From a virus, in IMG/VR virus record IMGVR_UViG_3300021405_000025, positions 1 to 42,841 of that record: 42,841 nt of DNA; one strand, written 5' to 3'. The position numbers and the translations under genes are program-made. Below, piece after piece: positions 1 to 42,841 of the stretch. The notes below the pieces were generated by a model. The model saw only the letters and a program-made list of their open reading frames with translations. It did no database searches and was not told the origin of the DNA. The first letter of the stretch is position 1, and each line of letters opens with the position of its first letter.

Positions 1-116
1 GTCCGAGGTAGAAATACAGGCGAAAAAGTTGGGCTCTGGCGCCCTATCTCTGGCGTTCTAAACGGCACAAAAAAAAGGGGCCATATGGCCCCTTTTTCAG
101 TCAAACGAGTGTTAGG
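1..116. other. Left-end non-coding segment
   Basis: I see no gene here. The first 60 bases carry nothing I recognise, and the right part holds the bidirectional terminator listed separately. If the molecule is circular or circularly permuted, this joins the AT-rich right end. I see no direct repeat shared between the two ends of the window. Confidence 0.5.
68..97. terminator. Bidirectional intrinsic terminator
   Basis: GGGGCC (77-82), loop ATAT, GGCCCC (87-92), flanked by eight or more A on the left and five T on the right. It therefore works as a hairpin plus U-run on both strands. It lies 20 bases beyond the stop of the minus-strand DUF932 gene and most likely ends that transcript. Confidence 0.9.
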
Positions 117-1163
117 TCAGGCAGGGATTAGCACGCGGTCGCGAAACAAGCTCGCGTCGACTAGGGGCAATAGCAGGGACATCGCCTTGCCTTTCATCGC
201 GTCGCCACTCCCAAACGTCCCACTATCGAAACGTCCCACCGTCTCGTTAGGGGCATTGCGCACGGTTCGATCATGGTCGACGTAGCGCGTCACAGCTTGA
301 AGCGCCGTCCAAACATCGTCACGCGAGCTGTTGCGCTCATGCTGGGTCCGGCGATAGGACGCCGCTAGATCGGTCGCAATGTTCTTTGTGCGGGTGGAGA
401 TATCGGCCGCTTTCGCGTCGGGCGCCACGCCTAGCAGGGTTGCAAAGAACGATTGCACGCTTTCGCGCGTCATTGCCGATTGCGCCATTGCGTCGCCTAT
501 CGCCTTAAACTCCACAAACGATTGTGCAATCTGCCCTAACTCGCGGTGCACCGCCTTGCCGTCAAACCGCGTATTGTGGCGCGTTTTGATGAGGGCTTTC
601 GCGTTCATGTGAGCCGCGCGCAACGTGTTTTGACAAACCACGCGCGTCATTGTGGCTTCGTTGCGCGTGGCTTGGCTGGCGTCAAACGATGTCGACATCA
701 AGAGCCGTGGAACGTGGCGATCGCCGGCGACATCTAAGGAACCGTTAAACCGCGCTGTGATCCATAGCCGCTCGCCGGAACCCAGAACGCCAGCCGCGTC
801 AATATGGAAACGGTCGTCGACTGTGATGTAGTTTTCAAACCACTCCCAAACGTCGACCGGCTGGACAACCTGATATCCATCGCCCGCAATGCCCAAAACG
901 TGACCATTATCTTGACGCGCAAGAAATTTCTTCTCTGTTTCAACGAAGCGGTTTTCAGGCGCGATATGATCGAAGGCGGGCGAATTGAGCGATGCAATCG
1001 CCGGAACCTTTTCGACGCGATACGTCAAACCGGCCGCGCGCAACCATTCCTCGCGCCCGGCGCCCGCGTCCAATTCCGTGCCCAAACGATGCCAGATTTC
1101 AGACCGTTCGCCAGTGAACGCGAACGAATAGACGCCGTCACGGTTTTCAATGTTGTGTGCCAT
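117..1163 (-). CDS. DUF932 / phage-plasmid-like protein (TIGR03299 type)
   Basis: The 348-residue protein opens with MAHNIENRDG, followed by SFAFTGERSEIWHRLG, the hallmark N-terminus of the DUF932 family common on phages and plasmids. The family's function is not established; it is often found near accessory and anti-defence genes. I place the start at 1163 rather than the upstream in-frame ATG because GGAAGGCAA sits about 8 bases before it, the same ribosome site used by several neighbours. The gene has its own promoter-operator (1206-1242) and leader hairpin, and ends at a strong terminator. Confidence 0.9.
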   Translation of the reverse strand: MAHNIENRDGVYSFAFTGERSEIWHRLGTELDAGAGREEWLRAAGLTYRVEKVPAIASLNSPAFDHIAPENRFVETEKKFLARQDNGHVLGIAGDGYQVVQPVDVWEWFENYITVDDRFHIDAAGVLGSGERLWITARFNGSLDVAGDRHVPRLLMSTSFDASQATRNEATMTRVVCQNTLRAAHMNAKALIKTRHNTRFDGKAVHRELGQIAQSFVEFKAIGDAMAQSAMTRESVQSFFATLLGVAPDAKAADISTRTKNIATDLAASYRRTQHERNSSRDDVWTALQAVTRYVDHDRTVRNAPNETVGRFDSGTFGSGDAMKGKAMSLLLPLVDASLFRDRVLIPA

Positions 1164-1183
1164 GGTGTTTTTGCCTTCCGAGT

Positions 1184-1205
1184 GACGGGGCAACATCGCC
1201 CCGTC
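1184..1205 (-). promoter_or_regulatory. 5' leader hairpin of the DUF932 gene
   Basis: Perfect 8-bp stem GACGGGGC/GCCCCGTC with a 6-base loop, lying at the predicted 5' end of the minus-strand mRNA and followed by CACTC and GGAAGGCAA. The genes at 1814 and 2262 have the same arrangement with different stem sequences. A role in mRNA stability or translation control is inference. Confidence 0.7.
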
Positions 1206-1242
1206 TGTCAAACCATATAGATGACACTTTGCGGCGTGTCAA
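1206..1242 (-). promoter_or_regulatory. Promoter with TGTCA-N11-TGACA operator (site 1)
   Basis: On the minus strand TTGACA (1242-1237), a 17-base spacer and TATATG (1219-1214) form a near-consensus sigma70-type promoter. The -10 box lies inside the palindrome TGTCA-N11-TGACA (1206-1226) found at ten places in this genome. Promoter strength and position suggest it drives the DUF932 gene; repression through the palindrome is inferred. Confidence 0.85.
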
Positions 1243-1281
1243 GTGCCCTGCGTTACTTTTCAGATGTCGCCACAATTAATT

Positions 1282-1566
1282 TGATGCTTTCAAAACCGCT
1301 CCATTCTTCGAACCATGCGCGCGGAATTGTTCTCACAAACGGACATGCGCACGTGAAACTCTAGCGTGGCCTTTGCGCGTTCGACGATTAGGGACAAGCT
1401 GTCACCATAAAACTTAGGCGACGCGTTCGACATGCTTTCTGTTGTCCAAGCGCCGCGTTGCCAGTGCAACGTCAATCGGTCGCCAACGCGCAAGAGCGAG
1501 ACAACGGTTTTCCACTCCTCAGACCATTGCGCAGAGCTGATGCTTTCAAAACCGCTCCATTCTTCG
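1282..1566 (-). repeat. 29-bp direct repeat pair
   Basis: Perfect 29-bp copies at 1282-1310 and 1538-1566, 256 bp apart. Both encode EEWSGFESI on the minus strand, but the 3' copy is out of frame with the annotated gene. This may be a remnant of internal duplication or of recombination between paralogous genes. Confidence 0.85.
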
Positions 1567-1814
1567 CTGTTGTACGGAATTTTGTCGGGGCCTTGCGTGT
1601 ACTCTCGCAGCCTATAGGGGCACGCAATGACGTGCGAGACATCGCGGCCGAATGGATCACGTGCGCAGACCTTGGCGCGTTTGATCGCGTCTATGTAGGA
1701 CGTTTCGCCGCTCGCATCTGGCACCTTGCGGTGAAAGAAACAGACGCTATCCGCCTTGCGCAGCGCGGCTAGATCAATCGCGGTTAGGCCGGTCGTTTGG
1801 GTTGCGTCTAACAT
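1290..1814 (-). CDS. Hypothetical protein, 3' end apparently frameshifted
   Basis: I do not recognise this 174-residue protein. Start 1814 is chosen because GAAGGCAA lies just upstream. The annotated frame ends in an unlikely Arg-rich tail (RMVRRMERF). A one-base shift near 1343 would instead continue as PFVRTIPRAWFEEWSGFESI and end at 1252. A 29-bp stretch encoding EEWSGFESI occurs twice, at 1538-1566 and 1282-1310, and only the shifted frame reads both copies alike. The gene is probably either truly frameshifted or carries a one-base sequence error; the intact version would span 1252-1814. Confidence 0.7.
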   Translation of the reverse strand: MLDATQTTGLTAIDLAALRKADSVCFFHRKVPDASGETSYIDAIKRAKVCARDPFGRDVSHVIACPYRLREYTQGPDKIPYNSEEWSGFESISSAQWSEEWKTVVSLLRVGDRLTLHWQRGAWTTESMSNASPKFYGDSLSLIVERAKATLEFHVRMSVCENNSARMVRRMERF

Positions 1815-1839
1815 TTGGATTGCCTTCACATGTGAGAGT

Positions 1840-1860
1840 GACGGGACACAATGCCCCGTC
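1840..1860 (-). promoter_or_regulatory. 5' leader hairpin of the 1814 gene
   Basis: Stem GACGGG/CCCGTC with a 9-base loop at the predicted transcript start, followed by CACTC and GAAGGCAA. It parallels the hairpins at 1184-1205 and 2292-2306. Confidence 0.6.
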
Positions 1861-1894
1861 ACATTCTATACATGACACTTTGTGAGCTTGTCAA
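1857..1894 (-). promoter_or_regulatory. Promoter with operator (site 2)
   Basis: Minus strand TTGACA (1894-1889), an 18-base spacer and TATAGA (1870-1865), with the -10 box inside CGTCA-N11-TGACA (1857-1877). It drives the gene starting at 1814. The -35 element overlaps the last codons of the upstream gene (stop at 1891). Confidence 0.8.
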
Positions 1895-2262
1895 GCGCGG
1901 CGCATAATCCGAGGCTTGGCGGGAAAGGCAATGCGAATAGACTTCAACAGCGCATGAGCCGCGCTGGCCTCCCATCCATCATGTTCGCACGATTGATAAT
2001 CGAGACAATCAATCGCGGCGTCTATTGTCTCGCCCGTCGGGTCGCAAGCCTCGTAAGTGTAAGCCTCGACATCGCCCTCGTATTGCGCCAATTCGGTCGC
2101 GTCACGCGTGGGCAGATTGTAGCGGAATGAAACGCTCGTCACGTTCTCACGCCAAAGCATCTGTCCTTTCTCGTTAGCCTCATCAATGCCGAACAATCGG
2201 GCGCGAAGCGCGCCCGCTATGAGCTGGTCAATGGTTTCCTTGTCGACGACATATGCAGACAT
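1891..2262 (-). CDS. Conserved phage hypothetical protein
   Basis: 123 residues beginning MSAYVVDKETIDQLIAGAL, an N-terminus I associate with small conserved proteins encoded near DUF932 genes on phages and plasmids. No catalytic motif is evident. It is acidic in the middle and basic at the C-terminus (KPRIMRRA). The start is supported by GGAAGGCAA at normal spacing. Its own promoter, operator and leader hairpin lie at 2292-2342. The function is unknown. Confidence 0.75.
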   Translation of the reverse strand: MSAYVVDKETIDQLIAGALRARLFGIDEANEKGQMLWRENVTSVSFRYNLPTRDATELAQYEGDVEAYTYEACDPTGETIDAAIDCLDYQSCEHDGWEASAAHALLKSIRIAFPAKPRIMRRA

Positions 2263-2291
2263 CTTGATTGCCTTCCGTTGTGTGAGTGTTA

Positions 2292-2306
2292 AGGCGCAGT
2301 GCGCCT
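2292..2306 (-). promoter_or_regulatory. 5' leader hairpin of the 2262 gene
   Basis: AGGCGC/GCGCCT stem with a 3-base loop just downstream of the promoter, followed by CACTC-type sequence and GGAAGGCAA. Third member of the leader family. Confidence 0.6.
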
Positions 2307-2342
2307 GTCAACCCATATGGATGACAGACGCGCGCTTGTCAA
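2306..2342 (-). promoter_or_regulatory. Promoter with operator (site 3)
   Basis: Minus strand TTGACA (2342-2337), 17-base spacer, CATATG (2319-2314). The -10 is centred in TGTCA-N11-TGACA (2306-2326). The -35 overlaps the stop codon of the preceding minus gene (2339-2341). It drives the gene starting at 2262. Confidence 0.8.
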
Positions 2343-2992
2343 CCCGCCTGTTTCTGCGCAGCCTTGACGCGGTCAATCTCCGCCTGCAATGCCTTGTGCA
2401 GTTCGCGCAAGCGATGCGGAGACATGTTCGCGACAATGACCGAGGCGATGATTTTCGTGCTGTCCTGCTTTAGATCGAACAGCGAGCCGTCTTTCTCCGC
2501 CTTGTGCTTCCACTTGTCGCGCTCGGCCGCGACTTGTTCCAGCTCGCGTTGGATGACATCGGCCCGGCTTTCCTTTTTCCCGGCCGTAGGGGCAACTTTG
2601 TCGACTTCCTTTTGCGCCTTGTCCCAACGGCGACGCATTGACGTTGGATGGTTGCACGCGAGACGCTGGGTTAGACCCATGTTCTCGCGGAGCCGCGTTA
2701 GATCGTCGAGATGGTCGACCGCCCACATGGCGTGAACGCGCGTCGCCTTGTCGATATCGCCGATCCACGAATAGACCGCCATCCATTCCGAGAACGCTTT
2801 GATGTAGCGCGCCCCGACGGGTTCGTTTGTTCCGGCGCGGGACATCGCCTTGTTGCGGCCGATGTTGAGGAACGTCCCGATCTTGAGCCAATCGTCCCAC
2901 GATTGACCGCGCTTGAGCCTGTCGGCGGCGTCGGCCGCCTCTTGCGCTCGCGCCTCCTCAAAGGCGCTATCGAACTCCTGTTCGTCACTCAT
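2339..2992 (-). CDS. Hypothetical phage protein with C-terminal coiled coil
   Basis: 217 residues. The N-terminal half has the pattern W-DDWLKIGTFLNIGRNKAM, seen in conserved phage/plasmid proteins that resemble KfrA/DUF3102-type DNA-associated proteins. The C-terminal half is rich in heptad-like charged residues (about residues 145-215) and is probably a coiled coil. A DNA-binding or regulatory role is possible but unproven. Start 2992 is supported by GGAAGGCAA. Its promoter is probably at site 4 (3076-3096), giving an untranslated leader of about 80 bases. Confidence 0.75.
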   Translation of the reverse strand: MSDEQEFDSAFEEARAQEAADAADRLKRGQSWDDWLKIGTFLNIGRNKAMSRAGTNEPVGARYIKAFSEWMAVYSWIGDIDKATRVHAMWAVDHLDDLTRLRENMGLTQRLACNHPTSMRRRWDKAQKEVDKVAPTAGKKESRADVIQRELEQVAAERDKWKHKAEKDGSLFDLKQDSTKIIASVIVANMSPHRLRELHKALQAEIDRVKAAQKQAG

Positions 2993-3075
2993 TTGGGTTT
3001 TTGCCTTCCGTTTAGAGCCGTGAGGACCGCCGTGGCGATCCCCACTGATATGCGACTATCACACATCGGTTAGAC

Positions 3076-3096
3076 AGTCAACCCTATCGTTTTACA
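3076..3096 (-). promoter_or_regulatory. Operator-like palindrome, site 4
   Basis: AGTCA-N11-TTACA (two mismatches to TGTCA-N11-TGACA), preceded on the plus strand by GGTTAGAC, an extension shared with four other sites. It lies in an AT-rich stretch (3070-3120) upstream of the minus gene starting at 2992. No clear -35 element is seen. Confidence 0.55.
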
Positions 3097-3121
3097 CATA
3101 TTATACAAAAAAAATATGTGC

Positions 3122-3403
3122 TTAATCCACAGTCCAGACGTGTATTGAAATGGTGACGCCGCGCGTTGTGATCCCGTCATCGCTGCGGCGCTGTTCGCCA
3201 ATCGCGGCGCGATACCAGCCGGGCGCAGCTTGCGGCGAGAGAAAACCAACTTCGCCCGCGTCCTCATAACGGCGAGCCGCTGCGATTGACGCCACCTTGC
3301 GCGCCGCCTCGATGGGCGTCCCGGCCTCAATGGGCACCGTGCAAAAACGATCATCGTCGGCCGGTCGCGCCGAGTGATGCACTACGTCCGCTGCATATCT
3401 CAT
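3122..3403 (-). CDS. Conserved phage hypothetical protein
   Basis: 93 residues, MRYAADVVHH to the C-terminal ISIHVWTVD. The middle motif EAARKVASIAAARRYEDAGEVGF resembles small proteins seen in alphaproteobacterial phages. No function is known. The longer upstream reading frame is discarded: ATG 3403 has GGGAAGGCAACC directly in front, and the upstream part overlaps a better gene on the other strand. It is divergent from the 3545 gene, with site 5 between them. Confidence 0.75.
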   Translation of the reverse strand: MRYAADVVHHSARPADDDRFCTVPIEAGTPIEAARKVASIAAARRYEDAGEVGFLSPQAAPGWYRAAIGEQRRSDDGITTRGVTISIHVWTVD

Positions 3404-3463
3404 GGTTGCCTTCCCTCTCACTAGGACGCCGTGACGAAGGGCGATCATCAACCGTTCATGTGG

Positions 3464-3484
3464 CGTCATGTGATAGCCTTGACA
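3464..3484. promoter_or_regulatory. Operator-like palindrome, site 5 (divergent region)
   Basis: CGTCA-N11-TGACA about 60 bases from the starts of both divergent genes (3403 minus, 3545 plus). On the plus strand it continues as CACATATC, like sites 7-9. Placement suggests it controls one or both genes. Confidence 0.65.
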
Positions 3485-3544
3485 CATATCCGGAAAGAGC
3501 GCAAGTGTGTGAGTGTCGCTGATCTGCGAACGAAAGGAAGGCAA

Positions 3545-3790
3545 ATGCCGCACGTACACAGCATGACAATCTTCGATGTCGACCGAATTGAAATCAAATT
3601 CGTGCCTGAGCTGAATAGCTACTCGATCAAGCTGATTGAGGGCGATGAGAACGAAACGACCGTCATAAGCATCTGGCGCACGGCCAACGGCGGCAAGCGC
3701 CCGGAGCTGATCGTCGACGGATGGAACGCCGCGCAATTGGAGGAGAGCAACGATGCGATCGAACCACACAATGAGGAAAGCGACCGATAA
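3545..3790 (+). CDS. Small hypothetical protein
   Basis: 81 residues (MPHVHSMTIFDVDRIEIKFV...). Alternating hydrophobic and charged residues in the first 45 positions suggest a small beta-sheet domain, followed by an acidic tail. Start 3545 is set by AAAGGAAGGCAA immediately upstream. It overlaps the next gene by 38 bases. Function unknown; it may be early or regulatory, since a winged-helix gene follows. Confidence 0.75.
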   Translation: MPHVHSMTIFDVDRIEIKFVPELNSYSIKLIEGDENETTVISIWRTANGGKRPELIVDGWNAAQLEESNDAIEPHNEESDR

Positions 3791-4193
3791 CCCGCGACGG
3801 AATGAGGAACAAACCGCCGTCATCCATTCGATGCTGGCGGGCCTCGATCCGTTCTTTCGCCTGCGGCCGACAATCCCCGCGCGTTGCGTTCAAGCGTTCT
3901 TTCTCGTGGCTGAGAAGGAAGATTTGTCCATCACCGAATACGCCAAGCGGGGCGGACTGTCGGCGACCACGATGTCGCGCAACCTGATCGACATGGGCGA
4001 GCGCGATCGCAACCACGAGGAAGGCGCGGGCCTCGTGGAAAGCCACGCGAACATCATGAACCGGCGCGAAAGCCTCTACCGGCTGACACCCAAGGGGCGA
4101 GCGTTGCTCGCCGCCATCACCCGCGCGCTCAACCCGGAAGTGACGAGCCCGGAAAAGCGCATCGCCCGCATGGCGAAACGAGAGGCGAAATGA
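3753..4193 (+). CDS. MarR-like winged-helix regulator
   Basis: 146 residues. Residues 40-120 read as a winged helix-turn-helix: RCVQAFFLVAEKEDLSITEY, then AKRGGLSATTMSRNLIDMGE (recognition helix), then a wing ending YRLTPKGRALL, a typical MarR-family ending. It is probably a DNA-binding transcription regulator of phage genes and a candidate ligand for the TGTCA-N11-TGACA sites. It overlaps the preceding gene and couples to the next through ATGA. Confidence 0.8.
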   Translation: MRSNHTMRKATDNPRRNEEQTAVIHSMLAGLDPFFRLRPTIPARCVQAFFLVAEKEDLSITEYAKRGGLSATTMSRNLIDMGERDRNHEEGAGLVESHANIMNRRESLYRLTPKGRALLAAITRALNPEVTSPEKRIARMAKREAK

Positions 4194-4510
4194 CCTATCC
4201 GACCGTCCTCATTCTCGACATGCGCTACTCGGACCCGAACTTCGTCGGCTTCATTCCGACGTTCCTCGACGACAGCGACCCGCGCCCGGCGAAAGAGCAA
4301 TTTGCCGAGCGGTACGTGTACGGCGGCTGGCGACCGCAAGACGGCTTCACCAACATCAAGGGCTCGCCGACCCTGCACTATCCCGGCGATCCGCCGCTCA
4401 AGCCGATCGCCTGCATGAGGCTGCGCGAAGAAATGATCTTCGTCTACCTGCACGGCTACGTCTCGATTTTCCAACCGGACGGCTCGTTTGAAGCCTGCCG
4501 GATGGATTGA
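4190..4510 (+). CDS. Hypothetical protein
   Basis: 106 residues starting MTYPTVLILDMRYSDPNFVGF. It is rich in aromatic residues and proline, soluble, and has no motif I recognise. The start overlaps the stop of the winged-helix gene (ATGA), so it is probably translationally coupled, with GAGAGGCGAA as ribosome site. Confidence 0.7.
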   Translation: MTYPTVLILDMRYSDPNFVGFIPTFLDDSDPRPAKEQFAERYVYGGWRPQDGFTNIKGSPTLHYPGDPPLKPIACMRLREEMIFVYLHGYVSIFQPDGSFEACRMD

Positions 4511-4512
4511 AA

Positions 4513-4791
4513 AGCTCCACAACGGAGAGAAGGAAGGTAAGTCAAATGGATACAGTTACCGAAAGCGAAATGAGCACCGCGACCCTCGAAGTGTTGTCCG
4601 ACGCCGACCACAAGGTCGTCATCATGCAAGACGGCGACGGTTGCTGCCATGTGTGGGCGCCCGAGTTCGCCCGCTCGCTGGGCATGGCGTTGATCCGCCG
4701 CGCTGATATGGCGGAGGGACTACCGCCGCGCGCGACGCTCACACTCATCCCCAAGACCGCGTAAACAGCTCCACAACGGAGAGAAGGAAGG
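4513..4791 (+). repeat. Duplicated 25-bp intergenic leader
   Basis: The same 25 bases, starting AGCTCCACAACGGAGAG and ending in the ribosome site AAGGAAGG, occur at 4513-4537 and 4767-4791, each directly before a small gene (4546 and 4797). This indicates duplication or cassette-like insertion of the leader and ribosome-site unit. Confidence 0.9.
4546..4764 (+). CDS. Small hypothetical protein
   Basis: 72 residues, MDTVTESEMSTATLEVLSDA, then HKVVIMQDGDGCCHVWAPEF. I do not recognise a family. The ATG at 4546 follows AGAAGGAAGGTAA at good spacing, so the upstream in-frame ATG is not used. Its leader is a copy of the one before the next gene. Confidence 0.7.
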   Translation: MDTVTESEMSTATLEVLSDADHKVVIMQDGDGCCHVWAPEFARSLGMALIRRADMAEGLPPRATLTLIPKTA

Positions 4792-4796
4792 CAAAA

Positions 4797-4925
4797 ATGC
4801 GTAAATTGATCCTACTGGCTATCCTCGCAGCGGTCGCGCTCGCGAGCCCGGCGTTCGCCGGTCAGCACTGCCGCCAATGGTGCGACGCCAACGGCAGCGG
4901 ACGTTGCGACATCTACTGCGACTGA
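4797..4925 (+). CDS. Small secreted peptide with four cysteines
   Basis: 42 residues. MRKLILLAILAAVALASPAFA is a textbook Sec signal peptide with an AFA cleavage site. The predicted mature peptide is 21 residues beginning GQHC, with two C-x3-C pairs (CRQWC and CDIYC) separated by an NGSG turn, likely forming two disulfides in the periplasm or outside the cell. The gene has an excellent ribosome site (GAAGGAAGGCAAAA) and is followed by a hairpin. The role is unknown; inhibitor, toxin-like or superinfection-related activity are possibilities only. Confidence 0.75.
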   Translation: MRKLILLAILAAVALASPAFAGQHCRQWCDANGSGRCDIYCD

Positions 4926-4928
4926 CAT

Positions 4929-4962
4929 AAAAAAAACGCCGCCGGGTGGGGAACCCGGCGGC
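4929..4962 (-). terminator. Strong hairpin, terminator in the minus direction
   Basis: 10-bp stem GCCGCCGGGT/ACCCGGCGGC (4938-4947 with 4953-4962). An A8 run is on its left, so on the minus strand the hairpin is followed by U8. No minus-strand gene lies just to its right, so it would stop antisense transcription coming from the late region. On the plus strand it lacks a U-tail but could still mark the end of the 3545-4925 operon. Confidence 0.75.
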
Positions 4963-5039
4963 TACCTGACTTAGCGGAAGCTGCTACCATCCCCCGTGAC
5001 GAGACGGCTGCAACCCATTGTTAACACGGGTTACGTACG

Positions 5040-5273
5040 ATGGACAATCCCGAGCTGATCGACGCCGTGCTTGAAGTGGCCGACGAGCTGGCCGCGCTCC
5101 GCCAGCGCGCCTTTCCGCCCAAGCCGCGCATCGTCGAAAGCGGCGAGCCCGGCTACCCGTGGGCGCCCGGAACCCAAGAGCAGGGCTTCCTTGGAAGCCG
5201 CTGGAACAGGCGCGACGGAAATGTGTATGGTCTCGTCGCTGCACCATCCGTCATCCATAGGAGGCGACGATAG
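5040..5273 (+). CDS. Small hypothetical protein, first late-region gene
   Basis: 77 residues; helical N-terminus (MDNPELIDAVLEVADELAAL) and a Pro/Gly-rich remainder. No strong ribosome site precedes ATG 5040. It overlaps the next gene by 4 bases. Its position upstream of the large terminase is where a small terminase subunit is often found, but no DNA-binding motif is visible, so that role is unproven. Confidence 0.6.
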   Translation: MDNPELIDAVLEVADELAALRQRAFPPKPRIVESGEPGYPWAPGTQEQGFLGSRWNRRDGNVYGLVAAPSVIHRRRR

Positions 5274-5500
5274 CCAAGAAGCCCAACCAAGCCGAGCTGG
5301 ACGCCGTCAACGGAGCCGCGCTCGATCCGATCATTGATGCCCTCTTGGAGCATTTGCCCGCGCCCGGCGACTACTTCCCGGCCGAGGAGCGCAAGAAGTG
5401 GCTGCAAATGATTGAGCTGGCGTTCGACCTGATTTACGACGACCAGCCGAACGAAAGCACCGCCGAGCCGAACGATCCCGCCAAGCTGCATGGTCACTAA
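5270..5500 (+). CDS. Small hypothetical protein with apparent ATA start
   Basis: 76 residues reading (I)AKKPNQAELDAVNG and ending in a Glu/Pro-rich tail. The frame is open, has strong late-gene codon bias and overlaps terminase by 11 bases. GGAGG sits five bases before ATA GCC AAG; no ATG, GTG or TTG is available near the ribosome site. Either ATA is used as a rare start or an ATG has mutated or been misread. It could be a small terminase-associated protein; the function is unknown. Confidence 0.65.
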   Translation: MAKKPNQAELDAVNGAALDPIIDALLEHLPAPGDYFPAEERKKWLQMIELAFDLIYDDQPNESTAEPNDPAKLHGH

Positions 5501-7292
5501 GCCGAGCATCCGAACCGGCATTTACGACCTCCTCAGAGCCGTCGAGATTGACACCAAAGAGGAGGGGCGGACCCACGTCGACCCGTGGATGTCCCAGCGC
5601 ATGGTTATCGACGCCGTCGCCAAGGGGCTCAACGAGGGCGTGCATGAGTTCGTCATCCTCAAATGCCGCCAAGTCGCGATCACGACCATTTGCAGCGTGA
5701 TCGAATTGTTTTGGGCGCTCGCCAATCCGGGCGTCCAAGGCGCGATCATCGCCGATCGCACCGACAACCTTGAGCGACTGCGGCGCATCTTCGCCGCGCT
5801 CTTGGAGACGCTGCCGCCCGAATGGCGATCGTCCGAACACCGGCTGATCCAGAACAACCGCAACGGGATGGCGTTCGCCAACCGCAGCGTCATCGACCTG
5901 ATGGCGGCGGCCAGCAACCCGGACCTTGGCGCGTCGCGGGCGCTCAACATGTGCCACATGACCGAGTGCGGCCAATGGAAGTCAATCGCCGGCGTCGAAA
6001 GCCTTATCGCCTCGCTGGCCCGCGTCAACCCGAACCGGCTCTACATTTGGGAGAGCATCGCAAACGGCTTCAATTGGTTTTACAACCACTGTCAGCAAGC
6101 CAAGACCGACCGCCACATGCGGTTCATCTTCATCGGCTTTTGGGCCTGCCCAACCTACTCGATTGACAAGTCCGATCCCGACTACAAGGTTTATTGGGAC
6201 GGCAGGCTCGACGATGAGGAGTTAAAGCGGGCGCGTGACGTGCGCCAACGCTACAACGTGATCGTCAAGCCGGAACAGGTGGCATGGTGGCGGCGGGAAA
6301 GCGAGAAGCGGGCGGAGGAATATATGCTCCGTCACTATCCGTGGAACGAACGGGAGTGCTTTGTCGCTTCGGGCTCGTCTTTCTTCCCAGCCGGTCGAAC
6401 GCTCGAACTGGCGGAGACGCTGGCGGAGGGGCCTCCGTACAAGGGCTACAAGTACAACTTCGAGGATGCCTTCCTTGGATCGTCGATCGTGCAGACGACG
6501 AACAAGGACGAAGTGATGCTCAGGGTGTGGGAACCCCCCGAGGAAAAGGGCGTGTACGTCATCGGCGGCGATCCGTCGGGGGGCGGCGGGGGGGACGCTA
6601 ACGACCACGCGTTGGAAGTGTTCCGCTGCTACGCCGATCGGCTGGTGCAAGTCGCCGAGTTTCAATCGAACCGACCGCTGACCTATCAATTCGCGTGGGT
6701 CTTGTCGCATCTGTGCGGCGCGTACAAAAACCACATGGCGAACATCGAAGTGAGCGGCGTCGGGGCCGCCGTCCTGCCCGAAGTGCGCAACCTCCGCCAG
6801 CTCGCGCAACGCGGCATCATCCAAGCCGCGAACGACGCCGACAGCATCCTCAACATGGTCGGGTCTGTGCGCTGGTTCCTCTACAAGCGCGCCGACACCA
6901 TGGGCGGCGTCGGCAACGTCATCAACTGGAAAGCCAATCAGGACAACAAAGCGTGGATTTATAGCGAGCTGCGCGACAGCCTCATGCTGCGCAATATCGA
7001 GCTGCGCTCGATCCGGCTGGTCAAGGAATTGCAGGCGATCGTCGAAGATGAGGGCTGGTTAGGCGCGGGGCCTGACACCGGCGAGAACGACGATCTTGTC
7101 AGCGCCGCCACGCTGGCGCATCACACGTGGATTGAGTTTCAACGCCCGAACCTGATCGCCCGCAACATGACGTGGGATAGCATCAAAGGCGACCCGCCTC
7201 CGCAAAACGCCGGGACGGTGCTATCGTTCGCGTTCAGCGAGCATATCCGGGCGATCAACGCGCGGGCAGGACGGCGGAAGGAAGTCTTTTGA
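5490..7292 (+). CDS. terL: Terminase large subunit
   Basis: 600 residues; the ATPase-nuclease motor that packages DNA into the procapsid. Residues 58-66 (KCRQVAITT) correspond to the Walker A region of terminases of the K-RQ-G-ST type, here with Ala for the usual Gly. HMTE around residue 159 fits Walker B and the catalytic Glu. The RNase H-like nuclease shows GGDPSGG (Asp361), IEVSG (Glu420) and GENDDLVSA (Asp534/535). Length is normal. The start overlaps the preceding small gene, and the stop overlaps the next ATG. Confidence 0.95.
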   Translation: MVTKPSIRTGIYDLLRAVEIDTKEEGRTHVDPWMSQRMVIDAVAKGLNEGVHEFVILKCRQVAITTICSVIELFWALANPGVQGAIIADRTDNLERLRRIFAALLETLPPEWRSSEHRLIQNNRNGMAFANRSVIDLMAAASNPDLGASRALNMCHMTECGQWKSIAGVESLIASLARVNPNRLYIWESIANGFNWFYNHCQQAKTDRHMRFIFIGFWACPTYSIDKSDPDYKVYWDGRLDDEELKRARDVRQRYNVIVKPEQVAWWRRESEKRAEEYMLRHYPWNERECFVASGSSFFPAGRTLELAETLAEGPPYKGYKYNFEDAFLGSSIVQTTNKDEVMLRVWEPPEEKGVYVIGGDPSGGGGGDANDHALEVFRCYADRLVQVAEFQSNRPLTYQFAWVLSHLCGAYKNHMANIEVSGVGAAVLPEVRNLRQLAQRGIIQAANDADSILNMVGSVRWFLYKRADTMGGVGNVINWKANQDNKAWIYSELRDSLMLRNIELRSIRLVKELQAIVEDEGWLGAGPDTGENDDLVSAATLAHHTWIEFQRPNLIARNMTWDSIKGDPPPQNAGTVLSFAFSEHIRAINARAGRRKEVF

Positions 7293-7465
7293 TGGACGCG
7301 GAACTGTCACCCGAGCAGGCGCGGCTGGCGATCGAGGCCGATATTTTGACGCATATGGTCGCCGCATGGCTGGTCAAGCACGATCCGGCCGAGCGCGATG
7401 GCATGTTGCGCTCACTGGCGTACGCCGTGACGCGCGTGGCCGAGGAACTGAAAAAGGAAGCCTGA
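7292..7465 (+). CDS. Small hypothetical protein after terminase
   Basis: 57 residues, MDAELSPEQARLAIEADILT to LKKEA, predicted to be all-helical. Its ATG overlaps the terminase stop, and its stop overlaps the next ATG, so it is translationally coupled. The ribosome site GGAAGGAAG lies in the terminase 3' end. No family recognised. Confidence 0.7.
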   Translation: MDAELSPEQARLAIEADILTHMVAAWLVKHDPAERDGMLRSLAYAVTRVAEELKKEA

Positions 7466-7704
7466 TGCCGACCGAACAATACGTGGCGAGCGAGAGCGAC
7501 GAGCGCACCGTCAACAACACGATGCGACATCAATACCGCGTCCTGTCCGACAAGGAGAAGGCGAACATGATCCGCATCAAAGACGCGGGCGAGGCGTTCC
7601 TCGACCTGATCGCCGAAGCGGTCCCGCACGGGCGCGAAGTGGCGCTGGCGCGAACGAAAGTGGAGGAGGCTGTCATGTGGGCAGTCAAGGGGTTGACACA
7701 GTAA
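7465..7704 (+). CDS. Acb2/Tad1-like cyclic-nucleotide sponge (anti-CBASS candidate)
   Basis: 79 residues. The core MRHQYRVLSDKEKANMIRIK, then DAGEAFLDLI, then REVALARTKVEEAVMWAVKG matches the Acb2/Tad1 hairpin family as I know it (conserved MRH-YRVLS at the front and R-x-x-A-x-x-KIEEAVMWAVKH-T at the end). In characterised members such proteins bind cyclic oligonucleotide second messengers and block CBASS, Thoeris or related defences. This copy is short and lacks the residues usually found between the two helices. Start 7465 overlaps the preceding stop. Confidence 0.82.
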   Translation: MPTEQYVASESDERTVNNTMRHQYRVLSDKEKANMIRIKDAGEAFLDLIAEAVPHGREVALARTKVEEAVMWAVKGLTQ

Positions 7705-7898
7705 TGGCGACCAAACCCAAGCCGAAACCCGAGCCCGATCCGCCCGAGCCGCCCGAGGGCGATGACGCCGCTGTCGCCAGCGAGGCGATGCCCGACGGCG
7801 TGTCCATGCTAGACCGCGTCGAGAACCTTGAACACCGGATGGACGCGATCGAGGAGCGCGTCAAAGCGCCGCCGATTGGGCTGGGCCGCCGTCCGTGA
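7704..7898 (+). CDS. Small Pro-rich protein with short coiled coil
   Basis: 64 residues. A KPKPKPEPDPPEPPEGDD stretch forms an extended acidic/Pro linker, followed by a short amphipathic helix (VENLEHRMDAIEERVKAP). The start overlaps the Acb2-like gene's stop (TAATG). Function unknown. Confidence 0.7.
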   Translation: MATKPKPKPEPDPPEPPEGDDAAVASEAMPDGVSMLDRVENLEHRMDAIEERVKAPPIGLGRRP

Positions 7899-8077
7899 GA
7901 AGCCCGCTTGGCATCGTCGTCGTCATCATCCTCCTAGTAATTTTACTAGGTGGCGTCGGCGGGCCGCGCCTCAATCCGAGCTGGCAATACGGCTACGGCT
8001 ACGGCAACCAAGGCATCGGCATCCTTGGCGTCGTCCTCCTGATCTTCCTCATCCTCTGGCTCTTGGGCTACGTCTGA
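7895..8077 (+). CDS. Small membrane protein, DUF3309-like
   Basis: 60 residues with GTG start overlapping the previous stop (GTGA). Two hydrophobic segments, residues 5-21 and 40-58, flank a Tyr/Gly-rich loop (YGYGYGNQG). The pattern resembles DUF3309-type small inner-membrane proteins of Alphaproteobacteria. It could be a holin-type or envelope-interaction protein, though its position between terminase and portal is unusual for a lysis gene. Confidence 0.7.
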   Translation: MRSPLGIVVVIILLVILLGGVGGPRLNPSWQYGYGYGNQGIGILGVVLLIFLILWLLGYV

Positions 8078-8541
8078 TGCCGATCATGCGGACCTACATG
8101 TGCGGCGAGTGTTCCCATCGGATGGAGGTCGTGCTTGACGCCGACCAATGGGACGCGCCGCCGCCGTCATGCGAAAGCTGCGACGCCAACACCCGGCAGG
8201 AGTTCAAGGCGCCCGCGATCGGCGGCTCAGTCAGCATGAGAGCGCACCGGCTCGCCGAGGACATCATCGCCAACGACTACAAAGTCGCCAACGTCCAATT
8301 CGACAACCGGCAGGGCGGCGTGCCGAAGGTCCGCTACAAAGATCAATCGCCGACGCAACTGCAAGCTACGTGGGGCGGCCAGATCGCCAACGCCGTCGAG
8401 ACAGCCGCCGCGATCGGCAAGCAGACCCGGCGCGAGAATGGCGGCTTCGACGGGCTCGACATGCTCAAGGCGAACCTTGCCAGCGGCGCGCAACCAGACC
8501 TAATTGAGGCGTCGAGACGACGAGCCATCAAAGTCTGGTAG
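8077..8541 (+). CDS. Zinc-ribbon protein upstream of portal
   Basis: 154 residues. The N-terminal MRTYMCGECSHRME with CESC at about residue 31 forms a FmdB-like zinc ribbon; the rest is polar and helical with many Gln/Asn/Ala. The start overlaps the stop of the membrane-protein gene (TGATG). Position suggests a head-assembly or packaging accessory role, which is inference. Confidence 0.75.
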   Translation: MPIMRTYMCGECSHRMEVVLDADQWDAPPPSCESCDANTRQEFKAPAIGGSVSMRAHRLAEDIIANDYKVANVQFDNRQGGVPKVRYKDQSPTQLQATWGGQIANAVETAAAIGKQTRRENGGFDGLDMLKANLASGAQPDLIEASRRRAIKVW

Positions 8542-8544
8542 CCC

Positions 8545-10287
8545 ATGGCGCTCAAAATCCCGAAGAAATCCGACGACCTCAAGCGTTGGATCAAGGAGAT
8601 GATCGACCAGTGCATGGGATCATCCGAGGAGCGGGGCATGATCTACACCCGCGCCGCTCAATACTATTACATGGGATCGACGGACAATAGGGCCGCGCTC
8701 TACAACAAAACCGGACCCTTTATCGACAAGCTCGCCGGTTTCCTCATGCAGCCGACGGATGTCCGCTTCCAGCTCGTTTACGACAGCGGCGAGGATGACA
8801 GCGTCCTCGAACGATCGCAGCTCGTGGCGGAGAAATTGAGCTCCGACTTCCGCCAGACCGACGCCGACATCACCTTCGCCGAAGCCGTCGTTTGGTCGCT
8901 CGTCAACGGTTGCCAAATCCTCAAAGTCCTGCCCGACGGCGACAGCGGAACCTTCAAGACCGCGCCCGTGCATCCGCAGAATTTCGGCGTGCTATCCGAA
9001 ACGACGCTCAACCTCGACGAGCAAGAGGCGTTCTGCCACGTCAGCTATCCGACCAAGTCGCGCCTGCGCACGATGCTGCTCGAACATCCTCGCTACGAGC
9101 AAATCATGGCGCAACTCGACGACGAGCCCGGCCCGAACCGCGACGAGGAGGAGCCGACCTATTTTCACCAAATGGTTGTAGGTGGGCTGCAACCGTTGGG
9201 AGACGTTGGCGACGCCCCGTCCTCCGCAGCCGGGATCGTCAACGTCTTTCCCGTTCCAACGCCATGGCGCCCGCAACGCGCGTTCGCGCCGACCGTCAAG
9301 CACTGCGAAGTGTGGATCAAGGACCGCGACCGGGACGAGGATTGGACGACTGTCCAAGTCATCTATGGCGCCGACCCGATCATCATTGAGGGCGACGAGA
9401 CGCGGCGCAACCTGTCACGCGTCCCCGGCAAATCGAGCTTCGTCAAGGTGCAGGGCGTCCCGACGCCGGGCTATTTTTGGGGCCGCACGATCATCGCGTC
9501 GGTTCAGATGTTGCAGGACATGCTGAACAAGCGGATGCGCGATATCAAAGTCATGTGGGATAGGAACGTCAATGCCCCACAAGTCTTTTCCGGGTTTAGC
9601 TCCGTCACCGAGGAACAATACTTTAAGATTGTCAACGAGGGAGGTTTCATTAACGATCCAAACCCTAACGCAAAGGCGACGAAACTACTGGACCCGCCGC
9701 CAGAAAATTATCTCGAAGAACTCGAATTTATTTTCAAACTGTTTGATGAAGCAAGCGGCTTTAGTCCGATCATGTCAGGATCAGGAGAGCCGGGCGTCCG
9801 GGCTGGCGTCCACGCTCAAACTTTGGTTAGAACTTCGTCCCCCCACCTCATCAAACAAGCCGCGACGCTCGAAAGGCAGCTCGCCGATTGTGGGTGGCTG
9901 GCGCTCCGCATCATGCAAGCCATGGACGCCCTCATCTACACAACCGCCGACAGCAAAATCGAATTTCTCCTCTCCCAGCTTCCGGAAAATTTCCAAGTCC
10001 AAGTGGACAGCCACTCCGCGTCACCCGCCTTCGCGGAGGACAATCGTCAAGTCGCTATTGCGCTCGCTCGCGCGGGCGCGATCGACAGCGAAGATTTGAT
10101 CCACATGCTCCATCCGCCCGGCGCCGAGCTGCTGCTGGCGCGACTGAAACAGCGGCAGAAGGCGCAAGCGGCGCAGGCGAAAGAGGAAAAGACCGAGGAG
10201 CTGATGAAGGGCGTTCTCGGCATCGGCGGCGCTGGCGGCGGCTCGCGGCGGCCGAAGGGCGGCGGCGCTGGACAGACAAAGCATTAG
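8545..10287 (+). CDS. Portal protein (head-to-tail connector)
   Basis: 580 residues. Follows terminase and shows portal-like features: a helical N-terminal region, an all-beta/alpha central part, and the segment GRTIIASVQMLQDMLNKRM typical of the portal stem. The C-terminus is a charged helix ending in a Gly/Arg tail (GGAGGGSRRPKGGGAG). It would form the dodecameric DNA channel at the capsid vertex. Bases about 9590-9840 have a lower GC and relaxed codon use compared with the rest. Start 8545 is three bases after the preceding stop. Confidence 0.88.
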   Translation: MALKIPKKSDDLKRWIKEMIDQCMGSSEERGMIYTRAAQYYYMGSTDNRAALYNKTGPFIDKLAGFLMQPTDVRFQLVYDSGEDDSVLERSQLVAEKLSSDFRQTDADITFAEAVVWSLVNGCQILKVLPDGDSGTFKTAPVHPQNFGVLSETTLNLDEQEAFCHVSYPTKSRLRTMLLEHPRYEQIMAQLDDEPGPNRDEEEPTYFHQMVVGGLQPLGDVGDAPSSAAGIVNVFPVPTPWRPQRAFAPTVKHCEVWIKDRDRDEDWTTVQVIYGADPIIIEGDETRRNLSRVPGKSSFVKVQGVPTPGYFWGRTIIASVQMLQDMLNKRMRDIKVMWDRNVNAPQVFSGFSSVTEEQYFKIVNEGGFINDPNPNAKATKLLDPPPENYLEELEFIFKLFDEASGFSPIMSGSGEPGVRAGVHAQTLVRTSSPHLIKQAATLERQLADCGWLALRIMQAMDALIYTTADSKIEFLLSQLPENFQVQVDSHSASPAFAEDNRQVAIALARAGAIDSEDLIHMLHPPGAELLLARLKQRQKAQAAQAKEEKTEELMKGVLGIGGAGGGSRRPKGGGAGQTKH

Positions 10288-10351
10288 CGGTCTAGTTTCC
10301 GCGCCATCCCCAGCCCAACCCCCTTGGGCAGGCCGCAACCAACGGGGATGA

Positions 10352-10389
10352 CCGCCCCGCTAGTATTGCCCCCCCAAGGAGCGGGGCGG
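10352..10389 (+). other. Large stem-loop before the 10409 gene
   Basis: 10-bp perfect stem CCGCCCCGCT/AGCGGGGCGG (10352-10361 with 10380-10389), 18-base loop, no U-tail. It lies in the 121-base gap between portal and the next head gene. Possible roles are mRNA processing or partial termination lowering downstream expression. Confidence 0.6.
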
Positions 10390-10408
10390 CCTTCGGGATT
10401 AGGCGACG

Positions 10409-10921
10409 ATGGCAGACGTAACCGACGACGATCCAGAAATGGGGCAAGGCGGTCCGCCCGGCGGAGCGCCCGGTCAACCCGCCGTCGGCGGCCCGCAAGC
10501 GCCCGCCGGCGACAGCGCGCCGATGCAGGGCGGCGACCTCGCCGCCTTCGCCCGGTCGAAAATGGGCGCGGCGCCATCCGCCCCCGGACCCGGCAATCAA
10601 GCCGACAGCATGAACCTCATCATGCAAGCCATCCAAACCTTGAAACAGGCGGGGCTTGGATTGCAGCCGGGCTCGAAACTGCACTCCGACGTGTTCCGAA
10701 CAATCAGCCAGCTTTCGCGCCACCTTGGCGGCGCTGGCGGCATGGGACCGGCCGTCGGCATCCAAAAGACGATGATCGGCGACCAGCTCAAACGCACCAT
10801 CCAGAACGCGCTTCTGCAAAAAATTCTCGGCTCCAAGGGGCAGGGCGGACAGCCGGGGCAGGCGGGCGGCGGGGGAGCTGGCGGAGCGCCGATGCCTTCC
10901 ACGCCTCTACCGGGGAGTTGA
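10409..10921 (+). CDS. Gly/Pro-rich head-region protein
   Basis: 170 residues. The N-terminal 60 residues and the C-terminal 25 residues are Gly/Pro/Ala/Gln-rich and likely disordered; the middle (about 65-140, LIMQAIQTLKQAGLGLQPGS) is helical. Position between portal and capsid genes suggests a head assembly or internal protein, possibly scaffold-like, but a better scaffold candidate lies at 12165. Confidence 0.7.
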   Translation: MADVTDDDPEMGQGGPPGGAPGQPAVGGPQAPAGDSAPMQGGDLAAFARSKMGAAPSAPGPGNQADSMNLIMQAIQTLKQAGLGLQPGSKLHSDVFRTISQLSRHLGGAGGMGPAVGIQKTMIGDQLKRTIQNALLQKILGSKGQGGQPGQAGGGGAGGAPMPSTPLPGS

Positions 10922-10968
10922 GCCCCATGCTACGAACGCTCGCTCAATTTCGAGCGGGGACCGTGAAC

Positions 10969-11535
10969 ATGAACAAAATCCTTTTGGCCGCAGCCCTCTT
11001 GGCGGCAAGCGCCGCGCCAAGCGCGGCGGCGACGGTCGTAGTCGAGAACGTCGGCTCGATCCTCAATCAATCCGTGGCGCTTCCGGCCGAGGCGACGCCG
11101 GGCAGCGGGCAGTCGTTCGCGCAGTTCTTCGAGTTCAGCTTGCCGACGACCGAGAGCGTCACCGCGTCGATCAGCAACAGCGCCAACGGCTCGTTGCGCG
11201 TTCTCGGCGGCGTCCTCAATCTCAACTTCCACACGTCGACCGGCGTTGGACCCTTGTTCATTCCCGCCGGCGCGCTGATCGACAGCTCGCCTTTCACGAA
11301 CACGCTGGGCGGCCAAGAGGCGACCGTCGGTCCCGACATCTTGAGCGCCGGAAACTATTTCGTCGATGTGACCGGCACGAGCGGCAGCTCGCCCATCCGC
11401 CTAGCGATCGACGGGACCGTTACTGGCGTTGTCGCGACCCCGGAAATCTCGACTTGGGCGATGTTGCTGCTTGGGTTGGGCGTCGTCATGTGGCGCGGCA
11501 AGCGGATGATCGGCACCCCGCGTCTCGCGGTCTAG
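10969..11535 (+). CDS. PEP-CTERM-type secreted surface protein
   Basis: 188 residues. MNKILLAAALLAASAAPSAA is a Sec signal peptide, residues 22-155 form a Ser/Thr/Gly-rich beta-type domain without cysteines, and the C-terminus has PEISTWAM (158-165), a hydrophobic helix LLLGLGVVMW and WRGKR. This is the PEP-CTERM sorting tripartite signal, recognised in bacteria by exosortase, in its PEIS variant. In cells such proteins reach the outer surface. I chose ATG 10969 because the signal peptide begins there; an in-frame GTG at 10963 and ATG at 10927 are alternatives. Confidence 0.85.
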   Translation: MNKILLAAALLAASAAPSAAATVVVENVGSILNQSVALPAEATPGSGQSFAQFFEFSLPTTESVTASISNSANGSLRVLGGVLNLNFHTSTGVGPLFIPAGALIDSSPFTNTLGGQEATVGPDILSAGNYFVDVTGTSGSSPIRLAIDGTVTGVVATPEISTWAMLLLGLGVVMWRGKRMIGTPRLAV

Positions 11536-11545
11536 GGAGGTTCGA

Positions 11546-11845
11546 TTGGCCAAGCACCCGGCGCACGAGCATCACCACAACGCGGCCGACAAGCACAGGG
11601 CCGCCGAGGAGGCGCATCGCCGGGCGGCCGAGGCGCACGACGAAGGTCATCACGACGCCGCCTACGACCACGCCGAGCAAGCGGGTCAGCACGCGACGGA
11701 GGCGGCGCGGCACGGACAACGGGCGAGGGAAAGCTATCAGCCTCGCCCGTCGCGCACCGATCTGCCGCCCGAAGCCAGCGGGCTCGACCAAAACCCGGAA
11801 CAGCCGTCGCCGACCGAACCGTCGCCGGAACGCCCCCGGCGTTAG
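11546..11845 (+). CDS. His/Ala-rich helical protein
   Basis: 99 residues, TTG start preceded by GGGAGG. Residues 4-70 contain many His, Ala, Glu and Arg (HEHHHNAADKHRAAEEAHRR), consistent with an amphipathic helix that may bind metal. The Pro-rich C-terminal 35 residues are likely disordered. Function unknown; location suggests a head-associated protein. Confidence 0.65.
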   Translation: MAKHPAHEHHHNAADKHRAAEEAHRRAAEAHDEGHHDAAYDHAEQAGQHATEAARHGQRARESYQPRPSRTDLPPEASGLDQNPEQPSPTEPSPERPRR

Positions 11846-11846
11846 T

Positions 11847-11867
11847 TGTAATGTATATGGGTTGACA
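11847..11867. promoter_or_regulatory. Operator-like palindrome, site 6 (upstream of capsid genes)
   Basis: TGTAA-N11-TGACA with TATATG in the centre, followed by GTCTAAC as at several other sites. It lies immediately before the gene at 11893 and upstream of scaffold and major capsid genes. No -35 match is found at the proper distance. Confidence 0.7.
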
Positions 11868-11892
11868 GTCTAACTTAGCCTTGGAGAAAAAC

Positions 11893-12078
11893 ATGGCTCA
11901 GAACCGCTCATACGACCCGCCGATCACGTCGCCCCCGGAGACGCCGCCGAGGACGATCCTGCAAGTGGACACGCAGTCGGAAATCAGCGAGTGGGGAGCC
12001 ATCCCGGCCGTCGTGCCTAAGCCCGAGGGCGGCGTCCCGCTGCAACCGAGCGTGACCGGCAAGACGAACAACAATTGA
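11893..12078 (+). CDS. Small Pro-rich hypothetical protein
   Basis: 61 residues (MAQNRSYDPPITSPPETPPR...). Extended, Pro- and Thr-rich, without recognised domain. ATG 11893 has TTGGAG seven bases before it and is preferred to the upstream TTG. It is the first gene after the site 6 palindrome. Confidence 0.6.
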   Translation: MAQNRSYDPPITSPPETPPRTILQVDTQSEISEWGAIPAVVPKPEGGVPLQPSVTGKTNNN

Positions 12079-12164
12079 CGAACGACCAAGCGAGAGAGCA
12101 ACGGTCGGGGCGGGCGAGCCGAGTTGAGGCTAGATGTCCCGCCCCATTCCGTCCGGAGTTTTAG

Positions 12165-12704
12165 ATGCCGCGCACAGTCACCGACGAGGAATATCAGTTC
12201 CTCCAAAACAAGCGGATGACCGCCGATTTCGTCGAGAGCATTTATAACGACCCCCAATTGAACAAGGAGGCCAAGCGCCTCATCAAGCGCAAGTACCCGA
12301 ACCTCGCCATCCCCGACTTCGACCTAGAGCAGAAGGTCGAGCAACGGTTCAGCGCCGAGGACGAGAAGAAACAGCGCGAGGCGGCCGAAGCCGCAGCCGC
12401 CGCAGACCGCGCCGCGTGGAACCGCAGCCGCGAGAAGGTCAAAAAGGAATACGGCTTCACCGACGAGGCGATGCAAGACCTCGAAAAGTGGATGCACGAA
12501 AAAGCCGTCGCCGATCACGAAGTGGCGGCCGAATACAGGGCGAGCAAGAACCCGCAGACATCGAGCCCGACCTATGACAGCCAGTTCTGGCATCACGAAA
12601 AAGCGCCAGAGTTCGTTGAAATTGCCAAAGACCCGGAAGCGTGGGGACGCAAAGAAATCTTGGGCGCAATCCACCGTGACGAGGAGCGCGCCAGAGGGAG
12701 ATAA
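12165..12704 (+). CDS. Scaffold protein candidate
   Basis: 179 residues, almost entirely helical and highly charged, with an Ala/Glu/Arg coiled-coil-like section (about 60-110, KKQREAAEAAAAADRAAW). It ends three bases before the major capsid gene; size, composition and position fit a capsid scaffold, although no sequence motif proves it. Start has GGAG at about 8 bases. Confidence 0.65.
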   Translation: MPRTVTDEEYQFLQNKRMTADFVESIYNDPQLNKEAKRLIKRKYPNLAIPDFDLEQKVEQRFSAEDEKKQREAAEAAAAADRAAWNRSREKVKKEYGFTDEAMQDLEKWMHEKAVADHEVAAEYRASKNPQTSSPTYDSQFWHHEKAPEFVEIAKDPEAWGRKEILGAIHRDEERARGR

Positions 12705-12707
12705 CCC

Positions 12708-13724
12708 ATGCCTCTGCTTGGCGCAGGCATCATCCCGTCAGGACCGATCGGGCTGGAGCTGCAAGCGACCGTAAGGCGCGTTTTCGCGCAGATGGTCGTC
12801 ATTTTAATTTACAAACAAAACCCGCTCCTCGCGCTCCTCCTCCGCAATGCCATCCGCGCCAGCGGCGGCGTGTCGCCGTACACGCAGCCCGTCCAGACCG
12901 GACAGTATGTGCAATCGAGCTGGATAGGACCGGCCGGGCAATTCAATCTGCCCCAAGACGTGGCCGCGACCGTCAACGCCGAGTTCAACATGTGCGCGCT
13001 GGCGACGCCGGTCAGCTCGCTCGGCCTCGAACAGCTCGTGACGCAAGACGCGATCGCCGTCGCCTCGCGGCTCATGCTCAAACTCAACGATCTGAAAAAT
13101 TCGAGCTTGCAGGCGCTCACGACCGCGCTGTTCGGCCCGCCCGTCACCAACGTCCTGCAAATGTTCTCCCTACAGGACGCCTACGGCAACGCGGCCACAG
13201 CGCCCACCTATGGCGGGTTAAGCCGCGTCACTTATCCAGATTGGCAAGGGCTCGTCGTTCCCGGCGCTGGCGACATCCTGACCCGCGCCGCGTTCATCCC
13301 CAACATGCTCGCCGCCGTCAAAAACTCAGGCGGCGAAGCGTTGGATTTCATGGTCTGTTCGGTCGAGGATTGGACAACCCTCCTCACCGACTTCATGGCG
13401 GTCGAACGCTACAACAACGATCCGTCGAGCCGCTGGGGCAAGGACGATCCGGTCAATTCCGGCTTCCGAGGGCTCCTGCTAGGCGACACGCCGATCTTTT
13501 TCGATTTGAACTGCCCGCAGGGAACCGCCTATGGCTTCAACTCGAAATACATCACCCTTGTCGTTCACGAGGACGCCAACTTCGCCTGGACCGGCTGGTA
13601 TTCCACCATCCCGCAAGGGCAGATTGCCAGCGTGGGTCTCTCGATTACTGCGCTCAATCTGGTCTGCTCTAAGCCATCGACCGGGATGCAGATAACCGGC
13701 ATCACGGGAGGAGCGCCGTTCTAA
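12708..13724 (+). CDS. Major capsid protein
   Basis: 338 residues, the likely main shell protein. It follows the scaffold candidate and has HK97-fold-like features: an N-terminal helical arm, a long central region with GDILTRAAFIPNMLAAVKNS as spine helix, and a beta-rich C-terminal domain (GLLLGDTPIFFDLNCPQGTAYGF, stated loosely; residues about 255-335). Length is typical for small HK97-fold shells. No protease gene is visible. Confidence 0.82.
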   Translation: MPLLGAGIIPSGPIGLELQATVRRVFAQMVVILIYKQNPLLALLLRNAIRASGGVSPYTQPVQTGQYVQSSWIGPAGQFNLPQDVAATVNAEFNMCALATPVSSLGLEQLVTQDAIAVASRLMLKLNDLKNSSLQALTTALFGPPVTNVLQMFSLQDAYGNAATAPTYGGLSRVTYPDWQGLVVPGAGDILTRAAFIPNMLAAVKNSGGEALDFMVCSVEDWTTLLTDFMAVERYNNDPSSRWGKDDPVNSGFRGLLLGDTPIFFDLNCPQGTAYGFNSKYITLVVHEDANFAWTGWYSTIPQGQIASVGLSITALNLVCSKPSTGMQITGITGGAPF

Positions 13725-14384
13725 ATGCTGCCCGTTTCGGCATGGCCGCCCGGACCGCCCGGCGCTTCGCTGTCGCCGTTCGGACAGCCGCGCGAGATTA
13801 GGGTCTGCGATCACCTTCACGGTTTCGTGATCCCGAAGGGCGCATGGATCGTCGCCACCGGCTCGAACCGCGTCGTCATGTTCCGCCCGCCCGTCACCCT
13901 AGACAATCCGCCGCGCTCGCCGGGCACCGGACTACTTCCGGGCTCGATCCCGCCAAATCGTCCACCCCCGCCATGCCCGCCTCGCCCGCCCGCCGTGTCG
14001 TTCTGGCAAGGCAAGGGCCGACTGCGATTTGAGGGCGGCCAGCCCTCCTCGATCCGGCTGGCGGCGCAGCGTTCCAACGTCGACCCGTGCCCGCCGCCGA
14101 GGCCGCCGCGCCCCTGCCCGCCCTCGCCGCCGCGGCGCTGGCATCGCTACAACGATGTCGTCGAGGCGTTCCGCGCGTGGCAGCGCGAAATCGGCCGCAC
14201 CGACCCGCCGCTCCGGCCGCTCGCCGGCCGTCGGCCGCCAAATTGGTTCGGCTGGCGGTTCGTCAATGCGCCCTGTTCGACGCTCCTCAATCCGGGCTCG
14301 TCCGGGCTCGTCATCGCCGACGGACAGAACGTCGTCATAACCGGGAGCGGCTGCGCAACCATAACGCAGGCGTACAGCGTCTAA
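13725..14384 (+). CDS. Pro/Arg-rich head-region protein
   Basis: 219 residues with exceptional proline content (RPPPPCPPRPPAVSF and PCPPPRPPRPCPPSPPRR). Short folded segments at both ends (IRVCDHLHGFVIPKGAWIV and NAPCSTLLNPGSSGLVI) show beta-type patterns and paired cysteines. It starts directly after the capsid stop. It may be a capsid accessory or vertex protein; function unknown. Confidence 0.65.
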   Translation: MLPVSAWPPGPPGASLSPFGQPREIRVCDHLHGFVIPKGAWIVATGSNRVVMFRPPVTLDNPPRSPGTGLLPGSIPPNRPPPPCPPRPPAVSFWQGKGRLRFEGGQPSSIRLAAQRSNVDPCPPPRPPRPCPPSPPRRWHRYNDVVEAFRAWQREIGRTDPPLRPLAGRRPPNWFGWRFVNAPCSTLLNPGSSGLVIADGQNVVITGSGCATITQAYSV

Positions 14385-15514
14385 TGGCTGACCCCCCGAT
14401 CACAACCGCGCCCGTCCCGCCGTCGATCGCAGGCATCCCCCAGCCCGTGTTCGACAGCGGCTCCGCGACTTCGCCGGCGCCGCCCATCACGATCACCGGC
14501 TCGCCAATCATCCCGCCGCCGACGATCGGCGATCCCGTCGGCTTCCCCGTTTTCCCGCCGGTCGACCCGGAAACAGCGCCGGTCCCGGTCCCTGTCGGCC
14601 CCTTGGTCGGCCCGGCTGTTGCCCCGGCCGCCGCACCTCCCAGCGTGCCCGGCGTGCAACAGCCGCAGTTTGTCCCGCCCGGCAGCGCCACCGTTCCGGC
14701 GAGCCTGTTTCCCGACTTCACCACGACGCCGCCCTATCCGCCGATCGTGTTCGCCAACGTGTTCAAGATCGGCGCCGTGCCGCCGCCGCTGCCGTCGACG
14801 CCCGGCCAAACCCCGCCGCCGATCGTTCCCTCGCCAGTCGCCACCATTCCGCAACTGCCGTGGAACCCAAACCCGACGCCCGAGCCGCCGCCGGTCAACA
14901 CCGTGCGCCCGCTCATCACCGCCGCCAATCTTGAAGTCGGCTCGACGGCCAGCCTGTCAACCGGGACGTGGACCGGAACCGGCGGGACGATCACTTACGC
15001 CCGCGAGTGGACGCGCAACGGCTCGCCGATCGCAGGCGCGACCGGAACAACCTACACGTTTGAACCTATCGACGTGGGCGCGCTGATCGGCGGCGATGTC
15101 ACCGCGATCGACAGCAACGGCGAAGCGAGCATGGACAGCCTCACCGTCGGGCCGATCACGGAACCGGCCGTGCAAGTCCCGGTGAACACCAGCGCGCCGA
15201 TCGCCACCCTTAATCCGACCTACATCCTATGCACGGGCGGCAACTGGACCCCCGCCTCGCCGATGTACACCCTGAATTATCAGTGGTACGCTGCGGGCGC
15301 GGCGGTCAGCGGCGCAACCGGCTCGACGTGGACGTTCGCCGGGCATGAAGGCGAGACGGCTTATTGCGGCGTCTCCGCGACCAACACCGCAGGCACGTCG
15401 ACCGTGACGAACACGAACACCGTCACCATCCCGGCCGCGCTCGACGACGAGCCCGCCGCCCGCGCCGCGCCCGCGCCCGCGCATCCTCACGCCAAGCGGA
15501 AGAAAAAGCGGTAA
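14384..15514 (+). CDS. Pro-rich stalk protein with two Ig-like domains (capsid decoration candidate)
   Basis: 376 residues. About 170 Pro-rich, extended residues are followed by two repeated Ig-like domains (from about residues 170 and 265) with W-G-T-W, NGSPIAGATGTTYTF and WYAAGAAVSGATGSTW patterns and NTAGTSTVT strands. The tail is basic (KRKKKR). Ig-like domains on phage heads or tails usually aid adherence to surfaces. Two genes downstream of the capsid gene, it is a candidate head fibre. ATG 14384 overlaps the previous stop. Confidence 0.75.
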   Translation: MADPPITTAPVPPSIAGIPQPVFDSGSATSPAPPITITGSPIIPPPTIGDPVGFPVFPPVDPETAPVPVPVGPLVGPAVAPAAAPPSVPGVQQPQFVPPGSATVPASLFPDFTTTPPYPPIVFANVFKIGAVPPPLPSTPGQTPPPIVPSPVATIPQLPWNPNPTPEPPPVNTVRPLITAANLEVGSTASLSTGTWTGTGGTITYAREWTRNGSPIAGATGTTYTFEPIDVGALIGGDVTAIDSNGEASMDSLTVGPITEPAVQVPVNTSAPIATLNPTYILCTGGNWTPASPMYTLNYQWYAAGAAVSGATGSTWTFAGHEGETAYCGVSATNTAGTSTVTNTNTVTIPAALDDEPAARAAPAPAHPHAKRKKKR

Positions 15515-15523
15515 AGATGCCGG

Positions 15524-16258
15524 ATGCTCGCGGCTTATGTCAGTGAAGTCCAAAGCCACCTGAACGACACGCAGGGGCAATTCTTCACGATCCCGCAGCT
15601 CACGTCGTTCATCAATCGCTCACGCCGCCGCATCGCCGCCGTCTCAGGCTGCATCCGCCTGATCCCGCCCGGACTGCAAACCAAGCCGAGCCGCGAAGTC
15701 TATCCGTTCTCCGAATGGACCTCGCTCGTGCAGGAGGTTTGCCCGCAGGCGCAGTCGATCCTTTCGTGCCGCTCGCTCGCCATCGGCATCGGCGGCAAAT
15801 GGATGGAGGACGCCGACGGCATCTGGTCGATCCAGCAAGGAACGTGGAAGCCGGTTTGGAAGCGGATCGTCTGGACCGATTTCCAAGGGCGGTTCCGCAT
15901 CTATGGCGGGACATTTTACGGGACGATTTCGCAGCCGGGCTGGTACGCACAATATGGCTCCGGGCCGCTCGCCGCGCTTTACCTCGCGCCGATCCCGTCG
16001 ATCGCCGCGCCGATGGAAGTCGACCTCACCATCATCCCCAAACCGCTCCTGACGGACGCCGACCTCGAGCCCATTCCCTACCCATGGACCGACGCCGTGA
16101 GCTATTGGGCCGCCTGCCTCGCCCTCACCCAGCAACAGCGCAAGGAGGATGCGCAGGCGATGGCGGAGCTGTTCAACAACGATCTGCCCATGTGCGCGGC
16201 GGTCGTCTGTCCGCAGATGATCCAAAACGTGTACGGCGCCACGATGAGGAGTGCGTGA
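15524..16258 (+). CDS. Head-tail adaptor (P22 gp4-like candidate)
   Basis: 244 residues. Begins with a helical stretch MLAAYVSEVQSHLNDTQGQF, then TIPQLTSFINRSRRRIAAVS, typical of podoviral adaptor proteins that dock onto the portal. The middle is beta-rich, with a C-terminal helix (AVSYWAACLALTQQQRKED). Location after head genes and before the large tail protein agrees. The identity of the family is inferred. Confidence 0.7.
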   Translation: MLAAYVSEVQSHLNDTQGQFFTIPQLTSFINRSRRRIAAVSGCIRLIPPGLQTKPSREVYPFSEWTSLVQEVCPQAQSILSCRSLAIGIGGKWMEDADGIWSIQQGTWKPVWKRIVWTDFQGRFRIYGGTFYGTISQPGWYAQYGSGPLAALYLAPIPSIAAPMEVDLTIIPKPLLTDADLEPIPYPWTDAVSYWAACLALTQQQRKEDAQAMAELFNNDLPMCAAVVCPQMIQNVYGATMRSA

Positions 16259-16827
16259 TGTCAGACATCCATGCCCACGAACTCCACCAAATGATGCGCT
16301 CGTGGTTGCTGGCCGAAGATCCCTACGGCGTGAACAACCGGATCGAGCCGACCATGGGGACGCCCGCGCCCGCAGCTCCCGGCGCAGCTCCCGCGCCCGC
16401 TGGCGCAGCCGCCGTGGAGGCGGCGGCTCCCGCCCTTCGCGCTCAGAACTACGGCAGGGGCGCGGTCCAGCGCGAGCTGGAAAAGCCGACGGTCCCGAAC
16501 GTGGGGAGCGAAGCGTTTCAAGGGGCGCGCGAGCCGCGAGCGCAGGCGCAAGGCGAGCAAGCCGTCGGACGCGCGACCGCGCCGTCGCCGACCGCCGAAG
16601 TCGATCGCACCCGAGGGCAAATGTGGGGCGAGGACGCCGTCGACAAGGCGCTCAATCCGCCGACCGGCAGCGGCGGCGGCTTTTGGATGCCCGGCGAGGC
16701 GGCCGACGCGGCGGGCGCAGTCGGTCAGCAAGCCGTCGAAGGCGCGCTGGCGAAGAAAGCGCGCGGCAAGATCGCCAAGGGGCGGCTCACCGACCCGCAA
16801 GACCCGGACGACCGTCAACCTGAGTGA
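16258..16827 (+). CDS. Ala/Pro-rich virion-region protein
   Basis: 189 residues. A short helical N-terminus (MSDIHAHELHQMMRSWLL) leads into Ala/Pro/Gly low-complexity sequence; polar helices near the end (AVGQQAVEGALAKKARGKIA). The start overlaps the adaptor stop (TGATG). No recognised family; possibly disordered structural accessory. Confidence 0.65.
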   Translation: MSDIHAHELHQMMRSWLLAEDPYGVNNRIEPTMGTPAPAAPGAAPAPAGAAAVEAAAPALRAQNYGRGAVQRELEKPTVPNVGSEAFQGAREPRAQAQGEQAVGRATAPSPTAEVDRTRGQMWGEDAVDKALNPPTGSGGGFWMPGEAADAAGAVGQQAVEGALAKKARGKIAKGRLTDPQDPDDRQPE

Positions 16828-16831
16828 GTGA

Positions 16832-16852
16832 CGTAACGTGCTGGGCTTGACA
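16832..16852 (+). promoter_or_regulatory. Operator-like palindrome, site 7, abutting ATG 16854
   Basis: CGTAA-N11-TGACA followed immediately by C and the start codon of the tail protein (TTGACACATGG). It occupies nearly the whole 26-base gap between genes. No ribosome site is present, consistent with a leaderless start or with coupling from upstream. Confidence 0.65.
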
Positions 16853-16853
16853 C

Positions 16854-18500
16854 ATGGCGATACAATCTGATAATCCTTTTGAACTCGTCACCATCGAGCA
16901 ATGGCGCGGACTGAACCAACAGTCCGAGCGCGGCTCGATCGACGATCAAGAGGAATGGTGGGATGAGAACTTCTTCGCGATCGGCCCCGGAAATATGCGT
17001 ACATGCTGGGGACCGACTGCTCCCATTTACACCGCGCCCGCAGGCACGACGATCCTTCGGATGTTTTTTGGGTTCTACGGCAATCAGACGCCTCAGTTTG
17101 GCGCTCCTCCTCCCGGTGCCATGGGTTGGATGTTTCTATCTGATGGCACTATTGACGAGGTCGATCTTGCTTCGGGTGTACCGACGGGTCTGCGCGCAGC
17201 AGGCCCGAGTTGGGGCCCTCTCGGTTCGCCACAAGGCCCACAGTATTGGGCGAGCGCAAAGGTATGGCGACCCGCGTTCGTAGGCTCGACACTCGGCCAG
17301 CAAGGCGGCGTCCTGTTCGGCTCCCCGGCTGGCCTCTATGCGTGGGACGGCGCAACCCTCTCCCGCCCCGGCGATCCCGCCCCCGATTGGCTTACCGACC
17401 TCGCCGAGACAGACCCGACCGCGCCAATCCCGCCGATGCCGTCCGGGCTCCCCGGCATCTATGGCATGGAAGTCTACAGCTCGCGGCTCTGGGTTATCGG
17501 CAAGGATGTCGTCAGCTTCTCCGCGCCCTCGAACGGCGCTGACTTCTCGACCGCGAACGGCGGCGGATCGTTCGGCTATTTCGGCGACCGGCTCGTCTAC
17601 TCGTTCATGGATATCGTGGCGTCCGCCGGATACCTCTACCTTTTCGGCGACAGCTCAGTCGACGCGATCAACAACGTCACCCTCATCGGCACGCCCGGCC
17701 AGCTCGCCGAGCCCGTCACAACCGACTTCAACTATTTCAACGTCGACCCGCAAGTCGGCCAGCGCTTCCCGCGCCCGGTCGGACGGCTGGGGCGCTACTT
17801 CATCACCTTCACCGGGGCGGGCCTCTCCATCCTGCAGGGCGGCGAGAGCGTGCCGATCGGCGACAAGGTGACGAACATTTGGAACACCCTCGACACGTCG
17901 CAATATCTGCCGACCTTCGCGCCCGCCAACATCTTCGGCTTCCGCGTCATGCTCCTCAATGGACGCTTCACCGATCCCTTCGGCGTCACGCGCTCGCTGT
18001 TGCTCATGTTCCATCCGACCAAGGGCAATGAGTTTTGGTCCGTCGCCAGCCAAGGCTTGGAGCTGACCAACATCGGAACCTACGAACAGGACAGCACCCT
18101 CACGCCCTACGGGACCGACGGACACTCGCTCTATCGGCTGTTCGCCAAGCCAAGCACGACGCTCCTCAAGCGGCTGTCGACCAAGAAACTGCGCGGGCAG
18201 TCGAGCAAGCTGTCGGCGCTGACGATCAAGAACCTCAAGCGCGCCTATGCGGAAATCGACGATAACGACGGGCGCGGCGTCTCCATCACCGGAACCGTCA
18301 CGTCAGGCGACGGCGGCATCCCCGGCGGCGTCGAGAGCGTCGACTTCGAGCTGCCCGGCGGCGTTGACTTCAAAATCATCCCCTCGCCCCTGCACGGCGC
18401 CGGGATTTGGTCGACAATTGACATCCAATCCAATTCGCCCGACTTTACCTTGGAGCGGCTGCATCTGGCCGCCGAAGAACGCACCCTCTTTGGGGCGTAG
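16854..18500 (+). CDS. Large tail-hub protein (P22 gp10-like DNA stabilization candidate)
   Basis: 548 residues, beta-propeller-like repeats with segments such as QQGGVLFGSPAGLYAW, IYGMEVYSSRLWVIG and SAGYLYLFGDSSVDAI, as found in P22 gp10-type tail accessory factors that plug the portal-adaptor. The C-terminus has a basic stretch (TLLKRLSTKKLRGQ). Bases about 17000-17240 use many T-ending codons unlike the rest. There is no ribosome site before ATG 16854. Confidence 0.72.
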   Translation: MAIQSDNPFELVTIEQWRGLNQQSERGSIDDQEEWWDENFFAIGPGNMRTCWGPTAPIYTAPAGTTILRMFFGFYGNQTPQFGAPPPGAMGWMFLSDGTIDEVDLASGVPTGLRAAGPSWGPLGSPQGPQYWASAKVWRPAFVGSTLGQQGGVLFGSPAGLYAWDGATLSRPGDPAPDWLTDLAETDPTAPIPPMPSGLPGIYGMEVYSSRLWVIGKDVVSFSAPSNGADFSTANGGGSFGYFGDRLVYSFMDIVASAGYLYLFGDSSVDAINNVTLIGTPGQLAEPVTTDFNYFNVDPQVGQRFPRPVGRLGRYFITFTGAGLSILQGGESVPIGDKVTNIWNTLDTSQYLPTFAPANIFGFRVMLLNGRFTDPFGVTRSLLLMFHPTKGNEFWSVASQGLELTNIGTYEQDSTLTPYGTDGHSLYRLFAKPSTTLLKRLSTKKLRGQSSKLSALTIKNLKRAYAEIDDNDGRGVSITGTVTSGDGGIPGGVESVDFELPGGVDFKIIPSPLHGAGIWSTIDIQSNSPDFTLERLHLAAEERTLFGA

Positions 18501-18567
18501 AAAGTCGAAGGTGACGCCACGTCGCGTCAGCCCGCCGCGTGGCCTTGCTGCACAACAGGAGACAGCC

Positions 18568-18648
18568 ATGGGTCCGAACACGCATTGGGACGACTTCACC
18601 GAGGATCGACGTGGCCGTCGGCGCGGTCGACGGGGACGCAGGCGGTAA
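18568..18648 (+). CDS. Arg-rich micropeptide 1 (26 residues)
   Basis: MGPNTHWDDFTEDRR followed by GRRRGRRGRRR. A short acidic head and a protamine-like tail; 11 of 26 residues are Arg. AGGAGA lies 7 bases before ATG. It begins a run of five consecutive basic micro-ORFs that ends at the RuvC gene. Likely binds nucleic acid or an acidic surface. Confidence 0.7.
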   Translation: MGPNTHWDDFTEDRRGRRRGRRGRRR

Positions 18649-18652
18649 GCCC

Positions 18653-18715
18653 ATGGCAAGGCGGCTCAGACAAACCCGTCGCGCTAGGCGCATCCGCGCA
18701 CGCAAACGCCGCTAG
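18653..18715 (+). CDS. Arg-rich micropeptide 2 (20 residues)
   Basis: MARRLRQTRRARRIRARKRR: 11 Arg and one Lys in 20 residues. Starts 4 bases after the previous stop without its own clear ribosome site, so translation coupling is likely. Similar in style to the peptide at 20820. Confidence 0.65.
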   Translation: MARRLRQTRRARRIRARKRR

Positions 18716-18721
18716 TCGGCC

Positions 18722-18841
18722 ATGCGTCGCATTGGCCTCCGCAACACTCAAAACTTGCAGAGGCAGCTAAGGCCCAAGGGGTGGCGGTTGCCCGCATGGC
18801 GACCGCGCCTCAACTCGTACCGCAAGGGCAGGAGGATGTGA
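18722..18841 (+). CDS. Arg-rich micropeptide 3 (39 residues)
   Basis: Starts MRRIGLRNTQNLQRQLRPKG and ends RLNSYRKGRRM; 12 Arg. The stop overlaps the next ATG (GTGATGG). No known family. The composition matches DNA-condensing or RNA-binding peptides. Confidence 0.6.
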   Translation: MRRIGLRNTQNLQRQLRPKGWRLPAWRPRLNSYRKGRRM

Positions 18842-18987
18842 TGGCTAAAGGCGTAAACCTTGGGCCTCGCTCCCGCGTCGATCCCGTTGGCAAGCTCCGC
18901 ACGAAACGCCCCACGACCCGCGTCAAGCGAGCCCGTGGACATCGGCAGGGAACCGGCAGAGGACGGCGAGGGCGGAGAAACCCATGA
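18841..18987 (+). CDS. Arg-rich micropeptide 4 (48 residues)
   Basis: Starts MAKGVNLGPRSRVDPVGKLR and ends GTGRGRRGRRNP; strongly basic with Gly/Pro. GGAGG 7 bases upstream is the best ribosome site in the run. Overlaps the next micro-ORF by 4 bases. Confidence 0.7.
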   Translation: MAKGVNLGPRSRVDPVGKLRTKRPTTRVKRARGHRQGTGRGRRGRRNP

Positions 18988-19055
18988 AAGGCGGACGCTG
19001 TTCGCCGCGACCCGGCGGCCGAACCGGACCTGTCAGGCGCGGCGGCCGACGGTGA
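18984..19055 (+). CDS. Arg-rich micropeptide 5 (23 residues)
   Basis: MKGGRCSPRPGGRTGPVRRG then GRR; one Cys, 7 Arg, 8 Gly. GGCGGAG precedes the ATG. Its stop (TGA) overlaps the GTG start of RuvC, so it might also serve to couple RuvC translation. Confidence 0.6.
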   Translation: MKGGRCSPRPGGRTGPVRRGGRR

Positions 19056-19582
19056 CAATTCTCGGCGTCGACATCGGCGCGCAAGGCGCGCTCGCGATCC
19101 TCTCTGACGCGGGCGAGTTGCTCGACGTGCAGGACATGCCGTGCCTCCGCGACGGCCCGAAGAACCGGAGGACCGTCAATGCTCCGCTCCTTGCTGAAAT
19201 CATCTACAAGTCTCACGCCACTAGAGCCTATGTTGAACGCGTCGGTCCTCGACCTATGGAGGGAGCTGTCGGCGCTTTCGCCTTCGGCGATGCAAAAGGC
19301 GTTGTCCGTGGCTGTCTCGCTGCCGCAGCTATTCCCTCCACCTTCATCACTCCCGTCCAATGGAAGCGCGTCGTCGGCGTCCCGCCCGGCAAAGACATGA
19401 AGGATCAGGCGCGCTCGATCGCCATCAACCGCTGGCCGGGCAAAGCCACCCTATTCGCGCGCAAGATGGACGACGGCCGGGCCGAAGCCGCCTTGATCGG
19501 GCTCGCCGGGCTCTTGCGTTTCAACGATGTCGTCGAACTCATGCCGGTTGACCTTTTGAAGGCCCGCGCCGCAAAGGGGTAA
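19052..19582 (+). CDS. RuvC-like Holliday junction resolvase
   Basis: 176 residues with GTG start. RNase H-fold nuclease: ILGVDIGAQGALAIL gives Asp7, YVERVGPRPMEG gives Glu62, and KMDDGRAEAALIGL gives Asp140/141, the expected acidic set of phage RuvC-type enzymes. Resolves branched DNA before packaging, consistent with its location in the late operon. Bases 19170-19370, encoding the middle, use T-ending codons unlike neighbours, suggesting recombination. Confidence 0.9.
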   Translation: MTILGVDIGAQGALAILSDAGELLDVQDMPCLRDGPKNRRTVNAPLLAEIIYKSHATRAYVERVGPRPMEGAVGAFAFGDAKGVVRGCLAAAAIPSTFITPVQWKRVVGVPPGKDMKDQARSIAINRWPGKATLFARKMDDGRAEAALIGLAGLLRFNDVVELMPVDLLKARAAKG

Positions 19583-19585
19583 GTC

Positions 19586-20818
19586 ATGCGCCCCGTTCTC
19601 GACCTCGACCTTTTCCCCGGACTGCCGAAATTCCTTTGGTTCGATAACGGATCGGGCGGCGACGGCGGCAGCGGCGGCGACGGCGGATCATCCGGCGATG
19701 GCGGATCATCCGGCGATGGTGGCGATGGTGGAGACGGCGGAACGGGCGCCGCGACCGGAACCGGCGTCGGCGGACCCGGCGCAGCCGTTGGCTTCGGCGG
19801 TGCAGGCGCAGCGACCGGCGTAGGCGGCGTCGGCAACGCGGCTGGCGCTCCCGCTGGCACAAGCACGTCAAGCGATAGCGCGGGCGCGAACGCCTCCGCC
19901 AATGCCGGCAATAGCGCGACCGGCTTCGGCGGCAGCGTCGGCGTCAACGCGGCAGGGGGTAGCGCAGCGCCCGGCGGCGCGGCGGCCGGCGGCGCTGGCG
20001 GCACGGCGGGCAGCGCGTCAACCGGCGGCGGCAGCGCAACCGGACCGGGCGCGGCCACTGGCGGAGCCGCCGGCGGCGGAACCGGCGGCGGCAGCGGCAC
20101 AGCGGCAGGCGGATCGGGCTTCGGCGCCGTCCGGGGCATGAACCCCGCAACCGTCAACGCCCTCATCTCAGCCGGGCTCATGGGCGTCCCGCCCGGACTA
20201 CTTTCGGGCGTCTCGACCGCCGTTAGTCCAGTGTCCGTCGCCGGGCTTGGCCCGGCGAGCCCGAGTTCGTCGGCGATCTCATCGCTCAACGCCGGGCTGT
20301 CGGGCTTGGCGCAGGCGCACGCCCAAGGCGGCCCCGGCGCCACGCAATCGGGCTCGATCGGCCCCAGCTTGGGCGGCAACGCCCCCGGCGTCGGCGGCGC
20401 GGCGGTTGCCGGTGGAGCGCCCGGCCCGGCAGACTTCGGCCCCGCGCGTGGCGCAATGGGCAACGTCTCGACCGCCTCGCTCGCTGGACCGTCGGCTCCG
20501 TCACCCGCTGTCGCAGCCGCGGCGCCAGCGTCACCCCCAGCTCAAGGCGGCGGCGGAACAGCCTCAACCGGGCTTGGCGGGGGCGGCGGCGCAGCCGGGC
20601 TCGCGTCGGCCGCCACAACCGCGCAACAGCAAACCAACTCGACCGCCCCAGCGCCGTCGACCGTCGCCCAAGTCCAGCAATCCTCGCCAGACATGGGCAG
20701 TATCTTTAGGCTCGTCATGAACCTCGTTTCCGGCGGGTCAGGCGGGCCGTCTCTCTCGAACCTCGCCGGGGCGGCGCAACCGCAGCCGCTTGCCCCAGCC
20801 GCCCCCACAGGAGGATAA
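19586..20818 (+). CDS. Gly/Ala-rich low-complexity virion-region protein
   Basis: 410 residues. The N-terminal MRPVLDLDLFPGLPKFLW is followed by GDGG/SSGDGG tandem repeats (about 22-55) and a Gly/Ala/Ser low-complexity body; only the region about 180-260 and the extreme C-terminus (SIFRLVMNLVSGGSG) look foldable. It may be an internal virion or ejected protein. The function is unknown. Confidence 0.7.
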   Translation: MRPVLDLDLFPGLPKFLWFDNGSGGDGGSGGDGGSSGDGGSSGDGGDGGDGGTGAATGTGVGGPGAAVGFGGAGAATGVGGVGNAAGAPAGTSTSSDSAGANASANAGNSATGFGGSVGVNAAGGSAAPGGAAAGGAGGTAGSASTGGGSATGPGAATGGAAGGGTGGGSGTAAGGSGFGAVRGMNPATVNALISAGLMGVPPGLLSGVSTAVSPVSVAGLGPASPSSSAISSLNAGLSGLAQAHAQGGPGATQSGSIGPSLGGNAPGVGGAAVAGGAPGPADFGPARGAMGNVSTASLAGPSAPSPAVAAAAPASPPAQGGGGTASTGLGGGGGAAGLASAATTAQQQTNSTAPAPSTVAQVQQSSPDMGSIFRLVMNLVSGGSGGPSLSNLAGAAQPQPLAPAAPTGG

Positions 20819-20819
20819 G

Positions 20820-20897
20820 ATGGCGCGGCAGACCCGATCGCAGAAACGAGCCCGGCGGAAAAACCTCCGCAAGGCGAGGCGGAGAAAGAGACGGTAA
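20820..20897 (+). CDS. Arg/Lys-rich micropeptide 6 (25 residues)
   Basis: MARQTRSQKRARRKNLRKAR then RRKRR; 12 Arg and 4 Lys in 25 residues. ATG follows AGGAGGATAAG. The stop overlaps the next ATG. It repeats the theme of 18568-19055, separated by RuvC and the Gly-rich gene. Confidence 0.7.
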   Translation: MARQTRSQKRARRKNLRKARRRKRR

Positions 20898-21217
20898 TGG
20901 GAACCGAACGCGAATGGCCGAGGACGCGGCAGGACGGGACGGAGAAGGGCGGGCCGACCGGCTTCTATCAGACGGCGGACGGAGTGCTGAAATCAGGGCG
21001 CTCTCTCGCCGGGCCTTTGCGAACGGGAACCGAGCCTCGCGTCGGCCCGCGCGCCGGCGGCCGAAGCGTGGCAGGCGAAGGGCGTGATAGCGACTTCGGG
21101 ATGGACAGAATTTCGCCTCGAGGTTTTGACCCGATCGGCACGCCAGACGATCGCATCGGCCCGCAACCGGCGTCCGACCTTGTGACCGAGAAGGTCCGCC
21201 GCAGCCGTGGCGACTAG
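20897..21217 (+). CDS. Hypothetical virion-region protein
   Basis: 106 residues, Gly/Arg/Pro/Asp-rich (RVGPRAGGRSVAGEGRDSD). Probably disordered with no hydrophobic core. The start overlaps the preceding micropeptide's stop (TAATG). No family recognised. Confidence 0.6.
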   Translation: MGTEREWPRTRQDGTEKGGPTGFYQTADGVLKSGRSLAGPLRTGTEPRVGPRAGGRSVAGEGRDSDFGMDRISPRGFDPIGTPDDRIGPQPASDLVTEKVRRSRGD

Positions 21218-21410
21218 CCTCAAGCCAAAAGTCGCCATCAATTGGGACAAGCTGACGTGGGGGCGGCCCGACAGCCCGCCGTCGGTCCTTTGCTCCTATT
21301 GCTCCGCCGTCATCCCCGACGATGACGTGCCGCTCATCCTTTGGGACGACAAAGGCGCGTCCGTGCGTTTTTGCAAGAAGTGCATGAAAGACGTTTGGGG
21401 CATGGGATGA
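21207..21410 (+). CDS. Zinc-ribbon small protein
   Basis: 67 residues, GTG start. CSYC at about residue 29 and CKKC at about residue 56 form a four-cysteine zinc site within SVLCSYCSAVIPDDDVPLIL and VRFCKKCMKDVW. Probably a structural or nucleic-acid-binding zinc protein. The start overlaps the previous gene and the stop overlaps the next ATG. Confidence 0.7.
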   Translation: MATSLKPKVAINWDKLTWGRPDSPPSVLCSYCSAVIPDDDVPLILWDDKGASVRFCKKCMKDVWGMG

Positions 21411-21772
21411 GCGTCGTCACCCTCATGCACTACCCGGACACCGAACGCGGACAAGCGGCGTTCGCGTTCGATCACTCCAACGAACACGTCAAGCTCGTCG
21501 CCCAAATGGGCAGCGAGGCGAGCCAGTTTAGCCTCATCAACTATTTGCTCGATCCGATGCCGCCCGACAGCATGGGCGGCGCGAGCCTTTGGGACATGAA
21601 CCATCAGCAAGCCCATGACGACGCCGCTAATTTCTTCGGTGTACAGCCGTCGCTCACCCTCATAGACAGTCCGACCCAGCGACCGGGTCCGTTCCAATGG
21701 TTCTTGTTCACCAATTCCCAAGAACACAGCGCCTTGAACCAAGCGGCTCTCGTTTTAGGGCACGGCTCCTAA
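21407..21772 (+). CDS. Hypothetical protein
   Basis: 121 residues from MSVVTLMHYPDTERGQAAFA. Mixed alpha/beta composition, no recognised motif. ATG overlaps the zinc-ribbon stop (ATGA). Its last 76 bases overlap the next gene in another frame. Confidence 0.65.
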   Translation: MSVVTLMHYPDTERGQAAFAFDHSNEHVKLVAQMGSEASQFSLINYLLDPMPPDSMGGASLWDMNHQQAHDDAANFFGVQPSLTLIDSPTQRPGPFQWFLFTNSQEHSALNQAALVLGHGS

Positions 21773-22167
21773 CCGAGGACGACATCCGCTGGATGGCGGA
21801 GCTGGGCGATCGGCGCTATCCCGGCCGATACGATCGCCTTGGGACCGAAATGTGGGTCCGCAACATCGTCCTCAAAGGGCCGATGATGTTCCTGCCGATC
21901 CGCAGCGATAACGCCTTCTGCATCGCCATGCTCTCGACCACCCCGTGGATGCCGCAGACGCCCGAGTGCAACGTCGTCCTCGTTTGCTCCGAGGAGGGCA
22001 AGATGTGGGAAGCCGTCATGCTTCTGCGCGCCTCGCAAGAATGGGCCAAGCGGCGCTTGTGTTCGCTCTGGCGCTTGTCGTCGGAGACGGATTTCGATTT
22101 AGGCCCGATCGCGCATAAGCTGGGCGCCACCGAAGCCAATGTCCGCTACGTCAAGAGGCTGATATGA
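21697..22167 (+). CDS. GNAT-like acyltransferase / internal virion protein candidate
   Basis: 156 residues. FRARLLTEDDIRWMAELGDR at the front, a central CNVVLVCSEEGKMWEAVMLL and a helix EWAKRRLCSLWRL resemble the GNAT acetyltransferase layout used by some podoviral internal virion proteins. No clear acetyl-CoA loop can be pointed out. The only ATG is at 21697, giving a 76-base overlap with the previous gene. Confidence 0.55.
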   Translation: MVLVHQFPRTQRLEPSGSRFRARLLTEDDIRWMAELGDRRYPGRYDRLGTEMWVRNIVLKGPMMFLPIRSDNAFCIAMLSTTPWMPQTPECNVVLVCSEEGKMWEAVMLLRASQEWAKRRLCSLWRLSSETDFDLGPIAHKLGATEANVRYVKRLI

Positions 22168-22613
22168 GCCAAGTCGGCAGCGAAGTCGGCGGCAAGGTCG
22201 GCGGCAGTCAAAGCGTCGATCAGCAACAGTTCCCCTATTTCACCAGCCCCGGCGGCGTCACCCCGGAGCAAACCGCCCTCGCCGACTACGACTACGGGCA
22301 GAACCTCACGCAAGGCCAAGCGCAGTTCGAGGGCTCCGACCAGGGCGGCGGCGCCAGCCTGTCGACGATGGCGAGCCAAGTCGCGGGCGGCGCGAACACC
22401 GGCAAGGCGATCAACCTCGCTGGCTTGAGCGACACGAACCAAGGGGCGGCGTTCAGCGCCTTCCAGAACGCCGAGAACATCGACCAGCAAAACAACGAAA
22501 ACGCCTTGGCCGAGCAAGACCAATCGCTCGCGCAAGCGACGAGCCTCGCCTCGCTGGCGGGGAAGGCGGCTGGCGGCGCGGCGGGAGGCTTGCCGACCGG
22601 AGCCAGCACATGA
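22164..22613 (+). CDS. Gln/Gly/Ala-rich internal virion protein candidate
   Basis: 149 residues, starting MSQVGSEVGGKVGGSQSVDQ. Rich in Gln, Ala, Gly and Asn and predicted helical in the second half. Similar composition to the next two proteins, with ATGA coupling on both sides. Probably injected or internal virion protein; inference from position. Confidence 0.6.
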   Translation: MSQVGSEVGGKVGGSQSVDQQQFPYFTSPGGVTPEQTALADYDYGQNLTQGQAQFEGSDQGGGASLSTMASQVAGGANTGKAINLAGLSDTNQGAAFSAFQNAENIDQQNNENALAEQDQSLAQATSLASLAGKAAGGAAGGLPTGAST

Positions 22614-23023
22614 GCAACAGCGGCGGCGACAGCGGCAAAGGCGGTCTTTCCGGCCTCGACACGAATTTGCAGCAAGGCCAATTCGAGTTCGGCCCGAGCC
22701 AGTTCGATCTTGGCGCGATCGACGCCGCCACCCAAGGCAACCAGCAAACGACCACCAATCGTTACAACCAGCTTGGCATGGGCGGCTCGACGCCCGAGCT
22801 GCAAGACCTCGCCAACCAAGCCAACGTGGGGCAGGCGACCATCGGGCAGGAACAGACGCAGGACGTGACCAATCCGGCGTTCAATCCGGCGTTGCAGAAG
22901 GCGGAAACCAACCTTCCGACCTCCGCCGTCCTCGCCGACCAAGCGGCCCAAGAAAAAGCGGGGCAGCAAGAGGGCGCGGCGGCCGGGCAAGTGGCGGGAA
23001 CACTAGCGAGCGCAGCCCTATGA
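22610..23023 (+). CDS. Gln/Gly/Ala-rich internal virion protein candidate
   Basis: 137 residues, MSNSGGDSGKGGLSGLDTNL. Gln-rich helices (QGQFEFGPSQFDLGAIDAAT) and an Ala-rich C-terminus. Starts and stops overlap neighbours by 4 bases. The N-terminus MSN-G-D resembles that of the following gene, hinting at duplication. Confidence 0.6.
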   Translation: MSNSGGDSGKGGLSGLDTNLQQGQFEFGPSQFDLGAIDAATQGNQQTTTNRYNQLGMGGSTPELQDLANQANVGQATIGQEQTQDVTNPAFNPALQKAETNLPTSAVLADQAAQEKAGQQEGAAAGQVAGTLASAAL

Positions 23024-24975
23024 GCAACGTCGGCGATGCTTTAACCGGATCGGGCGGCAGCGGCGTCACAGACCCGACAGGCAGCAGCAGCTTCGGCGAC
23101 ACGCCCAACCTCACCGATAGCGACTTCGCGGGTCTGACCGACGCCGACATCATGGGCGGCAGCGGCGGCGGGCCCAGCGAGTTCAGCTCGTTCAGCGACA
23201 TCGCCAACGCACTCAGCAGCGGTTCCCCGGTCGGCAGCTCGGTCGGGGCGCAATCCGCCTCCATGACCCCGCCCGGCACGTCGGCGGCGACGGGCGGCGA
23301 CCCGACGGGCGCGACGGGCGGCACGCAATCGAACACGGCGCCCGGCTCGTCGCCGAACCAAAATCAGCAACAGCAAAGCGGCGGCGGCGGCGGACAGCAC
23401 GACCCGGACCATGCGCCGCCATCGGCGGTCGCCGAGCTAAAAACCTTGCTCAAAGGGCTGTCCGGTCAGCCGACGGGTCCGACCGGGCCGGTCCCGCAAG
23501 GCGGGCAGGCTGCGCCCTTCGCTCTGCCGACGCTGGCCGCCGGTCAAACCGGAGCTCAATCGCCCCGGATGCCGCTGCCGGGAGTGGCGGCCGGGCAGAC
23601 CGGCGACCAATCCCCCGGATCGTTCTATGGCACGCCGGTCCAGCCGCAGACGCCCGGCGCAGCCAGCGAAGTTGCTGGATCGAACCCGGCCGACGCCGCG
23701 ATCCCGCCCGGCGCAGCCCAACAGAGGACCGCAGCCGCAGCCGCCGACGACGGAGCGCCCGCTGTCGATGCGCAGGGCAACCCGGTTACTGCCGCCGGGA
23801 CGCCGGCGGCCGACACGCCGCTGCCCCCAGCTCGACCGGGCGACGCTCAGACCGCCGACGCCGGCGGACGGCAAATCAACGTCAGAAAGGGCGGCGGCGC
23901 GCAGCCGGTCGCGTCCGCCGACCTCCCAACTCGAGTACCGCACCCGGCCGCCGCGCTCCCGACCCACAAGCCGGGCGCTTCGCCCGCGCCCGCCGCAGCC
24001 GCGTCGCCGGGACCAGCCACGTCGAGCATCCTCAACGACATCTCAGGCATCTCGACCGGCAGTCCGACCGCGCTCGCCGATCTGGCGCAGGCGGCGAAGG
24101 TCATCGCGCCGCTCCTGCCGATGATCGCAGGCATGTTCGGCGGCGGCGGCGGCGGCCGAAGGTTCGGCCGCTTCCACGGCGGACGGTTCACCCACGGCGT
24201 CGGCCGAGGCTTGAGCGGCTTCCGAGGCGGCATGAACGCCATGCACTACCACGGCGGCCAGCATCCGGCCGGGCGCGGCGCGTGGCCCTATCACCATCCG
24301 CAATTCGGCTGGCACATGCACGGCCGACCGCCCGGACCCGGCTGGCTCCCACTGCATCCGATGGACGCGCAGGGCCTTGTCGGCGGCGGCGGACAGGACG
24401 GACAAGACCCGAGCCAGCAAGGCCCGGACCCCAACGCGCCGCCCAAGGAGACGGGGCGAGCGGCGGGAACGCCCGACCAAGTCGGTTCGAGCGGCGCAAT
24501 CCCCGGCGCGAGCGCCAAGGACGTTGACGACTACACCCGTCAGGTGGCGCAGGGGTACGGCATCGACCCGGACGTGGCCTCGCGCATCTTGGCCCAAGAA
24601 AGCAGCTACGGGCAGGCGAGGCATCCGGGCGACGACGGGACCAGCTTCGGACCCTTCCAGCTCCATTTCGCCGCCGACGGCAACGCCATGGGCGACCAGT
24701 TCCGGCGTGACACCGGGCTCGATCCGCGCGATCCAAGGACGTGGAAACAACAGGTCGACTACGCCATGATGAAAGCCTCGCAAGAGGGCTGGACGCCGTG
24801 GACGACCTCAATGAAGAAACTCGGCATGAACCAATGGAGCGGCATCACGACCAATCGCCGTTACGCGGGCCGCATGTCGAACAAGCCGTTGGCGCGCGAG
24901 CCGGTCGTCCCCTCCGAGGTCTTAACCGCCAAGCTGCCGCCGTCGAGCCAGCCGATGGTGGCGGGCGGGCCATAG
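23020..24975 (+). CDS. Virion-associated peptidoglycan hydrolase (lysozyme-fold C-terminus)
   Basis: 651 residues. Residues 1-480 are low-complexity Gly/Pro/Ala/Ser with a His/Gly-rich patch (about 380-440). From about residue 497 a transglycosylase-like domain follows: QGYGIDPDVASRILAQESSY with likely catalytic Glu527, then GTSFGPFQLHF, and WKQQVDYAMMKASQEGWTPW. This architecture is known for ejected virion proteins that open the peptidoglycan during DNA entry. Start overlaps the previous gene (ATGA). Confidence 0.8.
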   Translation: MSNVGDALTGSGGSGVTDPTGSSSFGDTPNLTDSDFAGLTDADIMGGSGGGPSEFSSFSDIANALSSGSPVGSSVGAQSASMTPPGTSAATGGDPTGATGGTQSNTAPGSSPNQNQQQQSGGGGGQHDPDHAPPSAVAELKTLLKGLSGQPTGPTGPVPQGGQAAPFALPTLAAGQTGAQSPRMPLPGVAAGQTGDQSPGSFYGTPVQPQTPGAASEVAGSNPADAAIPPGAAQQRTAAAAADDGAPAVDAQGNPVTAAGTPAADTPLPPARPGDAQTADAGGRQINVRKGGGAQPVASADLPTRVPHPAAALPTHKPGASPAPAAAASPGPATSSILNDISGISTGSPTALADLAQAAKVIAPLLPMIAGMFGGGGGGRRFGRFHGGRFTHGVGRGLSGFRGGMNAMHYHGGQHPAGRGAWPYHHPQFGWHMHGRPPGPGWLPLHPMDAQGLVGGGGQDGQDPSQQGPDPNAPPKETGRAAGTPDQVGSSGAIPGASAKDVDDYTRQVAQGYGIDPDVASRILAQESSYGQARHPGDDGTSFGPFQLHFAADGNAMGDQFRRDTGLDPRDPRTWKQQVDYAMMKASQEGWTPWTTSMKKLGMNQWSGITTNRRYAGRMSNKPLAREPVVPSEVLTAKLPPSSQPMVAGGP

Positions 24976-24982
24976 GTTAGAC

Positions 24983-25003
24983 TGTCAACTGTATAGATTG
25001 ACA
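24983..25003. promoter_or_regulatory. Operator-like palindrome, site 8, abutting ATG 25005
   Basis: Perfect TGTCA-N11-TGACA with TATAG at its centre, preceded by GGTTAGAC and followed by CATGAGC, where ATG is the start of the next gene. It fills the 29-base gap. No ribosome site is visible. Confidence 0.75.
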
Positions 25004-25004
25004 C

Positions 25005-26930
25005 ATGAGCGATACTTTTGGAGCCACAGGACTAGACGCGGACTTGCCGGGGCTTGGCCCGCAGACCGGGAACGTGCGCGGGCCGCCGGTCCAGCTCCCG
25101 AGCCAGTTGCACGCGCTCGTGCAGCATTTTACCGGCGCGCAAGGCAAACCGAGCCCGCAATCCCCGCCGCAATCGCCCGGCCAAGGCAAACCGCCGCCAA
25201 AACCGCGTCTCGGCTCGACCGATCCGCCCGATCCGACCGCCTACAGCTACGCCCCGGTCCCCGCCAACGTCCCACGGACGCCGCCCGGCTTCACGCCGTA
25301 CACGATGCCCGTGCCGCGCGACAGTTCGCAGTGGAACAAGCCCGAGCCCTACCCGCGCCAGCCGCAATCGTTCGAGCTGCCCGGCCTTTTCCAGAAAATG
25401 GGCGGCTATTTCGCCCAACACGGCGGGGCGGCGGGCGCTCCGCTGGGCGCAACGTCGGCCGCCTACGCCGCCGCCTACCAAGAAGCCTACATGAAGGGGC
25501 AAGAGTGGAAAATGCGGCAGGCGAAGGAACAGCTCACGCTGTCCAACGCCAAGTTGGCGGACGTGGAGCGCGCCCGCCAGATCGACTACGCCGACAAATT
25601 CTCCGCCTATCAGGTCACGGGCGGCGGCGACCCGACCAAGCTGCATGACGAATTGTGGAGGGTCGCCGTAGAACACGGCGACAAAGACGTGATGGCGTTG
25701 CTGGAAGGCGGCGCGAGCGCCGAACAGGTGCGCCGCTTCCTCGCCGACCACGAGGCGCATATCCGGGCGCTGGAAGCCGCCAACAGCAAGTCAGGCGAAC
25801 AAGACGCCGAGGACGCCAAGCGTTGGGGCTTGCCCGGCGGCTCCGAAACGTCGACCGATCCGATGGACATTCCCGTCGGGCAATCGGCGACGCCTCCGCG
25901 CGACCAAGTCGCCGGTCCCGGCGGGCGCGGACCCGCTCCCGAGCCCGGCACGAGCCCGGCGCCACCGCAATCCACGCCGCTCAAGCCCTACGAGCAAGTC
26001 GGGCTCGACATCGCACGCGGCAGACCGTCGACCGGCTTGCCGAAAAAGGTCGCCGACGCCGCGCAAGAATACGCCGCCGGCGTCGACACCCGCATGGATG
26101 ACGTGGTCGCCCATTCGGCCGGGAAAACCCGCGAGCAAATCGCGCAAGAACTCTCCGCTATCAGTCCCGCCATCGCCGCAGATTGGGGAAAACTGCTCGA
26201 TGGCAAGCAAGGGCTCCCCGGCGGCATGGGCGCGATCGGCGCCCGGCCCTATTGGAGCAATCTTGGCGACCTCTCGCTCGCCGTGAAACCGAGCTGGTCA
26301 GCCGCGGATTTCCAGCGCATCCCCGAACTCAACAAGGAATACGACGCCGGGCCGACCGGCCGACGCATGGGCCGCACCGAAAGCATGGCGGCGGCCGGGC
26401 GGACCTTGCTGGAAGCTCTGCACCAGATACCGGAGGGCGAAACCCCGCCCGAAGGCGCGTTGGAAAGTTGGTTCAACCACACGCTTTCCGGCGACAGCAA
26501 ATGGGGCCGGGTGTTCTCCGCCTATCACACCTATGTCCAAGAGGCGCAGACGATCGCCAGCCAGACCGGCAACTTTCACGAAACCGACGTGCAACGCGTG
26601 TTGCGCGAGACGCCCTACACCGCCGGGCCTGAGTTCATTCGCGGCAGCTCCATGCTGGTCGACGCGCAGAACGCCGTCGACACGATGTCGGCGTTCAACG
26701 ACGACTATAAATCCGTCGTCGGCCGCGACGCCCTGCACTACAACCCGAGGGCGATTGCAACCCTGCAAACGATCGCCAGCTACGATCCCAAGACGAACCA
26801 ATTCAGGGATGTGCGCGATCCGACCTTGAAGGGGCTCGATCGCAGCTTTGACGCGCAGCCGAAAGGTCCGACCGGGCAGACCGCCGCGCCCGCAGCCGCG
26901 CCGTCGCCGGGCTGGGGCGCACTGCAATGA
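25005..26930 (+). CDS. Large internal virion / ejection protein
   Basis: 641 residues. Pro/Gly-rich N-terminal 130 residues, a long helical segment (about 150-260, YQEAYMKGQEWKMRQAKEQL), a linker, then a helical C-terminal half (about 340-620). Size and place after the lysozyme-fold protein fit the large ejection proteins of podoviruses (P22 gp16/gp20-like in role; sequence similarity not claimed). ATG follows site 8 without a leader. Confidence 0.7.
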   Translation: MSDTFGATGLDADLPGLGPQTGNVRGPPVQLPSQLHALVQHFTGAQGKPSPQSPPQSPGQGKPPPKPRLGSTDPPDPTAYSYAPVPANVPRTPPGFTPYTMPVPRDSSQWNKPEPYPRQPQSFELPGLFQKMGGYFAQHGGAAGAPLGATSAAYAAAYQEAYMKGQEWKMRQAKEQLTLSNAKLADVERARQIDYADKFSAYQVTGGGDPTKLHDELWRVAVEHGDKDVMALLEGGASAEQVRRFLADHEAHIRALEAANSKSGEQDAEDAKRWGLPGGSETSTDPMDIPVGQSATPPRDQVAGPGGRGPAPEPGTSPAPPQSTPLKPYEQVGLDIARGRPSTGLPKKVADAAQEYAAGVDTRMDDVVAHSAGKTREQIAQELSAISPAIAADWGKLLDGKQGLPGGMGAIGARPYWSNLGDLSLAVKPSWSAADFQRIPELNKEYDAGPTGRRMGRTESMAAAGRTLLEALHQIPEGETPPEGALESWFNHTLSGDSKWGRVFSAYHTYVQEAQTIASQTGNFHETDVQRVLRETPYTAGPEFIRGSSMLVDAQNAVDTMSAFNDDYKSVVGRDALHYNPRAIATLQTIASYDPKTNQFRDVRDPTLKGLDRSFDAQPKGPTGQTAAPAAAPSPGWGALQ

Positions 26931-27739
26931 AACACTTCACTGTCACCGTCGGCGGCCAGACGCGCACGATCCCCGGTCCTGACGACGCCTCGCAAGAGGA
27001 CGCGCAAGCCGAAGCCGAACGGCAGATGCAGGCGAGCCAAAGCGCCGATTTGCAAAAAGACATGTCCGGGCCCGGCCATTTGATCGCCAATTTCGCGCAA
27101 GGCGCGGCCGAGCTGGTCGGCGGCCCGGCGCAGCTCTTGGGCGCGAAGCCGGGGCCGCTCTATCAGCAAGCCGAGAAGGCCCCGACCACGACCGGCGATA
27201 AGATCGCCCGCTTCGCTGGCGCGACGCTCCCCCTCGCGCCGCTTGGCGCAGCCTCGACGACCGCCAAGACAACGAACATCGTTCGCGGCGCAGGCGGCCG
27301 AATGACCAAGGTTGTGAGCAATCCCTTGGCTGCCGCGAAATATGTCCCTCTCGGCGTCGGGGCAGTCGAAGGCGCGTCCGCGCCCGCCTCGTCCAACACT
27401 CAGCGCGCCATCAATGCGGGCGTCGGCGCGGTCGGCGCGAAAATCCCCGGCATGTCGGAAGGAACCGCAGGCGCGCTAGACCACTTAATCGGGACCGGCG
27501 TCGGCGGCCTCTTGGGACATGGCGCGGGCGGCGCGCTGGGCGGGCTGGCGTCGCTATGGGGCGCGAAACTCGGCAACCAAATGAGCCACTACGCGCCGAT
27601 CGCCAGCTACGCTCGCCAGCTCCTGCAACGCTTCCCGCCCTCCGTCGTGGCGAGGATGCTGTCCGACGCCGGATACCCGGTCACAAAAATTCTCGGTCAG
27701 GAGTATGATTACATGAACCGGGACCGCGACGCCCAATGA
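26927..27739 (+). CDS. Glycine-zipper ejection/membrane-interacting protein
   Basis: 270 residues. A short N-terminal beta unit (MKHFTVTVGGQTRTIPGPDD) with a charged helix resembles the small domain fused to phage ejection proteins. The middle has Gly/Ala-rich hydrophobic helices (about 175-215, GTGVGGLLGHGAGGALGGLA), a glycine-zipper pattern suited to membrane insertion. Start overlaps the previous stop (ATGA). Confidence 0.7.
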   Translation: MKHFTVTVGGQTRTIPGPDDASQEDAQAEAERQMQASQSADLQKDMSGPGHLIANFAQGAAELVGGPAQLLGAKPGPLYQQAEKAPTTTGDKIARFAGATLPLAPLGAASTTAKTTNIVRGAGGRMTKVVSNPLAAAKYVPLGVGAVEGASAPASSNTQRAINAGVGAVGAKIPGMSEGTAGALDHLIGTGVGGLLGHGAGGALGGLASLWGAKLGNQMSHYAPIASYARQLLQRFPPSVVARMLSDAGYPVTKILGQEYDYMNRDRDAQ

Positions 27740-28071
27740 CGAAGTCAACCGATCCGCTTGACATCAACGGACGCCTCTATAAGCAAATCGGCAAGTTGCT
27801 CGACGATCTGGAAAGCGCCGATCGCGACGAACACATGACGATGCCGCAGCGCATCCAATCCTTGATCGCCGTCGGCCGCATCCTGACGATCTTCGCGACC
27901 TTGCGGAAGGGCGATTACGATTATGGCAACACTGGAAGCGCCGTCCGAAAATACGCCGCCGCGTTCGCGCGCCCCGATGCAGCTCGTGGGGGAAAAAACC
28001 CTCCCCGACCAACCCGGCAGCCTGTCCAGTTTGATAGCGGCGCAGACGACGACGCCGAGTTCGACGCCTAA
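27736..28071 (+). CDS. Hypothetical protein, overprinted at its 3' end
   Basis: 111 residues. Residues 1-65 form a plausible helical domain (NGRLYKQIGKLLDDLESADR, MTMPQRIQSLIAVGRILTIF); the rest is a polar tail encoded by bases that also encode the next gene in another frame. ATGA coupling to the ejection protein. Function unknown. Confidence 0.65.
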   Translation: MTKSTDPLDINGRLYKQIGKLLDDLESADRDEHMTMPQRIQSLIAVGRILTIFATLRKGDYDYGNTGSAVRKYAAAFARPDAARGGKNPPRPTRQPVQFDSGADDDAEFDA

Positions 28072-28327
28072 AGCGTCTGTTTCACGTGAAACAGAGTACG
28101 TTCACCGCAGCGCGTGGAAGGCGGGCGTCTTGGGCTCGCTCAACCTACTTGCGATTGTGCTTGCGGTGCGGCTGGTACTTTTGGTTGCGGTCATCGGCGC
28201 GCTCTGGCTCGCCAAACTCTCGCTCGACGTGCCGACGGGGCCGATGCAGATGCCCGCCCTTATCATGCTGGGCGTTTATTGCGGGGCGGTCGTGATCCCC
28301 ATGGTCTGGCTGTCCAGCCGGAAATAA
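27923..28327 (+). CDS. Membrane protein overlapping parS
   Basis: 134 residues. The polar N-terminal 60 residues include KASVSRETEY, whose codons form the parS palindrome. Two hydrophobic helices follow: about 75-97 (LLAIVLAVRLVLLVAVIGAL) and about 111-129 (ALIMLGVYCGAVVIPMVWL). It could be a holin or envelope protein at the end of the late operon. It overlaps the previous gene by 149 bases. ATG 27923 follows GATT; ribosome site weak. Confidence 0.65.
   Translation: MATLEAPSENTPPRSRAPMQLVGEKTLPDQPGSLSSLIAAQTTTPSSTPKASVSRETEYVHRSAWKAGVLGSLNLLAIVLAVRLVLLVAVIGALWLAKLSLDVPTGPMQMPALIMLGVYCGAVVIPMVWLSSRK
28076..28095. promoter_or_regulatory. parS centromere-like site (ParB binding)
   Basis: TCTGTTTCACGTGAAACAGA is a perfect 20-bp palindrome. 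Its inner 16 bases (28078-28093) equal the canonical bacterial parS TGTTTCACGTGAAACA, on which chromosomal ParB dimers load and spread. It lies inside the membrane-protein gene. No parA or parB is seen in this window, so any ParB would come from the host. Confidence 0.92.
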
Positions 28328-28364
28328 GCTGGCTAGAGCCTCTTTAAGGGGGGTCCAAGCCATC

Positions 28365-28847
28365 TCAGCCCTCTGACCCGCCGTTTTCAGGTCTGCGCCC
28401 CAAACTCTCCCTCGCCTTCTGCATCCCCTCGCGCTTCTGAGCCAAGACCTCCTCGCTAAATTCGGCCCGCTTCGCGATGCGTAGCTTGTCGCGGATGATT
28501 TCGGCTTCTTCCGGCGTCGGCAGGCGAGCGAGGAACAGCATCCCTTCCATGTCGCCGTCTTGGGTCACGCGACAGAATGGTTCGAGTGTCTTTCGCGCCC
28601 AAGTCCAAGCCTGCGAACTCGTCGGCTCCTCGAACTCGGCCGCGCCCCGGAAATAAATCTGGAACCCCTCCACCTTCTCCATCCCGCCCCACGGGATGCC
28701 CGGCACGGCATAGATATACCCATGTTTGCCGTTGATACGCCAATCGCCGCACTCGTCGCGGCGGAGCGCGGCGTCGCGGCAACCAAGCGCCTCGACCAGC
28801 TTCAACAGCGCCGGGCGCTGCACCGCAGGCGGATATTTGTCGGCCAT
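28365..28847 (-). CDS. Hypothetical protein, last gene of recombination operon
   Basis: 160 residues. Contains YAVPGIPWGGMEKVEGFQIY with alternating beta and helix patterns, C-terminal charged helix (EEVLAQKREGMQKARESLGR). No family recognised. ATG overlaps the stop of the upstream gene (TAATG). Convergent with the late operon; the 37-base gap holds no convincing terminator. Confidence 0.7.
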   Translation of the reverse strand: MADKYPPAVQRPALLKLVEALGCRDAALRRDECGDWRINGKHGYIYAVPGIPWGGMEKVEGFQIYFRGAAEFEEPTSSQAWTWARKTLEPFCRVTQDGDMEGMLFLARLPTPEEAEIIRDKLRIAKRAEFSEEVLAQKREGMQKARESLGRRPENGGSEG

Positions 28848-29284
28848 TAGAACTCCGCTAGGTCAGATTGCGGAACCCACCAAGCGGGCTCCCCTTCCTT
28901 CGGTTCGGGATCGTAGTAACAGTCCTGCTTGGCGTCGGCGCACAGAAATTCCCCACGGATCGAGTAGATCGGCGGCTTGGCGACAACGAGAACGAAAAAA
29001 CTGTTCGGGTGCTTTTCCAAGTCGCGCCGGCGGATCACAAGTTTCCCCGTCTCGTAAATCGTCGTCCGAACCTCGCGACCGTCCAGAACGTCGTCCTCCC
29101 GGCCGCGATGCCCTCGCCAATAGAGCCCGAGGTACTTGCTCACCGCCATTTCGCCGATCGCCGCGTCAATCTCGGTCGACCACGAGCTATGCGGCGCGGA
29201 CCTGTCGCGCTCGCCGTTCTTCATCGTGCCAACCCGGCGCATCAACCCCACGAGCCCGCCTTGCATGATTTCGGGCGGCGACAT
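28847..29284 (-). CDS. PD-(D/E)XK-like nuclease-fold protein candidate
   Basis: 145 residues. WSTEIDAAIGEMAVSKYLGL, DDVLDGREVRTT and GKLVIRRRDLEKHPNSFFVL match the restriction-endonuclease-like pattern of a family found in many phages (E in the first helix, D then E-x-R/K on strands). Lys is replaced by Arg at the catalytic position, so activity is uncertain. I chose ATG 29284; a GTG at 29317 overlapping the HTH gene is the alternative. Confidence 0.6.
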   Translation of the reverse strand: MSPPEIMQGGLVGLMRRVGTMKNGERDRSAPHSSWSTEIDAAIGEMAVSKYLGLYWRGHRGREDDVLDGREVRTTIYETGKLVIRRRDLEKHPNSFFVLVVAKPPIYSIRGEFLCADAKQDCYYDPEPKEGEPAWWVPQSDLAEF

Positions 29285-29298
29285 GAGGATGTCTTTTC

Positions 29299-29592
29299 TC
29301 ACTGATAGCGCCGCCACAAGCCGACGAACTCACGCGCTCCCGCCATCTTCGCCGCTACGCTCGCCGGCGTGTCAGGGATCGGCGCAAGCCGCAGCTCGCC
29401 GCCGGTCAGCTCGATCGTCTTGCCGAACATCGCCGCCACCTTGAGGAGATTGTCGACACGGGCCTCGTCGACCCGCCCCTCTAACCAGTTGTGGATGGTC
29501 TGCGCCGTCACGCCCGACCGGAACGCGACTTGATCGACCGACATTCCCGACCGGCTGATAAGCCGCTTCACCGCTTGAAACACGTCGCTCAT
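29299..29592 (-). CDS. XRE-type helix-turn-helix regulator
   Basis: 97 residues. MSVDQVAFRSGVTAQTIHNW is a clear lambda-repressor-like HTH (about residues 17-36), followed by LLKVAAMFGKTIELTGGELR. Probably a DNA-binding regulator of phage genes. AAGGGGGACGA precedes ATG 29592, which overlaps the upstream stop (ATGA). Confidence 0.85.
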   Translation of the reverse strand: MSDVFQAVKRLISRSGMSVDQVAFRSGVTAQTIHNWLEGRVDEARVDNLLKVAAMFGKTIELTGGELRLAPIPDTPASVAAKMAGAREFVGLWRRYQ

Positions 29593-29780
29593 TCGTCCCC
29601 CTTGGGCAGTTGACAGCCCAACAGCTCGCGCAAAGACGCCTCGTCGTGCGGCGCCAATTTCCCGTCCGCCTTCATTTCGAAAACGATGTCGCAGCTCGCG
29701 CAGCGCGTCGCGTCGGGCTCGCCGCCGTAGCTGAAAACATCCGCCTTGCAGTCGGCGCAGACAAATTCATGGACCGGCAT
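29589..29780 (-). CDS. Zinc-ribbon small protein
   Basis: 63 residues from ATG 29780 (MPVHEFVCADCKADV), or 65 from TTG 29786, which has better spacing to GGAGG. CADC and CASC form an FmdB-like zinc ribbon. The gene starts within the end of the exonuclease gene. Function unknown. Confidence 0.75.
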   Translation of the reverse strand: MPVHEFVCADCKADVFSYGGEPDATRCASCDIVFEMKADGKLAPHDEASLRELLGCQLPKGDE

Positions 29781-30498
29781 CCCCAAGATCGCCCTCCTCC
29801 GGGTTGATGAGCCTCAGTTGCACGTACTCGTCCGACTGATAGGCGACATCGGCGGGCGTCTCGACCCGGCGGACTTCCGCAAACGCCCCGAGCGCCCGTG
29901 CGCGCTCCGTCTGCACGTCGAGCGTGTCGCAGAATTGGTCGAGCGCCGCCGCAAGGATCGACTGATAGCGATGGTCGCGGAGAATGACCTTGTGAAACGG
30001 CGGCGTGCGCGGGTTGTAGGTATAGAAATGAACCGCGTCGAACTCGTCGCCGACCAGCAAATGCCCTTGCGTCTGCGCGATGTAGGCGTCGTCCGGGCCT
30101 TCAAGCAGATATTGAAGCTGGGTCCACGGGGCCGGGCTCTTGATTTCAAGGCTTTCCTTGTGACCCTTGAAAATCCGATCCGGGCTCGCCCCGAGCCGCC
30201 CGTCATTGGTCGTGACGAAGCCGCCCGGCTCAAGGGTGACTTCGTTGACGAACTCGAATTGCTGGACGGCGTAGGGCTCTTGCTCGCGACCTTGAGCAAC
30301 CCACTTCACGAAGCCGATTTCGTCATCCATCGTCTCGTTGAGGAGCCGTTCCGCCACTAGCCGATAGAGATACTTGACCGCCTGTTTCGACGGCTCCCCC
30401 TTCGGCGTCACGATCTTGTGGAAGTTGCTCGATGTCGGGATGCCGAGGCGTCGACGATACCACTCCGCCGACCCTTGCTCCACCCGGTACAGCTTCAT
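29767..30498 (-). CDS. YqaJ-type exonuclease (phage recombination)
   Basis: 243 residues from ATG 30498 (GGGAGG 8 bases upstream). PD-(D/E)XK nuclease: an N-terminal SAEWYRRRLGIPTSSNFHKI motif, Glu74, then RLGASPDRIF (Asp107) and SLEIKSPAP (Glu118, Lys120), the YqaJ viral recombinase signature. It resects double-stranded ends to make single strands for the ERF annealing protein encoded at 31754-32527. Confidence 0.9.
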   Translation of the reverse strand: MKLYRVEQGSAEWYRRRLGIPTSSNFHKIVTPKGEPSKQAVKYLYRLVAERLLNETMDDEIGFVKWVAQGREQEPYAVQQFEFVNEVTLEPGGFVTTNDGRLGASPDRIFKGHKESLEIKSPAPWTQLQYLLEGPDDAYIAQTQGHLLVGDEFDAVHFYTYNPRTPPFHKVILRDHRYQSILAAALDQFCDTLDVQTERARALGAFAEVRRVETPADVAYQSDEYVQLRLINPEEGDLGDAGP

Positions 30499-30718
30499 TC
30501 GCTTGTCCTCCCAAGTCGCGTGCAAGCTTCGCCTCGATCGCCGTCAGCCTCGCCTCGATCACGGCGAACCGCTCGTCGATCAGGTCCGCGACGCCCGCCA
30601 TGGACAGCGCCGCCGCCCCCAACTCCTCCATCGCTTGGCGTTCGCCACTCATGAGCGTTTCGAGCGCCGTTCGGTCGTGAAACGGTTTGCCGATGATGAA
30701 TTTGTGGTCTGTCGTCAT
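30323..30718 (-). CDS. Coiled-coil protein overlapping the exonuclease gene
   Basis: 131 residues from MTTDHKFIIGKPFHDRTALE. Residues 20-65 form a helix with heptads (LIDERFAVIEARLTAIEAKL). The C-terminal 58 residues are encoded by bases that also encode the exonuclease N-terminus. ATGA coupling to the upstream gene. No known family; the tail may be only an unselected read-through. Confidence 0.6.
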   Translation of the reverse strand: MTTDHKFIIGKPFHDRTALETLMSGERQAMEELGAAALSMAGVADLIDERFAVIEARLTAIEAKLARDLGGQANEAVPGGARVGGVVSSTPRHPDIEQLPQDRDAEGGAVETGGQVSLSASGGTAPQRDDG

Positions 30719-31200
30719 ACCGGGTTCTCCCCTTCCATCCGCTCGCCAAAAGCGCGGTTCAATTCGGCTTCGTCTTTGTGCGCGCACGGAAAGCAGACCC
30801 ATTTGCGTTTACCGTCCGGTTTCTTGTGACCGTAGGGGCGCAGCTCCTCAAGCTTGCCGCAGTCCTCGCAGATTTCCGGCTCGCGCGGCTCAAGCATGAT
30901 GACCCGCTTCGGCATGATCGGCAGATCGCGCAAGGCGCGGGTGACGGCGAGGACGCGATCGAAGCCGCGATCGTTGCTCAACTCCGCCATCAGCTCCGAC
31001 GACAGCTCGACGTTCTTCTCGCCGTCCCACTCCATCGCGTAGCCGCAGTCGCCGCAGATCATCACCGAGCCCTTGTCCGGTCGCGGCGCCGGCCCGGTAA
31101 TGCCGGTCAGCGGCGCGTTGCAGTGCAGGCAATGCCCCGTGTTGAAACGATTGGTTTCCCAATCGCCGCCGACCGCCGCGCGTCGTTTCTGCTCGCCCAT
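30715..31200 (-). CDS. Double zinc-ribbon protein
   Basis: 161 residues with two four-cysteine sites: CLHC and CGDC (about 24-52), CEDC and CFPC (about 111-137), separated by a helical segment. Likely a nucleic-acid or protein-interaction factor in the recombination operon. ATG 31200 follows directly after the upstream stop. Confidence 0.75.
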   Translation of the reverse strand: MGEQKRRAAVGGDWETNRFNTGHCLHCNAPLTGITGPAPRPDKGSVMICGDCGYAMEWDGEKNVELSSELMAELSNDRGFDRVLAVTRALRDLPIMPKRVIMLEPREPEICEDCGKLEELRPYGHKKPDGKRKWVCFPCAHKDEAELNRAFGERMEGENPV

Positions 31201-31425
31201 TTAATGCTCCTCTAGCCACGCGGCGAAGCCGGGCGACTGATAGTCGAGTTGTTCGCGATGCTTGCCGAGCAATTCCTCGCGCGTCAGCCCGAGCGCGTTG
31301 AACAGCAAGAGCGCCCGCGCTGCGCGTTCCGGCGTGATCGGGTTGCCTTGCCGCAACACACGCTGTCCGCAGCACAGACAGGTGTTCTTGTCGCCGGTCT
31401 CAAGCCATTCAGCCTTGGGGATCAT
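31201..31425 (-). CDS. Small hypothetical protein with Cys motif
   Basis: 74 residues, MIPKAEWLETGDKNTCLCCG then a helical body (ITPERAARALLLFNALGLTR). The CLCC pair alone would not complete a zinc site. ATGA coupling with the upstream gene. Unknown function. Confidence 0.7.
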   Translation of the reverse strand: MIPKAEWLETGDKNTCLCCGQRVLRQGNPITPERAARALLLFNALGLTREELLGKHREQLDYQSPGFAAWLEEH

Positions 31426-31757
31426 TTCAGTTGCGCCCTCAACGCGGTTGTCGCTGGATCAGGATCAGGCAGCGGGATATCGAACGACGGTCCCGGCGGG
31501 GGTTGTGTGCGGCCCACCGGGACCGCCGCACGCTTCGCGATGCCTCCCAACAGCAACCGGGGGGTGGTTGATGTTCCGCATCGCTGGGCGTTCGGGTATT
31601 TCCAGATCGAATAGCAGTGCGCTTGCGCGTGGCCGCCCAACATCGTCCACAAGACGAAGGCGACCATCGCCACGTGAATGAGCCAGAACAGCCAGCCCGG
31701 CTTTTTGTCCGAGTAGCCGAAGGCGTAGCGCGCCAGCTCGCTTCGCGGCTCGCTCAC
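31422..31757 (-). CDS. Single-pass membrane protein
   Basis: 111 residues. One transmembrane helix at about 22-40 (WLFWLIHVAMVAFVLWTMLG), then HCYSIWKYPNAQRCG, a motif I associate with small rhizobial-type phage membrane proteins, and a Pro-rich tail. Unknown role; it sits in the early operon rather than with lysis genes. ATGA overlap on both sides. Confidence 0.7.
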   Translation of the reverse strand: MSEPRSELARYAFGYSDKKPGWLFWLIHVAMVAFVLWTMLGGHAQAHCYSIWKYPNAQRCGTSTTPRLLLGGIAKRAAVPVGRTQPPPGPSFDIPLPDPDPATTALRAQLK

Positions 31758-32527
31758 TTCGACGCCCTCCGCTGTTTCTTCTCGCGGAGCGCCATGATGA
31801 GGCGCGGATAATCGCGCTGCCGGATGTCCTGCAAACTCTCGGCGCCAGAAACCATCGTCTTGAGGAACGCCGCCTCGTCGGTCGCCGTCGCCTTGATTAA
31901 ATCGGTCAGCTCTTTGAGCTGCGTCGCGTCGATCAGCGCCTCAAGCGCGCCCTTCGCGTCGTCGTCCTTGCCCTTGCGCACGACGTTGCACAGATCGTCG
32001 GTCACATACCGCTTGGCGTAGCGCCGCGACGAGCCGCGCGCCTGCAATTCGTTCCGCCCCGGTCCTTTGTCAGGCGGCAGCGTGTAGGTTGACGATCGCT
32101 CCCAGCCCCAGCCCGACAACGTGCCTGTCACCGTGACGCCGTTGGCGTTGTCGGTCGACGCAAACGAGATAGCGAAACCGTGCTTGGCGAGAAGCGGGCG
32201 CAAGATCACGTCCATCCCTTCGATGGTCGTGAAGGCGTAGCGCCCCACTTCGCGACCATCCTTGACCAGCGCCACCGTGCCGTCGCGCTCGACTTGCGGC
32301 AGCTCCGCCGAGAACGCCGCGAAATGCTCCATGAAGGCTTCGCGCGCTTGGTCGCCCAAGACTTCGCGCCGCATCTTCATCACCACTTCCATCTTGTCGG
32401 CCGGAATGTTCGGATCGGAGAGCATCTGCATGAGGACGCCCGCGAACGTCTCCGCTGGGGCGGGCTTCGGCACCCACGTCAGCGGGCCGGGCTTGAAATC
32501 CTCGCCTTCGACGCCAGTGTCGTTCAT
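31754..32527 (-). CDS. erf: ERF-family single-strand annealing protein
   Basis: 257 residues from ATG 32527. VERDGTVALVKDGREVGRYA then FTTIEGMDVILRPLLAKHGF is the ERF superfamily core; GSSRRYAKRYVTDDL is the conserved second part. With the YqaJ-type exonuclease it forms a Red-like recombination pair used in phage replication and circularisation. The longer upstream frame is rejected because the preceding gene's stop overlaps this ATG. Confidence 0.9.
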   Translation of the reverse strand: MNDTGVEGEDFKPGPLTWVPKPAPAETFAGVLMQMLSDPNIPADKMEVVMKMRREVLGDQAREAFMEHFAAFSAELPQVERDGTVALVKDGREVGRYAFTTIEGMDVILRPLLAKHGFAISFASTDNANGVTVTGTLSGWGWERSSTYTLPPDKGPGRNELQARGSSRRYAKRYVTDDLCNVVRKGKDDDAKGALEALIDATQLKELTDLIKATATDEAAFLKTMVSGAESLQDIRQRDYPRLIMALREKKQRRASK

Positions 32528-32796
32528 TGCTTCACCGCGCTCCTGCCCTCGTGAACCGCGACCAAACTCCAAACTGTCTCGCACCATTGCGCCATCAGCT
32601 TCGTGCGCAGATCGAGTTCTCTTTCCGGGTCGTTCGGGATTTGATGGTTGACGAGAAAGGTCGCCATCAGCTCCGCCAGCGTGGAGCCGATGACGCCCGG
32701 CTGTTGCCCGGTGAAGAACAGCGACACCATGGCGACGATTTGTTGCGCCGTTTGCGCCTGCCTGTCGGCTTCCGCCTTGCTCACAGCCTCTTTCAT
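32524..32796 (-). CDS. Small helical hypothetical protein
   Basis: 90 residues, predicted all-helical (KAEADRQAQTAQQIVAMVSL), with FTGQQPGVIGSTLAELMATF. Conserved-looking, no function known. Coupled to the ERF gene by ATGA. Confidence 0.7.
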   Translation of the reverse strand: MKEAVSKAEADRQAQTAQQIVAMVSLFFTGQQPGVIGSTLAELMATFLVNHQIPNDPERELDLRTKLMAQWCETVWSLVAVHEGRSAVKQ

Positions 32797-32797
32797 G

Positions 32798-32998
32798 TCA
32801 CTCGATGCCGGTCAGAAGCGCCATGATCTTGGCGACCGTCGCCGTGTCGGTTTTCGTGTGGATCAGCCGCCCGTTGAGGTAGATCGCAATTGCGACCACG
32901 TCGGCGTTCGTCGGCTCGCCGAACAGCTCCCGCCCGATTGCTTCCGTGCTGGATTGACGCGCCCGGTGCGCGTCCTCCTCGCGAACGTGTTCATTCAT
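32798..32998 (-). CDS. Small hypothetical protein, first gene of recombination operon
   Basis: 66 residues, MNEHVREEDAHRARQSSTEA to ALLTGIE. GGGAGAAAACGGA precedes ATG 32998, which is preferred over ATG 33013. First gene after the divergent promoter region at 33014-33073. Function unknown. Confidence 0.7.
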   Translation of the reverse strand: MNEHVREEDAHRARQSSTEAIGRELFGEPTNADVVAIAIYLNGRLIHTKTDTATVAKIMALLTGIE

Positions 32999-33015
32999 TC
33001 CGTTTTCTCCCATCT

Positions 33016-33072
33016 GTGGATGCGCTATGACATACCCTTGACGTGACGGGGTGTCAACTGCTAGGGATTACA
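33016..33072. promoter_or_regulatory. Divergent promoters with operator (site 9)
   Basis: Minus strand: TTGACA (33057-33052), 17-base spacer and TATGTC form a good promoter for the recombination operon. Plus strand: TTGACG (33038-33043), 18-base spacer, TAGGGA for the HTH gene. TGTCA-N11-TTACA (33052-33072) covers the minus -35 and the plus -10, so one bound protein could block both. ATG 33074 follows immediately. Confidence 0.75.
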
Positions 33073-33073
33073 C

Positions 33074-33562
33074 ATGGACTTTCAACAGGTTCTCGCATCG
33101 GCCGTGCAAAAAGCGACGCTGCCCGCGCTCGCGAGCGACCTTTTGGCCGTCGCTCACAAGCTGCGCTACCCCATGGCGGCGATCCTCGCCAAGGTTCCGG
33201 GGGATACGCTGGCCGAGCGCGCCCGCCAAATCGGCGTGTCACGCCAGACGATGTACGTGTGGGCGCAAGAGCGGTTCCGCCCGTCAAGCGAGCAAGCCGC
33301 CACCATCGCCCACCTGACCGGCGTCCCGGTCGAACAAATCATGGCGTATCAGGAGGGCAAAGATGACGGGACCAACGGCGCTCGAAAACCGGCTCGAAAG
33401 ACGCGTGCGCGATTGGCGAAAGCAAGCCGCAGCCTACCGGCTGGCGCAGCTCGATTGCGAGCCAAGCGCCGAGGAGTGGCACTTGAACAAGGAAAACGCG
33501 GACACGCTGGAAAGGTGCGCAAGCGAACTCGCCAGCGACCTGTCAGCGGGGAGAGTGTTTAG
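33074..33562 (+). CDS. Helix-turn-helix regulator (repressor/Cro-like candidate)
   Basis: 162 residues in the full frame. About 15-95 hold an HTH (TLAERARQIGVSRQTMYVWA) plus a dimer-type helix (EQAATIAHLTGVPVEQIMAY). The last 65 residues are Arg/Lys/Ala-rich and share bases with the next gene, so the functional protein may end near residue 97. ATG directly follows site 9. Divergent position from the recombination operon is typical for a phage master regulator. Confidence 0.75.
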   Translation: MDFQQVLASAVQKATLPALASDLLAVAHKLRYPMAAILAKVPGDTLAERARQIGVSRQTMYVWAQERFRPSSEQAATIAHLTGVPVEQIMAYQEGKDDGTNGARKPARKTRARLAKASRSLPAGAARLRAKRRGVALEQGKRGHAGKVRKRTRQRPVSGESV

Positions 33563-33656
33563 GCGATCGCAATATGCCCCGGTCGAGCTGCCGCCCGCCG
33601 CTGGCGGCGCGGGACACGGCGAACCGCCAAGAGGCGCGAAAGGTGGGCCAGTCTGA
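33363..33656 (+). CDS. Small helical protein overlapping the regulator
   Basis: 97 residues. MTGPTALENRLERRVRDWRK to about residue 63 is a plausible helical domain; a Gly/Pro tail follows. AGGAGGGCAAAG gives a strong ribosome site for ATG 33363. It overlaps the regulator frame by 200 bases. Function unknown. Confidence 0.65.
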   Translation: MTGPTALENRLERRVRDWRKQAAAYRLAQLDCEPSAEEWHLNKENADTLERCASELASDLSAGRVFRRSQYAPVELPPAAGGAGHGEPPRGAKGGPV

Positions 33657-33844
33657 TGCTCTACGGCGGCGCATATCGGCGGCGGTTTAAGCCGTGGCAC
33701 GACCCGAAGCTCGGCTATCGCAACGAGCCGGAATATCAGCGGCAGCGGCAGGAAGCCAAAACCCCTGACGCCAAGGTCGCCGTCGAGGAACGCTGGGCGC
33801 GGCGCTGGAAAGAGAAGCTAAAGTTTGGTCCCGTTTCGCCCTGA
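33656..33844 (+). CDS. Small basic hypothetical protein
   Basis: 62 residues, MLYGGAYRRRFKPWHDPKLG to KLKFGPVSP; basic and Trp/Tyr-containing. ATG overlaps the previous stop (TGATG). No family recognised. Confidence 0.65.
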   Translation: MLYGGAYRRRFKPWHDPKLGYRNEPEYQRQRQEAKTPDAKVAVEERWARRWKEKLKFGPVSP

Positions 33845-34220
33845 TAAATGCCCCTGCGGCTTGCCGTGGGATTTATGCCCTTGGTCCGAGACGGTGTGGT
33901 GGCCGCTCGGGAACCAGACGGGGGAGGCTTCGGTAGCAAATGCTGTCCGGCGCGGGCCTCCCCCGTCGAAATTCGTCTGCCCGTTCTGCCGCGCCGTGAG
34001 CTACAACCCTAACGACATCCGCGAACGGTATTGCGGACGCTGCCACGTGTTCGTCGACGACGCCCTACGCGAGGGCTGCGAACGCGCTCTTGCAGCTCTT
34101 GAGCGCCGTGAGGCGACTATCCAAGCCATTGTAGCCGCCGTTCACGATCTTGCAGACCGCCTTGGCGTCGTCCCGGTCAGCGACAGCGTTGAGGTTGTTC
34201 GCCTTCCAAAACCAGCCTGA
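33825..34220 (+). CDS. Cys-rich zinc protein
   Basis: 131 residues from TTG 33825. CPCGLPWDLCPWSETVWWPL, then VCPFCRAVSYNPNDIRERYC and GRCHVFVDD: several cysteine pairs with a zinc-ribbon ending RYCGRCH, as seen in many small alphaproteobacterial phage proteins. The C-terminal helix is encoded opposite the end of the endolysin gene (156-base convergent overlap). Start uncertain. Confidence 0.65.
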   Translation: MVPFRPDKCPCGLPWDLCPWSETVWWPLGNQTGEASVANAVRRGPPPSKFVCPFCRAVSYNPNDIRERYCGRCHVFVDDALREGCERALAALERREATIQAIVAAVHDLADRLGVVPVSDSVEVVRLPKPA

Positions 34221-34619
34221 CACCGTCGCCGCGAGCGGAAACCGCTCGACCGTCTCAGGCTTGGCTAGGATGTCCGGGTCGCCCAAGACCTTCGCGCATG
34301 TCGTGTAATTGTACCGGCCGGTGAGCTGGATCACGCCGCGACCCTTGAACCGCACCCCGTCGCCCTTCTGCGTGTTGCCCAAATCCTTCCGGCCCTCATA
34401 CGCCTTGCCGCTGGCGTACTCTTGCGTCACCTGAAAATGGTCGCTCTCATGCGCGCATTGCGCAATGAAATGCTGCTGCCGCAGATCGGTGTTGATGTCG
34501 AAGCGGTGGATCAAATCCGGCATGTTGTCCGCCAGCCCCAGCAAAATCCACTCCTTGCCGCGCGGCTCGACCTTCCGCAGAACATCCATCCATTGTTCGA
34601 GAGTTTTCGGTTCGGCCAT
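34065..34619 (-). CDS. GH19 chitinase-like endolysin
   Basis: 184 residues. Glycoside hydrolase family 19 lysozyme fold: QCAHESDHFQVTQEYASGK with catalytic Glu, YEGRKDLGNTQKGDG, RFKGRGVIQLTGRYNY, and C-terminal GWFWKANNLNAVADRDD. It should cleave peptidoglycan for lysis. No signal peptide, so a holin is needed. ATG 34619 has GGAGG; a longer leaderless form from ATG 34712, directly after site 10, would add 31 residues. Confidence 0.9.
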   Translation of the reverse strand: MAEPKTLEQWMDVLRKVEPRGKEWILLGLADNMPDLIHRFDINTDLRQQHFIAQCAHESDHFQVTQEYASGKAYEGRKDLGNTQKGDGVRFKGRGVIQLTGRYNYTTCAKVLGDPDILAKPETVERFPLAATVSGWFWKANNLNAVADRDDAKAVCKIVNGGYNGLDSRLTALKSCKSAFAALA

Positions 34620-34713
34620 GGCGTCCTCCAACGCCCCTGTCCATCCTATCTCGGACACGCTTAAATAAGAATGACGCCCCGGAGACGCCAGGAAAATGGC
34701 GCGATTTGGCATG

Positions 34714-34734
34714 TGTCATGTATTAGAGTTGACA
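34714..34734 (-). promoter_or_regulatory. Operator-like palindrome, site 10, abutting ATG 34712
   Basis: Perfect TGTCA-N11-TGACA. Read on the minus strand it is almost the same as site 8: GGTTAGACTGTCAACT, centre, TGACACATG. Likely promoter-operator for the endolysin. A GTCTAACC extension lies on its right. Confidence 0.75.
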
Positions 34735-34736
34735 GT

Positions 34737-34877
34737 CTAACCTACCCGTTCCCCACATCGCTTGTCTGTTATATGCCGTTTTGCCGCCTTGTCGACTTGC
34801 GCGAAATCGCGTGCTTTTCCGAAGGCCCATGTATTCGCGCAGTATTCGCAAGTAGAGGCGAGTATAGCGTCTATCAT
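34737..34877 (-). CDS. 46-residue C2HC zinc-finger-like protein
   Basis: MIDAILASTCEYCANTWAFG, ending KRHITDKRCGERVG. CEYC and the later His-x5-Cys could form one zinc site. ATG 34877 follows AGAAGGCATCCG, the ribosome site style of the left region; a longer frame from a TTG at 35039 has no such site and an implausible Arg-rich start. Confidence 0.6.
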   Translation of the reverse strand: MIDAILASTCEYCANTWAFGKARDFAQVDKAAKRHITDKRCGERVG

Positions 34878-35120
34878 CGGATGCCTTCTATACTTCACTC
34901 TACTTCGCGTTGCTTGCGCTCTACGCTCCACCTTCTGGTGGGCCGCATGAGTAGCACGAGGTTTCTGTTTTTCCGCGGTGGCATGGTCCTTGAACGTCTC
35001 TCGGACGCGGCGTGCGCACCGCGTGCGGAGCAAGTCCAAGGTTTCCCAAAGCTGGAAAAAAGCGAACCGGCTTCCCCCGATTTTTTTTGGGGAAATTGCG
35101 CCGCAACTTTTGGAAATAAA
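34878..35120. other. Intergenic region between HNH-like and zinc-finger genes
   Basis: No convincing gene. It holds a small hairpin CCACC/GGTGG (about 34930), a TTCCCC/GGGGAA inverted repeat with a T-rich loop (35072-35094) followed on the minus strand by a further T6, which may be a weak terminator for the HNH-like gene, and TAGAG direct repeats near 34890-34925. Confidence 0.45.
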
Positions 35121-35456
35121 TCAGAATTTGGGGGCGGGGTGTGTTCCCTGCCGCCATTCGGGCCGAGCTTCCAGCCATTTGGGGAAGGGGAGGTCGGTCG
35201 TTTTCAACTGCAATCGCTCGTATTTCCAACGGTTATAGGCCGCCGTTTTCGACATCCGGTGCGTGGGGTTGCCGTCTGGTTTTGGGGTGATGCAGCCGCA
35301 CGATTTGGTGTGTCCGTTCATGAGGGCGCTGACGCGGACGGTATGTCGGTTGCCGCAGGGGCATTGGCAGAGCCAGCGGTATTCGCCGCCGGCGAGCTGA
35401 CCGTTGCGTCGGATCGCGGTCAGGCGGCCGAACACTTGCCCTGTCAGTTCCCTCAT
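35121..35456 (-). CDS. HNH-endonuclease-associated DNA-binding protein
   Basis: 111 residues. GQVFGRLTAIRRNG, WLCQCPCGNRHTVRVSALMN and GHTKSCGCI are the zinc/AP2-type N-terminal region seen in many phage HNH and homing-type endonucleases; the HNH catalytic core itself is absent or strongly shortened (TAAYNRWKYERLQLK). Probably a DNA-binding remnant or a stand-alone protein. Its ribosome site lies inside the GGTTCG-type repeats. Confidence 0.75.
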   Translation of the reverse strand: MRELTGQVFGRLTAIRRNGQLAGGEYRWLCQCPCGNRHTVRVSALMNGHTKSCGCITPKPDGNPTHRMSKTAAYNRWKYERLQLKTTDLPFPKWLEARPEWRQGTHPAPKF

Positions 35457-35459
35457 CCC

Positions 35460-35571
35460 CGAACCCTCCGAACCCTCCCGAACCCTCTGCTATATACGCC
35501 TACGCACACACACGCGCGCGAGAAATATAGCCCTTATAGGGGCAACGGTTCGGAACGGTTCGTACGGTTCG
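35460..35571. repeat. Phased inverted hexamer array (origin candidate)
   Basis: Three CGAACC hexamers at 35460, 35469 and 35479, and three GGTTCG hexamers (their complement) at 35547, 35557 and 35566, spaced 9-10 bp, i.e. one helical turn. Between them is an AT-rich and CA/CG alternating stretch. It sits next to the primase/helicase gene. Could be a replication origin with iterons or a large mRNA hairpin covering the next gene's ribosome site. Confidence 0.75.
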
Positions 35572-35573
35572 GG

Positions 35574-36821
35574 TTATTCTGGTTTTTTCCAGACAATTCG
35601 ACCGCTAGCCGCACGGGCTTTCTCATAACCGTCCTTTTTCAGAATTGCGGCGATCCGCTTCTGCGCCAGCATGTCGAGTTTGGTGAGGTCGGCGGAGCTG
35701 TTGACGGACTGCAATCCTTGCCAGATGAAAGCGATAGTTACGGACGGGAGTGAAAGCGCCACTTCAAGCACGCGATCGGTCCAGTTGTCGTAGGCTTGGC
35801 GCTTCTCTTGGTGGGGGGCGATGACGCGGCGCTCGAAGTTTCGGTCGGGCCACCACGGCTCGCCAGCCTCCAAAGCCTCTCGCGCTTCGGCGAAAAGCTG
35901 GTCGCGAAACTCGGCCAGCCAAGCCAGATCGACGAACACGACCCTGACCGGCCAGAACCGGCGCGCTCCCGTCTCGTCCTTGATCCAATCGTCGGTGTTG
36001 GTCGTGCCGATGAACAGGCATTGGCGTGGCTCGCGCCGCTCTTTGCGCCCGTATTTGGGCGTGTAGATTTCCCAGCGCCGGGTGATGAAGGCTTTCAGCG
36101 TTTCGACATCGCCGATCTTGTTGAACGCCGCCAGCTCACTGATTTCTATGAGCCATTTGCCGCGCATGTGCATCGACGTTCGGACTTGATCGCCGTTGAG
36201 CGAGGGGATGTGATCGGAGAAATACTCGGTCCCCGCGAGCGCCCGGCAGAACTGGCTTTTCAGCTCGCCTTGCGGACCTTCCAAGACCATCATGTAGTCC
36301 GCCTGACAACCGGGGTCCATGACACGGGCGACCATGGCGATGGCGAACCGGCGGCCGATTTCGTTGTGATAGGCGTCGTTCGGGACGCCCAGCGCATAGG
36401 TCAGCCAGTTGTCGAGGACCGGCTGACGGACGCCGATTTCGCGGGTGCGGAGCCAGAGGCGAAGCGGGTGGACGGGGTTTTCGCGGGCGAACTGTTCGAG
36501 CGCCCAATGGATCGCCTCGCGGCCGACCTTGGGCATGACCATCTGCATCCACTCTTGCAGGCGGGAGATGTCCTCCTCGTCGGCGAAGCGCGGACAGACG
36601 GCGCCGGGCTCGGCGTCGCCGCAGATCGGGGGCGGCGCCCGAACGATGACGGCTTGTTGCATCTCGTCGAAGGCGAACGCGGTCCCAAAGCCCGGTTCGT
36701 TGCGCAGCGCAATCATGACGTTGCGGAAGTCGGCGATCGGCATGGCGTTCGCGCCTCTGCCTTTGGTTCGCAGGAGCGTCGTCCATGACGGCTTCGGGAC
36801 GAGTGTTGGACCCTTACCCAT
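35574..36821 (-). CDS. VapE-type primase/helicase
   Basis: 415 residues. Virulence-associated E family: EGPQGELKSQFCRALAG (P-loop 182-189), RGKWLIEISELAAFNKIGDV (Walker B), RQCLFIGTTNTDDWIKD and GARRFWPV (sensor and Arg finger). It likely opens phage DNA for replication. The P-loop has Leu where the family normally has Gly before Lys. GGAGG six bases before ATG 36821 supports the start. N-terminal primase portion is short. Confidence 0.88.
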   Translation of the reverse strand: MGKGPTLVPKPSWTTLLRTKGRGANAMPIADFRNVMIALRNEPGFGTAFAFDEMQQAVIVRAPPPICGDAEPGAVCPRFADEEDISRLQEWMQMVMPKVGREAIHWALEQFARENPVHPLRLWLRTREIGVRQPVLDNWLTYALGVPNDAYHNEIGRRFAIAMVARVMDPGCQADYMMVLEGPQGELKSQFCRALAGTEYFSDHIPSLNGDQVRTSMHMRGKWLIEISELAAFNKIGDVETLKAFITRRWEIYTPKYGRKERREPRQCLFIGTTNTDDWIKDETGARRFWPVRVVFVDLAWLAEFRDQLFAEAREALEAGEPWWPDRNFERRVIAPHQEKRQAYDNWTDRVLEVALSLPSVTIAFIWQGLQSVNSSADLTKLDMLAQKRIAAILKKDGYEKARAASGRIVWKKPE

Positions 36822-37029
36822 GGAACGCCTCCGCCATGATGGCTTGGACGGCGTCTTGGCCGATGAGCTTCACGAGCCCGTTGTCGACGGCCCATTGTTG
36901 AAGAGGGTCAACTGCATATCCGATCCATCCGTCGCCGCCGTGTTCGGCGGCGATTTTGCCCAGCTTCCAGCGGAGGGCTCGACTTTCGCAAAGGGCTTTG
37001 AAAACTGCGGCTTTGTCGGCGTCGGGCAT
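36814..37029 (-). CDS. Small hypothetical protein upstream of the helicase
   Basis: 71 residues, MPDADKAAVFKALCESRALR to AIMAEAFHG; helical. GGAGGAATTGCG gives a strong ribosome site at ATG 37029. Overlaps the helicase start by 8 bases and the upstream gene by 160. Unknown function. Confidence 0.75.
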   Translation of the reverse strand: MPDADKAAVFKALCESRALRWKLGKIAAEHGGDGWIGYAVDPLQQWAVDNGLVKLIGQDAVQAIMAEAFHG

Positions 37030-37247
37030 CGCAATTCCTCCGGGGCGTGAGCGCGGCAAAACCAGAAGCGGAGCGGCTTGCCTACGCCGAATGGAGCGTA
37101 GGGCGCGCGGCAGACCGAACACGGGTGATCGCCGGGATAAGGGGCATAGACGGGCGCAGGCGCAGAGCCTCGCACGAGCGCATCCATAGACGCCGCGTGT
37201 AATTCAGAGAGCTTGTCGGAAAACGATTTTTCGCCTACATTGGGCAT
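36870..37247 (-). CDS. Zinc-motif hypothetical protein
   Basis: 125 residues. N-terminal helix (SDKLSELHAASMDAL) and HPCSVCRAPYAPFGVGKPLR followed by FWFCRAHAPEEL, a C2-C-H zinc pattern of small phage proteins. The last 53 residues are encoded by bases that also encode the next gene and look unselected. Start ATG 37247 with GAAAGG. Confidence 0.7.
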   Translation of the reverse strand: MPNVGEKSFSDKLSELHAASMDALVRGSAPAPVYAPYPGDHPCSVCRAPYAPFGVGKPLRFWFCRAHAPEELRCPTPTKPQFSKPFAKVEPSAGSWAKSPPNTAATDGSDMQLTLFNNGPSTTGS

Positions 37248-37291
37248 AGCCTTTCTTCACCGAAGGGTACTTGGATTTGCCTTCCGAGTTA

Positions 37292-37321
37292 GGGGCTGCG
37301 GCGCACGTCGCGGCCCCTTTT
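37292..37321 (+). terminator. Hairpin with U-tail in the divergent gap
   Basis: GGGGCTGCG/CGCGGCCCC (one G-U pair, 37292-37300 with 37309-37317) followed by T4 on the plus strand. No plus-strand gene lies just upstream, so it may block antisense read-through or act as attenuator for the tail-fibre operon. On the minus strand it is a leader hairpin followed by CTAACTCGGAAGGCAA, as in the left-region genes. Confidence 0.65.
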
Positions 37322-37327
37322 CAATTC

Positions 37328-37355
37328 ATGCTATGCTTCCGCGCGTCACGGTCAA
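37328..37355 (-). promoter_or_regulatory. Predicted promoter of the replication operon
   Basis: Minus strand TTGACC (37355-37350), 16-base spacer, TAGCAT (37333-37328). It would transcribe the leader hairpin and the genes from 37247 leftward. The TGTCA-N11-TGACA palindrome is not present here. Confidence 0.5.
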
Positions 37356-37373
37356 TCGGCGCCGGTAGATGTC

Positions 37374-37667
37374 ATGTTTCTCAGGCACCCCAGCGATAGA
37401 CCATCTGTCGTGGTCGACCCGGCCGCCTTCGGCGTCGTCGATCCGCCCGGGGATTTCGTTGGCCGCCCGGGTCCGTTCGGTCGGGAGCGGGTCATGTCTG
37501 CGCTGCCACTCGATCCCGGCCCCACCCTGCTATCTCCACCGACCGTTGTCCACGACGCCGGTTCGTCTTACCTCGCCGACCCGGACGGCGCGCTGATCGG
37601 CGATCCCGCCGTGTGGGTCGAGCGGATGCTGACCGCCCGCTGGGTCGAGGACACGAGGAGGTTTTGA
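37374..37667 (+). CDS. Hypothetical tail-region protein
   Basis: 97 residues, Pro/Asp-rich (RPSVVVDPAAFGVVDPPGDF) with VWVERMLTARWVEDTRRF at the end. No recognised domain. First gene of the tail-fibre operon; weak ribosome site. Confidence 0.65.
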   Translation: MFLRHPSDRPSVVVDPAAFGVVDPPGDFVGRPGPFGRERVMSALPLDPGPTLLSPPTVVHDAGSSYLADPDGALIGDPAVWVERMLTARWVEDTRRF

Positions 37668-37985
37668 TTGCCTCTCTCGCGCCGCTTCAACCCCGAACAC
37701 CCGCCCGGCGAGAGCTGCAAATTCGGGATTGATTTCAGCTTCATCATCCCGGTCGGCGTCTCGATCGCCTCGGGCTCGCTCGCCATCCTGACGAACACCG
37801 CCGCACCATCTGACGCGACCGCCGATTGGACGATTGGCCCGGTCGTGGTGCGCGGCCGCGCGCTCTACGCTATGCTTTCCGGCGGCGTCGCCGGTACGGA
37901 CTACCAGCTCAAATTCACGGCGGTCGACACGGCTGGGAACACGTGGCCTCGAACGGCGCTCGTCCTATGCGCAGACACGAGCTGA
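37668..37985 (+). CDS. Small beta-sandwich tail-region protein
   Basis: 105 residues, TTG start with GGAGG 6 bases before. FGIDFSFIIPVGVSIASGSL and GVAGTDYQLKFTAVDTAGNT match a small Ig-like/beta-sandwich protein that I associate with baseplate or fibre regions of alphaproteobacterial phages. Follows directly after the previous stop. Confidence 0.65.
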   Translation: MPLSRRFNPEHPPGESCKFGIDFSFIIPVGVSIASGSLAILTNTAAPSDATADWTIGPVVVRGRALYAMLSGGVAGTDYQLKFTAVDTAGNTWPRTALVLCADTS

Positions 37986-37988
37986 CCG

Positions 37989-40106
37989 ATGCCCGCTGAC
38001 GATCTCGTCATAAACGTCCGCCAGATCGCTCAATATCCGCTGACGGCTGGGGCGGCCTCCGGCGACCTCCTCCTCCTGCAGCGCGGAGGCCTCGGCTCGG
38101 CTTACCTCTCGATCGACGCGGCGCGACTGGTCGAGACCGTTCTCGCCAAGGGCGGCGACATGGCGATCGGCGGCGCCCTGTCGGCGTTCTCGGTCAGCGG
38201 CGGCACGCTGCAGTTTTCCAACGCCTCTTTCGGGATATTGGGCGCGCAGCAGGCGTGCATCACCGAACTTTCCGCCAATTTCGGCGACCTCGCCGGCGTC
38301 CCGATCGCGACCATCGCCGACGTTGCGGCGTCCGTGACGAGCTTCATGGGCCGCACCGGCGCGGTCAATCTGTTGGTCGAGGACATCGTTTGCGCGGGTG
38401 GAGCTCCAATTTTCTCGCCCCGCTTCGCCGGCGCACCTCGAGCTGAGACGCCGGCGAGCTTCTCGAGCTCCTCGAGGCTGGCGACGACCGCCTTCGTCCA
38501 CCGCAACTCGGTCGAGTACATCTCCTGTTTGCTCAAGGATCATCCGTTCGTTTTCAGCTTCAACGGGCGGACGGGGGATGTCGTCCTGACCGAACAGGAC
38601 ATCCTCGATGCGGGCGGCGGCGAGATTTTCGACAGCCCGGTTTTCACCGGCGTCCCAATCGCCCCGACGGCCGAACCGGGAACGAACACGGATCAGATAG
38701 CGACGACGGCCTTTGTCAACGCCGCGATTTCGTCGTCCACAATCTTTGCGCCGATCGACAGTCCCTCCTTCACCGGCGTTCCGTCCGCGCCCACGGCTGC
38801 GCCGGGCTCGGCCAGTGGCCAGCTCGCGACCACCGCGTTCGTCACCCATGCCGTCGAGGCGGCGACCGCTGGCGTGTCCAGCTTCAACACCCGGACAGGC
38901 GCAGTCGTCTTGACAGGCGGCGACATTTCCGCCGCTGGCGGCGCCATGCTGGTGTCGCCCGCTTTCACCGGAACCCCGACGGCTCCGACGGCTGCGCCGG
39001 GGACCGACAACACGCAGATTGCGACCACCGCTTTCGTCATCGGCACGCTGGGCCTTGGCGGCGTGGCGACCTTCAACGGGCGCTCGGGCGCGGTCACACT
39101 AACGCAAGCCGACATCATAGCGGCGGCTGGCGCTCCGATTAACGGCCCGCTGTTCACTGGCGTCCCCGCAGCGCCGACCGCTGCGCCGGGAACCAACACG
39201 ACGCAGATCGCGACCACCGCTTTCGTCATGGCGTCGGTCAACGCCACCGTGGCCAGCTTCAACGGGCGAGTTGGGGCGGTCAGTTTACTGGCGGCCGACA
39301 TTTCCGCCGCTGGCGGCGCGGCGCTGGCGAGCCCGGCCTTCACCGGGACGCCGACGGCTCCCACACCAAGCCTCGGGACGCCGAACACGCAGATCGCGAC
39401 CACCGCCTACGTGCAGGCGGCGATAGGCGCGGGCGCGGGCGTTCTGTCGTTCAACGGTCGAGCTGGCGTCATCACCCTGACGGCGGCCGACGTGAACGCG
39501 GCTGGCGGCCCTTATCTGCCGCTCGCTGGCGGGACACTGACCGGCGCGCTGATCCTCGCCGCTGATCCGACCGTGGCGCTGGGCGCGGCGACCCGGCAGT
39601 ACGCAGACACCAAGCTGCCGCTCGCTGGCGGGACACTGACCGGCCCACTCACACCGGCTGCGGCGGGAATTGTCGGCGTGACAGGCGCTTCAAACGCCCC
39701 GGCAGGCGCGGTCGGCGAAGTCATCTCGGTCGTCATCTCGACCCCCGTCATCCTCACCAGCGGCGCAACCTCAACGATCGCCACCTTGCCGCTGCCGGCG
39801 GGCGATTGGGACGTGCATGGCGAGGTTTGGTTCCTTGCCGGGGGCGCTGGCTTCGTCGCCCTGCACGCCGGGATCGGCCCGACAGCCGCGACGCTTCCGG
39901 CCGCCGCTGCGCTCGGGGTGTCGCGCTTGAGCATCAACACGACGTCGACGGTGCTGTTCGGCCCATCCGTCTTGGCGGTCATGCCGCTCAAGGCCTGCCG
40001 CGTCAACTCGGCTGCGGCGACCAGCGTCTTTCTCGTCGGCCAAGCGACCTTTACGGCTGGAAGCGCCAACGCGACCGGCATCATTTGGGCGCGGCGGCCC
40101 CGCTGA
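37989..40106 (+). CDS. Tail fibre protein with tandem repeats
   Basis: 705 residues. The N-terminal about 110 residues probably attach to the virion. From 118 to about 555 are six to seven repeats built on FNGRTGAVxLTxxDI, AAGGA, SPxFTGxPTAPTAAPGT and TQIATTAFV, then two LPLAGGTLTG units. The C-terminal 140 residues (VGEVISVVIST, LPLPAGDWDVHGEVWFLAGG) resemble a receptor-binding fibre end. It probably trimerises and recognises the host surface. Confidence 0.88.
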   Translation: MPADDLVINVRQIAQYPLTAGAASGDLLLLQRGGLGSAYLSIDAARLVETVLAKGGDMAIGGALSAFSVSGGTLQFSNASFGILGAQQACITELSANFGDLAGVPIATIADVAASVTSFMGRTGAVNLLVEDIVCAGGAPIFSPRFAGAPRAETPASFSSSSRLATTAFVHRNSVEYISCLLKDHPFVFSFNGRTGDVVLTEQDILDAGGGEIFDSPVFTGVPIAPTAEPGTNTDQIATTAFVNAAISSSTIFAPIDSPSFTGVPSAPTAAPGSASGQLATTAFVTHAVEAATAGVSSFNTRTGAVVLTGGDISAAGGAMLVSPAFTGTPTAPTAAPGTDNTQIATTAFVIGTLGLGGVATFNGRSGAVTLTQADIIAAAGAPINGPLFTGVPAAPTAAPGTNTTQIATTAFVMASVNATVASFNGRVGAVSLLAADISAAGGAALASPAFTGTPTAPTPSLGTPNTQIATTAYVQAAIGAGAGVLSFNGRAGVITLTAADVNAAGGPYLPLAGGTLTGALILAADPTVALGAATRQYADTKLPLAGGTLTGPLTPAAAGIVGVTGASNAPAGAVGEVISVVISTPVILTSGATSTIATLPLPAGDWDVHGEVWFLAGGAGFVALHAGIGPTAATLPAAAALGVSRLSINTTSTVLFGPSVLAVMPLKACRVNSAAATSVFLVGQATFTAGSANATGIIWARRPR
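38340..39654 (+). repeat. Tail-fibre tandem repeats
   Basis: Repeating DNA encoding FNGRTGAV...TTAFV units of about 50-65 residues, similar but not identical. Such repeats allow fibre length change by recombination. Confidence 0.85.
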
Positions 40107-40123
40107 TTTTCAAGGAGGAAACC

Positions 40124-41050
40124 ATGAACGCTCCCCCCTTCCCGCTTAACCCCTCGATCGGCGAGCGGTATCTGAATTGGGTTTGGAACGGCGCCCGCTG
40201 GGTCTGCAGCCAATCGCGCGGAACGCGGGTCATCATTCAAAGTTTTGGCGGCGCTGGCGGCGACTTCCCCTATCAGCCCTCGCCCGGCTTGGTAACGGTG
40301 GTCGTTGAAACCATCGGCGGCGGCGGCGGCAGCGGCTCGGTTTCGAGCGACGATGCGGGCTGGCTCCTCACGGCGCCGGGCGGCGGCTCCGGAACCTACG
40401 CGCGCAGCGCGCTCGACGCTTCGCTCGTCCTCGGCGGGGTGATAGTCCACGTCGGCCTTGGAGGCCTCGGCGGGCTCGTCGGGCCGGGCACTGCCGGGCC
40501 GGGCGAGGCGACCACCTTTGGCGCGCTCGTCGGCGCACCGGGTGGCGGTGGCGGTGGCAACACCTTGGTCGCGGGCGGCGTTGCCACCTTTGGGGCGATC
40601 GGACAGGGCGGCGCGGGTCCGGGCGGGACGATCGGCGGCAAAGTCGTCTGGCATGGCTCCGACGGTCAGGTCGGGCAGAACACCCACTATTCGACCAACC
40701 CGCCCGCCCACATTCGGATTGTCGGCGGTCGAGGCGGCGAAATGTTCGGCGGCGCCTCGACGGTCGTTTGCCCCTACAACTCCGCGGTGCCGGGCATCGC
40801 TGGCGACGATCACACCGGCGCTGGCGCCGCTGGGGCGGCGCTCAACTTGTTCGTCGGCTCCGCGGCGGGCGCCAGCGGGGGCGTCGGGCTGTGCATCGCG
40901 ACCGAATATTGCTGGGCCGACGCGGCGGATGACTGCGGCTGCGGCGATCAGTCGTTCGGCGTCAACGCTCGGGTCGCCGTCACGCACGACGGCTGGCAAC
41001 CGCATGGCGGAGGGCGGCGCTCGATGGGCGGGTTCGACGAAAATGATTGA
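40124..41050 (+). CDS. Glycine-rich tail-tip/adhesin candidate
   Basis: 308 residues with AAGGAGG before ATG. A short N-terminal unit GERYLNWVWNGARWVCSQSR is common in phage fibre-associated proteins; the rest is Gly-rich (GGGGGSGSV, GGLGGLVGPGTAGPGE, GAPGGGGGGN) like polyglycine receptor-binding tips. The final part has several Cys (CWADAADDCGCGDQ). Likely tail tip or fibre adhesin. Confidence 0.75.
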   Translation: MNAPPFPLNPSIGERYLNWVWNGARWVCSQSRGTRVIIQSFGGAGGDFPYQPSPGLVTVVVETIGGGGGSGSVSSDDAGWLLTAPGGGSGTYARSALDASLVLGGVIVHVGLGGLGGLVGPGTAGPGEATTFGALVGAPGGGGGGNTLVAGGVATFGAIGQGGAGPGGTIGGKVVWHGSDGQVGQNTHYSTNPPAHIRIVGGRGGEMFGGASTVVCPYNSAVPGIAGDDHTGAGAAGAALNLFVGSAAGASGGVGLCIATEYCWADAADDCGCGDQSFGVNARVAVTHDGWQPHGGGRRSMGGFDEND

Positions 41051-41234
41051 GGTCAAGCTGCCGATCGAGCAATGGCAACAGGTGTTGTCGATCCTCTCGC
41101 GCGCCCCTTGGGCGGAGGCCAACCCGCTCATCATGGCGATCGGCGATCAGGCGCGAGCGCAGGCCTCTGCGCCCGCTGCGCCAGCTCGGCGCGGCAACGG
41201 AGCTGACGAGACGGAGTTGGCTCCCCATCAATGA
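41043..41234 (+). CDS. Small phage hypothetical protein
   Basis: 63 residues. MIEVKLPIEQWQQVLSILSR then APWAEANPLIMAIGDQAR is a conserved-looking small fold found next to tail-fibre genes in related phages (my recollection). Overlaps the preceding gene by 8 bases and the next by 4. Confidence 0.75.
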   Translation: MIEVKLPIEQWQQVLSILSRAPWAEANPLIMAIGDQARAQASAPAAPARRGNGADETELAPHQ

Positions 41235-41590
41235 CGGTTGCGGACAGTGTCGGCGACCTTATCAAGGACGCGGTGGAAGCGTTCAATCCGCCGCCTTCAG
41301 TTCCAGTGACCGCCCTTCCGTCCACGGTCGCCGTGGCGGTCGTGGTCGTGTTCACGTGCGGTCTGCTTGTCGTCAGCAACAGGTTCGACCCGACGCAGGG
41401 CGCGCTGACCATTTCCCTCCTCATCACGCTTGGGATGCTCGGCGCGGTCGCCTACTGCCTGATCTTCACCATCCCGAACGACGACATCACGCCGGGCATC
41501 GTCGGCGGGCTCACGGCGGGTTTTGGCGCGGTGGTGGCGCACTGGCTGGGTCGGACGAAGGAGCCTCCGCCTCCGCCGGCGGAGGATTGA
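41231..41590 (+). CDS. Three-helix membrane protein, holin candidate
   Basis: 119 residues. Hydrophobic segments at about 33-49 (VAVAVVVVFTCGLLVVS), 59-79 (LTISLLITLGMLGAVAYCLI) and 89-105 (GIVGGLTAGFGAVVAHWLG) and a Pro-rich, charged tail. The pattern fits a class I holin that would release the endolysin, though it is far from it. ATGA coupling. The last 80 bases overlap the opposite LuxR-type gene. Confidence 0.7.
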   Translation: MTVADSVGDLIKDAVEAFNPPPSVPVTALPSTVAVAVVVVFTCGLLVVSNRFDPTQGALTISLLITLGMLGAVAYCLIFTIPNDDITPGIVGGLTAGFGAVVAHWLGRTKEPPPPPAED

Positions 41591-41807
41591 GAATTTCGTC
41601 AGGCGTCAGGATGCCCGTGGCGACGGCGACGGCGCACGCTTGGGTGAGGTTGACGACGTTGAGCTTGTGCCGGGCGGTGTCGAGGTAGCTTTTGATCGTG
41701 GCGTTGGCGAGCCCGACGATCAGGCTGATGTCCGCATAGGTTTTGCCCCGGCAAGCCCAAAGCAGGATTTCCCGCTCGCGCGGCGAGAGCTGGTTGTTTC
41801 GGGGCAT
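41511..41807 (-). CDS. LuxR-type helix-turn-helix protein
   Basis: 98 residues. LSPREREILLWACRGKTYAD, ISLIVGLANATIKSYLDTAR, HKLNVVNLTQACAVAVATG is a complete LuxR/GerE HTH without sensor domain; Pro/Ala tail follows. ATG 41807 directly follows a terminator hairpin and its U-run, with no ribosome site; a GTG at 41819 inside the hairpin is the alternative. Convergent overlap with the holin candidate. Confidence 0.8.
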   Translation of the reverse strand: MPRNNQLSPREREILLWACRGKTYADISLIVGLANATIKSYLDTARHKLNVVNLTQACAVAVATGILTPDEILNPPPAEAEAPSSDPASAPPPRQNPP

Positions 41808-41840
41808 AAAAAGGCCCACGCGGCGCTACCGCGTGGGCCT
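41808..41840 (-). terminator. Intrinsic terminator touching the LuxR start codon
   Basis: 12-bp perfect stem AGGCCCACGCGG/CCGCGTGGGCCT (41812-41823 with 41829-41840), 5-base loop, and U5 on the minus strand, directly followed by ATG 41807. It ends transcription from the 41948-42647 genes. Confidence 0.85.
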
Positions 41841-41947
41841 CCTCCGTCTCGCTTGGATCGGTGAACACGTCTTGAGGACGCTGTCGTCACCCTACCCGCA
41901 GAGCCTACCTTCGCTGTCAACAACAGCAAAGGAACATAATTTTACAG

Positions 41948-42397
41948 TCACCGCTTGGGTTGCGGCGTGCCGCCGGGCGCGATCGGATGTCCCGGCGTCG
42001 GGGCGATCGGATTGGCGGGCTTCGGCCAAGCGTCCGGGTCGATGACGATGTAGTGCCAGCCGTGTTCGGGGATGTGGGCCAGAACCACGAACAGCCCTTC
42101 GACCGGGCTCGGGGGGCGCGGCCAGATCGAGCCGGGCGGGATCGCGGGCAGATGCCCAGCCTCGGGATCGTCCTCATCTGGCGGCACGATCGGATGCACC
42201 GGATGCCCGATGGTCGGGGGCGGCCAGATGCCGGGAGGCGGGCTCGGCAACTCGTGATCGGGGTATTCGCCGCCTTCCTCGGGCGGCAGCTCGTTGTCGG
42301 GGCCTTCGGGCTCGACCGGCAGGCCGATATCGGGATGACCGGGCTTCGATCGGCGGCCGATGTTGAGCCAGCCGCTCCTAATTCGCACTCGCGTCAT
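41948..42397 (-). CDS. Pro-rich hypothetical protein
   Basis: 149 residues. Repeated HP-G, PPE and PPP motifs (GHPDIGLPVEPEGPDNELPP), with a small folded part near the end (LFVVLAHIPEHGWHYIVIDP). AAGGAG lies 9 bases before ATG 42397. A longer upstream frame is rejected. The role is unknown; similar Pro-rich proteins occur in phages of Alphaproteobacteria. Confidence 0.7.
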   Translation of the reverse strand: MTRVRIRSGWLNIGRRSKPGHPDIGLPVEPEGPDNELPPEEGGEYPDHELPSPPPGIWPPPTIGHPVHPIVPPDEDDPEAGHLPAIPPGSIWPRPPSPVEGLFVVLAHIPEHGWHYIVIDPDAWPKPANPIAPTPGHPIAPGGTPQPKR

Positions 42398-42647
42398 GGA
42401 ATAATTCTCCTTGGGGTTTCGCCCCGCCCTTATTGCATGTCGCCGTGACCTGTGGGCGACCGTCGCGTTCCTGATTTGTCGCGCCAGAACGGAGCCGAAA
42501 CTCGTAGAGCGCGAGCGCCGCTTGCCGGATCGGCTGCAAGGGTCTGAGCGGCTCGCAATCGCCGTAGCGCCACTCGCGAACGTCGCGGATCGTCGCCAGC
42601 AGATCGACCCGCTCGGCCGCCGGGATGTCATCCCAACTGATAGACAT
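42378..42647 (-). CDS. Small hypothetical protein
   Basis: 89 residues. MSISWDDIPAAERVDLLATI, then RDVREWRYGDCEPLRPLQPI and a helix. No recognised family. Overlaps the next gene by 20 bases in another frame. First gene of the rightmost minus operon. Confidence 0.65.
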   Translation of the reverse strand: MSISWDDIPAAERVDLLATIRDVREWRYGDCEPLRPLQPIRQAALALYEFRLRSGATNQERDGRPQVTATCNKGGAKPQGELFHDASAN

Positions 42648-42841
42648 GTCCTTGTTCCATCACGGAAATTGGGTTGTAGCCGCGTTCCATAATCCGCGCA
42701 AACTTGACAGTAGAGGCAATCGGGAATACTGATGTAGAAATCTATGCAGTATAGCATTGACTGTCTAACCTATACTACACTATATCAATACTTGGATATA
42801 CTTACGATGCAACTATAGAGTGTATACAATTACTTCACTAT
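42648..42841. other. AT-rich right end
   Basis: Non-coding and much richer in A/T than the rest, with repeated TATAC/TATAG elements from 42740 to the end. On the plus strand TTGACA (42704-42709), 17 bases and TACTGA form a promoter-like pair with no gene after it in the window. Could be a replication, packaging or regulatory region near the genome end. Confidence 0.5.
42742..42762 (-). promoter_or_regulatory. Degenerate operator, site 11
   Basis: One half (TGACT) and the GTCTAACC extension are present, the other half (CTATG) is lost. On the minus strand TTAGAC, 17 bases, ATAGAT could act as promoter for the 42647-41948 genes. Confidence 0.4.

Follow-up and report, generated by a model that had tools for sequence, protein, structure and literature searches.

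Phage-plasmids such as P1 and N15 and the extrachromosomal mycobacteriophages encode their own ParA and ParB together with dedicated sites. The phage described here shares with them a centromere-type site on phage DNA, but is devoid of ParA and ParB of its own. The Bacillus phage phi29 reportedly uses the host ParB (Spo0J) for entrapment of its genome in the spore. In that case, too, ParB of the host would handle the genome of a phage, there a virulent one, and the phi29 relative B103 bears an exact parS. In contrast to phi29, our phage belongs to another lineage, is GC-rich and has no known link to sporulation. A further related case is the island SGI1, for which Muranyi et al. (2024, PMC10954446) describe two parS mimics bound by the ParB of the IncC plasmid, with the effect that SGI1 is stabilised and the helper is destabilised. 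As is presumed for the phage, a mobile element carries parS-type sites for the ParB of another replicon. SGI1 differs in being an integrative island with two mimics directed to a plasmid ParB, whereas the phage possesses the universal chromosomal parS in one copy and at a location varying among relatives. The use of another replicon's ParB by a mobile element is therefore known. What appears to be new is a chromosomal parS in a ParB-less phage family, its occurrence as a floating single copy, and its recurrence in unrelated phages; in the open-licence literature searched we found neither these features nor any direct description of phages hijacking host ParB through parS.

The window, i.e. the whole stretch of DNA analysed, is a virus record of a tailed phage and comprises 42,841 bases with 64% GC. 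The following features are relevant to the site.

5490 to 28327, + strand: packaging and virion block ending at ORF134, with TerL at 5490-7292 and the major head protein at 12708-13724
27736 to 28071, + strand: ORF111, which runs in a different frame over the start of ORF134 and stops a few bases before parS; 96% identical in the close relative G021
27923 to 28327, + strand: ORF134, membrane protein of 134 aa (alignment of ten homologs)
28076 to 28095, no strand: 20-bp perfect palindrome around parS, its outer bases differing among relatives
28078 to 28093, no strand: parS core, presumed loading site of host ParB; exact match, unique in the window, strongly enriched in the family
28365 to 36821, - strand: replication and regulation block (profile matches), mostly leftward, converging on the parS end
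29299 to 29592, in the mostly leftward block: Cro/CI-type HTH
29767 to 30525, in the mostly leftward block: YqaJ recombinase
31754 to 32587, in the mostly leftward block: ERF
33074 to 33562, rightward within the 28365 to 36821 block: CI-like gene
34065 to 34712, within the 28365 to 36821 block: GH19 endolysin
35574 to 36821, in the mostly leftward block: VapE-like helicase/primase

An earlier note on this DNA had reported an exact 16-bp parS inside a 20-bp perfect palindrome, and the sequence bears this out. Positions 28076-28095 read TCTGTTTCACGTGAAACAGA, and the inner 16 bp at 28078-28093 are the canonical chromosomal parS TGTTTCACGTGAAACA. This is the 16-bp palindrome which, with its accepted variants, makes up the parS consensus as given in PMC7022226. 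The site has the same sequence as the chromosomal consensus, and some variants in relatives of the phage equal Caulobacter variants in that source; it differs from chromosomal parS in lying on a phage genome without ParA and ParB, away from any oriC. The exact match is the only one in the whole window, with no further match at one to three mismatches, and shuffled sequences led us to expect 0.05 matches at three mismatches. By length, the 20-mer ranks second among the perfect palindromes of the window. The longest is a 26-mer at 72-97, AAAAAGGGGCCATATGGCCCCTTTTT, which resembles a two-way terminator.

The parS bases encode S-V-S-R-E-T in the variable linker of ORF134, ahead of its hydrophobic part. 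No Pfam family matched ORF134, the PHROG match to a membrane protein was weak (E=0.0085), and relatives were found in IMG/VR (four records) and none in the annotated phage collection. The overlap between ORF111 and ORF134 spans about 150 bases read in two frames, and relatives of 42-96% identity preserve both of these frames.

Terminase and capsid searches of IMG/VR resulted in well over 100 relatives, many of them derived from few related metagenome sets. Across the 1.87 Mb of 67 family records, parS was found 6 times as an exact match, 13 times with up to one mismatch, and 16 times with up to two, and every site-bearing record holds exactly one copy. Not a single exact match to any of 839 other 16-bp palindromes of equal half-site composition occurred in these records; the best of them was found in 2 records within one mismatch and in 4 within two. 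Both the shuffles and this control agree with the earlier claim that the match is beyond chance. A chance origin was ruled out by the 839-palindrome control in combination with reversed-site controls, run both on IMG/VR and on the phage collection. From the 22 near-full-length family genomes, 6 carry parS and 16 do not, and among the latter is G021, in which no match was detected within three mismatches. Hence, parS is dispensable rather than essential. The one-mismatch candidate sites in G007, G040 and G042 (TGTTTCATGTGAAACA) and in G073 (TGTTTCACGTGCAACA) account for 4 of the 7 records of this type; their changes may bear on ParB affinity and were counted against the best reading.

In the family the site occupies at least six locations. 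The ORF134 linker holds 8 of the 16 sites. In G007, G008 and G045 the site is located in ORF219, the gene after the capsid gene. G071 has it at the C-terminal end of its ORF106 homolog and reads ASTLVSRETRRS there, vs ASDLVTEKVRRS in the window. G059 and G081 carry it around ORF651, a large gene of low complexity. In G042 it lies between the gene for ERF and the CI-like one, and G073 has a one-mismatch copy in a nuclease-like frame that is flanked by the homologs of ORF548 and ORF106. For G007, G071 and G081 we read an ORF134 homolog and saw that it lacks the site, while the records of some others do not include the ORF134 region. Even between G045 and G048, which are sisters with branch support 100/96, the gene that carries parS differs. 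On the tree of the major capsid protein, the distribution of parS needs about 12 gains or losses, which was also counted against the best reading. As far as these comparisons reach, parS has moved in the course of evolution, occurs no more than once per record and can be dispensed with, and such movement between genes is stronger evidence than conservation in place, the pattern that the earlier note had proposed to look for. The G073 site could be a weaker case, as it has one mismatch and is read as FHVQQ in the nuclease-like gene. A nuclease-like gene adjoins ORF106 homologs both in L102 (9775-10233) and in G073 (near 12105).

The earlier note had also stated that parA, parB and an integrase are missing, and profile searches of the window agree with this. 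ParB_N (PF02195) was not detected in whole records of the window phage and 23 relatives, a ParA-type ATPase (AAA_31, PF13614) neither in the window nor in the 16 site-bearing records, and a tyrosine integrase (PF00589) neither in the window nor in 22 relatives. All three profiles scored in control genomes. A remote ParB encoded by the phage itself was considered and ruled out by the negative ParB_N search. A self-contained ParABS system, with parA and parB on the same replicon, was found neither in the window nor in the site-bearing relatives; what was found is parS without an own ParB, a trait shared with ParB-hijacking mobile elements like SGI1.

A scan of GTDB species genomes gave zero confirmed matches to the capsid protein. 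The sole match to the terminase profile in GTDB was a 30%-identical relative in a Chloroflexi MAG, which is too distant for naming a host. There was no sign of a prophage, lysogenic or plasmid state, given the absent integrase and the lack of capsid-gene matches in the GTDB genomes scanned. As to traits of temperate phage-plasmids, the window contains a VapE-like replication gene and CI-like/HTH genes and has no integrase, and no lysogen was found in the scanned GTDB genomes.

Outside the family, at least 120 stretches of IMG/VR contain an exact parS, compared to 1 for the reversed-sequence control. Among the IMG/VR matches listed, 4 of 37 parS-bearing contigs of at least 25 kb had a ParB_N match, 3 of them over the cut-off. 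Probes of 36 bases containing parS with four types of flanks matched at least 62, at least 213, at least 72, and at least 156 records of annotated phages, and the reversed control none. The four probe sets overlap, and the counts are lower bounds because only sites with a favourable neighbouring base were reported. ParB_N was not found over the cut-off in any of 16 checked parS-bearing phage records, and Pureglobe5 had a sub-threshold match. These records were Arthrobacter phages Joann, Bennie, Racecar and Pureglobe5, Glutamicibacter phage Voltaire, Rhodococcus phage Finch, Ruegeria phages V10 and RpAliso, Enterococcus phage vB_EfaP_2/Chl-5, Lactobacillus phages Iacchus and Bromius, Bacillus phage B103, Gordonia phage Woes, Listeria phage A511, Microbacterium phage Kozie, and the inovirus bajarodino virus 6. 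The records of Listeria phages LM 4-11-1 and LM 4-14-1 are fragment-like, may contain host DNA, and were left out.

Several of these phages contain more than one site. Bajarodino virus 6 (PQ006135.1) has six exact parS within 5.9 kb (635, 662, 1414, 2857, 4096 and 5628), Voltaire (OV696617.1) two exact copies at 8742-8776 with starts 19 bp apart, and Ruegeria phage vB_RpoS-V10 three exact copies at 841, 142597 and 144884, near both ends of its 147-kb record. Bacillus phage B103 carries an exact parS in gene 15 and an additional site with one mismatch. The same 16 bases were also found in microviruses of other gene content. No Enterobacteriaceae phage was present in an even sample of 60 records from the matches of one probe; enterobacteria are not known to have a chromosomal ParABS system. 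The sites of bajarodino virus 6 are mostly at gene ends, ParB_N is absent, and related records likewise have sites in several places. Voltaire is a phi29-like phage of 18 kb whose tandem parS lies between the amidase and major tail genes, and at least one parS of vB_RpoS-V10 falls into a long stretch without annotated genes.

Taken together, we consider it rather likely that selection on the DNA has preserved a true parS here, and that the chromosomal ParB of the host loads there and affects the entire phage genome in cis by way of segregation, positioning or condensation. Since the phage has no reader proteins of its own and its relatives maintain one copy at varying places, it probably borrows the segregation machinery of its host. 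We infer binding by host ParB, spreading, and benefit as follows. Host ParB would close as a CTP clamp at the single phage parS and would slide over many kilobases of the approximately 42-kb genome. The ParB-coated genome may then be handled by host ParA and/or SMC and in this way be positioned and condensed, and a phage genome persisting without lysis could be segregated with the host chromosomes. The benefit would be either segregation of a non-lytic carrier state or positioning and condensation in lytic infection. One parS per replicon should be enough and its location of little weight, in agreement with the pattern observed in the family. The recruitment of host ParB had already been suggested in the earlier note. 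Conservation at the DNA level, relocation, the ParB-less genomes, and occurrence in unrelated phages lend good comparative support to this suggestion, but the site is not family-wide and is absent in G021.

That the palindrome arose by chance, or as a side effect of a conserved VSRET peptide in ORF134, seems next to impossible to us. Most sites can indeed be read in a VSRET-like frame. However, encoding VSRET as GTT-TCA-CGT-GAA-ACA has p = 2.5e-5 under the codon usage of the 64% GC window, and across sites the peptide varies (VSRET, VSHET, VSCET, VPRET, VQRET) while most of the palindrome stays. Moreover, the parS bases recur in unrelated genes and, in G073, in another frame, and ORF134 homologs without the site also lack the peptide; chance is opposed by the 839 control palindromes. 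The variants CGTTTCACGTGAAACA and TGTTCCACGTGAAACA fit the Caulobacter parS consensus t/cGTTt/cCACGTGAAAca as listed in Table 1 of PMC7022226. These findings are in line with the earlier view that the palindrome is conserved beyond the need of the amino acids. Synonymous changes breaking the palindrome in relatives, which had been named as a refutation, were not seen: relatives that retain the peptide have the palindrome intact or slightly changed, mostly to known parS variants. On the joint evidence of enrichment, relocation, codon choice and the tree, the site is kept by selection on DNA and not as a protein motif. It is very improbable that the site serves as operator for a DNA-binding protein of the phage itself, e.g. 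the HTH protein encoded at 29299-29592, and shares its sequence with parS by coincidence. Two small HTH proteins are encoded in the window, but the same 16 bases are present in an inovirus, in microviruses and in tailed phages that are unrelated and differ in gene content, and a single copy that floats and mostly lies inside genes does not resemble an operator.

The main rival assumes that host ParB is bound to the detriment of the host. Replicating phage DNA would offer many parS copies as decoys, titrate ParB (and SMC) from the host origin, and disturb segregation or ParA-DnaA control to the advantage of the phage. The copy number of the phage would multiply its one site, six exact sites are crowded into the small inovirus genome and two are in tandem in Voltaire, and according to PMC10954446 replication-driven copies of the SGI1 parS expel the helper plasmid. 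Yet if titration were selected for, extra copies should arise often, while the family has exactly one site per record, and the small elements with multiple sites are equally compatible with partition. We therefore judge titration to be unlikely. Still less probable is a local transcriptional or structural role, in which ParB spreading from parS silences or insulates neighbouring genes, for instance at the block junction at about 28.3 kb. The window site is situated near the convergence of the rightward and leftward blocks, and silencing of plasmid genes at long range by the ParB-family protein KorB is described in PMC11790492. In relatives, however, the site is found in at least six different places, including mid-virion genes and the interval between the ERF and CI-like genes, which is unlike a fixed regulatory target. 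As there is a single site whose place is immaterial, an effect of host ParB on the whole replicon would fit better than local gene control.

With respect to phages in general, we slightly favour the view that capture of the host parS is a general strategy of ParB-less phages. Within this family it would have arisen repeatedly and at differing positions, and independently of that in many unrelated phages of ParABS hosts, namely virulent tailed phages, phi29-like phages, microviruses, and inoviruses. Host ParB, possibly together with ParA or SMC, would thereby be made to treat the genome of the virus as a part of the chromosome. If host ParB loads at these sites, chromosome segregation is a shared resource that viruses tap with 16 bases and no gene, and the absence of par genes in a phage does not equal the absence of partition. 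Such loading could explain the non-lytic persistence or the placement of virulent phage genomes. It would also provide a simple test bench for ParB/SMC loading on a small replicon, consisting of one palindrome, host parB mutants, and well-studied phages, e.g. B103 of Bacillus or Joann of Arthrobacter.

Two further observations concern the genes in which parS is embedded elsewhere. In many Microbacterium phages of INPHARED (e.g. H284, H286 and H289) an exact parS is located in an annotated helix-turn-helix DNA-binding gene. In two other viral contigs, L108 (IMGVR_UViG_3300050821_000206, 1236-1251) and L038 (280-295), parS lies in small genes and is read as VSRET.
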